Positions 1-38,793 of a DNA stretch of 38,793 bases are shown piece by piece. Source of the stretch: Patescibacteria group bacterium. Its GTDB lineage: Bacteria; Patescibacteriota; Minisyncoccia; UBA6257; 2-01-FULL-56-20. The notes under the pieces were generated by a model. It saw only the letters and a program-made list of their open reading frames with translations. It had not been told where the DNA came from and did no database searches. Within the stretch, counting starts at the first letter, position 1, and each line of letters begins with the position of its first letter. The stretch lies in NCBI GenBank assembly GCA_028865305.1, contig JAGWKM010000008.1, positions 1 to 38,793 on the forward strand, given 5' to 3'. Position numbers and translations under genes: made by a program.

Positions 1-3
1 TAA

Positions 4-103
4 TAATGTCTAATTAATAATTAATAACGAATGTCCAACGAAGAATTTTCAAAGACATTCTGGCATTAAACATTCGTTATTAATGAGTCATTATTAATTA
101 GAA
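4..103. repeat. AT-rich inverted repeat, spacer type
   Basis: The stretch reads as an imperfect inverted repeat: bases 11-20 match the reverse complement of 91-100, and 20-34 match the reverse complement of 70-84 (arm ATTAATAACGAATGT). It lies downstream of pilT. Closely similar sequence with the same CGTTATTAAT core recurs at 7190-7300 and 20275-20357, so it is one member of a dispersed spacer family in this genome. No coding capacity is evident. Confidence 0.75.
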
Positions 104-108
104 ATTTC

Positions 109-167
109 CCAAACCCTGGATCCCGGGTCAAGCTTGCCTACCGGCAGGCGGGCCCAGGATGACAGAA
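109..167. repeat. Palindromic REP-like sequence
   Basis: GC-rich sequence next to the AT-rich repeat, with facing words CTGGATCCCGGG and CCCAGGATGACAG around a small palindrome TGCCTACCGGCAGGC (135-149). The palindrome word TGCCTACCGGCAG occurs again, inverted, in the apical part of the hairpin locus at 7617-7629. A similar ...CCGGGATGACA word is found inside thrS near 22105. It looks like an intergenic palindromic repeat; a terminator role for pilT is possible but there is no clear T-run. Confidence 0.4.
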
Positions 168-171
168 AAAA

Positions 172-1245
172 CTACATTCTCTCTAATAATATCCTCAACT
201 CCGCCGGATTCAGCGAATACAGCTCCGCATTCTCCAGGGTTACCTCCTTATTCTTCACTAGATTCGCAAGCGACCGGTTCAAGGTCACCATGCCTTCCTG
301 CAAACTGGTCTCGATCACGAGGTCGATCTGGTACACTTTCCGTTCGCGGATAAGGTTGCGGATGGCGGGATTCACGATCATGATCTCCATGGCCGGCACC
401 CGGCCGCCGGCTACGCGCGGGAGGAGCCGCTGCGAAACGATGGCGACGAGCGTCGCCGCAAGCTGAGACGTAACCTGGCCCTGCTGCTCCGCCGGGAAGG
501 AGTCGATGATGCGGTCGATGGTCTGCGCCGCGGAATTCGTATGGAGAGTCGCGAAAACCAAGTGGCCGGTTTCGGCCGCCGTCATCGCCGTGTCAATGGA
601 AACCGTGTCGCGCATTTCGCCGATCATAATCACATCGGGGTCTTGGCGCAAAACGGTCCGCAGCGCCGCGTGGAAGCCGACCGTATCGCTGCCGACTTCA
701 CGCTGGGAAATGATGCATTTGTCCTGCGTGAAAAGATATTCGACCGGATCCTCGATCGTGATGATATGGTCCGAGCGCTCGTGGTTCACTTCATCCACCA
801 TGGCCGCCAGGGTCGTCGATTTGCCATGCCCCGCGGGGCCGACGACGAGGATAAACCCTTGCGATAATTTCGTAAAATCGTGAACCAGCGGCGGCAGGTT
901 CAGTTCTTCGATGGTCCTGATGCGTCCCGGCACCAGGCGTAACGCGGCCGCCATAAAACCGCGCTGATAAAACACATTCACGCGGAATCGCGCCTTGTCC
1001 TCGAAACTGTAAGCGAAGTCGATTTGCCGGTCTTTTGCCAGCCGTTCTTTCTGTTCCGGCGTGAGCATTTCGCCGATGATGCCGGCGGCGGATTCCGCCG
1101 TAAGTATGGATTCCTTTTGGAGCGGCACCAGGACTCCGTCAACGCGGAGCGTCGGCCGCTTGCCGACAGCAAGGTGAAGGTCGGAGGCGTTCTGGCGGGC
1201 GCAGGCGGTGAGGAGGTCGGTTAGTTTTTGTTTGAAGTCGTCCAT
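172..1245 (-). CDS. pilT: PilT-family pilus retraction ATPase
   Basis: Hexameric AAA-type ATPase that powers depolymerisation of type IV pili at the inner face of the membrane. The 357-residue protein has the family's usual length. Visible motifs are a Walker A loop GPAGHGKST at residues 136-144 (a variant of GPTGSGKST), the Asp box ITIEDPVEY at 162-170, Walker B DVIMIGEMRD at 204-213 and the His box TGHLVFATLHTN at 226-237. It is the last gene seen of the pil operon, 78 bases after pilB, with a heptad-repeat spacer between. pilC and pilin genes are not in the window and may lie beyond its left edge. Confidence 0.95.
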   Translation of the reverse strand: MDDFKQKLTDLLTACARQNASDLHLAVGKRPTLRVDGVLVPLQKESILTAESAAGIIGEMLTPEQKERLAKDRQIDFAYSFEDKARFRVNVFYQRGFMAAALRLVPGRIRTIEELNLPPLVHDFTKLSQGFILVVGPAGHGKSTTLAAMVDEVNHERSDHIITIEDPVEYLFTQDKCIISQREVGSDTVGFHAALRTVLRQDPDVIMIGEMRDTVSIDTAMTAAETGHLVFATLHTNSAAQTIDRIIDSFPAEQQGQVTSQLAATLVAIVSQRLLPRVAGGRVPAMEIMIVNPAIRNLIRERKVYQIDLVIETSLQEGMVTLNRSLANLVKNKEVTLENAELYSLNPAELRILLERM

Positions 1246-1254
1246 GGGTCTTTT

Positions 1255-1320
1255 TATATGAGGTATTTTGTATAAAGTATTATGTATACCTTATACATTA
1301 TACCTTATACATTATACAAA
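1255..1320. repeat. Heptad-repeat inverted array between pilB and pilT
   Basis: Read on the minus strand the pilB-proximal half contains consecutive seven-base units GTATAAT, GTATAAG, GTATAAT, GTATAAG; the other half contains complementary words, so the spacer can fold back on itself. The unit is the same as in the direct array at 16107-16183. It separates two cotranscribed genes, so it is unlikely to be a simple operon terminator. Confidence 0.8.
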
Positions 1321-1323
1321 AAA

Positions 1324-3048
1324 CTACACTTCCTCCGTTTCCCTCACAACTTCCTCGATCGACACCAATCCCCTTAACGCCTTAATCACGCCGTCCTGCC
1401 GCAACGTCAACATCCCTTGCCGCCTTGCTTCCGCCAAAATCTTTTGGATGGTGAGATTGCCGCCCGCAATCAACTGTTCGATCTCCGGCGTCATCCGGAA
1501 AACCTCGTAAATGGCCATCCGCCCCTGGATGCCGCGCCCCTTGCAGGCCGCACACCCCTTGGCGTGGTAAACCTGGTACGGCTCGGCGAAATCCTTCCTG
1601 GCTTCTTCCGGCAAGTCCGCGAGCGCCCGCCGGATGACCTGTTGCACTTCGCCCGCTGCCGGTTCTGGCGCCTTGCAGTTCGGGCAAAGCGTCCCTATGA
1701 GCCGCTGGGCTATCATGAGATTCAGCGAAACCGGCAGCAGGAACGGTTCCACCTTCAAATCCATAAGCCGCGGAATGACGCCGGCGGCGTTGTTGGTGTG
1801 CAAGGTAGAAAGCACGATGTGGCCGGTCAAGGCGGCCTGCACGGCGAGGCCGGCGGTCTCGGCGTCGCGGATCTCGCCGACCATGATGACGTCCGGGTCC
1901 TGGCGGACGATCTCGCGGAGGCCGGAAGCGAAGTCGTAGCCGATCTCCGGCCGCACCTGCGATTGGTTGATGCCGGAAACGAAATATTCCACCGGATCTT
2001 CGAGTGAAACAATGTTCACGTCCTCCTGGTTCATCTGCTGCAAAAAGGCGTAAAGCGTCGTCGTCTTGCCGGAACCGGTCGGCCCCGTGATCAGGATCAT
2101 GCCGTATGGCTTCTCGAGGCCCGCCTTCACGATTTCCCTGTTCTTATACTGGAACGGCAAGCTCTCAAAATTTTTCAATCCCTGCGACGGGTCGAGGACG
2201 CGGATGGCCACCTTTTCTCCGAGCGGCGTCGGAAAGGTGGACACGCGGAAATCGATATCCTTATCCATGATGCGCGACCGGAACCGCCCGTCCTGCGGAA
2301 TGCGGGTTTCATCTATCTTCATGCTCGAAATGACCTTCACGCGCGAGATAACCGGCTGGCCGAGCGTGGGCGGCAAAAGCGCCACCTGCCGCAAGTCGCC
2401 ATCGATGCGGAACCTGATGCGGACGCCGTTCTCCTGCGGTTCAATATGGACATCCGATGCCTTGCTGAAAACCGCTTCTTTCAAAGTATCGGCTACGATC
2501 TTGATGACCGGCGCCTCTTCGCCGACCGCGGCATCATCCAGCCGCACGATCTTTTGGGCCGAAGCACTGCTCTCCGCGCCAATCGACTGCACGGCCCGGG
2601 CGATTTCCGTGCGATAGGGCGAATATTTCCGGAGCACCGCCTCCCAATCCGCGTAGGAAATCACATAAACGCCAAGATTGTAATGGCCGCGCCGAGCAAC
2701 GAACTTCAATGCGTCCTGGGCTTTCGCATCATCCGGATGCACCATGCCGGCCACGAGAAGGCCGTCCTGCAGGCCAAGCGGCACGACGCCGTAATTCCTG
2801 GCCGTTTCTTCGGGAATGAGATCCAGCAATTCCTGGTTGACGGTCGCCGGGTCTATCTTTTGGTATGGAACATTCAAAAGCGAGCTTTTGAGCTCTGCGA
2901 TTTTTTCACTCGGCACGATCCGCTCCTCCTCGATGATGGCCTCGGCCGGTTTTGATTTGATGAGGGCGTCACGTTTCAGGCGGCTGACGAGCTGCGGCGT
3001 AATCAGGTTCTGGCGTTCTAGTTGTTCAAGAAGTTGTTCGTCAGTCAT
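1324..3048 (-). CDS. pilB: PilB-family pilus assembly ATPase
   Basis: Cytoplasmic extension ATPase that drives pilin polymerisation. The 574 residues comprise an N-terminal GSPII_E (MshEN-type) region at about 1-150, then the ATPase. Seen are Walker A GPTGSGKT at 322-329, Asp box SLEDPVEYF near 348-356, Walker B PDVIMVGEIRD near 385-395, the His box TGHIVLSTLHTNN near 408-420, and a tetracysteine zinc site, C455/C458 and C499/C502, as is usual for PilB/GspE. It precedes pilT in the same operon. The spacer to the preceding small gene carries another inverted repeat. Confidence 0.96.
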   Translation of the reverse strand: MTDEQLLEQLERQNLITPQLVSRLKRDALIKSKPAEAIIEEERIVPSEKIAELKSSLLNVPYQKIDPATVNQELLDLIPEETARNYGVVPLGLQDGLLVAGMVHPDDAKAQDALKFVARRGHYNLGVYVISYADWEAVLRKYSPYRTEIARAVQSIGAESSASAQKIVRLDDAAVGEEAPVIKIVADTLKEAVFSKASDVHIEPQENGVRIRFRIDGDLRQVALLPPTLGQPVISRVKVISSMKIDETRIPQDGRFRSRIMDKDIDFRVSTFPTPLGEKVAIRVLDPSQGLKNFESLPFQYKNREIVKAGLEKPYGMILITGPTGSGKTTTLYAFLQQMNQEDVNIVSLEDPVEYFVSGINQSQVRPEIGYDFASGLREIVRQDPDVIMVGEIRDAETAGLAVQAALTGHIVLSTLHTNNAAGVIPRLMDLKVEPFLLPVSLNLMIAQRLIGTLCPNCKAPEPAAGEVQQVIRRALADLPEEARKDFAEPYQVYHAKGCAACKGRGIQGRMAIYEVFRMTPEIEQLIAGGNLTIQKILAEARRQGMLTLRQDGVIKALRGLVSIEEVVRETEEV

Positions 3049-3061
3049 GATTTAACATAAG

Positions 3062-3139
3062 CAAGGAGTAAGCAACACGAAAAAAAGGATATCTCTTATT
3101 CTCCCTCCCCTGTCCCATTCTTTTTTTCTTACTCCTTGT
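3062..3139. repeat. Inverted spacer repeat upstream of pilB
   Basis: Arms CAAGGAGTAAG (about 3063-3073) and CTTACTCCTTG (about 3128-3138) face each other around a pyrimidine-rich centre. The arm reads as a run of degenerate seven-base units. It lies between two genes of the pil operon, ends next to the stop codon of the upstream gene and is built like the other spacers of this window. Confidence 0.65.
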
Positions 3140-3439
3140 TTACGGGCTCACAAACGGATTCGGCCTCCCGACGGCACCGGGGCCGGTCGGCGTGGGAGCG
3201 GGAACATACTGTTTGAGCGACTGATAAACGGTATTCCCTAAAATATCCTGCGGATTCTGGGTTTGGCCGGAAACGGAAAGGATTGCCTGGAGGTTGCCGG
3301 GCGGGGCAATAATGGCCACCGGCGGCGTGATCAGGAAAATATAATAAACCGCAACGACCAAAATGACGATGACCGAGATCCATCCGAGAAAACTGATGAT
3401 ATTCGAGCTTGTTTTTTCCTCTTCGATGATGATAGCCAT
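3140..3439 (-). CDS. Small membrane protein of the pilus operon
   Basis: A 99-residue protein with a short charged N-terminus (IIIEEEKTSS), one hydrophobic segment at about residues 14-38, and a proline-rich C-terminal tail. No family is recognised. It sits between pilO and pilB, the position where PilP or another alignment-complex subunit might be expected, so a structural role in the pilus inner-membrane complex is plausible, but there is no sequence motif to prove this. It follows pilO by 20 bases and shares its strand. Confidence 0.75.
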   Translation of the reverse strand: MAIIIEEEKTSSNIISFLGWISVIVILVVAVYYIFLITPPVAIIAPPGNLQAILSVSGQTQNPQDILGNTVYQSLKQYVPAPTPTGPGAVGRPNPFVSP

Positions 3440-3459
3440 GGAAAATTAACTGCTAATCC

Positions 3460-4062
3460 TTATGGTAATTGGTAATACGCCTGCAATACCAAATTGTAGG
3501 CGAAATAATCAACGGAGGCCGACTTTCCTCCCGTGGATCCCGTGAACGGCTGGATTGCGACGTTCTCGATGTCGAAAAGCCGGATGTTGGTTTCGAGGTC
3601 CGCAATGAATTGCTTGAAATTCTCATAGCTTCCTGTTGCAACGAGTTTAAACGAGATCGTGCCTACCGGCTGAAGGAGCGCCGTCGAAGAACTGTTTCCG
3701 ATATTTGAGGATTTCTGCAAGGTTGGCGTGGAAACCGCGACCGACGAAAGACTGATATTATCCTGACTCGCAATGCCCTCGATCTGCGCCAGGGCTCCGG
3801 CCACATCTTCCCCCACGGGCAGCGCGGCTCCAAGGCCCTGCGCATTTTGGCTTTGCTCGTTATAAGAAGCAAGTATGCTTTGCGCCTGCTTTACGAGCGC
3901 AGACATACTGGTAAAGAGCCCTTGGTTCGCGATCTCCTCGCCGCGCAGGGATTCAACCTGGCTGTATGCCGGCTGTACGAATTCAAAAAAAACAACAAAA
4001 GCGACCACGAGGAACACCAGGGCGACCAACATGCTGACAAGCCGTTTGGAAGATTGCTTCAT
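3460..4062 (-). CDS. pilO: PilO-like pilus alignment protein
   Basis: The 200-residue protein has a short cytoplasmic N-terminus, a membrane segment at about 9-30 (LVSMLVALVFLVVAFVVFFE), a coiled-coil-like stretch at about 30-70 and a ferredoxin-like periplasmic region. This is the layout of PilO, which forms a heterodimer with PilN and links PilM to the outer parts of the pilus machine. Its start codon overlaps the pilN stop as ATGA, implying translational coupling. Assignment rests on topology and gene order rather than on strong residue motifs. Confidence 0.8.
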   Translation of the reverse strand: MKQSSKRLVSMLVALVFLVVAFVVFFEFVQPAYSQVESLRGEEIANQGLFTSMSALVKQAQSILASYNEQSQNAQGLGAALPVGEDVAGALAQIEGIASQDNISLSSVAVSTPTLQKSSNIGNSSSTALLQPVGTISFKLVATGSYENFKQFIADLETNIRLFDIENVAIQPFTGSTGGKSASVDYFAYNLVLQAYYQLP

Positions 4063-4616
4063 GGGTGTTGCGCCGAAAATATGGCCGGATTCATGAGTAA
4101 AGACAGGTTAAACTGCGGAATACCGCCCGCAACCGGCATAATGACATTTGAAAGGCTCACGGACTTCACCTCCGGATCCGACTGGAAAATCGCCATTTGT
4201 TGGTTCAAGTCGGCCGTGGTTTTAGCCGTTCCGTTGAGCGTCACCTGATTTCCGGAAGCGAAACTGAAACCCGTATAGGAAACATTGGCTTCGGTGCGGC
4301 TCTCGAGCCAGCTGAGAAAATTCGCAAAGGCAGTATGCTTGTTGACGAGATTCTTCAGGTTGGACAGTTCCGAATAATAGGCAAGTATCTTTTGCTGGTC
4401 GGCTGATGAAATCGATTGGTTCAGCTGGTTGATCTGATTTTGCGTTCCCGAAATCTGCGCGTTCAAAATAGGCGTGTAGACCGCCGCGAGGCCGAGGTAA
4501 AGCGCGATCACGATCACCAAAAGCCCGCCAGAATAAAACAAGATGCCTCCGGACCATCCGGGGGTTTTCACCGGTTCGCGGGCTAATTTTTCAACGACTT
4601 GAGTTGGAAGCGGCAT
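4059..4616 (-). CDS. pilN: PilN-like pilus assembly protein
   Basis: Membrane protein with a short cytoplasmic N-terminus that would bind PilM, a hydrophobic segment at about residues 22-46, and a coiled coil (NQINQLNQSISSADQQ) followed by a globular domain. The order pilM-pilN-pilO supports the call. I use the ATG at 4616 (MPLPTQVV). The longer frame from 4637 would add seven residues encoded by the heptad-repeat spacer and is a less natural start, though it cannot be excluded. The stop overlaps the pilO start. Confidence 0.8.
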   Translation of the reverse strand: MPLPTQVVEKLAREPVKTPGWSGGILFYSGGLLVIVIALYLGLAAVYTPILNAQISGTQNQINQLNQSISSADQQKILAYYSELSNLKNLVNKHTAFANFLSWLESRTEANVSYTGFSFASGNQVTLNGTAKTTADLNQQMAIFQSDPEVKSVSLSNVIMPVAGGIPQFNLSLLMNPAIFSAQHP

Positions 4617-4697
4617 GCGATTTGAGACAGGGAACAAGAGACAGGGAACAGAGAATTAACGCTATTCTTTCCCTGTTCCTTGTCTCATGTTCCTTGT
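4617..4697. repeat. Heptad-repeat inverted spacer between pilM and pilN
   Basis: One arm contains units GGAACAA, GAGACAG and GGAACAG; the other contains the complementary CCCTGTTCCTTGTCTC word. The arms flank a short AT-rich centre (GAATTAACGCTATTC). The same GGAACAG unit is found inside rpoBC at about 30058-30093. An upstream in-frame ATG for pilN lies inside this array. Confidence 0.8.
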
Positions 4698-4700
4698 TTC

Positions 4701-5786
4701 TTACATAAAATTCCTCATTCCTAACCCCAGCGCGACGCTCATCAAGGGAGCTAATTCCGGCACGAGCGGCTGGATCTCGCCCGGATATTCGAATTTCACG
4801 AATGGTGCGGCTTTGACCACCGGAACGCCGAACTCGCGCTCGAAATATTTTTCGACGCCCAAGAGATTTGCTCCGCCGCCGGCAAGCATGACCCGCTCAG
4901 TTTTCTTGGCAAGCGGAAACTGCTGCCCGTAAGCAAACTGGGCCTTCTTCACCTCATTTATTATAGCATCCACGAAAGGCATCATGATTGTGGACAACTC
5001 GTAACTTGGCCCGGTGCCGACAATCCCCCGTTCTTTTTTCAATTCTTCCGCCCGGAGCGGGTTCAGTCCCAGGCTTGAAGCGAGCGCCTGGGTGAGCGAT
5101 GCTCCGCCGAAGTCACTCTGTGTATTCCATACCAATCCGCCCCCCTCGAAAAAAACGATGTTCGTGGACCGGCTTCCGATATCAACTAGGATGGTAGGCG
5201 TCGGATCGCCGCCAAAAAGCCGGGCCAAGCTCAGGCTTTCGGTCTCAAGCGCGCTCAAACGGAGTCCGGCGGCGGCGAACATTTTGTTATATTTGTTGAT
5301 CTGCTCGTTCGGCACCGAAGTCAGGAAAATTTTCTGGTGGATAAACCCCTGGTCGTCCTGGAATTCCCCTACCTTCATCCAATCGAGCGACACCTCGGAA
5401 AGAGGCAGCGGCACGTATTGCTGCGCCTGAAACCGGAGCGCCTGCTCGACTTCCTGCGGCGCCATTTGCGGAAAATCAAGCACCGTGGTGAATACGCTGA
5501 ACGGAGGCAGCGACGCAATGGCATTGACTGCCGGGGTTCCCATGATCCGCACAAGCGCCCGCAAAAGTTCGATCACTTCCGACTCAAAGATCTTCAAGCT
5601 GCTCGTCTGGAGCGCCTGGTTCGCCCGCGCAAGATACCCGCTCGATTCCAAAAGGCCGTAATTCGAAACCAGCGGCTTCCCGGAGCCGTTCCTCACTTCC
5701 GCCATCTTGATGGAGGTCGTGCCGATATCGACGCCAAGGATCGCGCCGGAGAGGGACCTTTCAAAAAGATTAAAAGGATTTTGCAT
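4701..5786 (-). CDS. pilM: PilM, actin-like pilus assembly ATPase
   Basis: Cytoplasmic actin/FtsA-fold protein that binds the N-terminus of PilN and anchors the pilus motor. The 361-residue protein shows phosphate-binding motifs of the fold: LGVDIGTTSIKMAEV at about 17-31 and ILVDIGSRSTNIVFF near 194-208, with an adenosine-region LAGGGANLLG near 302-311. Length and gene position, first in the pil operon, match PilM. A TTGACT hexamer lies about 40 bases upstream but the -10 is unclear, so the promoter is not annotated. Confidence 0.93.
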   Translation of the reverse strand: MQNPFNLFERSLSGAILGVDIGTTSIKMAEVRNGSGKPLVSNYGLLESSGYLARANQALQTSSLKIFESEVIELLRALVRIMGTPAVNAIASLPPFSVFTTVLDFPQMAPQEVEQALRFQAQQYVPLPLSEVSLDWMKVGEFQDDQGFIHQKIFLTSVPNEQINKYNKMFAAAGLRLSALETESLSLARLFGGDPTPTILVDIGSRSTNIVFFEGGGLVWNTQSDFGGASLTQALASSLGLNPLRAEELKKERGIVGTGPSYELSTIMMPFVDAIINEVKKAQFAYGQQFPLAKKTERVMLAGGGANLLGVEKYFEREFGVPVVKAAPFVKFEYPGEIQPLVPELAPLMSVALGLGMRNFM

Positions 5787-5859
5787 TCGTCTTGATTATT
5801 GGTTATCCCTTAATAGTCAATGGCTCTGAAAAACTGATAATGGATGATTACATTCTACC

Positions 5860-6570
5860 ATGAAACCCGGCAAAATCATTGAAATATTGGCTGATATCTT
5901 CTTCCCGCGCGCCTGCCTCGGCTGCCGCCGGCATCTCGAAACCGGCATAATTTGCGCCGATTGCTTTGCGACCGTTCCCGTGCGGAACACATTCTTTTGC
6001 GGCACTTGCGAGGCACGGATTCCGGCAACCGCCAAAATTTGCCACCCGGAAACCCCGGCGCTCTTCGGTGCCGCCGGGTTTTACGATGATCCGGTATTAA
6101 AAACGCTGATCCATAACCTGAAATTCAGGAATATACGTGAAGCCGCCGGGCCATTGGCGGAACTGATGGCGAAATTCATAAGCCAAACAGGACTGATGAG
6201 CCGGACAGGCCGGGGAGAATATAACGTGGTTCCCGTTCCGCTCTCGCGCGGGCGTTTCTTTGAACGCGGCTATAACCAGGCGGAAGAAATTGCCCGGCGG
6301 CTGGCCGGACGCCTTTCCCTGCCGCTGCTTGATGATGCCCTCATCAAAACCAAATTTACGAAGGCACAGGCAGAAACCAAAAACCTGGCCGAGCGGCGCA
6401 AAAACCTGGCCGGCTGTTTCGCCGTAAAAAAGCCGGAAGCTGTCCATGGAAAGAAAATCTTGCTGATCGATGACGTCACCACGTCCGGAACGACATTCAT
6501 GGAAGCGGCGAGCGCACTGAAAAAGGCCGGGGCAAGGAAAATAATAGCCCTAGCTGCAGCAAAAGCATAA
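5860..6570 (+). CDS. comF: ComF-family phosphoribosyltransferase
   Basis: A 236-residue protein of the ComF/GntX type. The N-terminus carries two CxxC pairs (CLGCRR, CADCF) and a further FCGTC that form a zinc-ribbon region at about residues 19-55. The C-terminal type I phosphoribosyltransferase domain has the PRPP-binding loop ILLIDDVTTSGTT near 201-213. ComF proteins are linked to DNA uptake through type IV pili, and this gene is divergent from the pil operon, which fits a competence role. The exact reaction is not known for the family. Confidence 0.9.
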   Translation: MKPGKIIEILADIFFPRACLGCRRHLETGIICADCFATVPVRNTFFCGTCEARIPATAKICHPETPALFGAAGFYDDPVLKTLIHNLKFRNIREAAGPLAELMAKFISQTGLMSRTGRGEYNVVPVPLSRGRFFERGYNQAEEIARRLAGRLSLPLLDDALIKTKFTKAQAETKNLAERRKNLAGCFAVKKPEAVHGKKILLIDDVTTSGTTFMEAASALKKAGARKIIALAAAKA

Positions 6571-6661
6571 GCGGCGCGAAACCAGAACTCGTTTTAGGAG
6601 CCCATCGAGCCGGATTTTCCTGCTTTCCGGTTTCTCATTCGATTTGTCCGGGTGGAAATGC

Positions 6662-6676
6662 TAAAATTGCCTCATG
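6662..6676 (+). promoter_or_regulatory. -10 box of a leaderless gene
   Basis: TAAAAT at 6662-6667 is followed by exactly six bases and then the ATG at 6674. Transcription would start at or next to the start codon, leaving no room for a ribosome binding site. No -35 match is clear. The same spacing recurs at several other genes in the window. Confidence 0.5.
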
Positions 6677-7141
6677 GCTTCCTTCAGCATCTCCTGGTCC
6701 GCGCCCGAATTCGAATATCGCGACAAAGACGTCGCCTGGTATTGGATCTCCATCATAGCCGCTTCCTGCATCATCGCTTTCGCCGTTTGGCAGCGCGACT
6801 TCCTTTTCGGATTTTTTATCGTGATCGCCGAAATCCTTTTTGTCGCTTGGGGCGACCGCTTCCCCCGCCCCGTGAGTTTCACCCTCACCGAACGGGAGCT
6901 CTCCATCGAGGATAAGAAATCCTACCCCATGAGCCAACTCGAATCGTGGAGCGCCGAACCGCTCGATGATGAATGGACCGAACTCCTTTTTAATTTCAAA
7001 GCAAAACTCAAGACGCCGCTCAAGATGCTCGTGCCCGCGCATCTCGTCGAGGATATCCGCAAGAACCTGAAAACCGTCCTCAGGGAAGTGGAACATCAAC
7101 CCACATTGCTGGATGCATTGGAAAAACTTATCCGTTTTTAA
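6674..7141 (+). CDS. Membrane protein with two N-terminal helices
   Basis: A 155-residue protein. After an aromatic N-terminus (SAPEFEYRDKDVAWYW) come two hydrophobic segments at about residues 23-39 and 43-62, then a soluble domain of about 90 residues, partly predicted strand then helix. This layout matches small membrane proteins widespread in Patescibacteria (similar to DUF5673), but I assign no function. The start is supported by a -10 box six bases upstream rather than by a Shine-Dalgarno sequence. It stands alone between comF and the tRNA cluster. Confidence 0.8.
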   Translation: MASFSISWSAPEFEYRDKDVAWYWISIIAASCIIAFAVWQRDFLFGFFIVIAEILFVAWGDRFPRPVSFTLTERELSIEDKKSYPMSQLESWSAEPLDDEWTELLFNFKAKLKTPLKMLVPAHLVEDIRKNLKTVLREVEHQPTLLDALEKLIRF

Positions 7142-7189
7142 AGTCTTCCCAAATTCATGATTTTGCGGTAAAATAGTCGAGTATTTAGA

Positions 7190-7300
7190 AATCAATAATG
7201 CCTCATGAATAATTAAAAACGAATGTCTGAATGTAAAACGTCCAATGAAAGACCTGGCAATAGCCATTCGTTATTAATTCTTCATCATTAATTGGTCATT
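7190..7300. repeat. Inverted spacer repeat
   Basis: Left-hand words ATAATTAAAAACGAATGTC face right-hand CATTCGTTATTAATTC and CATCATTAATTGGTCAT, giving an imperfect inverted repeat of the same family as bases 4-103. It fills the gap between the membrane protein gene and tRNA-Arg. No gene is seen. Confidence 0.65.
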
Positions 7301-7310
7301 TTTATAAACT

Positions 7311-7382
7311 GCCCTCGTCGTTCAACGGATAGGACGGCAGATTGCGGATCTGCTGATTGAGGTTCGATTCCTCACGGGGGCA
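7311..7382 (+). tRNA. tRNA-Arg (anticodon GCG)
   Basis: Full cloverleaf: acceptor GCCCTCG pairs with CGGGGGC, D stem GTTC/GGAC, anticodon stem GCAGA/TCTGC with loop TTGCGGA, and T arm TGAGG-TTCGATT-CCTCA. Anticodon GCG reads CGC and CGU. Most bacteria read this box with ACG (edited to ICG), so GCG is unusual. CCA is not encoded. Confidence 0.9.
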
Positions 7383-7430
7383 CGGGCGCTTGATAGATCG
7401 ACGACAAAGAATTAAAATTCAGAAACAAAA

Positions 7431-7501
7431 GCGGGTATCGTATAGCGGCATTATGTCACCTTGCCATGGTGAAGATACGGGTTCGACTCCCGTTACCCGC
7501 T
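7431..7501 (+). tRNA. tRNA-Gly (anticodon GCC)
   Basis: Acceptor GCGGGTA pairs with TACCCGC, anticodon stem TCACC/GGTGA encloses loop TTGCCAT, and the T arm is ACGGG-TTCGACT-CCCGT. The discriminator is T and CCA is not encoded. The 3' part of this tRNA is repeated twice just downstream, once inverted (7556-7572) and once direct with one change (about 7663-7686). Confidence 0.92.
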
Positions 7502-7510
7502 CATGGAGAA

Positions 7511-7537
7511 CAAAAATTCCCGATCCGGGAATTTTTG
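7511..7537 (+). terminator. Perfect hairpin after tRNA-Gly
   Basis: Twelve-base-pair stem CAAAAATTCCCG / CGGGAATTTTTG with an ATC loop, ten bases after the tRNA-Gly gene. The run of T in and after the 3' arm makes it a likely transcription terminator for the tRNA. Confidence 0.75.
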
Positions 7538-7553
7538 TTTACCTTGAACGAAA

Positions 7554-7688
7554 TCGGGTAACGGGAGTCGAATCGCAGCACCCCGTGTAGGAAGGTCTGG
7601 GGAACCGTGGGCCTGTCTGCCGGTAGGCAGGTTCCCCAGACCGGGGGTCGGGGTGCTGCGCTCGGGTTCCACTCCCGTTACCCGCTCG
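7554..7688 (+). ncRNA. tRNA-derived long hairpin locus A
   Basis: The region folds into one long hairpin. Perfect stems are 7556-7568 with 7671-7683 (13 bp), 7574-7584 with 7650-7660 (11 bp) and 7594-7606 with 7630-7642 (13 bp), closed by a palindromic tip. The outer strands are inverted copies of the 3' end of the adjacent tRNA-Gly; the right-hand copy has TTCCACT where the tRNA has TTCGACT in the T loop. A word GTGTAGGAAGG and a following TGGGGAACCG are matched by GTATAGGAAGG and TGGAAACCG in locus B (38471-38602, minus strand). A terminator follows. It may be a non-coding RNA, a tRNA relic or a small mobile element. Confidence 0.4.
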
Positions 7689-7695
7689 TAAAAAA

Positions 7696-7736
7696 ACAAA
7701 AACCTCCGATTAATTTCGGAGGTTTTTATTTTTTAT
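7696..7736. terminator. Bidirectional terminator
   Basis: Stem AACCTCCGA / TCGGAGGTT with A-rich sequence on the left and a T-run on the right. It ends locus A on the plus strand and lies just beyond the stop codon of the minus-strand gene at 7744-8505, so it can serve both. Confidence 0.85.
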
Positions 7737-7743
7737 TGGCCGT

Positions 7744-8505
7744 TTAGCGGCCGCTTGTCACACCGCAGACGATCTCATAGCTCTCCAGTCCCGGCGGGAT
7801 ACCGACGGAAACATCCCACCAGCAATTAGCGTTCAGGTTAAGGTTCTGGAGCGTCGGATCAAGAGCTGAGGTCGGAACCGAGGAAAGTACTGCCGGTGCG
7901 TGGCCGAGCAGCGACGAGAGCACGCTGCAATCGAATTGGTACTTTCCAGTCCAATCCCAGTGGTAGCAGGTACCGCCCGGATCCTGATAATCGATGGAGG
8001 CGAGCGTCGTTTTGTTGCCGGCTGAGGCACGCTGGCAGAGGAGCTGTTCCAGGGCCATATCCATGCCCTGGGAATCCAAGGTGGTATTCAGGGTACAGGC
8101 GCCGCCGCCGGTTATGATGCCGGGGCCGACCTGAGTGCCGAGATAATCATATTTGTTTTTATGCCATTCGGGATTCGACAGCTGGCCGAAATACGCCGCA
8201 GGATTAACGACATTCGGCGTCTGGCCGGTCTGGGAGTAGTTTTGCCAGGCCTGGGCCGGATTGGAAGCGTTATTTGTGTTTCCGTAAGATGCCGTTGAAG
8301 CCGTGTTTGAATTATTGTTTGTATTATTGCTTGTATTGTTGACCGTTGCCACTGCCCCCGTTTGAATTGCTTGTTGTACCGTACTTACTACTTCGGTTGC
8401 CGCAGAAATAACCTGCTGCTGCTGGCTGGCGGGAATACCAGAATTCCCCTGCACGATAAGCAGTAATGCCAGCACCGCCTGCAGCAGTGATATGAGTGAT
8501 TGCAT
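7744..8505 (-). CDS. Secreted Cys-containing protein, CPR-type N-terminus
   Basis: The 253-residue protein begins with a hydrophobic segment SLLQAVLALLLIVQ at about 5-18, followed by GIPASQQQQVISAATEVV, a low-complexity Asn/Thr/Ser stretch at about 54-75 and a soluble domain with six cysteines (in GAC, LLC, GTC, FDC, ANC and IVC contexts) that could form disulfides outside the cell. The N-terminal module recurs in the protein at 11241-11771. The domain with GTCYHWDWTGKYQFDC is not recognised. The gene is monocistronic and ends at a terminator. Confidence 0.8.
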   Translation of the reverse strand: MQSLISLLQAVLALLLIVQGNSGIPASQQQQVISAATEVVSTVQQAIQTGAVATVNNTSNNTNNNSNTASTASYGNTNNASNPAQAWQNYSQTGQTPNVVNPAAYFGQLSNPEWHKNKYDYLGTQVGPGIITGGGACTLNTTLDSQGMDMALEQLLCQRASAGNKTTLASIDYQDPGGTCYHWDWTGKYQFDCSVLSSLLGHAPAVLSSVPTSALDPTLQNLNLNANCWWDVSVGIPPGLESYEIVCGVTSGR

Positions 8506-8642
8506 GATTTAAATTTAATTTGATTTCCCCCTTTTTTTTAGGGGAGACGACTTTCCTTTATTTTGGCACTATCGCGCCAGAATACCACTGTTAATAACTT
8601 CATGAAGAATTGGGCACCTTTCCGGAAGAAAACCGAATATGG

Positions 8643-8648
8643 TATAAT
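8643..8648 (+). promoter_or_regulatory. -10 box of the sigma-factor operon
   Basis: Consensus TATAAT preceded by TATGG, compatible with an extended -10 element. No good -35 is seen at 17 bases. Transcription would start near 8655 and run through the hairpin at 8660-8686 before the sigma gene. Confidence 0.55.
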
Positions 8649-8659
8649 TGTAGTATATT

Positions 8660-8686
8660 AAAAATGCCCTATGCGAGGGCATTTTT
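8660..8686 (+). terminator. Terminator-like hairpin in the sigma-gene leader
   Basis: Stem AAAATGCCCT / AGGGCATTTT with loop ATGCG and a T-run, between the TATAAT at 8643 and the sigma-factor ATG at 8710. If the promoter is right, this is an attenuator or a partial block to sigma expression. Otherwise it ends a short upstream transcript. Confidence 0.6.
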
Positions 8687-8709
8687 GGTAAAGAATTCCC
8701 AAAGCTTCT

Positions 8710-9294
8710 ATGGAGTTTGCACCAAGTAACCAAACTAGCCAAATTCCGTTTTCTATGTTAGACGGTGAGGAAAAATTAATCCATGATGCCGTCAAGGGCG
8801 ATTCCTCGGCTTTCGGCCTCCTTTACGATCACTATCAGCCCATGATCTACCGCTTTGTGGCGGTGAAGGTTGGCCGGCGTGAGGAAGCCGAGGATATCAC
8901 CCACCAGGTCTTTCTCTCGGCCTGGCAGAACATCCGGCGCTATGAGCACCGCGGGCATCCATTTTCAAGCTGGCTTTATCGCATCGCGCGGAACCGGATC
9001 ATTGACCATTACCGCTCGTCGCATGAGAATGTCAGCCTGGAGGGGCTCGCCGTCGAAGAGATCGTCGTTGCACCCCAAAACGCCGCTTCCGATATCTCGG
9101 CCCAGCTTGAAATGGAACGCGTCCTAAAAGCGCTCCACGAGCTGAAGCCGGAATACCAGGACGTCATCATCCTTCGGTTTATCGAAGACCTGTCCATCAA
9201 GGAAACGGCCGCAGCCATGAAAAAAACGGAAGGCGCCGTGAAGCTGATGCAGCATAGGGCGATGGCGGAACTGAGAAAGATTTTGGAAGAATGA
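8710..9294 (+). CDS. ECF-type RNA polymerase sigma factor
   Basis: A 194-residue sigma-70 family protein with only regions 2 and 4. Region 2 is seen at about 34-110 (FGLLYDHYQPMIYRF, EDITHQVFLSAWQNI, SWLYRIARNRIIDHYR) and region 4 at about 135-190 (LPEY-like KPEYQDVIILRFIEDLSIKETA, then a helix-turn-helix TEGAVKLMQHRAMAELRK). It would direct polymerase to a small stress or envelope regulon. The next gene is a one-pass membrane protein with a short cytoplasmic head, the usual arrangement for a membrane anti-sigma. ATG at 8710 or 8755 could be the start; the conserved part begins after both. Confidence 0.92.
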   Translation: MEFAPSNQTSQIPFSMLDGEEKLIHDAVKGDSSAFGLLYDHYQPMIYRFVAVKVGRREEAEDITHQVFLSAWQNIRRYEHRGHPFSSWLYRIARNRIIDHYRSSHENVSLEGLAVEEIVVAPQNAASDISAQLEMERVLKALHELKPEYQDVIILRFIEDLSIKETAAAMKKTEGAVKLMQHRAMAELRKILEE

Positions 9295-9420
9295 CGAAAT
9301 GACGCAACGACTAATGACGCAACGAATGACCAAATGACCAAATAAACTTATTATATCATTCCATCATTAAATCATTCGTTACGTTATTGCGTCGCTACAT
9401 CATTGCGTCATTCAAAGAAC
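9290..9420. repeat. Inverted array of AATGACG-type units
   Basis: The left half carries repeated AATGACG, AATGACC and GCAACGA words and the right half their complements (CATTGCGTCATTC, CATTCGTTACG). The arms begin at the sigma gene stop and end at the next start, so the whole spacer is the repeat. Unit length is seven to eight bases. It resembles 17100-17188 and 26385-26510. Confidence 0.8.
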
Positions 9421-9421
9421 T

Positions 9422-9952
9422 ATGACTCTCGAAGAGAATCTCAAAAAACTGAAAAATATCCAACCCGACCCGACCTATACCGACTATTCACGCCGGGCGA
9501 TTTTGGCTTCCGTACAATTACAGCAAATCACATTCGGGAAAATCATCGGGCGGATCCTTGAAACTGCCGGCTCCGTCGCGCTCGTCGGCCTCATGATTTT
9601 CGCCATCACTGGCGGCTTTTCCGGATCAAAATACCTTTCCCCCGTCCAATTCTCCGGCATTGATCCGTCCGCCTTGCATGCCGAGGCCCAGGCGATCGAC
9701 ATGCAGATCAATTTGGCAAACCTGACCTATACCGAAGCGACCCATATTGCCGCTCCTCAACCCGTTGCGCCGCTTCTCGGAACCGGCACCGCCGATTCTT
9801 CCACTCTTACTGCCAATGTTTCAAGCACTGTTTCAGCCACGGCCATTTCCGGAACCGGTGTCGGCAGCGCAAGCTTGGCTGCGAGCACCACGCAAGAAGC
9901 ACCGTCTTCTTCCATTTCGATCAATGAAGGGCTGCAAAAACTGACGCAATAA
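9422..9952 (+). CDS. Single-pass membrane protein, candidate anti-sigma
   Basis: A 176-residue protein with a charged cytoplasmic N-terminus (residues 1-42, NLKKLKNIQPDPTYTDYSRR), one membrane segment at about 50-67 (AGSVALVGLMIFAITGGF) and an extracytoplasmic part rich in Ala, Ser and Thr. No zinc-binding HxxxCxxC anti-sigma motif is present. The anti-sigma role is inferred only from topology and from its place directly after the ECF sigma gene. Confidence 0.7.
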   Translation: MTLEENLKKLKNIQPDPTYTDYSRRAILASVQLQQITFGKIIGRILETAGSVALVGLMIFAITGGFSGSKYLSPVQFSGIDPSALHAEAQAIDMQINLANLTYTEATHIAAPQPVAPLLGTGTADSSTLTANVSSTVSATAISGTGVGSASLAASTTQEAPSSSISINEGLQKLTQ

Positions 9953-10003
9953 TCCGTAAAATTTATTGGCCATTCCGCGAAATCGGAATCCACGCTCCCT
10001 AAC

Positions 10004-10798
10004 ATGCCATTTAAAATTCAAACTTCCCCAAAAGGAGCTACCACGGCCATTCTCCTCCTGGCCTTCCTTTTTTGTTTCGGCATAGCAAGCGTATCCCATG
10101 CAGACGCAGCCGCCTCTCCTGCCGTTTCGTGCAACCTCCAATCCGCCGCTTTCAACCGGATCCAGGCCATCCAGAACGATCCAACGCTCGGTTACGCCGA
10201 GGAATTGAAAGCGGAACTCGCCGCCCGCCGGCAACTTTTGACCATAACCATTAATTGCGCCCTCGAGGATGCGCAAACCCTGCAGTCCAATTTAAACAAT
10301 CTGCAGGTGGATCCCGGATTCCTGAACCTGCAAACCCAGCTTTCTGAAAATTTGGATACCTCGATTAATTTCTATAATATCCAGCTCTCCAAGGTGCCAA
10401 CCGCCGGCATCGCGGCCACCCAAACAATCGCAAAAGACGTCCTTGCCTGGCGCGAAAGCAATTACGCGCCGCTTGCCGCGACCGTTTCGAATTTCGTACT
10501 TTGGATAAAGAACCAGCCGCTCTTCACGGCTGCCGACAATAGGTTAGGCGAAATCAAAAATCTTGCACAATCAGTCCCCTTCTCCGATAATACTGACCTG
10601 CAAACCGAACTGCAGGGAGCCAAGAGTTCCCTCCGGGCCGCGGAGGACGCGAACACTCTGGCCAAAAATTCGCTGGCGCATCCTACTTACCCCGATCCCT
10701 CGCTTGGCTACATCCAACAGTCGTTGTCCTCGCTCTCGGACACATACCAACACTTTTTTAACATAGCAAGTCTGGTACAGACGTTGCTGCCACACTGA
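10004..10798 (+). CDS. Secreted helical protein of the sigma operon
   Basis: The 264-residue protein has a signal peptide (residues about 14-36, ending SVSHADAAAS) and a long, mostly helical mature part with two cysteines close to each end of its first helix pair (VSCNLQ and TINCALED). It is the third gene of the sigma/anti-sigma cluster and may be an extracytoplasmic sensor or a target. The family is not recognised with confidence. The strand switch after it carries a bidirectional terminator. Confidence 0.75.
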   Translation: MPFKIQTSPKGATTAILLLAFLFCFGIASVSHADAAASPAVSCNLQSAAFNRIQAIQNDPTLGYAEELKAELAARRQLLTITINCALEDAQTLQSNLNNLQVDPGFLNLQTQLSENLDTSINFYNIQLSKVPTAGIAATQTIAKDVLAWRESNYAPLAATVSNFVLWIKNQPLFTAADNRLGEIKNLAQSVPFSDNTDLQTELQGAKSSLRAAEDANTLAKNSLAHPTYPDPSLGYIQQSLSSLSDTYQHFFNIASLVQTLLPH

Positions 10799-10800
10799 CA

Positions 10801-10910
10801 GGAACGGGGAATAAGAGACAAGAAACAGGGATGGATCAAACCAAAAATTCCGCAACATATTGCGGAATTTTTGAGGAACTCCTTGTTCCCCGTCGTTTGC
10901 TCCCTATCCC
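10801..10910. repeat. Heptad-repeat arms around a terminator
   Basis: Units GGAACGG, GGAATAA, GAGACAA and GAAACAG on the left face CTTGTTCC and TTGCTCCCTATCCC on the right. A perfect terminator hairpin (10843-10872) sits at the centre, so here the array and the terminator form one large foldback. Confidence 0.7.
10843..10872. terminator. Bidirectional terminator
   Basis: Perfect 13-bp stem AAAAATTCCGCAA / TTGCGGAATTTTT with a CATA loop, between two convergent genes (secreted protein and HU). It has A-runs on the left and T-runs on the right and can end transcripts from both sides. Confidence 0.92.
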
Positions 10911-11186
10911 TTACAAAACCGCTTCCTTCAGGAGCTTTCCGGCGCGGAACTTCGGCTTCACAGACGCCTTGATCTGGATCTTTTCGCCCGTCTTCGGGTT
11001 GCGGCCTTCGCGCGCCGCCCGCTTCGCCACGCGGAACGTGCCGAAACCGGCGATCGCGACTTCCTCGCCGCGGCCCATGGTCTTCACGATCGTGTCAAAA
11101 ACCGCATCCACGGCCCGTTCGGCCGACGCTTTCGTCTCCATGCCGGTCTCCTTCATGACCGCTTCAACCAATCCTTTTTTGTTCAT
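10911..11186 (-). CDS. hup: HU-family DNA-binding protein
   Basis: Small dimeric nucleoid protein that bends DNA. The 91-residue sequence has the typical HU length and motifs: N-terminal MNKKGLVEAVMKETGM, the GFGTFRV turn at about 47-53, and the arm RNPKTGEKIQIKA near 62-74 that inserts in the minor groove. It has its own promoter (11229-11258) within the end of the upstream gene, and a leader of about 35 bases. Confidence 0.97.
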   Translation of the reverse strand: MNKKGLVEAVMKETGMETKASAERAVDAVFDTIVKTMGRGEEVAIAGFGTFRVAKRAAREGRNPKTGEKIQIKASVKPKFRAGKLLKEAVL

Positions 11187-11228
11187 GATGAAAAATTCGT
11201 TATAGCGACCTTTTGGGTTGATGCAATA

Positions 11229-11258
11229 ATTATAGCAAAATCAAGGCAAAGCAAGCAA
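11229..11258 (-). promoter_or_regulatory. Promoter of the HU gene
   Basis: On the minus strand TTGCTT (11253-11258) and TATAAT (11229-11234) are separated by 18 bases, upstream of the HU start at 11186. It overlaps the last codons of the gene at 11241-11771. Confidence 0.65.
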
Positions 11259-11771
11259 GGTATTGCCAAGAAGCCGATATCCTGTTCCATTCACGAAGGC
11301 CTCGCCGTCTCGGACCGTATGCGACGCCATGGTAAAACCTTGGCCCAAAGGATAATCCGCAATGTTGAACATGATACCGCCCTGGTTCAGCATGGCGGCC
11401 AGGTAATAGGCGGACGTCCCGAGCGCCGTCGGCCGGTTTACGACCACGATTGCGTCATCCAGCCCGTCGCCGTTCAGATCGCCGAAGGAAGTGTCCGCCG
11501 GAATTAATTGGACGGTCGAGCCAAGCCGGGACCAGCGCCCTTGGCCATCGAGGTACGGCGCCTGCACGAGGTCCGCCGTGTTCGGCCAAATCCCATTGTT
11601 TTGCGGCACCGAAAAATCAATCGGCGCAGCGGCCTGGGTAACGAGTTGTACGGCATTGCTCCCGAAATTGACGATTGCCTGCGTACTTGAAGCGGGCAAA
11701 GCGTGCCCTTGGGCAAAAAGCAGTAAAGAAGCCGCCGCCTGCAAAAGGGACATTAAAGTAGCAGTTGCCAT
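11241..11771 (-). CDS. Secreted FG-GAP-type protein with CPR N-terminus
   Basis: The 176-residue protein has an N-terminal module like that of the protein at 7744-8505 (SLLQAAASLLLFAQGHALPASSTQ), then a domain with a calcium-binding FG-GAP motif FGDLNGDGLDDAIVVV at about 96-111. Such repeats form beta-propeller blades in surface adhesins; one clear repeat is seen here, so the protein is short for a full propeller. The start follows a TATAAT by six bases (leaderless). It is divergent from ybjQ. Confidence 0.8.
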   Translation of the reverse strand: MATATLMSLLQAAASLLLFAQGHALPASSTQAIVNFGSNAVQLVTQAAAPIDFSVPQNNGIWPNTADLVQAPYLDGQGRWSRLGSTVQLIPADTSFGDLNGDGLDDAIVVVNRPTALGTSAYYLAAMLNQGGIMFNIADYPLGQGFTMASHTVRDGEAFVNGTGYRLLGNTLLALP

Positions 11772-11777
11772 GAAAGG

Positions 11778-11800
11778 ATTATACTACAAAATGATATAAT
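11778..11800. promoter_or_regulatory. Two divergent leaderless -10 boxes
   Basis: On the plus strand TATAAT at 11795-11800 is followed by six bases and the ybjQ ATG at 11807. On the minus strand TATAAT at 11778-11783 is followed by six bases and the ATG at 11771. The two genes start 35 bases apart with no Shine-Dalgarno sequence on either side. Confidence 0.75.
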
Positions 11801-11806
11801 CCGGAT

Positions 11807-12151
11807 ATGGAGAATAAAACCGTGGAACATAATATGGTGACGACGGCATTCGGGCTGGAAGGTTTCCGGATCGTCAAGAACCTGGGCGTAGCCCGCGGCA
11901 TCATCGTCCGTTCCCGCAACATTTTCGGTTCGATTGCCGCGGTTTTCCAAACGCTCGCCGGCGGAAATATTTCCTTATTCACCACGCTTTGCGAACGGAC
12001 CCGGGCCGACGCTTTCGACCTGATGCTCCTCCATGCCGGCGAGATGGGCGCAAACGCGGTCGTCGGCGCCCGCTACGACGCGACCGAAATGACCGGGGGC
12101 GTCACGGAGGTGCTCGCCTACGGCACTGCGGTCATCGTAGAACCGGAATAA
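11807..12151 (+). CDS. YbjQ/UPF0145-family protein
   Basis: A 114-residue protein of the YbjQ (DUF74) family, which forms a compact pentameric beta-barrel-like fold of unknown role, formerly called heavy-metal binding. Seen are the conserved [15 protein letters not shown] near 34-48 and the [12 protein letters not shown] motif near 79-90. It appears to be transcribed without a leader and is followed after 8 bases by a small membrane protein gene. Confidence 0.9.
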
Positions 12152-12159
12152 CCAAAAAA

Positions 12160-12345
12160 ATGTTCTGCTCTCATAAAACCGAAAAGGCCGACAAACACTA
12201 TTACCATAGCCATATGGGCATCGTTTGGTTCATCGGCTGGCTGTTTACGATCGGATTCTTGCATCTCGCTTTTTGGAAGGGCGTGCTTGCCATCATCATC
12301 TGGCCGTTTTATATAGGGGCCGCCATCGCCGGATTTGTCCATTGA
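12160..12345 (+). CDS. Small two-helix membrane protein
   Basis: A 61-residue protein with a His-rich cytoplasmic head (CSHKTEKADKHYYHSH) and two hydrophobic segments at about 20-36 and 41-59. No family is recognised. It starts 8 bases after ybjQ and is probably cotranscribed. A terminator follows directly. Confidence 0.7.
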   Translation: MFCSHKTEKADKHYYHSHMGIVWFIGWLFTIGFLHLAFWKGVLAIIIWPFYIGAAIAGFVH

Positions 12346-12350
12346 GGATA

Positions 12351-12399
12351 TAAAAAACTGCCGCTCGGGAGCCGTAATGCTTCCGGGCGGCGATTTTTT
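12351..12399. terminator. Bidirectional terminator
   Basis: Hairpin GCCGCTCGGGAGC / GCTTCCGGGCGGC (with G-T pairs) around CGTAAT, with an A-run before and a T-run after. It separates two convergent transcription units. Confidence 0.8.
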
Positions 12400-12402
12400 G
12401 TC

Positions 12403-13026
12403 TTACGCGGAAATTCCCAGCCGTTGGTTGATCCGTTCGCGATCGAAGCCGACGATCATTTCGGAATCCCCGTCATCGAAAATAACTTCCGTCTGCGGAA
12501 CCCCGTTCTGGCCCGATTTCCGGATCATATCCGCAGCCGCCTGCCGGTCCGCGTCTACCATCACGAGGTCGAATTTGACCTTGTTCTTCTCGAGATATTC
12601 TTTTTCCATGCGGCAATAAGGGCAGGTTGCCGTGGAATAAAGTTTTATTTTTTCCACTTTCGGTTCGCCAACCCCAGCCGCTTCGTTCACGAGCGTACGC
12701 AATCCTTTTGCCAAATCGTCGATAGTTTCTCCGAGGGCTTCGTAATGTTCGGTGCCGGTCAAAAGTTCCGGATTGACGGCGCCCACCGAAACCGCGCCGT
12801 CCCTGGTTTCAACCAAAGCCGACATCGGCACCAAACCGATCAGCATCCGATCCTCTTTTAATATTTTTTCCGTTTTCTTTTCATCCAAAAACTGGATCAA
12901 AACGGAACCGGATGGGAACCTCCGTTCGCCGACGACCGCAATCCCCCGTTTCGAAAGCCCGTCTTTCAGCGCGGCAACCGCTTCCTCGACCGATTTTTGG
13001 GTTTTCCGAAAATATGCAATGTTCAT
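12403..13026 (-). CDS. DUF302-like domain fused to glutaredoxin
   Basis: The 207-residue protein has an N-terminal DUF302-like domain (residues about 1-105, starting IAYFRKTQKSVEEAVAALKDGLSKRG) and a C-terminal glutaredoxin (about 125-200) with the active site TATCPYCRMEK and the cis-proline GVPQTEVIF. The glutaredoxin would reduce disulfides or carry glutathione-type thiols; the DUF302 part is of unknown function but is often tied to redox or metal stress. It follows the ArsR-type regulator by 20 bases and is almost certainly under its control. Confidence 0.85.
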   Translation of the reverse strand: MNIAYFRKTQKSVEEAVAALKDGLSKRGIAVVGERRFPSGSVLIQFLDEKKTEKILKEDRMLIGLVPMSALVETRDGAVSVGAVNPELLTGTEHYEALGETIDDLAKGLRTLVNEAAGVGEPKVEKIKLYSTATCPYCRMEKEYLEKNKVKFDLVMVDADRQAAADMIRKSGQNGVPQTEVIFDDGDSEMIVGFDRERINQRLGISA

Positions 13027-13046
13027 AGGTTTGAAAGGTAAAATGT

Positions 13047-13301
13047 TTATTCCCCGACGACCGATACGACTTTCCGCGCGAGCGGCACCTTCCCGCGCCT
13101 GATCCGGTAGAATTTATCCCGCCCCCGCTTTGTTTCTTCGACTATCCCCTTGTTTCGCAGGACGCCCAGGTGATAAGAAAGCAGCGTCTTCTTCACTTTC
13201 AGGCAATCCCGCAGGTCGCATCCCGGAGCGGCGCCCTTGCACCGGAGCAGCTTCTTCAGGATCGCAATCCGTTTTTCATCAAACAGCCAGAGGTTCTTCA
13301 T
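13047..13301 (-). CDS. ArsR-type winged-helix regulator
   Basis: The 84-residue protein has a winged-helix fold: LFDEKRIAILKKLL (helix 1), a recognition region VKKTLLSYHLGVLRNKGIV at about 36-54, and the wing EETKRGRDKFYRI. Three cysteines, C21, C28 and C33, lie in the loop before the helix-turn-helix and could sense metal or redox state. It is first in an operon with the DUF302-glutaredoxin gene. A 22-bp palindrome covering its own -10 box suggests autoregulation. Confidence 0.85.
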   Translation of the reverse strand: MKNLWLFDEKRIAILKKLLRCKGAAPGCDLRDCLKVKKTLLSYHLGVLRNKGIVEETKRGRDKFYRIRRGKVPLARKVVSVVGE

Positions 13302-13303
13302 AA

Positions 13304-13351
13304 TAGTCCAATATATATTGAACTATAAGGCATGCGAGCGGCGTTTGTCAA
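13304..13351 (-). promoter_or_regulatory. Promoter and operator of the ArsR operon
   Basis: On the minus strand TTGACA (13346-13351) and TATAGT (13322-13327) are 18 bases apart. A near-perfect 22-bp palindrome at 13304-13325 (half-site TAGTCCAATAT, one mismatch) overlaps the -10 box and reaches to within two bases of the regulator's ATG. This is the position expected for a repressor operator. Confidence 0.75.
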
Positions 13352-13515
13352 GCCGCCTACTTATCGTGCGGCTGTGCAATAAGCAGTCATTGGCGGATGC
13401 AAACAGCATTCCGCCCTTGCCGGAATTTAAAATTCCGCAACTATATCAAAAAGGCAAAAACATTCGAAAACAACCATCCGATAAAACTGTTTCCGGGCGC
13501 GTTTTCCGGTTTTTC

Positions 13516-15495
13516 CTACGGCACCACGACGCCGTTCTGGTTCACCAAGCTGGCATCCGCCGAGAGCTTGGTGTCCACCGCCGGCGCGCTTGCGGTGAGC
13601 GTTGAGCTTGTGAACGCATCTGTCGCCGTGAGCGTCGCGGGACCGAGCAGCGTGACTACGCTGCCCACCTGGTTCACTGCCGGCGTATTCTGCACCTGGA
13701 TGATCGCTTCCGCCGGCGCCCCTACGACGCCCGTATTCGCGGGAAGCGACGGGATTTGCCAGGTAACCTGTCCATTCGCCGGATTACAGCTCGGCGTCGA
13801 AGACGGAATGGTGCTCCGTAAAATGCCGGTGCAGGTCGTGCCGGATTGCAACGTCGCCGTCACAACCACGTTCGCAACATCAACGGCATAACTTGCGATG
13901 CGCCAATGGATGGTATAGGTTGTCGGCGTATCCACCTTCGGCGGAAAAGGGCCTGAATTTTTGACGCCGGAAAGCGTTGAGCTTGCGTACTTCGGTTCGT
14001 GATAATAACCCCCCGAATCGAGCGATGCCGCGCCAACAACCTTATCCAGCAAATCTGTCACCGAAACCGTCGCATTCGCCGTCGTTCCCGCCGGCACGGT
14101 TGCCGACTGTATTTTCGCATGCGCCGCTATCGTAAAATCCTTATCGCCGTAAAATCGGATTGGATAAGCGGTCCTCGTCCCAACCCTCACGGCTACCGTT
14201 CCCGATTGCCCCGGCGCAACCGATGCCAAGGCCGGCGTATTCGCGGGATACCAGGTCACCGTATCCGTGATTGAATTGAACGATCCATTGCTCTGGAGCG
14301 AAGCGAAGTTCAACATCGACCCGGCGAACGAGGCCTTGATCTCCACGTTCTGGAACGTAGTGCTTGAATTGTTCGCGTACGTGAAAACGTAGTTCAAGAA
14401 ATCGCCCTGCCGCACGATGTAATCAAGCGATCCATTCAGGGTGCCCGTAATCGAAAGCGGCGAAAGGGCGATCGTCAAATTCGCAGCGGGGTTCGCAATG
14501 GTATACACCTGGTTTTGGAGGCCGACGATCACATTACCCGAAAGCGCGGCGACAGCATTATCCTGTCCCACCAGGCTGCCGGTGATGGTGAAAGTGCCGC
14601 TCGCGTTTGCCGGCAGCGCACCGAGATCCCATGCGTTGTCCTGGGGAGAGCTCGGCATCAAACTGCTTTTTTGGAATACAAAACCCTGCGGATATTGCAG
14701 TTGTATCTCGGCATCCGAAAGCGCGTGGGCGGCGTTGTTCATATAGGTCACCGTGGCGTCGAACGTCTGGCCGCTGAAAACCTGGGCCGGCGCATTCAGG
14801 ACTACGGCGACCACGGGGTTCCCTGCGACGATATTCGCCTGCCCGTCGGTCTCAAACTGCGCCGTCGGCGACGACTGTGTGCCGTAGACGAATTGGGCGG
14901 TTGGATGGATGACGCTTTGCGGATTGGCGGTTGCGATCAGATTGAAGGTAGTGCTCCCGGCCTGCCCCGGCTGCAAGACCCCGACTGATTGTTCCGAGAC
15001 GCGCTGCCCCGGATCTTCGCCCACGAAAGAAATGCCGACCGGAAGGGTGAGCGTCAATCCCGCGTTCCGGAGCACCGTCTGTGAATTATTCACATAAGAA
15101 ACCGTAAGCTGGAATGGGTCCCCGACAAATACCTGCCCGGGGTCCGAAAACGAGATAGCCACGTTCTGGGGCGGCACGGGAGTCAGGATATAATAAAGGA
15201 AGCCGATAAGCGCGAGTACCCCTATGCCGATTATGATTTCAATAAGCAGCTTTTTCCGAAAACCGCCTTCCTCTTCGCTGTCCTCGACAGGCGGCTTCGA
15301 ACCGCCAAAGCCGGAAGAAGAGCTTTTTGGGCCTGGCGTTTTCAGGATCGGAGCATCCCGCTGGGGCGCGCTGCCGGCTGAAGCGGATTTTGGCGAAACT
15401 GCTGAAGCGGATTTTGGCGAAGGTGAAGCCGGCGGCTCATACTCGAATTTTTCTTCCTTGCTCGTCCAAATGGAATTAGGGTTGTAGTCAGTCAT
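13516..15495 (-). CDS. Large membrane-anchored surface protein with Ig-like repeats
   Basis: The 659-residue protein has a disordered cytoplasmic head of about 80 residues rich in Pro, Ser and Lys (with a duplicated SPKSASA word), a membrane segment at about 84-107 (LLIEIIIGIGVLALIGFLYYIL) and a long extracellular part made of DUF11/CARDB-like beta repeats. Each repeat has a core such as VFVGDPFQLTVSYVNNS, VFSGQTFDATVTYMNNA or RQGDFLNYVFTYANNS. It is probably a surface stalk or adhesin. It is followed on the same strand only by the ArsR unit. Confidence 0.85.
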   Translation of the reverse strand: MTDYNPNSIWTSKEEKFEYEPPASPSPKSASAVSPKSASAGSAPQRDAPILKTPGPKSSSSGFGGSKPPVEDSEEEGGFRKKLLIEIIIGIGVLALIGFLYYILTPVPPQNVAISFSDPGQVFVGDPFQLTVSYVNNSQTVLRNAGLTLTLPVGISFVGEDPGQRVSEQSVGVLQPGQAGSTTFNLIATANPQSVIHPTAQFVYGTQSSPTAQFETDGQANIVAGNPVVAVVLNAPAQVFSGQTFDATVTYMNNAAHALSDAEIQLQYPQGFVFQKSSLMPSSPQDNAWDLGALPANASGTFTITGSLVGQDNAVAALSGNVIVGLQNQVYTIANPAANLTIALSPLSITGTLNGSLDYIVRQGDFLNYVFTYANNSSTTFQNVEIKASFAGSMLNFASLQSNGSFNSITDTVTWYPANTPALASVAPGQSGTVAVRVGTRTAYPIRFYGDKDFTIAAHAKIQSATVPAGTTANATVSVTDLLDKVVGAASLDSGGYYHEPKYASSTLSGVKNSGPFPPKVDTPTTYTIHWRIASYAVDVANVVVTATLQSGTTCTGILRSTIPSSTPSCNPANGQVTWQIPSLPANTGVVGAPAEAIIQVQNTPAVNQVGSVVTLLGPATLTATDAFTSSTLTASAPAVDTKLSADASLVNQNGVVVP

Positions 15496-15542
15496 GGGAT
15501 GGATTTCAGATTGCGGATATCAATGCCCGCCGGCGGTAAAAA

Positions 15543-16079
15543 TCAGATTGCGATCATATTTTCCTTTCGCCCTTTCGCTGCGCACGTACCGCAAAAAAAT
15601 TCCTGGCGACCGATATAAAAATAGAATTTTGAAATTTGATTTTTGGCATGCAGCCCCGTGCCGCACGATGCGCAGGCGGCGTCTCCGGGATCCCATCCCA
15701 ATATCCCCAGTATGTTCCGCCAGGAAAACGGCTGGCGCCCCACGGCATCCCAAAGCCCCGGATCCGGATCCATCTCCGGAAGCAACTCCGCAAGCAACGC
15801 GAGATCGTTCAAGGCGATCCCTGTCCCTACTGTCTTCAAAGCGTCTACAATTTGAGTACCCGGAGCGAGCGAAGCCGAACCACCCCCCTTCTCCACAAAC
15901 CGCGCCTTGACCGCATTACCCGGCTCGAGGTGCCCCGCGAGCTTCGAAGTGATTTTCCGCGTACTCTTGGTCTTCCCGACCATCTTGCCGTATTTTTGGG
16001 TAAAAAGCGCGTAGCGGCTATCGAGTTCGCCGGAGGGATACTTGGCGAGCACAATGGCGTCGGAGACGTATTCCTGCAT
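15543..16079 (-). CDS. recO: RecO-like recombination mediator
   Basis: Helps load RecA on SSB-coated DNA. The 178-residue protein starts with an OB-fold region (AIVLAKYPSGELDSRYALFTQKYGK) and ends with a zinc ribbon (CASCG near 136-140 and FCGTC near 161-165). It is shorter than the usual 230-250 residues, as is common in reduced genomes. The ATG lies seven bases after a TATAAT, so it appears leaderless. Confidence 0.85.
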   Translation of the reverse strand: MQEYVSDAIVLAKYPSGELDSRYALFTQKYGKMVGKTKSTRKITSKLAGHLEPGNAVKARFVEKGGGSASLAPGTQIVDALKTVGTGIALNDLALLAELLPEMDPDPGLWDAVGRQPFSWRNILGILGWDPGDAACASCGTGLHAKNQISKFYFYIGRQEFFCGTCAAKGRKENMIAI

Positions 16080-16086
16080 GAGTTTA

Positions 16087-16092
16087 ATTATA
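16087..16092 (-). promoter_or_regulatory. -10 box of recO, leaderless
   Basis: Minus-strand TATAAT followed by seven bases and the recO start codon at 16079. No -35 match is clear. Confidence 0.55.
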
Positions 16093-16106
16093 GCATTGGC
16101 AATAAA

Positions 16107-16183
16107 GAATGAGGTATAAGGTATAAAGTATAAAGTATAAGGTATAAAGTATAAAGAATGAGGAATAAAGAATGAGGAATAAA
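16107..16183. repeat. Direct array of eleven heptanucleotide units
   Basis: Eleven adjacent seven-base units with no gaps: GAATGAG, GTATAAG, GTATAAA, GTATAAA, GTATAAG, GTATAAA, GTATAAA, GAATGAG, GAATAAA, GAATGAG, GAATAAA. This is the clearest example of the heptad family in the window. Unlike most others it is a direct array with no facing arm. It lies between recO and the disrupted four-helix-bundle gene. Confidence 0.97.
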
Positions 16184-16265
16184 ATGAAAAATAGGGAATT
16201 TAGATATATTAAAAAATAATTAAATAAAATTTGCTATTTATAGTTTGATCGACTATGGATGAAGT

Positions 16266-16760
16266 ATGGATAAAAAAATCGAAAAATTCACTGACTTATA
16301 CGCATGGCGGGTATCACACAAACTTGCCTTATATACTTATCGCACTGCAAAAAATTCCCCAGGGAAGAATCGCTTAGCTTAACAAATCAAATGAAGATAC
16401 CCCGCCCTCACGGACGGGGTATCTTCTCCCTCTTCGCCGCCCCGGAGGGGCGGCGTCCCACCGGCCACAGCGCCGGCGGGACCAAACTTCATCCGCACCC
16501 TTATGGGTGCGGTTTTAAGTTTGGAGAGTGATAAAAAGAGCCGCGGCTTCCGTAACTTCTAACATTGCTGAAGGTTTTTCAAAAAGAAGCAACCGCTAGA
16601 AAATGCAGTTTTATTATTCGGCAAAGGTTCGCTAAACGAACTTAAGAATCAGTCTGTTGTGGCTCATGATGTCCGCTATGTGGACAAAGGCGCCCTCGAA
16701 TAAACGCTGGGATTGGCCGATCATTCGGATAAGATCTTGCAAGGATTGCTTATTCATTAT
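16266..16760 (+). pseudogene. Disrupted four-helix-bundle protein (S23/IVP type)
   Basis: The start MDKKIEKFTDLYAWRVSHKL and later pieces LTNQM, AAASVTSNIAEGF and KMQFYYSAKGSLNEL match the small four-helix-bundle family (TIGR02436-like) often linked to rRNA intervening sequences and abundant in Patescibacteria. The gene is broken in several ways: a frame change at a run of A near 16350, the 150-bp structured element inserted between the Met and the Arg-Ala-Ala codons, an in-frame TAG after SKRSNR and a further stop after DKGALE. It cannot make a normal product. Confidence 0.85.
16390..16540 (+). mobile_element. Structured four-hairpin element, copy 1
   Basis: A block of 151 bases that matches 36010-36160 at all but three positions. 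It contains four hairpins in series: one headed by GAAGATACCCCG, one with stem CGCCGCCCC/GGGGCGGCG, one with CCGGC/GCCGG, and a nested one with outer CCAAACTT/AAGTTTGG and inner CCGCACCC/GGGTGCGG. It interrupts the four-helix-bundle gene. The open frame through it (starting MKIPRPHGRG) looks like an accident of the hairpins. No transposase is encoded, so it would move, if at all, with help in trans. Confidence 0.75.
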
Positions 16761-16788
16761 TCTTCCTTCCGCGACCAAAAAAATCCGC

Positions 16789-17040
16789 TTACGCGGATTT
16801 TTTGGTTCTCGGTTTCTTCACGATTTTCGGTCTTGCCGCCGCCTTCTCCCGGCGCGTCTTGAATTTTTCAACGCGACCCGCCGTATCAAGCAGTTTTTCC
16901 TCGCCCGTGTAGAACGGGTGGCAGTTCGAGCAGATCTCTACTTTGATCTCTTCTTTTGTCGCGCCGACGGTGAAGGAATTGCCGCAAGCGCAAACCACCT
17001 TCGCTTGCGGGAAATAGGCCGGATGGATATCTTTTTTCAT
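16789..17040 (-). CDS. rpmE: Ribosomal protein bL31
   Basis: Large-subunit protein of 83 residues. It starts [20 protein letters not shown] and has the zinc-binding pairs C17/C19 (VCACG) and C37/C40 ([11 protein letters not shown]). The C-terminus is extended and very basic ([14 protein letters not shown]). The ATG at 17040 is chosen because homologues begin there and because a promoter lies seven bases upstream; a longer frame exists but has no support. Confidence 0.96.
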
Positions 17041-17047
17041 GCTGGTA

Positions 17048-17076
17048 ATGATATACCGGATTTGAGAATTTGTCAA
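17048..17076 (-). promoter_or_regulatory. Promoter of rpmE, leaderless
   Basis: TTGACA (17071-17076) and TATCAT (17048-17053) on the minus strand are 17 bases apart, and the rpmE ATG follows the -10 box after seven bases. This is the best-supported leaderless start in the window because both hexamers and the spacing are good. Confidence 0.8.
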
Positions 17077-17099
17077 AGATAGAGTATATTGGGGTAAGA

Positions 17100-17188
17100 A
17101 AATGACCAATGACAAATGACGCAATGAGTTTGCTGGCATCGGTCCATTCAGTCATTCGTTGCGTCATTAGTCATTTCGTCATTTTCCC
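17100..17188. repeat. Inverted array of AATGAC-type units
   Basis: Left side AATGACC, AATGACA, AATGACG faces right side CGTTGCGTCATTAGTCATTT. The same words occur at 9290-9420 and 26385-26510. It fills the spacer between rpmE and tRNA-Ala. Confidence 0.75.
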
Positions 17189-17194
17189 GCGCCA

Positions 17195-17266
17195 GGGCCG
17201 TTAGCTCAGTGGTAGAGCGCCTCATTTGCAATGAGGAGGCCACCGGTTCAATCCCGGTACGGTCCA
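17195..17266 (+). tRNA. tRNA-Ala (anticodon TGC)
   Basis: Acceptor GGGCCGT pairs with ACGGTCC including the alanine identity pair G3-U70. D arm GCTC/GAGC, anticodon stem CCTCA/TGAGG with loop TTTGCAA, T arm ACCGG-TTCAATC-CCGGT. CCA is not encoded. Confidence 0.97.
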
Positions 17267-17303
17267 CTGCTTCGCTCTGCGAGCTTCGCAGTGCACGGCA
17301 CAC

Positions 17304-17390
17304 GGTAGGGTGGCCGAGTGGTTTAAGGCGGCGGTCTTGAAAACCGCTATATCCGAAAGGGTATCGTGAGTTCGAATCTCACCCCTACCG
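17304..17390 (+). tRNA. tRNA-Ser (anticodon TGA)
   Basis: Acceptor GGTAGGG/CCCTACC, anticodon stem GCGGT/ACCGC with loop CTTGAAA, a long variable arm (TATCCGAAAGGGTA) as in class II tRNAs, and T arm GTGAG-TTCGAAT-CTCAC with discriminator G. CCA is not encoded. It follows tRNA-Ala after 37 bases. Confidence 0.97.
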
Positions 17391-17478
17391 CAGACCAAGT
17401 TCATCTCTTTGCCTCTGTTTTGGTTTCCGTTTAAAATAACTGAAGCTGTTTGGGCTCGACTCCCGGAGGGTTGGAAAT

Positions 17479-17715
17479 TTGGATAACCAATTTATTCACG
17501 GATTGATCCAGGGCGCCGCTGATGCCGAGATGGAACTTATCGTGCAGCGGAACGATCCGAAGCTCTTGAAGCATTTTCAATGCTGCAAGGGTTGCGGGGA
17601 AAAACGCCGGGCAAAATTACAAAGCATGATGCAAGACCTTCCGCAACGGCGCAGAGGGCGGCCGCCTTACCTCATGAAAGAAATCCTTGCCAACATCCTG
17701 AGCCAGGAACCATAA
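17479..17715 (+). CDS. Small protein with an AT-hook-like tail
   Basis: A 78-residue protein of unknown family starting at TTG, with a good Shine-Dalgarno GGAGGG ending 8 bases upstream. It has two adjacent cysteine pairs (CCKGCG near 35-40) and a basic RRRGRPP motif near 57-63 like an AT-hook, so nucleic-acid binding is possible. A terminator lies just past the stop. It is one of few genes here with a clear ribosome binding site. Confidence 0.65.
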   Translation: MDNQFIHGLIQGAADAEMELIVQRNDPKLLKHFQCCKGCGEKRRAKLQSMMQDLPQRRRGRPPYLMKEILANILSQEP

Positions 17716-17721
17716 CCGGCA

Positions 17722-17742
17722 CTCCCCTTCGGGGGATTTTTT
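17722..17742 (+). terminator. Terminator after the 78-residue gene
   Basis: Stem TCCCC/GGGGA with loop TTCG-type and a run of six T. It overlaps the last codon of the convergent gene at 17741. Confidence 0.75.
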
Positions 17743-18247
17743 AATTTTTTTTCTTCTTCTTGAGCACGCCGTATTCGTGCCAGACGAGGAGAATGATAAG
17801 GACATCGAGCACCGTGAAAATGGCGTACCAGACGGAGTGGTTGAAATAAAAAAGATAGGATTGGTAGGCAATAAACCCGGCGAGGGCGGCCATGGACGCG
17901 GGATAGGCCCAAAGCTTTTCCTTCCAAAGCGCAATAACGATGGCGCCGTTTATGATGCCGTGGAATAGAAGATAAAACGCGGCGAAAGACTGCGCGCTGC
18001 CGCCGAAACTTTCCGCGGCGCGCAACAGCCAGTTTGCGATGAAATCGTGCGGATCTTCCTGGAGTTCACTCCCGACAAAAAAGCCGATCATACGCATGAT
18101 GTTCTCGCCGCTCACGGCATAAAGCAAAATCCCGCCGAGCGTTTCAAGGGCGGCATGAATTCCCTTCAGGAAAAGGGTCACATCGAATACTTCATGAATT
18201 TCCTCCTCCCTGCGTTCATTTTTCAAATCGGGGCCTTGGTTCGGCAT
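17741..18247 (-). CDS. DUF2127-family membrane protein
   Basis: A 168-residue protein with four hydrophobic segments (about 27-47, 85-107, 114-131 and 138-156). The order of motifs FLKGIHAALETLGGILL, FYLLFHGIINGAIVIALWKEKLWAYP and YQSYLFYFNHSVWYAIFTVLDVLII fits the DUF2127 family, whose role is unknown. The basic tail ends in six lysines. It appears to be transcribed alone. Confidence 0.85.
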   Translation of the reverse strand: MPNQGPDLKNERREEEIHEVFDVTLFLKGIHAALETLGGILLYAVSGENIMRMIGFFVGSELQEDPHDFIANWLLRAAESFGGSAQSFAAFYLLFHGIINGAIVIALWKEKLWAYPASMAALAGFIAYQSYLFYFNHSVWYAIFTVLDVLIILLVWHEYGVLKKKKKN

Positions 18248-18303
18248 GCCATTCCATGATACGACTTTTCCGGTCGTTCACGCTATCTTAATAAGCCGGA
18301 GCA

Positions 18304-18309
18304 TATAAT
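18304..18309 (+). promoter_or_regulatory. -10 box upstream of the SPW gene
   Basis: TATAAT followed by a leader of about 60 bases before the ATG at 18378. A 26-codon open frame (starting MKRKYGELYPP) begins inside the box and overlaps the SPW start, but it is more likely chance. Confidence 0.4.
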
Positions 18310-18377
18310 GAAACGCAAATATGGGGAATTATACCCGCCTAAAAAGGTCGAACATAAACCCTTAATAAAAAATCTCT

Positions 18378-18782
18378 ATGGCAAATAACTTTCCACAGGA
18401 TCCCGATGCGAACCCGACCCGCGAACCGGCCGCGGATAACCCGAAAAACGGCAGCGGCTGGAACATCGTCTGGGGCATCTGGCTCATGTCTTCTCCTTTC
18501 ATTCTGGGCTATGCGGCTATCCGGCCGGCGCTCTTCGATGACCTTATCGTCGGCGCAATCGTCTTCGTGTTCGGGATCGTCGGCGCATCGCTTGCGGATG
18601 AAACCTGGTCGCGGTGGATCAATATCATCGCCGGAATCTGGCTCTTCTTTTCCTCCTTCATTCTTGGGTTTACGGGTACGGCTGCGGCCGTTTGGAACAA
18701 CGTCATCCTCGGCGTCCTCGTGATCATCTTCTCGGGTTGGAGCCTTTCTTCGATAAACCGGCTGCATCACGCGCATGCGTAA
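18378..18782 (+). CDS. SPW-repeat membrane protein
   Basis: The 134-residue protein has a polar N-terminus of about 26 residues and then four hydrophobic segments arranged as two similar halves, each with a W-x(n)-SSPFILGY or SSFILGF motif (near 37-46 and 85-94). This is the pattern of SPW-repeat proteins. Function is unknown. It is monocistronic. Confidence 0.8.
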   Translation: MANNFPQDPDANPTREPAADNPKNGSGWNIVWGIWLMSSPFILGYAAIRPALFDDLIVGAIVFVFGIVGASLADETWSRWINIIAGIWLFFSSFILGFTGTAAAVWNNVILGVLVIIFSGWSLSSINRLHHAHA

Positions 18783-18843
18783 AATACGAATCAATAAGTA
18801 ATAGGAATATGAATCAATATCCCTTTTTTTGTTGCCATCAACC

Positions 18844-19190
18844 TTATTGAAGCGGTATGAGGTTGCTGGCCGGCTGGGCATTTCCCGACGCTGTCATCCC
18901 GAAATTATGCACTACGGCATACGTGCCGTTTGCGGGGTTGATGGAGAAAATATTCCCGTTATTGTTACCGACGCCAGTTGAGCCGTACAATAGGCCATTA
19001 TAAAACATGAGCTCGCCCTGGCCGTTCCAGCCGTCGTTCGGAGAAAAATCATGCAAGACGGTGAAGACGCCCGTGGAAGGATCCAAAGAATAAACCGTGC
19101 CATCATCCGAACTGCCCGCGTGGGTTGTCATGCCATAGAGCAAGCCATTATTTTCCAAAAGGCCACCGACCGGCGCGGCGCCCTCTCCTG
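18844..19190 (-). pseudogene. Fragment of a GloVer-repeat beta-propeller protein
   Basis: The coding part shows tandem motifs GLLENNGLLYGMTTHAGS, GTVYSLDPSTGVFTVLHDF and NGLLYGSTGVGNNNG typical of the choice-anchor GloVer repeat. The repeat pattern continues upstream of the first possible start (to about 19190, APVGGLL) and then meets stops, so the 5' part of the gene is missing. Only about two repeats remain. It may be a remnant left by rearrangement. Confidence 0.65.
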
Positions 19191-19238
19191 GTTTTGCTTT
19201 CTTTTTAATTCTTCTTTATGCTGTAGGCAGGAGTCTTT

Positions 19239-19415
19239 ATGGATTGTATGCACTTGGACGAATTACCCAGCGCAAAACAGTGCAGGCGGTGCGATGCTAC
19301 GATAATCACCAAAAGCCGCCTTCGAAAGTACTGTGATGATTGCCTAAAGATCGTTAAAAAAATACAGAATGAAAATGGAAACCGCCGTTACCGTGAGAAG
19401 CACGGAAAGTGGTAA
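19239..19415 (+). CDS. Small zinc-ribbon protein
   Basis: A 58-residue protein with two CxxC pairs (CRRC at 15-18 and CDDC at 32-35) spaced like a zinc ribbon, and a basic C-terminal half ending YREKHGKW. A GCAGGAG ribosome binding site lies 7 bases upstream and a terminator follows the stop by 8 bases, which supports a real gene. The fold suggests nucleic-acid or protein binding; no specific family is assigned. Confidence 0.75.
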   Translation: MDCMHLDELPSAKQCRRCDATIITKSRLRKYCDDCLKIVKKIQNENGNRRYREKHGKW

Positions 19416-19423
19416 ACTTCCTC

Positions 19424-19447
19424 AGGGATGCTCGCGTCCCTTTTTTT
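19424..19447 (+). terminator. Terminator of the zinc-ribbon gene
   Basis: Stem AGGGA/TCCCT with loop TGCTCGCG, followed by a run of seven T. It lies next to the stop codon of the convergent ftsQ-like gene. Confidence 0.75.
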
Positions 19448-19451
19448 ATTA

Positions 19452-20273
19452 TTACCGGTAGTACGCCCGGTTCGCCACCCTGAAATCCACGTACTGCAAT
19501 TTATCGAATCCCGGTTTTGCCATCAATCCTTGGAGGACAGGCAAATATTCATCCGCCGGAAAACGCAGGCTGAAATAAACTTCGGGGCCGTTTTGGGTCG
19601 AAACGTCGATCTCTTGCAGGCTAAGGTCTTTGAGCGCAATCTCCTTGGCCTGCAATCCGCTTATTTTCACTACGTCCATAATGGTAAGCATGTTGGCGAC
19701 GAACGCATTCGGCAAAATTTTCTCGCCAAGGCCAAGATAGGTTTGCGAATAGTCATGGACCGCCAGGAACGCGCCGCCCTGGGTATCGAGCGCCTTCTGA
19801 AAAACGGTACCGCTCGCATCGAACCAATAGCAGGTTTCGCCGCTACCCGAAGAAGTTGATTGCATCAGGCACCACGTGCCGATCGCCTGGCGCTCGACGG
19901 CGGCCAGCGTTATGGTCCGGGTAAAATAATTTTTCGAAACCGAAAGATCGGCAAGCTGGGGCAGCATGGCGGTTTCGCTCGCCGGCAATCGGCCGCTCGG
20001 CCAAATAAGGATATCATCCATGCCGAGGAGCGATTTCCAAAAGTCGTGATTTTTCAAAATATCCGATTTAACCAAATCTTCGATATCACGAGCCGCCACG
20101 GCGCGATTGCCGCGCACCGTAACGCCGCGGATATGCCAGAACGGAGAACGGAAAACAAACCAGAGGATGACGACCGCGGCGAGAACAATCGAGATGCCTA
20201 CCGTGAGCAGCCAAAGTTTTACCCTTCGTTCTTTACGTTTGTGATGTTTTTCGGAAAGCAGATCTTCTAACAT
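19452..20273 (-). CDS. ftsQ: FtsQ/DivIB-like cell division protein
   Basis: Bitopic membrane protein linking early and late division proteins. The 273 residues have a basic cytoplasmic head (KHHKRKERR), a membrane segment at about 20-41 and a POTRA domain beginning FWHIRGVTVRGNRAVAARDIEDLV. Length and topology fit FtsQ. It follows serS on the same strand across an inverted-repeat spacer. No other division genes are in the window. Confidence 0.8.
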   Translation of the reverse strand: MLEDLLSEKHHKRKERRVKLWLLTVGISIVLAAVVILWFVFRSPFWHIRGVTVRGNRAVAARDIEDLVKSDILKNHDFWKSLLGMDDILIWPSGRLPASETAMLPQLADLSVSKNYFTRTITLAAVERQAIGTWCLMQSTSSGSGETCYWFDASGTVFQKALDTQGGAFLAVHDYSQTYLGLGEKILPNAFVANMLTIMDVVKISGLQAKEIALKDLSLQEIDVSTQNGPEVYFSLRFPADEYLPVLQGLMAKPGFDKLQYVDFRVANRAYYR

Positions 20274-20274
20274 A

Positions 20275-20357
20275 ATATCTAATTAATAACGGACGATTGA
20301 TGTCTTCATATTCAACGCACATTTATCTCATTACGATATTCGTTATTAATTAGATAT
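20275..20357. repeat. Inverted repeat between serS and ftsQ
   Basis: Perfect 17-bp arms, 20275-20291 and 20341-20357 (ATATCTAATTAATAACG and its complement), around a 49-base centre. It shares its CTAATTAATAACG arm with the repeat at bases 4-103. Confidence 0.9.
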
Positions 20358-20364
20358 TAGATAT

Positions 20365-21675
20365 TTATCCAATCACCTCCTTCCCCACGTACTTCACGAG
20401 CACTTTCGGCACCTCCACCTTCCCGTCCTCGCGCTGGTAGTTCTCCAGGATCGCAATGAAAATGCGGGGGCTCGGCAGCGCCGTGTTGTTCAAAAGATAA
20501 GCGAATTTTTTCTCACCGTTCGCGTCAACGTATTTCACGTTCAGCCGCCGCGCCTGCCAATCCAAAAAGTTGCTCGCCGAACCGGTTTCCGCCCAGCGCT
20601 GCATGCCCGGCAGCCAGGCCTCGAGATCGAACGCGCGGTATTTGCCGGCGCTCATGTCCCCCGTCGCAATCTGCAGGCGCCGATACGGCAGACCAAGCTC
20701 CTCGTGCATCTCGCCGGAAATGCCCGTCATCTCGTCCTGAATCTTGTTCGCCTTTTCAATATCCGCTTCCGCGACGACCACCTGCTCCACTTTCATAAAC
20801 TCGTGCACGCGGTACAGCCCTTTCACGTCTTTGCCGTAGCTGCCGATCTCGCTCCGATAGCATTGGCTGTAGCCGCAAACCCTGATGGGCAATTCCTCTT
20901 GCTTCACCGTTTCGTCCGAAAAATATGCCAAGAGCGACGGCTCAGCCGTGCCAACCAGGAATTTTTGTTCGTGCGACGGTTCGCCGGTCGACTCCTTGTC
21001 CCGCGTCGCAATCTGATAGATCTCGTCGACCTCCGGATTGTACTCCGACCCTTTGAAGTAGCCGCTGCCAAAGAGCGCGAAACCTTTCACGAGCGTCGGC
21101 GGGATCATCGGCCGATAGCCCTTCTCCACCATCTTGTGGAGCGCGTACAGCATGATACCCATCGCAAGGAGCACGCCGTCGTTCTTGATGTAATAACCGC
21201 GGAAACCGCCGACCTTCGTACCTTTTTCAAAATCCAGAATGTCGAGCGCGCGGCCGAGCTCAATATGGTCTTTCGGTTTAAAGGCAAAAGTCTTCGGTTC
21301 GCCCCAGTGGAATATTTCCTTGTTATTTTCTTCGCCGCCGATCGGGGAATCCGGCGACGGGATTGTCGGCGCCAAAACCATCAGCTCATTGAACTGCCGC
21401 TCGGCCTCCGCAAGCTCCGGTTCCAGCTTTGTGATCTCCCCTTTTATTCCTTTTCCTTTCTTTAATATCTCCTCCCGCTCTCCCTTGTCCTCGGCGCGCG
21501 TCACCTCGTCGTTCAATTTGTTCCGCTGCTCCCGGAGCTCCTCGATCTTCTTGATCAGTTCCCGCCGCGCCTCATCGGCCGCCAAAAGCGCGTCAAGGTC
21601 CAGATTGATATGCTTGTTTTTTGCGGCTATCTTCAGTTCGTCCGCATGTTCCCGGATAAATTTGATGTCGAGCAT
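20365..21675 (-). CDS. serS: Seryl-tRNA synthetase
   Basis: Charges tRNA-Ser with serine. The 436 residues comprise an N-terminal antiparallel coiled coil (about 25-100) that grips the long variable arm, then the class II core with motif 2 CYRSEIGSYGKDVKGLYRVHEF, the serine-site FLVGTAEPSLLAYF and motif 3 region ETGSASNFLDWQARR ... LNNTALPSPR. I start at 21675 (MLDIKFIREHADELK) because homologues begin there and a TATTAT box lies six bases upstream. A 12-residue upstream extension is possible but unsupported. Confidence 0.97.
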   Translation of the reverse strand: MLDIKFIREHADELKIAAKNKHINLDLDALLAADEARRELIKKIEELREQRNKLNDEVTRAEDKGEREEILKKGKGIKGEITKLEPELAEAERQFNELMVLAPTIPSPDSPIGGEENNKEIFHWGEPKTFAFKPKDHIELGRALDILDFEKGTKVGGFRGYYIKNDGVLLAMGIMLYALHKMVEKGYRPMIPPTLVKGFALFGSGYFKGSEYNPEVDEIYQIATRDKESTGEPSHEQKFLVGTAEPSLLAYFSDETVKQEELPIRVCGYSQCYRSEIGSYGKDVKGLYRVHEFMKVEQVVVAEADIEKANKIQDEMTGISGEMHEELGLPYRRLQIATGDMSAGKYRAFDLEAWLPGMQRWAETGSASNFLDWQARRLNVKYVDANGEKKFAYLLNNTALPSPRIFIAILENYQREDGKVEVPKVLVKYVGKEVIG

Positions 21676-21681
21676 TATTTG

Positions 21682-21711
21682 ATAATACACCTTTTTAGGC
21701 GTAGAATTCAA
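21682..21711 (-). promoter_or_regulatory. Promoter of serS, leaderless
   Basis: Minus-strand TTGAAT (21706-21711) and TATTAT (21682-21687) are 18 bases apart; the serS ATG follows after six bases. It sits in the 43-base gap shared with the divergent thrS. Confidence 0.7.
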
Positions 21712-21718
21712 TCAAATC

Positions 21719-23558
<1,840 letters not shown>

Positions 23559-23560
<2 letters not shown>

Positions 23561-23584
23561 AAAAAGCCCGACTGGTTTCGGGCT
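23559..23584 (-). terminator. Terminator overlapping a stop codon
   Basis: Minus-strand stem AGCCCG/CGGGCT with a T-run. The TAG stop of the gene at 23583-23855 lies at the base of the stem, so termination follows at once. Confidence 0.75.
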
Positions 23585-23855
23585 AGGACACGTCGCTTTT
23601 CGCGGATTGGACCGGTTCTTCGGCGACCATAAACATTGCGACCGGAACGATCCGGAAGAGCGTTATTTCCGTTTCCGGCAGTCCGCCCAAACCCGTGAGA
23701 AACCGGATCGGACCGATCAGGTATAAATCAGGGTGGATCCCTTTGATATAAAACTTTTCTTCGATAAAAGAGCTCCTTCCGGAAACGATTACCCTCCCGT
23801 TCAGCGTATAGCCAGTCAGAATCGGCGGCATCGGAAAACTTTCGCGGCTTTCCAT
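23583..23855 (-). CDS. Conserved-looking hypothetical protein
   Basis: A 90-residue protein with no recognised domain. It is rich in beta-branched residues (YTLNGRVIVSGRSSF, TEITLFRIVPVAMFMV) and may be a small beta-structured protein. A purine-rich AAGAGGT lies 6 bases upstream of the ATG and a terminator follows the stop, which support a real gene. Confidence 0.6.
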   Translation of the reverse strand: MESRESFPMPPILTGYTLNGRVIVSGRSSFIEEKFYIKGIHPDLYLIGPIRFLTGLGGLPETEITLFRIVPVAMFMVAEEPVQSAKSDVS

Positions 23856-24085
23856 GGCATACCTCTTATTTCATCATAAATTCATCCACATCGTCCGTCA
23901 ATTGAAAATGTGGAGGCGGGATTTTGCCGGGCGCGGGCGAAAAGTGACGAGATGCGATGCAAATCGTATATACTAAAAGAAAAACGTCGAAATGAGCTCA
24001 TTCGGAAACTCCAAAATAGCCTTCCGCCCGGCATGTCCGATTTTGCCAGCGAAAGCGTATTTCCGAACAAACTCAAAATAATAAA

Positions 24086-24388
24086 ATGTCCAAAACATCC
24101 AAGACAGTGCTTTGGGTCCTCGTTATCATATTGATTGCTGCCGGCATCTGGTGGTGGGTGACTTCAACGGGCAGTCCTGCGTCCCCGACTGCCCAAACCA
24201 ATACCCCGACCCAGACGGCCGCGAACAATGCGGCTACGGGAACGCAAGGAACCAATGTCGGCGCGGGCGATAATTCGAATGCGTCCCTGAACGCGGATCT
24301 CTCGAATATCGATTCGCAATTAAGCGGAATGGCGTCGGATTCCGCGAGCATTAACCAAGGGCTGAATGACCAGCCGATCAGCCAGTAA
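24086..24388 (+). CDS. Small anchored low-complexity protein
   Basis: A 100-residue protein with an N-terminal membrane segment at about 8-26 (VLWVLVIILIAAGIWWWV) and an extracellular tail rich in Thr, Ala, Asn and Ser, ending in a short helix (LNADLSNIDSQLSGMASDS). Function is unknown. It precedes a second exported protein by 12 bases and is probably cotranscribed. Confidence 0.75.
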   Translation: MSKTSKTVLWVLVIILIAAGIWWWVTSTGSPASPTAQTNTPTQTAANNAATGTQGTNVGAGDNSNASLNADLSNIDSQLSGMASDSASINQGLNDQPISQ

Positions 24389-24400
24389 CGCAAACTACCA

Positions 24401-25282
24401 ATGTCAAATAAATTACAAATTACCATAACAGCCCTGGCGCTCGCAGCCATGGCGGCACTTACTGCCGCGCCGGCCTTTGCCTTAACGGTTGGCACGAATA
24501 TCGGGCTTTCCGCGAATGCAAATGTGAATGCCGGCGGCGCAAATGCGAATGCCGGCGTGAGCACCACCGCGAAAATGACAGTCAGCGCCGCCGCGGAAGC
24601 CCGAATGGAAAACCGGGCGAACCAGGAAATCACGCGCCGCGTCGACGTCCTGAATGCCTTGATTGCCCGCATAAACGCAATGCAGAACCTTTCGACGGAC
24701 GACAAGACCGCGCTTTCCACGTCGATCCAGACGCAGATCAGCAATCTGACCGACCTGCAATCGAAGATAACCGCGGACGCGAGCGACACGACGGCGCTTC
24801 GGACCGACGTGCAATCCATTACTGGTTCTTACCGGATTTTCGCGCTCATACGGCCGCAGGCCGCGATTGAAGCTGCGGCGGACCGGATTCTCTCCATCGC
24901 GAGCCTGATGGGCACGATTGGCGCGAAACTGCAGGCAAGGATCACTTCCTCGACTGCGAATGCGAGCTCAATGGTCTCGATCTATAACGAATTTACGGCG
25001 AAAGTCACGGCGGCCCAAACCGCGGCAAATGCAGCGGTGAACGAAGTGGCTTCGCTCCAGCCCGACATGGGCAATAAGACGCAAATGCAGGCAAACCTGA
25101 CGGCGCTGAAAGACGCGCGAACGAAGATCCAGGCGGCGCAGCAGGACTTGGTTGCGGCAAGGAAAAGCGCGGGTGAAATCGTGAAAATCCTCATCCAGAA
25201 CGATAAAGCGATCCTCAAAACGCAGGCCTCGACAACCGTGAATGCATCAGGTTCCGTGAATGCTTCCGGATCGGCGCAATAG
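24401..25282 (+). CDS. Exported coiled-coil protein
   Basis: The 293-residue protein has a clear signal peptide (residues 1-27, ending APAFA), a repeat-like Asn/Ala linker (NANVNAGGANANAG) and a long Ala/Thr-rich helical part from about 62 to 280 likely to form a coiled coil. The C-terminus repeats NASGSVNASGSAQ. It is followed by a strong terminator. The family is not recognised; related exported proteins of this sort are frequent in Patescibacteria. Confidence 0.8.
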   Translation: MSNKLQITITALALAAMAALTAAPAFALTVGTNIGLSANANVNAGGANANAGVSTTAKMTVSAAAEARMENRANQEITRRVDVLNALIARINAMQNLSTDDKTALSTSIQTQISNLTDLQSKITADASDTTALRTDVQSITGSYRIFALIRPQAAIEAAADRILSIASLMGTIGAKLQARITSSTANASSMVSIYNEFTAKVTAAQTAANAAVNEVASLQPDMGNKTQMQANLTALKDARTKIQAAQQDLVAARKSAGEIVKILIQNDKAILKTQASTTVNASGSVNASGSAQ

Positions 25283-25292
25283 CAAGGAAAAT

Positions 25293-25350
25293 AAAACGGG
25301 CGCTTGAAAGCAGTTTAGGCGGGAATGACTGCTTTCAAGCGCCCGTTTTT
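25293..25350. terminator. Strong bidirectional terminator
   Basis: A stem of 20 bp, beginning AACGGGCGCTTGAAAG, closes a 13-base loop, with A-rich sequence before it and a run of five T at its end. It separates the exported-protein operon from the convergent rpsF-ssb-rplK operon. Confidence 0.95.
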
Positions 25351-25356
25351 GGTCCG

Positions 25357-25782
25357 TTAATCCTTCACCTCGATTCCCATATTCTTTGCGGTGCCGGCGA
25401 TTATCTTTTCAGCAGCTTCGAGATCGTTCGCGTTCAGGTCGGGCATTTTCTTTTCGGCTATGGCGCGGATATCCGCTTTGCTTACCTTGCCCACTTTTTC
25501 AGTCAGGGCATTTTTTGATCCCTTCTCGATGCCCGCGGCTTTCTTCAAGAGCGCCGAAGCCGGCGGCGTTTTAAGGATGAACGAAAAACTGCGGTCTTCG
25601 TAGATCGTAATCATCGCGGGCACCACGTCTCCCTTCATCTCCTTTGTGGCGTCATTGAACTGCTTGCAGAATTCGGCAATGTTGATGCCCTGCGGACCCA
25701 AAGCGGTTCCGACCGGAGGCGCTGGATTGGCAGCGCCGGCGGGCAGCTGAAGCTTGATGATGGTTTTTATTTTTTTAGCCAT
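25357..25782 (-). CDS. rplK: Ribosomal protein uL11
   Basis: Stalk-base protein of the large subunit. The 141 residues have the family length and motifs: [21 protein letters not shown] at the N-terminus, the [15 protein letters not shown] helix and a C-terminal rRNA-binding domain. It is normally followed by rplA (uL1) and then rplJ-rplL; here the terminator follows at once and it is instead the last gene after rpsF and ssb. Confidence 0.97.
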
Positions 25783-25792
25783 AGTGTTGAGA

Positions 25793-25845
25793 AGTAGAAT
25801 GTATAACGTAGAAAGTAGAAAGGGTAATCCACTCTACATTCTACA
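25793..25845. repeat. Heptad-repeat inverted array between ssb and rplK
   Basis: Adjacent units GTAGAAT, GTATAAC, GTAGAAA, GTAGAAA (25794-25821) face CTCTACATTCTAC. It lies inside an operon. Confidence 0.85.
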
Positions 25846-25848
25846 ATT

Positions 25849-26361
25849 TTAAAACGGTATCTCTTCCGGCTTTATCTCGCCCTCTTCTTCCAAATTGATA
25901 GTCGGGATCTCCTCAAGTGGTGGAAGCCCTTGTGGTGCGCTCGCGGTTGGAGCTGGCTGGTTTGCCGCCGGAGCATTCATCCTTGTTCCCTGCTCCTTGC
26001 TCCATGTCCCCTGTCCCATACCACCCGTTCCCGCTGGCCTTGGCCCGAGCTGCATCCGCTCGCACATGACCTCGGTCGTCCGGCGCTGCTGGCCCTGTTT
26101 ATCAGTCCAGCTCCGCGTCTGCAGGCGCCCTTCGATCAGGACCGTCGCGCCCTTCGTGAGGAACTGTCCGGCAATTTCCGCCGTACGGCCCCATATCACG
26201 ACATTGTGGAATTCGGTCTGCTCCTGGCGCTGGTTGTTCTTGTCCATCCAGGTCCGGTTCGTCGCGACGCCGATCGTCGTTACGGACTGGCCGGTCGGCG
26301 TTGTCCGTAATTGAGGATCGGCAGTGACCCGGCCGACAATGATGACCTTGTTGTAGTCCAT
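25849..26361 (-). CDS. ssb: Single-stranded DNA-binding protein with repeat-coded linker
   Basis: The 170-residue protein has an N-terminal OB fold (residues 1-105; VIIVGRVTADPQLR, TEFHNVVIWGRTAEIAGQFL, GRLQTRSWTDKQGQQRRTTEV), a flexible linker and the acidic tip IKPEEIPF used to bind partner proteins. Residues about 115-127 of the linker (GQGTWSKEQGTRM) are encoded by a heptad array, GGGACAG, GGGACAT, GGAGCAA, GGAGCAG, GGAACAA on the minus strand. The start follows a TATCAT box by six bases, so it may also be transcribed alone. It lies between rpsF and rplK. Confidence 0.96.
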   Translation of the reverse strand: MDYNKVIIVGRVTADPQLRTTPTGQSVTTIGVATNRTWMDKNNQRQEQTEFHNVVIWGRTAEIAGQFLTKGATVLIEGRLQTRSWTDKQGQQRRTTEVMCERMQLGPRPAGTGGMGQGTWSKEQGTRMNAPAANQPAPTASAPQGLPPLEEIPTINLEEEGEIKPEEIPF

Positions 26362-26384
26362 GGTGGTATGATATCAATGATAAA

Positions 26385-26510
26385 TTCCAAATGACAAATG
26401 ACAAACGTATGTCCAATGGAAGAAATGTTAAATATTGGACATTAAGACATTCTTTTCATTCGTTTGTCATTTTCATTCGTTTGTCATTAGACATTTGTCA
26501 TTTGTCATTA
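26385..26510. repeat. Inverted array of AAATGAC-type units
   Basis: Left half AAATGAC, AAATGAC, AAACG and right half with repeated CATTTGTCATTTGTCATT and TTCATTCGTTTGTCATT. It fills the spacer between rpsF and ssb and runs up to the rpsF stop codon. Confidence 0.85.
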
Positions 26511-26945
26511 CTGCAAAATCTCCTCTATCTTCTTTTCGAGCGCCTCGTTGCTCAACGGCTGCGGCGCAGCTTTGACTTCCAATAACCCCTTCGCGGCGCT
26601 CGGAGCGGCGCGCCTGCGCGGGACAGCCGCCGGCTGCTCGGCAGCCGCAGCGACTCCGGTCGATTTGAGCGATATGATCAGGAACCGCAAAAGATCCTGG
26701 CGCGTGCGCAAATCTTCTTCCAGTTTCTTCGCGTCCTCGCCGTACGCGCGGAACGTCATATAAGCGAAAATCCCGTCGCGCTGCTTCTTGATCGGATACG
26801 CAAAAGCGATCCGCTTCGGATTAAAAGCACCGACAACCTCGCCGCCGTGCTGGCCGACGAAAGCCGCGAGTCCCGGCAGCTCGTCTTCGGTCTTCGCGAG
26901 CACCGAGAATTCATATAATTTTTTGTCGCGTTCGGATTGATCCAT
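26508..26945 (-). CDS. rpsF: Ribosomal protein bS6 with C-terminal extension
   Basis: Small-subunit protein. Residues 5-95 form the bS6 fold (KLYEFSVLAKTEDELPGL, PKRIAFAYPIKKQRDGIFAYMTF). Residues about 96-145 are an extension with an Ala/Pro-rich link (AAAAEQPAAVPRRRAAPSAAK) and a final short helix (SNEALEKKIEEIL). It is first in the rpsF-ssb-rplK operon, with a good promoter upstream. The usual neighbour rpsR (bS18) is not present here. Confidence 0.95.
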   Translation of the reverse strand: MDQSERDKKLYEFSVLAKTEDELPGLAAFVGQHGGEVVGAFNPKRIAFAYPIKKQRDGIFAYMTFRAYGEDAKKLEEDLRTRQDLLRFLIISLKSTGVAAAAEQPAAVPRRRAAPSAAKGLLEVKAAPQPLSNEALEKKIEEILQ

Positions 26946-26950
26946 TGCAG

Positions 26951-27015
26951 GTAGATGGAGAATGGAGAATGGAGAATGGAACTTTTACCATTCTTCCTTC
27001 TCCGTCCTCTATACT
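26951..27015. repeat. GGAGAAT heptad array upstream of rpsF
   Basis: Three exact adjacent units GGAGAAT (26957-26977) face CCATTCTTCCTTCTCCGTCC. It lies within the rpsF leader if the promoter at 27029-27057 is used. The same unit is found inside thrS and mltG. Confidence 0.9.
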
Positions 27016-27028
27016 CCAATTAAGCCCA

Positions 27029-27057
27029 AGTATACTCCTCCGCGCTTGATCCGTCAA
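27029..27057 (-). promoter_or_regulatory. Promoter of the rpsF-ssb-rplK operon
   Basis: Minus-strand TTGACG (27052-27057) and TATACT (27029-27034) are separated by 17 bases. Transcription would start near 27022, giving a leader of about 77 bases that contains the GGAGAAT foldback. Confidence 0.8.
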
Positions 27058-27104
27058 TCTTGACACTGCTGGCCTAACTTCAGGATAGATTCTAAAATAT
27101 AATG

Positions 27105-28205
27105 ATGGTGGTGCGAATATTCAAATTTCTGGCCGCCGGATCCTTTATCCTCATCCTCGCCGTTATCGGACTTTTTTGGTTGCGCGCCCATGCTCCATCC
27201 GCTCCCGCAAAAACACCGCCCATCGCTCCGACAAACTCCATGCTGGGCGCGGCCTGGCAAGCAGTTCCGCAAAATCCCGTCATCACCGGCGGCTCTTGTT
27301 TTTCATGGCGATGCGCCGGCGTTACGGATCCCGCGCTCATCCAAAACCAGGACGGGACCGCTGCCATTTGGTTCACCACCATCGGCATTTATGATGTCGG
27401 CGGACAATATGCATCGAGCGGGCCTTATCTCGGCAGGGCCGTCGGCAGCATTTCTCCTTTCGAAACGTTTGCGGTTTCTCCCGATCAGCCAGTGACCTCC
27501 GTCGGCGCAACCGGAACCTGGGACCGTTATATTGAAACTCCGAGCGTCCGCAGGTTGAATGGTTCTTTGGCGATGTGGTATCTGGGATATGCGGAATCCG
27601 GATTCAAATCTCCGGCACTTGGCGAAATGCATGCCGCCGATTCTGCGGGCACCGCATGGATTCTTCCTCCTGATCCGATCTATCGTCCCCAGCCGGGCAA
27701 CTGGGACGGCACTCTTGTCACCGGCCCTACCGTTGTACGGGGACCGGACGGCCTCTGGCGCCTCTATTATAGCGGCATCGGCACCAAAAACGGCATCGGG
27801 CTGCTCACATCACCGGACGGCACCCACTGGAAAGCTTCTGCGGCAAATCCCGTATTTCTGAATGAACCGGGAAAATGGGATGACGAAATACTCGAACAAG
27901 CGGTGATCTATGCCCGCGGACAATATTGGATGTGGTATTCCGGTTGGCGCGGAACGCTCCAGCCGTCCACGCCGATATCGATCGGCCTCGCCACTTCGTC
28001 CGATGGCATACATTGGTCGCGCTACGCCGGAAATCCCGTGATCGTGCCCGGGCCTCCGGGATCCTGGGATGATCTCCGCGTTCTCGCGCCTGATGTCATC
28101 GTCCGGCCTGACGGGTCGTTCCTTATGGCGGCATATGGTTCTTCAAGAGCCGACGAAGGGCGAAGCGCCGGCTCAATCGGCCTCTGGGAATCGGACGCAA
28201 ATTAA
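27105..28205 (+). CDS. Membrane-anchored glycosidase-like beta-propeller protein
   Basis: The 366-residue protein has an N-terminal signal anchor (about 5-26) and a domain with the repeated pattern of five-bladed propellers of the GH43/GH32/GH130 group: CAGVTDPALIQNQDGTAAIWFTT, ETPSVRRLNGSLAMWYLG, GPTVVRGPDGLWRLYYSG, EQAVIYARGQYWMWYSGW and APDVIVRPDGSFLMAAYG. Blades begin with acidic residues placed like catalytic ones (TDPAL, WDDEILEQAV), so sugar binding or cleavage outside the cell is possible, but no subfamily is assigned. The second ATG is chosen because TAAAAT (27093-27098) lies six bases before it; the first, at 27102, is an alternative. Confidence 0.8.
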   Translation: MVVRIFKFLAAGSFILILAVIGLFWLRAHAPSAPAKTPPIAPTNSMLGAAWQAVPQNPVITGGSCFSWRCAGVTDPALIQNQDGTAAIWFTTIGIYDVGGQYASSGPYLGRAVGSISPFETFAVSPDQPVTSVGATGTWDRYIETPSVRRLNGSLAMWYLGYAESGFKSPALGEMHAADSAGTAWILPPDPIYRPQPGNWDGTLVTGPTVVRGPDGLWRLYYSGIGTKNGIGLLTSPDGTHWKASAANPVFLNEPGKWDDEILEQAVIYARGQYWMWYSGWRGTLQPSTPISIGLATSSDGIHWSRYAGNPVIVPGPPGSWDDLRVLAPDVIVRPDGSFLMAAYGSSRADEGRSAGSIGLWESDAN

Positions 28206-28208
28206 TCG

Positions 28209-35012
<6,804 letters not shown>

Positions 35013-35258
35013 TTTTATTAATTAAAATTTAAAATTTATTTAATGAAGTTTCCTGGAATCCCCGACATGAAATCCCGATGAAGGATTTGGTACAATGAAA
35101 GGGTAATAGAATCTTTGGAGGACTTTGCATAACAACAAAGATTTAAGAAAACGTTAAAAAATTCTTAAAAATTCATTAAATCCGGAACACAGAAAAAATG
35201 GCACAGACCTCCCCCTTGGCGGTGGAGACCGTTTTCGTTTCGAGGAACTGTTTTATAG

Positions 35259-35287
35259 ATTAAAGCGCATATGGCTTTTCCCGTCAA
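35259..35287 (-). promoter_or_regulatory. Proximal promoter of rpoBC
   Basis: Minus-strand TTGACG (35282-35287) and TTTAAT (35259-35264) with a 17-base spacer. It would give a leader of about 240 bases. Confidence 0.65.
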
Positions 35288-35339
35288 GCTTTTTGGAAAT
35301 CCTCGCGCAGGCGGGACCCCATGCTTCCCATAAGTACCA

Positions 35340-35368
35340 ATAATAAGCCAAGCCGCACTTTCCGTCAA
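35340..35368 (-). promoter_or_regulatory. Distal promoter of rpoBC
   Basis: Minus-strand TTGACG (35363-35368) and TATTAT (35340-35345) with a 17-base spacer, about 80 bases upstream of the proximal promoter. The -35 box is the same hexamer as in the proximal one. The region 35013-35258 below both promoters holds no convincing gene and is best read as the rpoBC leader. Confidence 0.75.
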
Positions 35369-35387
35369 GTGGCGCTCCGCATTTCGC

Positions 35388-35414
35388 GCGCAAATCGCAC
35401 AATGCGATTTGCGC
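35388..35414. repeat. Perfect 12-bp palindrome
   Basis: Arms GCGCAAATCGCA and TGCGATTTGCGC with a CAA loop, just upstream of the distal rpoBC promoter. It has no T-run, so it is either a regulator site or a small REP-like repeat. Confidence 0.6.
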
Positions 35415-35437
35415 ACGAGATGCTTCGCTTTTGGGAA

Positions 35438-35467
35438 ATAAAAAAAGGTGCCGTATTAAACGGCACC
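35438..35467 (-). terminator. Terminator of the small membrane protein gene
   Basis: Minus-strand stem GGTGCCGTT/AACGGCACC-type (plus-strand GGTGCCGT ... ACGGCACC) followed by a run of seven T. It isolates the rpoBC promoters from the upstream gene. Confidence 0.85.
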
Positions 35468-35484
35468 ATCCGCTTCCTCTGCAG

Positions 35485-35694
35485 TCATGCTCCTTGATAA
35501 ACTTGGACCATTTTGTAAATTGATAAGTTCACTCCCACTGCGCCGGATCCCATGCATAGATACGCATATGCGGATACCCATCGCACCGTCCTCTTTGAAA
35601 AATCTCCTCGCCGAACAGAATCGAGCGATACATCTACAAACTGGAGGAACGAGAAAAAGCTGATCAGACCTAAAGCCAATACGATAAAAGCCAT
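35485..35694 (-). CDS. Small membrane protein
   Basis: A 69-residue protein with a hydrophobic N-terminal helix (AFIVLALGLISFFSFLQFV) and a second, weaker one (VSAYAYLCMGSGAVGVNL). AGGGAGA lies 8 bases before the ATG and a terminator follows the stop, which support a real gene. No family is recognised. A longer overlapping frame on the same strand (to 35998) is less likely. Confidence 0.6.
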   Translation of the reverse strand: MAFIVLALGLISFFSFLQFVDVSLDSVRRGDFSKRTVRWVSAYAYLCMGSGAVGVNLSIYKMVQVYQGA

Positions 35695-35741
35695 TCGAAA
35701 TCTCCCTAATTTCAGAAAGGCTAAAAAACTTTTCAGTTAAC

Positions 35742-35796
35742 ATATTGCAGGATTGCAATATACAAGTTTGCATCTGTCGTGAAATGAATGTATAAA
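35742..35796. promoter_or_regulatory. Palindrome and promoter between divergent genes
   Basis: ATATTGCA-GGAT-TGCAATAT at 35742-35761 is a perfect inverted repeat. On the plus strand TTGCAT (35768-35773) and TATAAA (35791-35796) with a 17-base spacer form a promoter for the gene at 35816. The palindrome could be a regulator site shared by the two divergent genes. Confidence 0.5.
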
Positions 35797-35815
35797 GCCA
35801 GCAGCGGAGGTTTTT

Positions 35816-36300
35816 ATGTTTATCGCCATTGCGCAAGTTGCCGGAGGTAAAGAAATACTCCTTTGTCGTTTCGACCTGCCGACCAGCCGGAAATGTTTGA
35901 AGGAATTGAAACGGATGCTTTCCAAACAGAAAATGGAAACTGAATTTTGGAATGGCCGGAGGATACATCCTTCGGGCAAAATGCTGATCTGGCGGCATGC
36001 TAAATTCTCAATGAAGATACCCCGCCCTCACGGGCGGGGTATCTTCTCCCTCTTCGCCGCCCCGGAGGGGCGGCGTCCCACCGGCCAAAGCGCCGGCGGG
36101 ACCAAACTTCATCCGCACCCTTATGGGTGCGGTTTTAAGTTTGGAGAGTGATAAACAGAGTCTCAAAAGAAAAAGCCTTAGTGGCGCCGAAAAGTCTGCG
36201 TAAATCGCTCAAACAAGTCCGCGCCGACCAAAAATTGGAAGATGAGTTCGATGAGATGCTCTTTCTCGATTCATTGAGATATCGAATGCGCTCATTCTGA
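35816..36300 (+). pseudogene. Gene interrupted by the structured element
   Basis: A good ribosome binding site (GCGGAGG) precedes ATG 35816. The frame runs for 66 codons (MFIAIAQVAGGKEILLCRFD ... RHAKFSM) into element copy 2. After the element a coding-like frame resumes (RVSKEKALVAPKSLRKSLKQ ... SLRYRMRSF) to TGA 36300, then a terminator. Removing 140 bases (36015-36154) would join the two parts into one frame of about 114 residues. No homologue is recognised. As it stands the frame ends inside the element. Confidence 0.55.
36010..36160 (+). mobile_element. Structured four-hairpin element, copy 2
   Basis: Matches 16390-16540 except at 36034 (G for A), 36088 (A for C) and 36156 (C for A). 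Stems here are 36013-36027 with 36032-36046 (15 bp, perfect), 36055-36063 with 36067-36075 (9 bp, perfect), an imperfect one at 36078-36100, and 36102-36109 with 36137-36144 enclosing 36113-36120 with 36125-36132. The first stem is longer than in copy 1, so copy 2 may be closer to the intact form. Confidence 0.75.
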
Positions 36301-36334
36301 TTTTGCCCCATCCGACTTCACAAACGGGATTTTC

Positions 36335-36375
36335 AAGGATTAGATCCGACGGTCGTCGAATCTAATCCTTTTTTT
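36335..36375 (+). terminator. Terminator after the interrupted gene
   Basis: Stem GGATTAGAT-CGACG / CGTCG-ATCTAATCC with small mismatches, then seven T. It follows the stop at 36300 by about 35 bases. Confidence 0.9.
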
Positions 36376-36495
36376 AAATTAATCTCAAAATATCTTCTTT
36401 CCAACCGGACAGGAACAGGTTTGACGGGCAGGTTGTTCTTACATTGACTTCGCGGTGACCGAGGATTCTCTCTCACGGCACTTTGGATCACCTCA

Positions 36496-36963
36496 ATGCC
36501 GGACTCGAACATTAAACCTTTATACAAAGAAACACTCCTGAAAGCCATCGAAAATAGCATTGGGAGCAGGATTTTCAATTCGCTCATTGTGAAATTCCAA
36601 GATACAGGAGCGGTGAAGGATATCCTGAACGACGGCGAATTTTCGTGCGCTTTTTTCGTGAGTTCGCTTCTCTATTTATTCGGGACCGTCCCCCGGACCT
36701 GCACAACGGTCAAAAGCTTGAGGGAAATGGCGTCGGACAAAAAGTGGAGGCGGATTTCTCCCGAAGAAGCAGAGGCGGGTGATGTCGTTTTCTGGGAAAA
36801 AATCGAGTTCGAAGACGGAACTGAAAATCCGCATGTCGGATTTGCACTAGGAAACGACGAAGCCGTGTCAACGAATTATATTAAAAAGATCATTGATAAA
36901 CATCCGCTGTCGCGAGAGGACCGCAAAGTTGAAGCAATCTACCGATATTCGTGGGACCAATAA
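36496..36963 (+). CDS. NlpC/P60-like cysteine peptidase
   Basis: A 155-residue protein with the likely catalytic Cys in the helix SCAFFVSSLLYLFG (near residue 50), a TTVKSLREM segment, the GDVVFW strand and the His in NPHVGFALGN. This order fits NlpC/P60 or CHAP-type amidohydrolases that cut cell-wall peptides. No signal peptide is seen, so it may act inside or be exported otherwise. The start is not supported by a ribosome binding site. A terminator follows, and it is convergent with mltG. Confidence 0.75.
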   Translation: MPDSNIKPLYKETLLKAIENSIGSRIFNSLIVKFQDTGAVKDILNDGEFSCAFFVSSLLYLFGTVPRTCTTVKSLREMASDKKWRRISPEEAEAGDVVFWEKIEFEDGTENPHVGFALGNDEAVSTNYIKKIIDKHPLSREDRKVEAIYRYSWDQ

Positions 36964-36969
36964 GAACCG

Positions 36970-36998
36970 CGGATTGTAAAAAAAACAGTCCGTTTTTT
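36970..36998 (+). terminator. Terminator between the peptidase gene and mltG
   Basis: Stem CGGATTGT/ACAGTCCG around an A-run, followed by six T. It overlaps the last base positions of mltG on the other strand. Confidence 0.75.
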
Positions 36999-37956
36999 AT
37001 TTCAAGTACAACGCGATGTTCTTATTCTGCTCGGCTAACGTTCTCGCGTAAATCGTCTTGCCGGTTTTGGGATCGCTCAAATAATACCAATACGGCGAAT
37101 TTTGCGGATGGAGGGCGGCCTGAATTACCTGGAGGCCGGGATTGCCGATGGGAGTCGGCGGCAGGCCTTTGTGATGGTAGGTGTCATACGGGCTGCTGGT
37201 TGCCGGCCGCTCACTACCAGATACTAAATTTCCATACTTGACCGTCGCATCCACGTCGAGGTACATGCCGGCGGCGAGCCGCTTTTCCAGGATGCCGGCG
37301 ACGATTGCCTGGTCGGCGGGCGTCTGCACTTCCTTTTCCAAAATAGAGGCGAGAATCAATGTCTGCTCGGCAGTCGAAGTAGTATCGCCCAAAACCGGCG
37401 CGGCTTTTGCCCGAAAATTATCCAAAAATTTTTGCACCACATCCTGAATGCCCGATCCGGGAGCGAATTGATAGGTGTCAGGGAAGAGATGGCCTTCAAG
37501 CGTACCCCATTCTCCATCCTCCATCCTCCATTCTCCATTCTTATCATACGCCACCAGCTCCCCCGGCTTTATCACGAGCGCGTTTGCCAATGCCGCATCG
37601 ATCTCATAGATATTTTTTCCCTCCGGAATCGTAACCGTGATCGGCTGCCCGCCGCTGCTCGCCAGTTGGCTTAAAATCGCAAACGACGACATCGCCGGAT
37701 CCAGCCGGTACAATCCCGCTTTGAGGTGGAATGCTTCGCCGCTTGCGACCGACGCGACCTCGAACGCCAAAGAGGATCGGATCAGGTTCGCCGCCGCAAG
37801 ACCATGCACGATATCCGTAAAACTTTCGCCATGCCGGATCTCAAAAACCACCGGAGCCGGATTCCCCGCATCCGCCGGGCGGAGCGCAAAATAAAAAATA
37901 CAGGCAACAGTGATGGCGGCAACCGCCGCGAGAATGGCCAGTTTGTTCTTCGACAT
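36997..37956 (-). CDS. mltG: MltG-like endolytic murein transglycosylase
   Basis: Cuts nascent glycan strands and so ends their synthesis. The 319-residue protein has an N-terminal membrane anchor (LAILAAVAAITVACIFYF), a LysM-like region (IRHGESFTDIVHGLAAANLI) and the YceG domain with the catalytic Glu in ASILEKEVQ and the later DATVKYG and YHHKGLPPTPIGNPGL motifs. I prefer the start MSKNKL at 37956; ATG 37974 would add six residues. A segment KNGEWRMEDGEWG before TLEGHLFPDTY is encoded by a GGAGAAT/GGAGGAT heptad array. Confidence 0.93.
   Translation of the reverse strand: MSKNKLAILAAVAAITVACIFYFALRPADAGNPAPVVFEIRHGESFTDIVHGLAAANLIRSSLAFEVASVASGEAFHLKAGLYRLDPAMSSFAILSQLASSGGQPITVTIPEGKNIYEIDAALANALVIKPGELVAYDKNGEWRMEDGEWGTLEGHLFPDTYQFAPGSGIQDVVQKFLDNFRAKAAPVLGDTTSTAEQTLILASILEKEVQTPADQAIVAGILEKRLAAGMYLDVDATVKYGNLVSGSERPATSSPYDTYHHKGLPPTPIGNPGLQVIQAALHPQNSPYWYYLSDPKTGKTIYARTLAEQNKNIALYLK
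37507..37541 (-). repeat. Heptad array inside mltG
   Basis: Coding strand units GGAGAAT, GGAGGAT, GGAGGAT, GGAGAAT in a row. They encode an in-frame peptide at about residues 139-150 of MltG, where relatives have a short loop before the conserved LEGxLFPDTY motif. Confidence 0.9.
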
Positions 37957-38019
37957 GAAAGCTGATTCTATCATCCCGCGCTCCGGAGCGCAAAAAATCC
38001 GCCGGGCGTTCGGCGGAGG

Positions 38020-38358
38020 CTAGGGACTGTCCATTTCGGAATCGCGCCGATAGGAGCCGCCGTATCGGATTAGCGGATACACCGCCTGTCCGTAACCATA
38101 CGGCGTGAAATTCGCCTCGAGCTCCCTCGGGGTGGCGCCCTTCGGGTCGATATCGAGGCGTTTCAAAAATTCCGCCAAACAGAGGAAATGGCCATCCTCT
38201 ATTATGACCTTTTGCTCCCGTTTGCCATGGCGGATACCGCACCGAAAACAATACGGCACGATATCCACGCGCTCGCGCGGGATTTGCTGCCGCCGGAGGT
38301 TCGCCTGGATCTGCTCGAGTTCCTTTTGGCTCCAGCACGGATGTTCTCTTTTATTCAT
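38020..38358 (-). CDS. Hypothetical Cys-containing protein
   Basis: A 112-residue protein with a CFRCG motif near 37-41 and another cysteine (HFLCLAEFLKRLDI), otherwise charged. GGGAGGCGG is directly upstream of the ATG and a promoter lies at 38391-38418, so the gene looks real. The fold is not recognised; a metal-binding or nucleic-acid role is possible. Confidence 0.65.
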   Translation of the reverse strand: MNKREHPCWSQKELEQIQANLRRQQIPRERVDIVPYCFRCGIRHGKREQKVIIEDGHFLCLAEFLKRLDIDPKGATPRELEANFTPYGYGQAVYPLIRYGGSYRRDSEMDSP

Positions 38359-38390
38359 ACCGCCTCCCGAAGCGTTAAACTTCTATTTGC

Positions 38391-38418
38391 ACTATAGCGG
38401 AACAGTAAAAAATTACAA
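38391..38418 (-). promoter_or_regulatory. Promoter of the 112-residue gene
   Basis: Minus-strand TTGTAA (38413-38418) and TATAGT (38391-38396) with a 16-base spacer, upstream of ATG 38358. Confidence 0.55.
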
Positions 38419-38437
38419 ATAGATCGCAGACAGGATG

Positions 38438-38462
38438 AAAAAACCGCTCTTCGCGGTTTTTT
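38438..38462. terminator. Bidirectional terminator after locus B
   Basis: Stem AAAAAACCGC/GCGGTTTTTT with a TCTTC loop. On the minus strand it follows locus B by 8 bases. Confidence 0.9.
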
Positions 38463-38470
38463 CTTTTCGT

Positions 38471-38602
38471 CGGGCCGCCGGGAATGGAACCCGGCGCGAT
38501 ACGTCGCGCCCTGAAACCCCTCGGTTTCCAGTGCCTTCCTATACGGAAGGGGCAATCTGCCCCTTCCGACCTATCCCCTCGTTCGATTCCCGGCGCCCCT
38601 CC
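38471..38602 (-). ncRNA. tRNA-derived hairpin locus B
   Basis: The ends pair (38472-38485 with 38586-38598, one bulge) and enclose three hairpins: 38493-38510 (7 bp with a TACG loop), 38511-38531 and 38544-38568 (11 bp). On the minus strand the 3' end reads as a T arm CCGGG-TTCCATT-CCCGG followed by GCGGCCC, while the 5' end is the inverted, unchanged TTCGATT version. The T-loop change (C for G) is the same as in locus A, and GTATAGGAAGG matches A's GTGTAGGAAGG. It lies between two strong hairpins. No normal tRNA can be folded from it. Confidence 0.4.
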
Positions 38603-38605
38603 TTC

Positions 38606-38641
38606 GAACAGAAAACAGCTCGAGAGAGCTGTTTTCTGTTC
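38606..38641. other. Perfect 16-bp hairpin beside locus B
   Basis: Arms GAACAGAAAACAGCTC and GAGCTGTTTTCTGTTC with a GAGA loop. It resembles the hairpin at 7511-7537 in its position next to a tRNA-derived locus. There is a TTTT in the arm but no T-run after it, so a terminator role is uncertain. Confidence 0.7.
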
Positions 38642-38793
38642 TCGGTCGGCCATATCGGGGGGACTGTCGAACCTGGGATGATATCATCAGCCAACTTATA
38701 ACGTATTCTACGGCCCCGCGTTGAGCAGGCCTTGCGCGGAGCACTTCTAACCCGGCCCGCCGGGACTCCTTTGCGATCTTCCATCTCCGTATT
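38642..38793. other. Right-end segment, no gene identified
   Basis: No convincing coding frame. It contains short self-complementary words (CCGCG ... CGCGG, GATGATATCATC) and, on the minus strand, CAGGTTCGACAG, which resembles a T-loop but lacks matching stems. It could be part of an RNA gene or another tRNA-derived repeat that continues past the window. Confidence 0.3.

Follow-up and report, generated by a model that had tools for sequence, protein, structure and literature searches.

Seven-base tandem repeats have been described from several groups of bacteria, and in many bacteria no other long repeat is as common as the heptanucleotide (Mrazek, 2007, as cited in PMC4679880). Rehm et al. 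(2015, PMC4692102) reported GGGNATC heptamers in Xanthomonas and Nostoc, purine-rich and with one variable base, which lie between aligned ORFs, on the sense strand after stops and on the antisense strand before starts, and which in Xanthomonas form facing pairs (70–75 cases for GGGAATC). These heptamers represent one unit, are under-represented in coding regions and have been discussed as G-quadruplexes. The TAACTGA repeats of Beggiatoaceae (MacGregor, 2015, PMC4679880) are likewise built of one unit and occur genome-wide near start codons, as direct repeats with a single inverted case and with few copies in ORFs. The tandem repeats of Borgs also occur genome-wide, in spacers as well as in frame in ORFs, where their units are divisible by three (PMC9879509). 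A different kind of system is formed by the rRNA intervening sequences with an S23/IVP ORF (e.g., in Coxiella; PMC4990558), in which a PF05635 gene is enclosed by complementary, stem-forming ends. The described ends are not heptad arrays (a 28-bp stem in Coxiella), and these elements are sited in rRNA; they have long been suspected of a mobility in which their ORF would take part (discussed in PMC4990558). Avd, which belongs to diversity-generating retroelements, is a relative of PF05635 proteins (PMC10053308).

The heptad arrays of the tiny-genome patescibacterium examined here share features with each of these systems. They resemble the GGGNATC heptamers in the purine-rich unit with a variable base and in their placement between aligned ORFs relative to stops and starts, the TAACTGA repeats in being genome-wide and in standing near start codons, and the Borg repeats in occurring both in spacers and in frame within genes, although here the unit is seven bases and three units make up one 21-base, seven-residue period. 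However, unlike the GGGNATC heptamers, the arrays comprise many units, mostly lack a G-run, are frequent in frame in genes and are linked to PF05635; the commonest units match neither GGGNATC nor GGGGA(C/T)T. Unlike the rRNA intervening sequences, most PF05635 copies lie outside rRNA and many facing arms are gene-less. Heptamers with one variable base, the stop/start placement and facing pairs are already known from Xanthomonas and a single-unit system from Beggiatoaceae; the new result of the present analysis is the link of heptad arms to PF05635 genes. Neither heptad arrays in Patescibacteria nor heptad arms at PF05635 genes came up in the open-access journal literature that was searched.

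Materials and Methods

The genome (G000) comprises 1.99 Mb in 388 contigs and is 98% complete with 8% contamination. The window is contig C18 of this genome (38,793 nucleotides). Most large contigs were analysed, of which approximately 750 kb is array-bearing; contigs <3 kb were read as N. Genes were called with our own simple hexamer-based ORF caller and start codons are, therefore, approximate. PF05635 was searched for in 121 genomes of the order and was found in 83. For comparison we used the 150-base flanks of 30 PF05635 loci outside this genome, with 134 real ORFs of similar size as control.

Results and Discussion

The array at 16101–16183 and the gene behind it

Eleven in-phase heptads stand at 16101–16180 of the window, forming a purine arm at 16101–16183 (+). 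The first-pass annotation, made from the sequence, had described eleven exact heptads at 16107–16183; their number and phase hold, but only the length of the unit is exact, as the letters are mixed (AATAAAG, AATGAGG, TATAAGG, and TATAAAG). The arm is followed by a leader-like motif, ATTAAAAAATAATTAAATAA (16208–16227, +), and then by a decayed gene of the PF05635 (intervening-sequence protein) family at 16266–16745 (+). Visual inspection shows a motif similar to the leader-like one in several further PF05635 cassettes. The frame of the decayed gene holds stop codons, and a GC-rich palindromic repeat is inserted in it. The PF05635 match spans 16510–16683 with three stops within, and an intact copy aligns by tblastn over 16266–16751 (E = 3.5e-16), across the stops and the inserted repeat. 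The GC-rich palindrome, GAAGATACCCCGCCC...GGGCGGGGTATCTTC, stands in the window at 16391–16425, within the decayed gene, and at 36013–36046. A candidate right, pyrimidine arm, TTGCTTATTCATTATTCTTCCTTCC, is located at 16746–16770 (+) and pairs weakly with 16156–16179; its inverted-repeat score of 14 is about the 95th percentile of the control. The array may be the left arm of one decayed, full PF05635 element with a weak right arm; this reading is part of the stem-loop interpretation developed below, to which we give an even chance.

PF05635 loci in this genome

The PF05635 family ("23S rRNA intervening-sequence protein") has eight matches in the genome and most of these copies are flanked by facing repeat arms. 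At five of the seven less-decayed copies the inverted flanking arms score 19–31, the 95th percentile of the control being 13. A sixth of these copies (C47:31246), with TTAATTA-type arms, scores 26. The arms differ between loci: GGAACAA at C47:19879, GGAGAAT at C243:43767, TCGGGNN at C253:1442 and ACTGGTA at C328:25134. At C243:40323 the left arm is present and the right arm stands 695 bases downstream. As in intervening sequences, the copies have an ORF in the loop (a feature that the gene-less arrays lack) and complementary ends forming a stem.

The copy at C236:20135, with GGTGAGA/TTTCTCA arms, is a textbook intervening sequence within a 16S rRNA gene, standing between the 5′ part of the 16S and GTGGCGAACGAG: the 5′ part ends in GTCGAACGG and is followed by the left arm, and the right arm is followed by GTGGCGAACGAGT. 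Besides this intervening sequence, which is located close to the 5′ end, the 16S rRNA gene (C236:20065–22200) holds another insert that resembles a group I intron and itself contains TTAATTA/ATTAGAA repeat arms. The C328 element probably lies inside RNase P RNA, judging from a weak Rfam match below the cut-off (E = 2.5e-6). The remaining copies are located outside rRNA genes. At C47:19779–20251, the reading frame of a secreted-looking protein runs through the pyrimidine arm of a PF05635 element, and this arm seems to provide the protein with its hydrophobic signal segment (LLSLVPGLLFLVPSYAHA).

PF05635 loci in related genomes

The same arrangement is encountered in relatives. The inverted-repeat score of the flanks averages 21.4 at the 30 PF05635 loci and 9.2 at the 134 small ORFs, and 29 of the 30 loci reach or exceed the control 95th percentile (p = 6e-17); a control of random intervals gave a similar outcome (26/30). 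Period-7 runs stand on both flanks of 14 of the 30 loci, compared with 2 of the 134 control ORFs. Their density is 3.0 per kb in the PF05635 flanks vs. 0.24 per kb elsewhere in the same loci, i.e., 12-fold higher. Some arms have a period of 8–9 bases or are non-periodic; the flank periods recorded are 7 (29), 8 (7), and 9 (2), of which 7 and 8 fit the "seven- to eight-base units" of the first-pass annotation. Since heptad runs bracket PF05635 genes here as well as in related bacteria, they look like the stems of selfish elements rather than the mere product of slippage.

The main alternative is that the arrays are heptanucleotide simple-sequence repeats that arise by slippage anywhere and are filtered by selection, PF05635 elements merely settling in, or sharing, the resulting hairpins. 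The 12-fold concentration at PF05635 flanks in relatives speaks against it. However, among 20 relatives, for which the samples were small, the number of PF05635 genes does not correlate with array density (rho = −0.11), so that a simple link between the two across genomes was rejected, and one relative (G030) possesses arrays and has no PF05635 match. Polarity at the PF05635 loci was 16 R, 4 Y, and 8 neutral (a set that includes four loci of the genome studied here); the other facing pairs in relatives gave 8:5, i.e., a weaker purine-first order than in our genome.

Genome-wide excess of period 7

The first-pass annotation proposed an excess of period 7 in spacers over a shuffled control as a test, and this excess is present across the genome: 560 spacers (186 kb) contain 135 exact period-7 matches of ≥10 bases, compared with 0.2 after dinucleotide shuffling. 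The remaining periods between 2 and 13 each yield 1–9 matches, and periods 14 and 21 echo period 7. With a sliding score, the array-bearing contigs hold 285 period-7 segments vs. 3–26 at other periods; no short period other than 7 shows a large excess. In having head-to-tail seven-base units above chance genome-wide, the arrays resemble heptanucleotide long simple-sequence repeats of the STRR/LSSR kind, which are mainly intergenic. Contigs C7, C20, and C340 are almost array-free and are probably foreign to the bin.

In the window, all other spacers listed in the first-pass annotation carry runs of period 7 (or 7–8). Facing GTATAAN/NTTATAC arms fill the spacer that separates two genes for type II/IV secretion (pilus) ATPases (1252–1323), facing GGAACAN/TTCCYTG arms stand in the spacer of a pilN-like and a pilM gene (4617–4700), facing GTAGAAN arms between the genes of ribosomal protein L11 and SSB (25793–25845), and facing AATGACA/TTTGTCATT arms between those of SSB and ribosomal protein S6 (26376–26509). 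AATGACN arms also face each other next to tRNA genes (17100–17188) and, as AATGACN-type arms with units of 7–8 bases, at 9290–9420. GGAACA-type arms flank a hairpin, AAAATTCCGCAACATATTGCGGAATTTTT, between convergent genes (10801–10910), and at 26951–27015 a GGAGAAT array stands opposite degenerate ATTCTCC units. TTAATTA-type dispersed palindromic elements are present at 1–106 (AATTAAT/AACGAAT heptads) and, adjoining the seryl-tRNA synthetase gene, at 20273–20365. These two are examples of a second dispersed palindromic family (AATATCTAATTAATAATTAATAACGAATGTCC...), which has 109 half-elements genome-wide, mostly in co-directional spacers, and is built on a seven-base rhythm, too.

The commonest unit, CCATTCT/GGAGAAT, occurs at 221 genomic places vs. 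2 for the reversed pattern and was found in none of 37 other genomes of the family. Of 380 genomes in the phylum, 8 have GTATAAN triplets, our genome among them. The burst of heptads is, therefore, lineage-specific and probably recent, but runs of period 7 are conspicuous in sampled sequence of other genomes of the order as well. A BLAST search of the heptads against plasmids, with the low-complexity filter on, gave no match and a sample of cyanobacterial plasmids contained just two arrays in 50 kb.

Palindromes of the REP type, spread by a Y1 (RAYT-type) transposase, were considered as a further source. The genome does contain one Y1 transposase gene (C158:9524–9754; L179:9200–10150), but it is surrounded by several copies of a different palindrome, GAAGACCGTCTTCGAAGACGGTCTTC, rather than by heptads. 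As the palindromes of the transposase itself thus form another repeat family, this origin of the heptads was rejected as highly improbable.

Units, arms, and polarity

The units are not random seeds but are drawn from a limited repertoire, in which some positions are fixed and others vary (GNANRAN); the commonest are GGAGAAT, GTATAAN, GTAGAAN, GGAACAN, and AATGACN. Units differ between sites, as first noted, but they are not unrelated: GGAGAAT is modal in 53 of 219 arms. Between neighbouring units of these 219 arms, differences affect positions 1, 3, and 6 in 5–7% of cases and position 7 in 25%, and variation within the unit is concentrated at fixed positions (chi2 149 vs. at most 18 in a relocation null). 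The arms are strongly purine- or pyrimidine-biased. In facing pairs the purine arm precedes the pyrimidine arm in a ratio of 35:4 (n = 39) and, in a word-based test in which a class was given by two GNANRAN units, of 29:0; the centre of such pairs is often GGG-N(3-4)-CCC.

Facing arms share their unit class more often (0.60) than permuted arms (0.39), a value not reached in any of 20,000 permutations. However, predicted pairing is not weakened when the heptad order is shuffled within arms (mean z 0.08). Exact copying of a palindrome was, therefore, rejected, facing arms match by unit class and not by unit sequence, and the exact stem is not under strong selection.

Slippage would explain other properties of the arms. 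Neighbouring units are more alike than in shuffled unit order (z = −4.0), the differences rise with unit distance from 0.079 to 0.122, and the lengths of period-7 runs fall off steeply with a long tail, in line with the prevalence of heptanucleotides among the long repeats of many bacteria. The local expansion of a seed suggested by the first-pass annotation is, to this extent, borne out. Nevertheless, a seed is insufficient because the same few units recur genome-wide, their variation is position-fixed and facing arms share a class; neither these three features nor the fixed polarity are predicted by slippage. Local duplication in unit order combined with uneven positional variation indicates that slippage acts but that something else sets the unit. 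We consider slippage as the sole origin a serious possibility, which keeps roughly a third of the probability because array density and PF05635 are uncorrelated, G030 has arrays without PF05635, the in-gene arrays (see below) are mostly single arms, and polarity is weaker outside this genome.

The polarity could also point to host regulatory RNA signals, with hairpins serving mRNA stability or S1-dependent initiation. Single arms in co-directional spacers are purine-rich after stops (13:5) and pyrimidine-rich before starts (20:3), as in the placement rules of Xanthomonas (PMC4692102), and genes with an upstream array have no Shine-Dalgarno motif, which is nearly absent upstream of called genes in general (11% vs. 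6% in shuffles). This explanation is improbable, however, since stems by themselves account for the facing order as well, since the same arrays are found inside rRNA and, in frame, within essential genes, and since convergent spacers are not enriched in arrays (9/88 vs. 74/438). Owing to this last result, intrinsic terminators were rejected as well.

Arrays inside genes

The arrays had been placed in spacers by the first-pass annotation. They are not restricted to these, since called coding sequence contains 78 period-7 runs, against 0–11 for other periods below 14, and while arms are denser in spacers, 137 of 402 are inside genes. Segments situated 60 bases or more from the ends of a gene number 100, in 67 of 636 called genes, with open frames. 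The genes include those for ThrRS, a fused RpoB-RpoC, AtpD, enolase, MnmA, and MiaA. On the sense strand, 131 of the 137 in-gene arms have stop-free units, whereas most spacer units have a stop on at least one strand. Because three heptads equal seven codons, peptides such as NGEWRME, SILHSPF, and GTGNREQ recur every seven residues. Most arrays within genes consist of a single arm.

Solved structures, taken for comparison, put the arrays of enolase, MnmA, MiaA, and ATP synthase beta in variable loops, as they do, in the window, for the array in the beta-prime part of the fused RpoB-RpoC (in-frame AACAGGG array, 30060–30091, −). The fusion itself is a single unbroken ORF of 2267 residues with all Rpb2 and Rpb1 domains (28209–35012, −). 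In the threonyl-tRNA synthetase of the window, which is closest to that of Parcubacteria/Doudnabacteria-type Patescibacteria, an in-frame CCATTCT array (22127–22157, +) is part of a loop insertion that is absent or of other form in the closest relatives; in a model that is otherwise confident, this loop (residues 122–144) is predicted to be disordered (pLDDT <50) and has a strand on either side. Two further in-frame arrays of the window occur C-terminal to the SSB domain in the SSB gene (25980–26017, −) and, with GGAGAAT units, in a YceG-family gene (37507–37541, −). A repeat unit that is not divisible by three is thus carried in frame in essential proteins, three units giving a seven-residue period, and this runs counter to the rule reported for other repeat-rich genomes.

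Heptad arms as proposed stems of selfish elements

With equal weight for and against, we propose that the facing heptad arrays are the terminal stems of stem-loop elements akin to intervening sequences, the full form of which carries a PF05635 gene in the loop. A full element would consist of a gene for a four-helix-bundle PF05635 protein (IVP/S23) in the loop between heptad arms, and most copies in this genome would be gene-less, short forms that have multiplied. The stem would make the element tolerable where it lands, i.e., as a hairpin loop in rRNA or another structural RNA, in operon spacers, and in protein loops, where stop-free units would be inserted in frame; replication slippage would afterwards alter arm length and unit order. 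The heptads, their polarity, the class-level matching of arms, the in-frame insertions, and the bracketing of PF05635 genes by repeat arms here and in relatives are observed, whereas we infer that the arms travel with the PF05635 gene, that the gene-less facing arms are derivatives, and the way in which copies would spread, including their mobility and its mechanism. The inverted design correctly noticed by the first-pass annotation, which had left it unexplained, matches the stems at PF05635 genes and is, given the facing pairs of Xanthomonas (PMC4692102), not unprecedented.

Help by a reverse transcriptase (RT) is conceivable because PF05635 proteins are related to Avd and the genome has RT genes as well as an RT-bAvd pair. 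RT and Avd are, together with template/variable repeats, the components of a diversity-generating retroelement. At the locus of this pair (C320:2342–3776) the bAvd gene (−) adjoins the RT gene (+), the frame of which is broken at a GAGAGA run (ERERERERE), and no heptad arms were found around it.

More broadly, and as a doubtful generalization, Patescibacteria may carry selfish PF05635 stem-loop elements with locus-variable facing heptad arrays as ends. Such elements would insert into spacers, structural RNAs, and the loops of proteins, leaving behind copies without the gene, perhaps with the aid of an RT of the Avd-associated kind; it would be the element, and not random slippage, that builds or copies the arms. 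Two old puzzles meet here, i.e., why so many bacteria prefer seven bases as the unit of their long repeats, and which role the intervening-sequence protein family plays and whether its elements are mobile. If the arms are the ends of PF05635 elements, both puzzles would become testable by comparison of close strains.

Follow-up and report, generated by a model that had tools for sequence, protein, structure and literature searches.

A gene-less, folded element with arms copied from adjoining gene ends in Patescibacteria, and its possible movement as a mobile cassette

The window, that is the whole 38,793-nt stretch of DNA analysed here, is one complete contig of a 1.99-Mb assembly of 388 contigs (G000) from a Patescibacteria group bacterium, and it contains two loci, A and B, in each of which a folded core lies between an inverted copy (I) and a direct copy (D2) of the 3' part of a tRNA (Table 1). 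The components that the original prediction had placed on the minus strand of locus B, namely an inverted intact T-arm, the core GTATAGGAAGG, an AACCG word and a final T arm carrying TTCCATT, are all present in the sequence. The last of these is a direct copy of a tRNA end; it is not a folded tRNA T-arm and pairs instead with the inverted arm, forming a stem (P1) in which the T-loop change produces a single C-C mismatch. Locus A begins 53 nt past tRNA-Gly(GCC). The common plan assigned to the two loci holds for the parts, which are the same with a different tRNA end, but not for their order, as the core of A is circularly permuted relative to that of B: the internal loop is the same, J1 comes after P3, and P2 forms the outer stem. 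A GGGGUC-like strand thus precedes hairpin P2 in B and follows P3 in A. The sense strand of locus B folds at -81.2 kcal/mol (z = -6.3, with 0 of 200 shuffles as good), and the fold of locus A reaches z = -9.1. A covariance model, R1, was built from ten copies, nine with tRNA arms and one (L046) without; run over the window with filters off, it recovers locus A, which was not in the training set, at E = 2.7e-5, and locus B, which was, at 1.2e-18. The core word with one mismatch allowed is weak evidence on its own (2 matches against 0.28 expected). In Rfam (release 15), only four tRNAs reach the gathering score over the window, and no RNA family lies above it at five element loci searched with E up to 5; ARAGORN and the Rfam tRNA model call nothing at A or B, the copied part being the 3' part of the tRNA only. 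A hairpin at the H1 position is found in most copies of the element. Elsewhere in the window, a T-arm-like sequence, GGGCTCGACTCCCGG, lies at 17450-17475, about 60 nt past tRNA-Ser(TGA), and is possibly a remnant of an element, and the minus strand carries at 28209-35012 an ORF of 2267 aa to which no identity was assigned.

Table 1. Parts of loci A and B by position in the window, and insertion sites at protein genes by locus number
Feature	Position or locus	Strand	Description	Basis
Locus B, whole	38470-38597	minus	inverted tRNA-end copy (I), folded core, direct copy (D2)	
Locus B, H1	38606-38640	minus	long hairpin ahead of the element, in terminator-like position between gene and element	sequence
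Locus B, I	38581-38597	minus	GGCGCCGGGAATCGAAC, reverse complement of the tRNA-Pro(GGG) 3' part, T-loop intact	
Locus B, J1	38568-38580	minus	purine strand GAGGGGATAGGTC	aligned in 10 type-1 copies
Locus B, P2	38545-38567	minus	hairpin	fold and compensatory changes
Locus B, J2	38534-38544	minus	conserved unpaired GTATAGGAAGG	
Locus B, P3	38511-38531	minus	hairpin (GAAACC/GGTTTC)	compensatory changes
Locus B, AAACCG	38527-38522	minus	within hairpin P3	
Locus B, P4	38493-38510	minus	hairpin, sequence varies among copies	fold centroid
Locus B, D2	38470-38490	minus	GTTCCATTCCCGGCGGCCCGA, direct tRNA-Pro 3' end copy, T-loop TTCCATT, pairs with I	
Locus B, H2	38434-38461	minus	terminator-like hairpin after D2	terminator scan scores it on the plus strand
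tRNA-Gly(GCC)	7431-7502	plus	neighbour of locus A; its 3' part is D1	
Locus A, whole	7555-7687	plus	same parts as B, tRNA-Gly end, TTCCACT	
Locus A, H1	7509-7541	plus	terminator-like hairpin separating tRNA from element	
Locus A, I	7555-7572	plus	inverted arm	
Locus A, core	7575-7659	plus	permuted core, whole	sequence, fold, R1 match
Locus A, P2	7575-7584 and 7650-7659	plus	two strands	
Locus A, J2	7585-7595	plus	GTGTAGGAAGG	
Locus A, P3	7594-7642	plus		
Locus A, J1	7643-7649	plus	GGGGGTC	
Locus A, D2	7664-7687	plus	direct tRNA-Gly 3' end copy, one T-loop change (TTCCACT)	
Locus A, H2	7690-7735	plus	terminator-like hairpin	
Sigma factor gene	L056		site at 3' end	
Heavy-metal-binding (HMA) gene	L046, L059		site at gene start	
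hppA	L177 (region L203)		site at 3' end	
rplL	L258		site at 3' end	
rpsI	L265		site at 3' end	
lepA	L250		site at gene start	
Unidentified ORF	L053		site in 3' part	

Pattern and model searches of the source genome yielded at least 11 copies (A, B, L005-L007, L041-L044, L070 and L071), nine of which directly follow a same-strand tRNA gene (Gly, Gln, Thr, Pro, Arg, Leu, Glu, Asp and a further Leu) and have arms derived from that tRNA. L041 is an incomplete element about 340 nt from a tRNA. The tRNA whose 3' end has the form CCCGG...CGGCCC, for which a search had been recommended, is tRNA-Pro(GGG) at positions 114353-114423 of contig C379, and it possesses its own element (L007), near-identical to B through D2 and for about 20 nt further. 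Upstream of B, the last 190 bases to the contig end contain no intact or significant tRNA, and B is therefore regarded as an orphaned or displaced copy; the match of this stretch to tRNA-Pro is equalled by 32 of 500 shuffles and is thus without significance. The reading of B and others as displaced copies was not retained in general, some cases being explained by later islands or decayed tRNAs, and the early idea of a tmRNA start upstream of B found no support. The minus-strand region before B (38655-38793) resembles a decayed tRNA, for which ARAGORN at a low threshold calls a tRNA-Ala-like fold. The assembly, at 1.99 Mb with 8% contamination, stands beside order relatives of 0.3-1.4 Mb; the bin may therefore mix organisms, which would affect the true number of copies per cell.

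Across the 128 elements aligned to R1, a same-strand tRNA gene lies within 200 nt upstream in 109, mostly at a distance of 40-65 nt, and these tRNAs represent 42 anticodons and all 20 amino acids. A similar preference is seen in a phylum-wide sample, where 22 of the 25 loci examined follow a tRNA. Three elements are located at tmRNA ends (L112, L164 and L182, the first and last by tail resemblance), and others adjoin protein genes (Table 1), whose names were read from short translated ends without a family search. The words at the target sites differ: GTTCR in tRNAs, GTGGGC in hppA, CAATGC in the HMA gene and GCGAGC in the sigma factor gene. Tandem or partial second units occur at L040, L042, L081, L132, L150 and L182. 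The suggestion that a defined element or class of RNA takes on the ends of various tRNAs is supported by these data, and it is extended beyond the original prediction in three respects: elements are found at the ends of protein genes, the arms track the adjoining gene, and the end of that gene can be foreign.

The arms were compared with their tRNAs in 108 copies, L161 being left out of the 109 tRNA-linked rows; D1 denotes the gene end that precedes the element. Positions 54-58 of the tRNA are matched exactly by I in 95 copies and by D2 in 37, and positions 53-60 by I in 79 and by D2 in only 13, so that the T-loop change first seen as common to A and B proves to be general. Over positions 61-70, I agrees with its own tRNA at 669 sites, against a mean of 419 and a maximum of 460 with permuted partners (0 of 1000 permutations reach the observed value), and the arms are thus specific to their neighbour. 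At the 285 sites within positions 53-64 where D1 and D2 differ, I equals D1 at 246, D2 at 28 and neither at 11; foldback copying of D2 into I was rejected on this count. D2 is a good match to the tRNA from the T-stem through the 3' end, and I is imperfect beyond position 63 in many copies. At L125, L129 and L147, the gene end and its terminator or flank are duplicated near-unchanged almost as far as I, but the T-loop of D2 is already altered. For this reason, the T-loop change is most readily understood as the edge of the element itself, with a junction near tRNA position 60/61.

Of the 243 genomes of the order that were searched with R1, 107 contain the family, as do 21 of the 379 genomes in the phylum-wide sample, 18 of them outside the order; it is thus present across Patescibacteria. 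Copy numbers per genome are lower bounds, and since the arms of R1 are mostly T-loop-derived, sites at protein genes are under-counted; the 80 loci numbered L104-L183 come from among the highest-ranking matches and are not a random choice. A strict core pattern is far more restrictive, with matches in 2 of 244 order genomes and, when one genome per GTDB species was searched, in only two Parcubacteria genomes, together with two armless matches (L047 and L049, in Acidobacteria and Collimonas) in which the core word alone is present and which we attribute to chance. The core words do occur in other genomes, and their absence, which would have spoken for a chance resemblance of two hairpins, was not observed. 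Pattern scans of viral contigs gave 0 matches, and blastn found no relative of B in phages or plasmids. Four loci of genome G244 (L062, L065, L067 and L069) share 29 nt with the model but were rejected as members, since they look like another repeat; they are four copies of a short repeat that has GGAAGGTATCGGAAACCGCAGGTTTCTGA in common with the model and follows a different plan.

At hppA, the 31 residues and stop encoded by D1 are encoded again by D2, with synonymous differences at 23 of 32 codons (the codon after the stop excluded) and 0 nonsynonymous differences. The GC3 of the gene body (645 codons) is 0.69 and that of D2 is 0.63, compared with 0.26 for D1, a value below that of every 27-codon window of the body. 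This contrast in codons and GC3 indicates that a foreign end has been supplied to the gene and that the native end has been displaced behind the element. D1 and D2 also differ at rplL (four synonymous and 0 nonsynonymous differences in nine codons), lepA (three and one in 15 codons) and the HMA gene (three and one in 12 codons). At the sigma factor gene, there is no difference between D1 and D2 over the 83 nt up to the stop, which fits a plain duplication equally well. The length of the unit, measured from the start of D1 to the start of D2, has a median of 175 nt in the tRNA cases (quartiles 167-183, n = 108) and is 187-203 nt in four protein-gene cases.

The fold is maintained by compensatory change. 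In an alignment of 102 copies comprising 29 pairs, 92.0% of the cells are paired, against 77.3% when shuffled and at most 64% when slid, and cells changed on both sides number 478, against 152 in shuffles; two-sided compensatory change affects 6 of 8 pairs of P2 and 8 of 9 pairs of P3. For P1, between I and D2, 85.9% of the cells are paired. The alignment was fitted to R1 and leans towards the structure, and the P1 counts are influenced by the derivation of the arms from the target, which does not apply to those of P2 and P3. Within P2 and P3, G-T pairs outnumber A-C pairs (26 against 8, p = 0.003), so the sense strand is favoured as the folded strand. That tRNA pseudogene fragments or ordinary terminators should produce this likeness by chance is scarcely credible, even though hairpins and fragments of T arms are frequent in the vicinity of tRNA genes: the E-values, the covariation relative to shuffles and slides, the permutation test and the occurrence in 107 of 243 genomes all stand against it, and cross-genome conservation already refutes it. 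A fold kept by selection, many copies per genome and a location on the same strand at a narrow distance past tRNAs, mostly 40-65 nt, could also be expected of a host RNA tied to tRNA genes by a role in processing, regulation or as a decoy, for which mobility would be incidental. This explanation seems very doubtful, as the carrier tRNAs differ between genomes, the ends of protein genes are used too, a hairpin usually separates tRNA from element, no promoter-like site precedes I in locus B, and import is seen at hppA.

We propose instead that A and B both represent a mobile cassette, about 175-200 bp long and without genes, that is inserted by site-specific recombination; to this reading we assign a probability of roughly one half. 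A rather unlikely alternative is RNA-guided insertion, in which I, as the 5' arm of an RNA, would pair with the target, a nick in the T-loop and a second nick 60-80 nt downstream would be made, and copying as in target-primed reverse transcription would duplicate 50-85 bp of the target. The complementarity of I to both the top strand of the target and D2 is in keeping with such a process, as are the near-unchanged duplications of gene end and terminator at L125, L129 and L147, the identity of D1 and D2 over 83 nt in the sigma factor gene and the excess of G-T over A-C on the sense strand. However, a local duplication cannot produce the foreign D1 tail of hppA, with its 23 of 32 synonymously different codons. 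Moreover, reverse transcriptase genes (PF00078) show no association with the elements: they occur in 52 of the 107 element-bearing genomes and in 54 of the 136 others (p = 0.19), and there is no reverse transcriptase match in G001 and G023, which carry at least 12 and at least four elements, respectively. Reverse transcriptase was rejected as a partner because of this lack of association.

The cassette could also be questioned from the side of the large serine recombinases, the elements then being minimal attL+attR derivatives of islands that these enzymes mobilise and the inverted arm a dyad of the att site. In 7 of 15 examined regions with a large serine recombinase gene (L200, L269, L271, L272, L273, L274 and L277), that gene is on the reverse strand and its 3' end either coincides with that of a tRNA or tmRNA or is no more than about 60 nt away, which suggests that serine integrases specific for tRNA ends are frequent in this order. 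At L200, a tmRNA and a recombinase are followed after 8.3 kb by H, I, core and D2; at L197, an ORF of 569 aa for such a recombinase (3923-5632) runs through I and the core and stops at the start of D2; and inverted repeats are described in the attR of SCC/ECC in the accessible part of the source (PMC6222049). We nevertheless consider this derivation quite unlikely. There is no co-occurrence with large serine recombinase genes (PF07508), which are found in 56 of 107 element-bearing genomes and in 68 of the 136 that lack elements (Fisher p = 0.80), L197 and L200 being exceptions by position only; none of the 30 best recombinase loci has an element within flanks of about 1.5 kb; and at L271, a decayed tRNA tail lies before H1, so that the island looks as though it had been inserted into a tRNA end that already bore the element. 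Large serine recombinases, suggested as partners by L197 and L200, are weakened as candidates by the same three observations. Tyrosine recombinases (PF00589) are present in 216 of 243 genomes, mostly as one copy, with the integron type not separated from Xer, and such near-universal occurrence is uninformative as to a partner. Genome G152, which is 98% complete in four contigs and carries at least seven elements, has no PF00589 match and is absent from the PF07508 and PF00078 match lists. A tyrosine recombinase gene is situated about 58 nt from an element after tRNA-Leu at G129:C1:200383-201074 (L152, L275), the sole such neighbour noticed.

Site-specific recombination of a whole cassette, our preferred reading, remains an inference; no circle has been seen and no recombinase identified. 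The anatomy of the unit, by contrast, is established: it is composed of a host gene end (D1), a short spacer that is usually a terminator (H), I and the core, where I is an inverted target copy of 12-22 nt and the conserved folded core, of about 90 nt, arranges P2, P3 and P4 around two purine-rich strands. We hypothesise that the whole unit is mobile, perhaps in the form of a small circle, and that it enters at a target motif of 11-15 nt, either the T-loop of a tRNA or a motif near a gene end; insertion would be tolerated because the incoming unit rebuilds the gene. The altered T-loop of D2 would then represent the element's own edge, with a crossover near the border of T-loop and T-stem. In the free form, the core would be flanked by I and D1, which would account for the agreement of I with D1; as the two face each other across the core, the target would appear in double-stranded form on the folded single strand, in a manner comparable to integron attC sites. 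A unit of this composition would explain the imported ends, the near-constant length and the tandem second units. The likeness of T-loops among tRNAs could also help the core to step from one tRNA to another. In its broader form, which we advance with more reserve and hold to be somewhat short of an even chance, the hypothesis states that Patescibacteria host widespread and undescribed gene-less cassettes of about 175-200 bp, whose folded strand, either RNA or single-stranded DNA, carries a copy of the target, which enter the ends of tRNA, tmRNA and protein genes by means of an unknown recombinase or RNA-guided enzyme, which rebuild the gene with an imported end, and which can adopt the ends of new targets.

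If this is correct, nearly half of the searched genomes of the order would carry a protein-less mobile unit smaller than the usual transposons, which inserts at the ends of essential genes, leaves these genes unbroken and exchanges their end for a foreign one, and the 3' ends of genes such as hppA and rplL would be exchangeable between species. An unseen enzyme would be implied that recombines at short gene-end motifs by way of a folded strand mirroring the target, and the question of how one conserved core serves dozens of targets would become directly testable. The recurrent direct and inverted fragments of tRNA ends behind tRNA genes would also be accounted for.

No description of such an element was found in the open-access full text of PMC, a search that leaves most subscription papers and all preprints outside. 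We know of no described family with target-following arms on a gene-less structured unit, and the element seems to be a mobile element of a kind not described before. Like tRNA-targeting integrative elements of the T-loop sublocation, it rebuilds the gene end and leaves a direct repeat from the T-loop to the 3' end of the tRNA. Those elements carry an integrase and have one att specificity, whereas a single core here serves 42 anticodons and protein genes. The small size, the absence of genes, the multiple copies and the fold recall MITEs and REP elements, but the element lacks constant ends and fixed terminal inverted repeats common to its copies, the arms being those of the target gene. In SCC/ECC, as far as the accessible part of the source goes, inverted repeats are found in attR and in the circular att site (PMC6222049). 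The I-core-D2 plan meets an SCC-like criterion of an inverted repeat beside a direct repeat in the copies inspected, and the element resembles the SCCmec/ECC cassettes of the Ccr large serine recombinases in being inserted towards the 3' end of a conserved gene, in its direct repeats and in the inverted repeat in attR, again within what that source gives (PMC6222049). It differs from them in its length of about 175-200 bp, its lack of genes, the structured core of about 90 nt between inverted arms, the dozens of targets and the absence of co-occurrence with large serine recombinases. The ssrA islands of Dehalococcoides, with the serine recombinase DsiB, enter the middle of the tmRNA T-loop and show a constant base disagreement in the direct repeat, according to the portion of the paper available (PMC3146451), so that T-loop insertion, tandem displaced 3' ends and a fixed T-loop disagreement are held in common. 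Those islands are, in contrast, large and gene-bearing with their own recombinase, and no inverted arm with a core is described in that portion. Unlike integrons, the element has neither an integron integrase shown for it nor an attI, and its cargo is restricted to the end of the target gene, with arms that vary by target. Integron core boxes have the form GTTRRRY and RYYYAAC; GTTRRRY boxes are not required by the element and are absent at the hppA, sigma factor and HMA sites. The likeness to integron cassettes resides in the unit itself, which has at its end an imperfect inverted repeat that folds (P1, formed by I and D2) and can include tandem or partial second units. As in attC sites, whose structure, together with integron cassettes, is treated in a source accessible in part (PMC3053210), the arms pair across a variable hairpin with a mismatch in the stem, and it is the fold of the single strand that matters.
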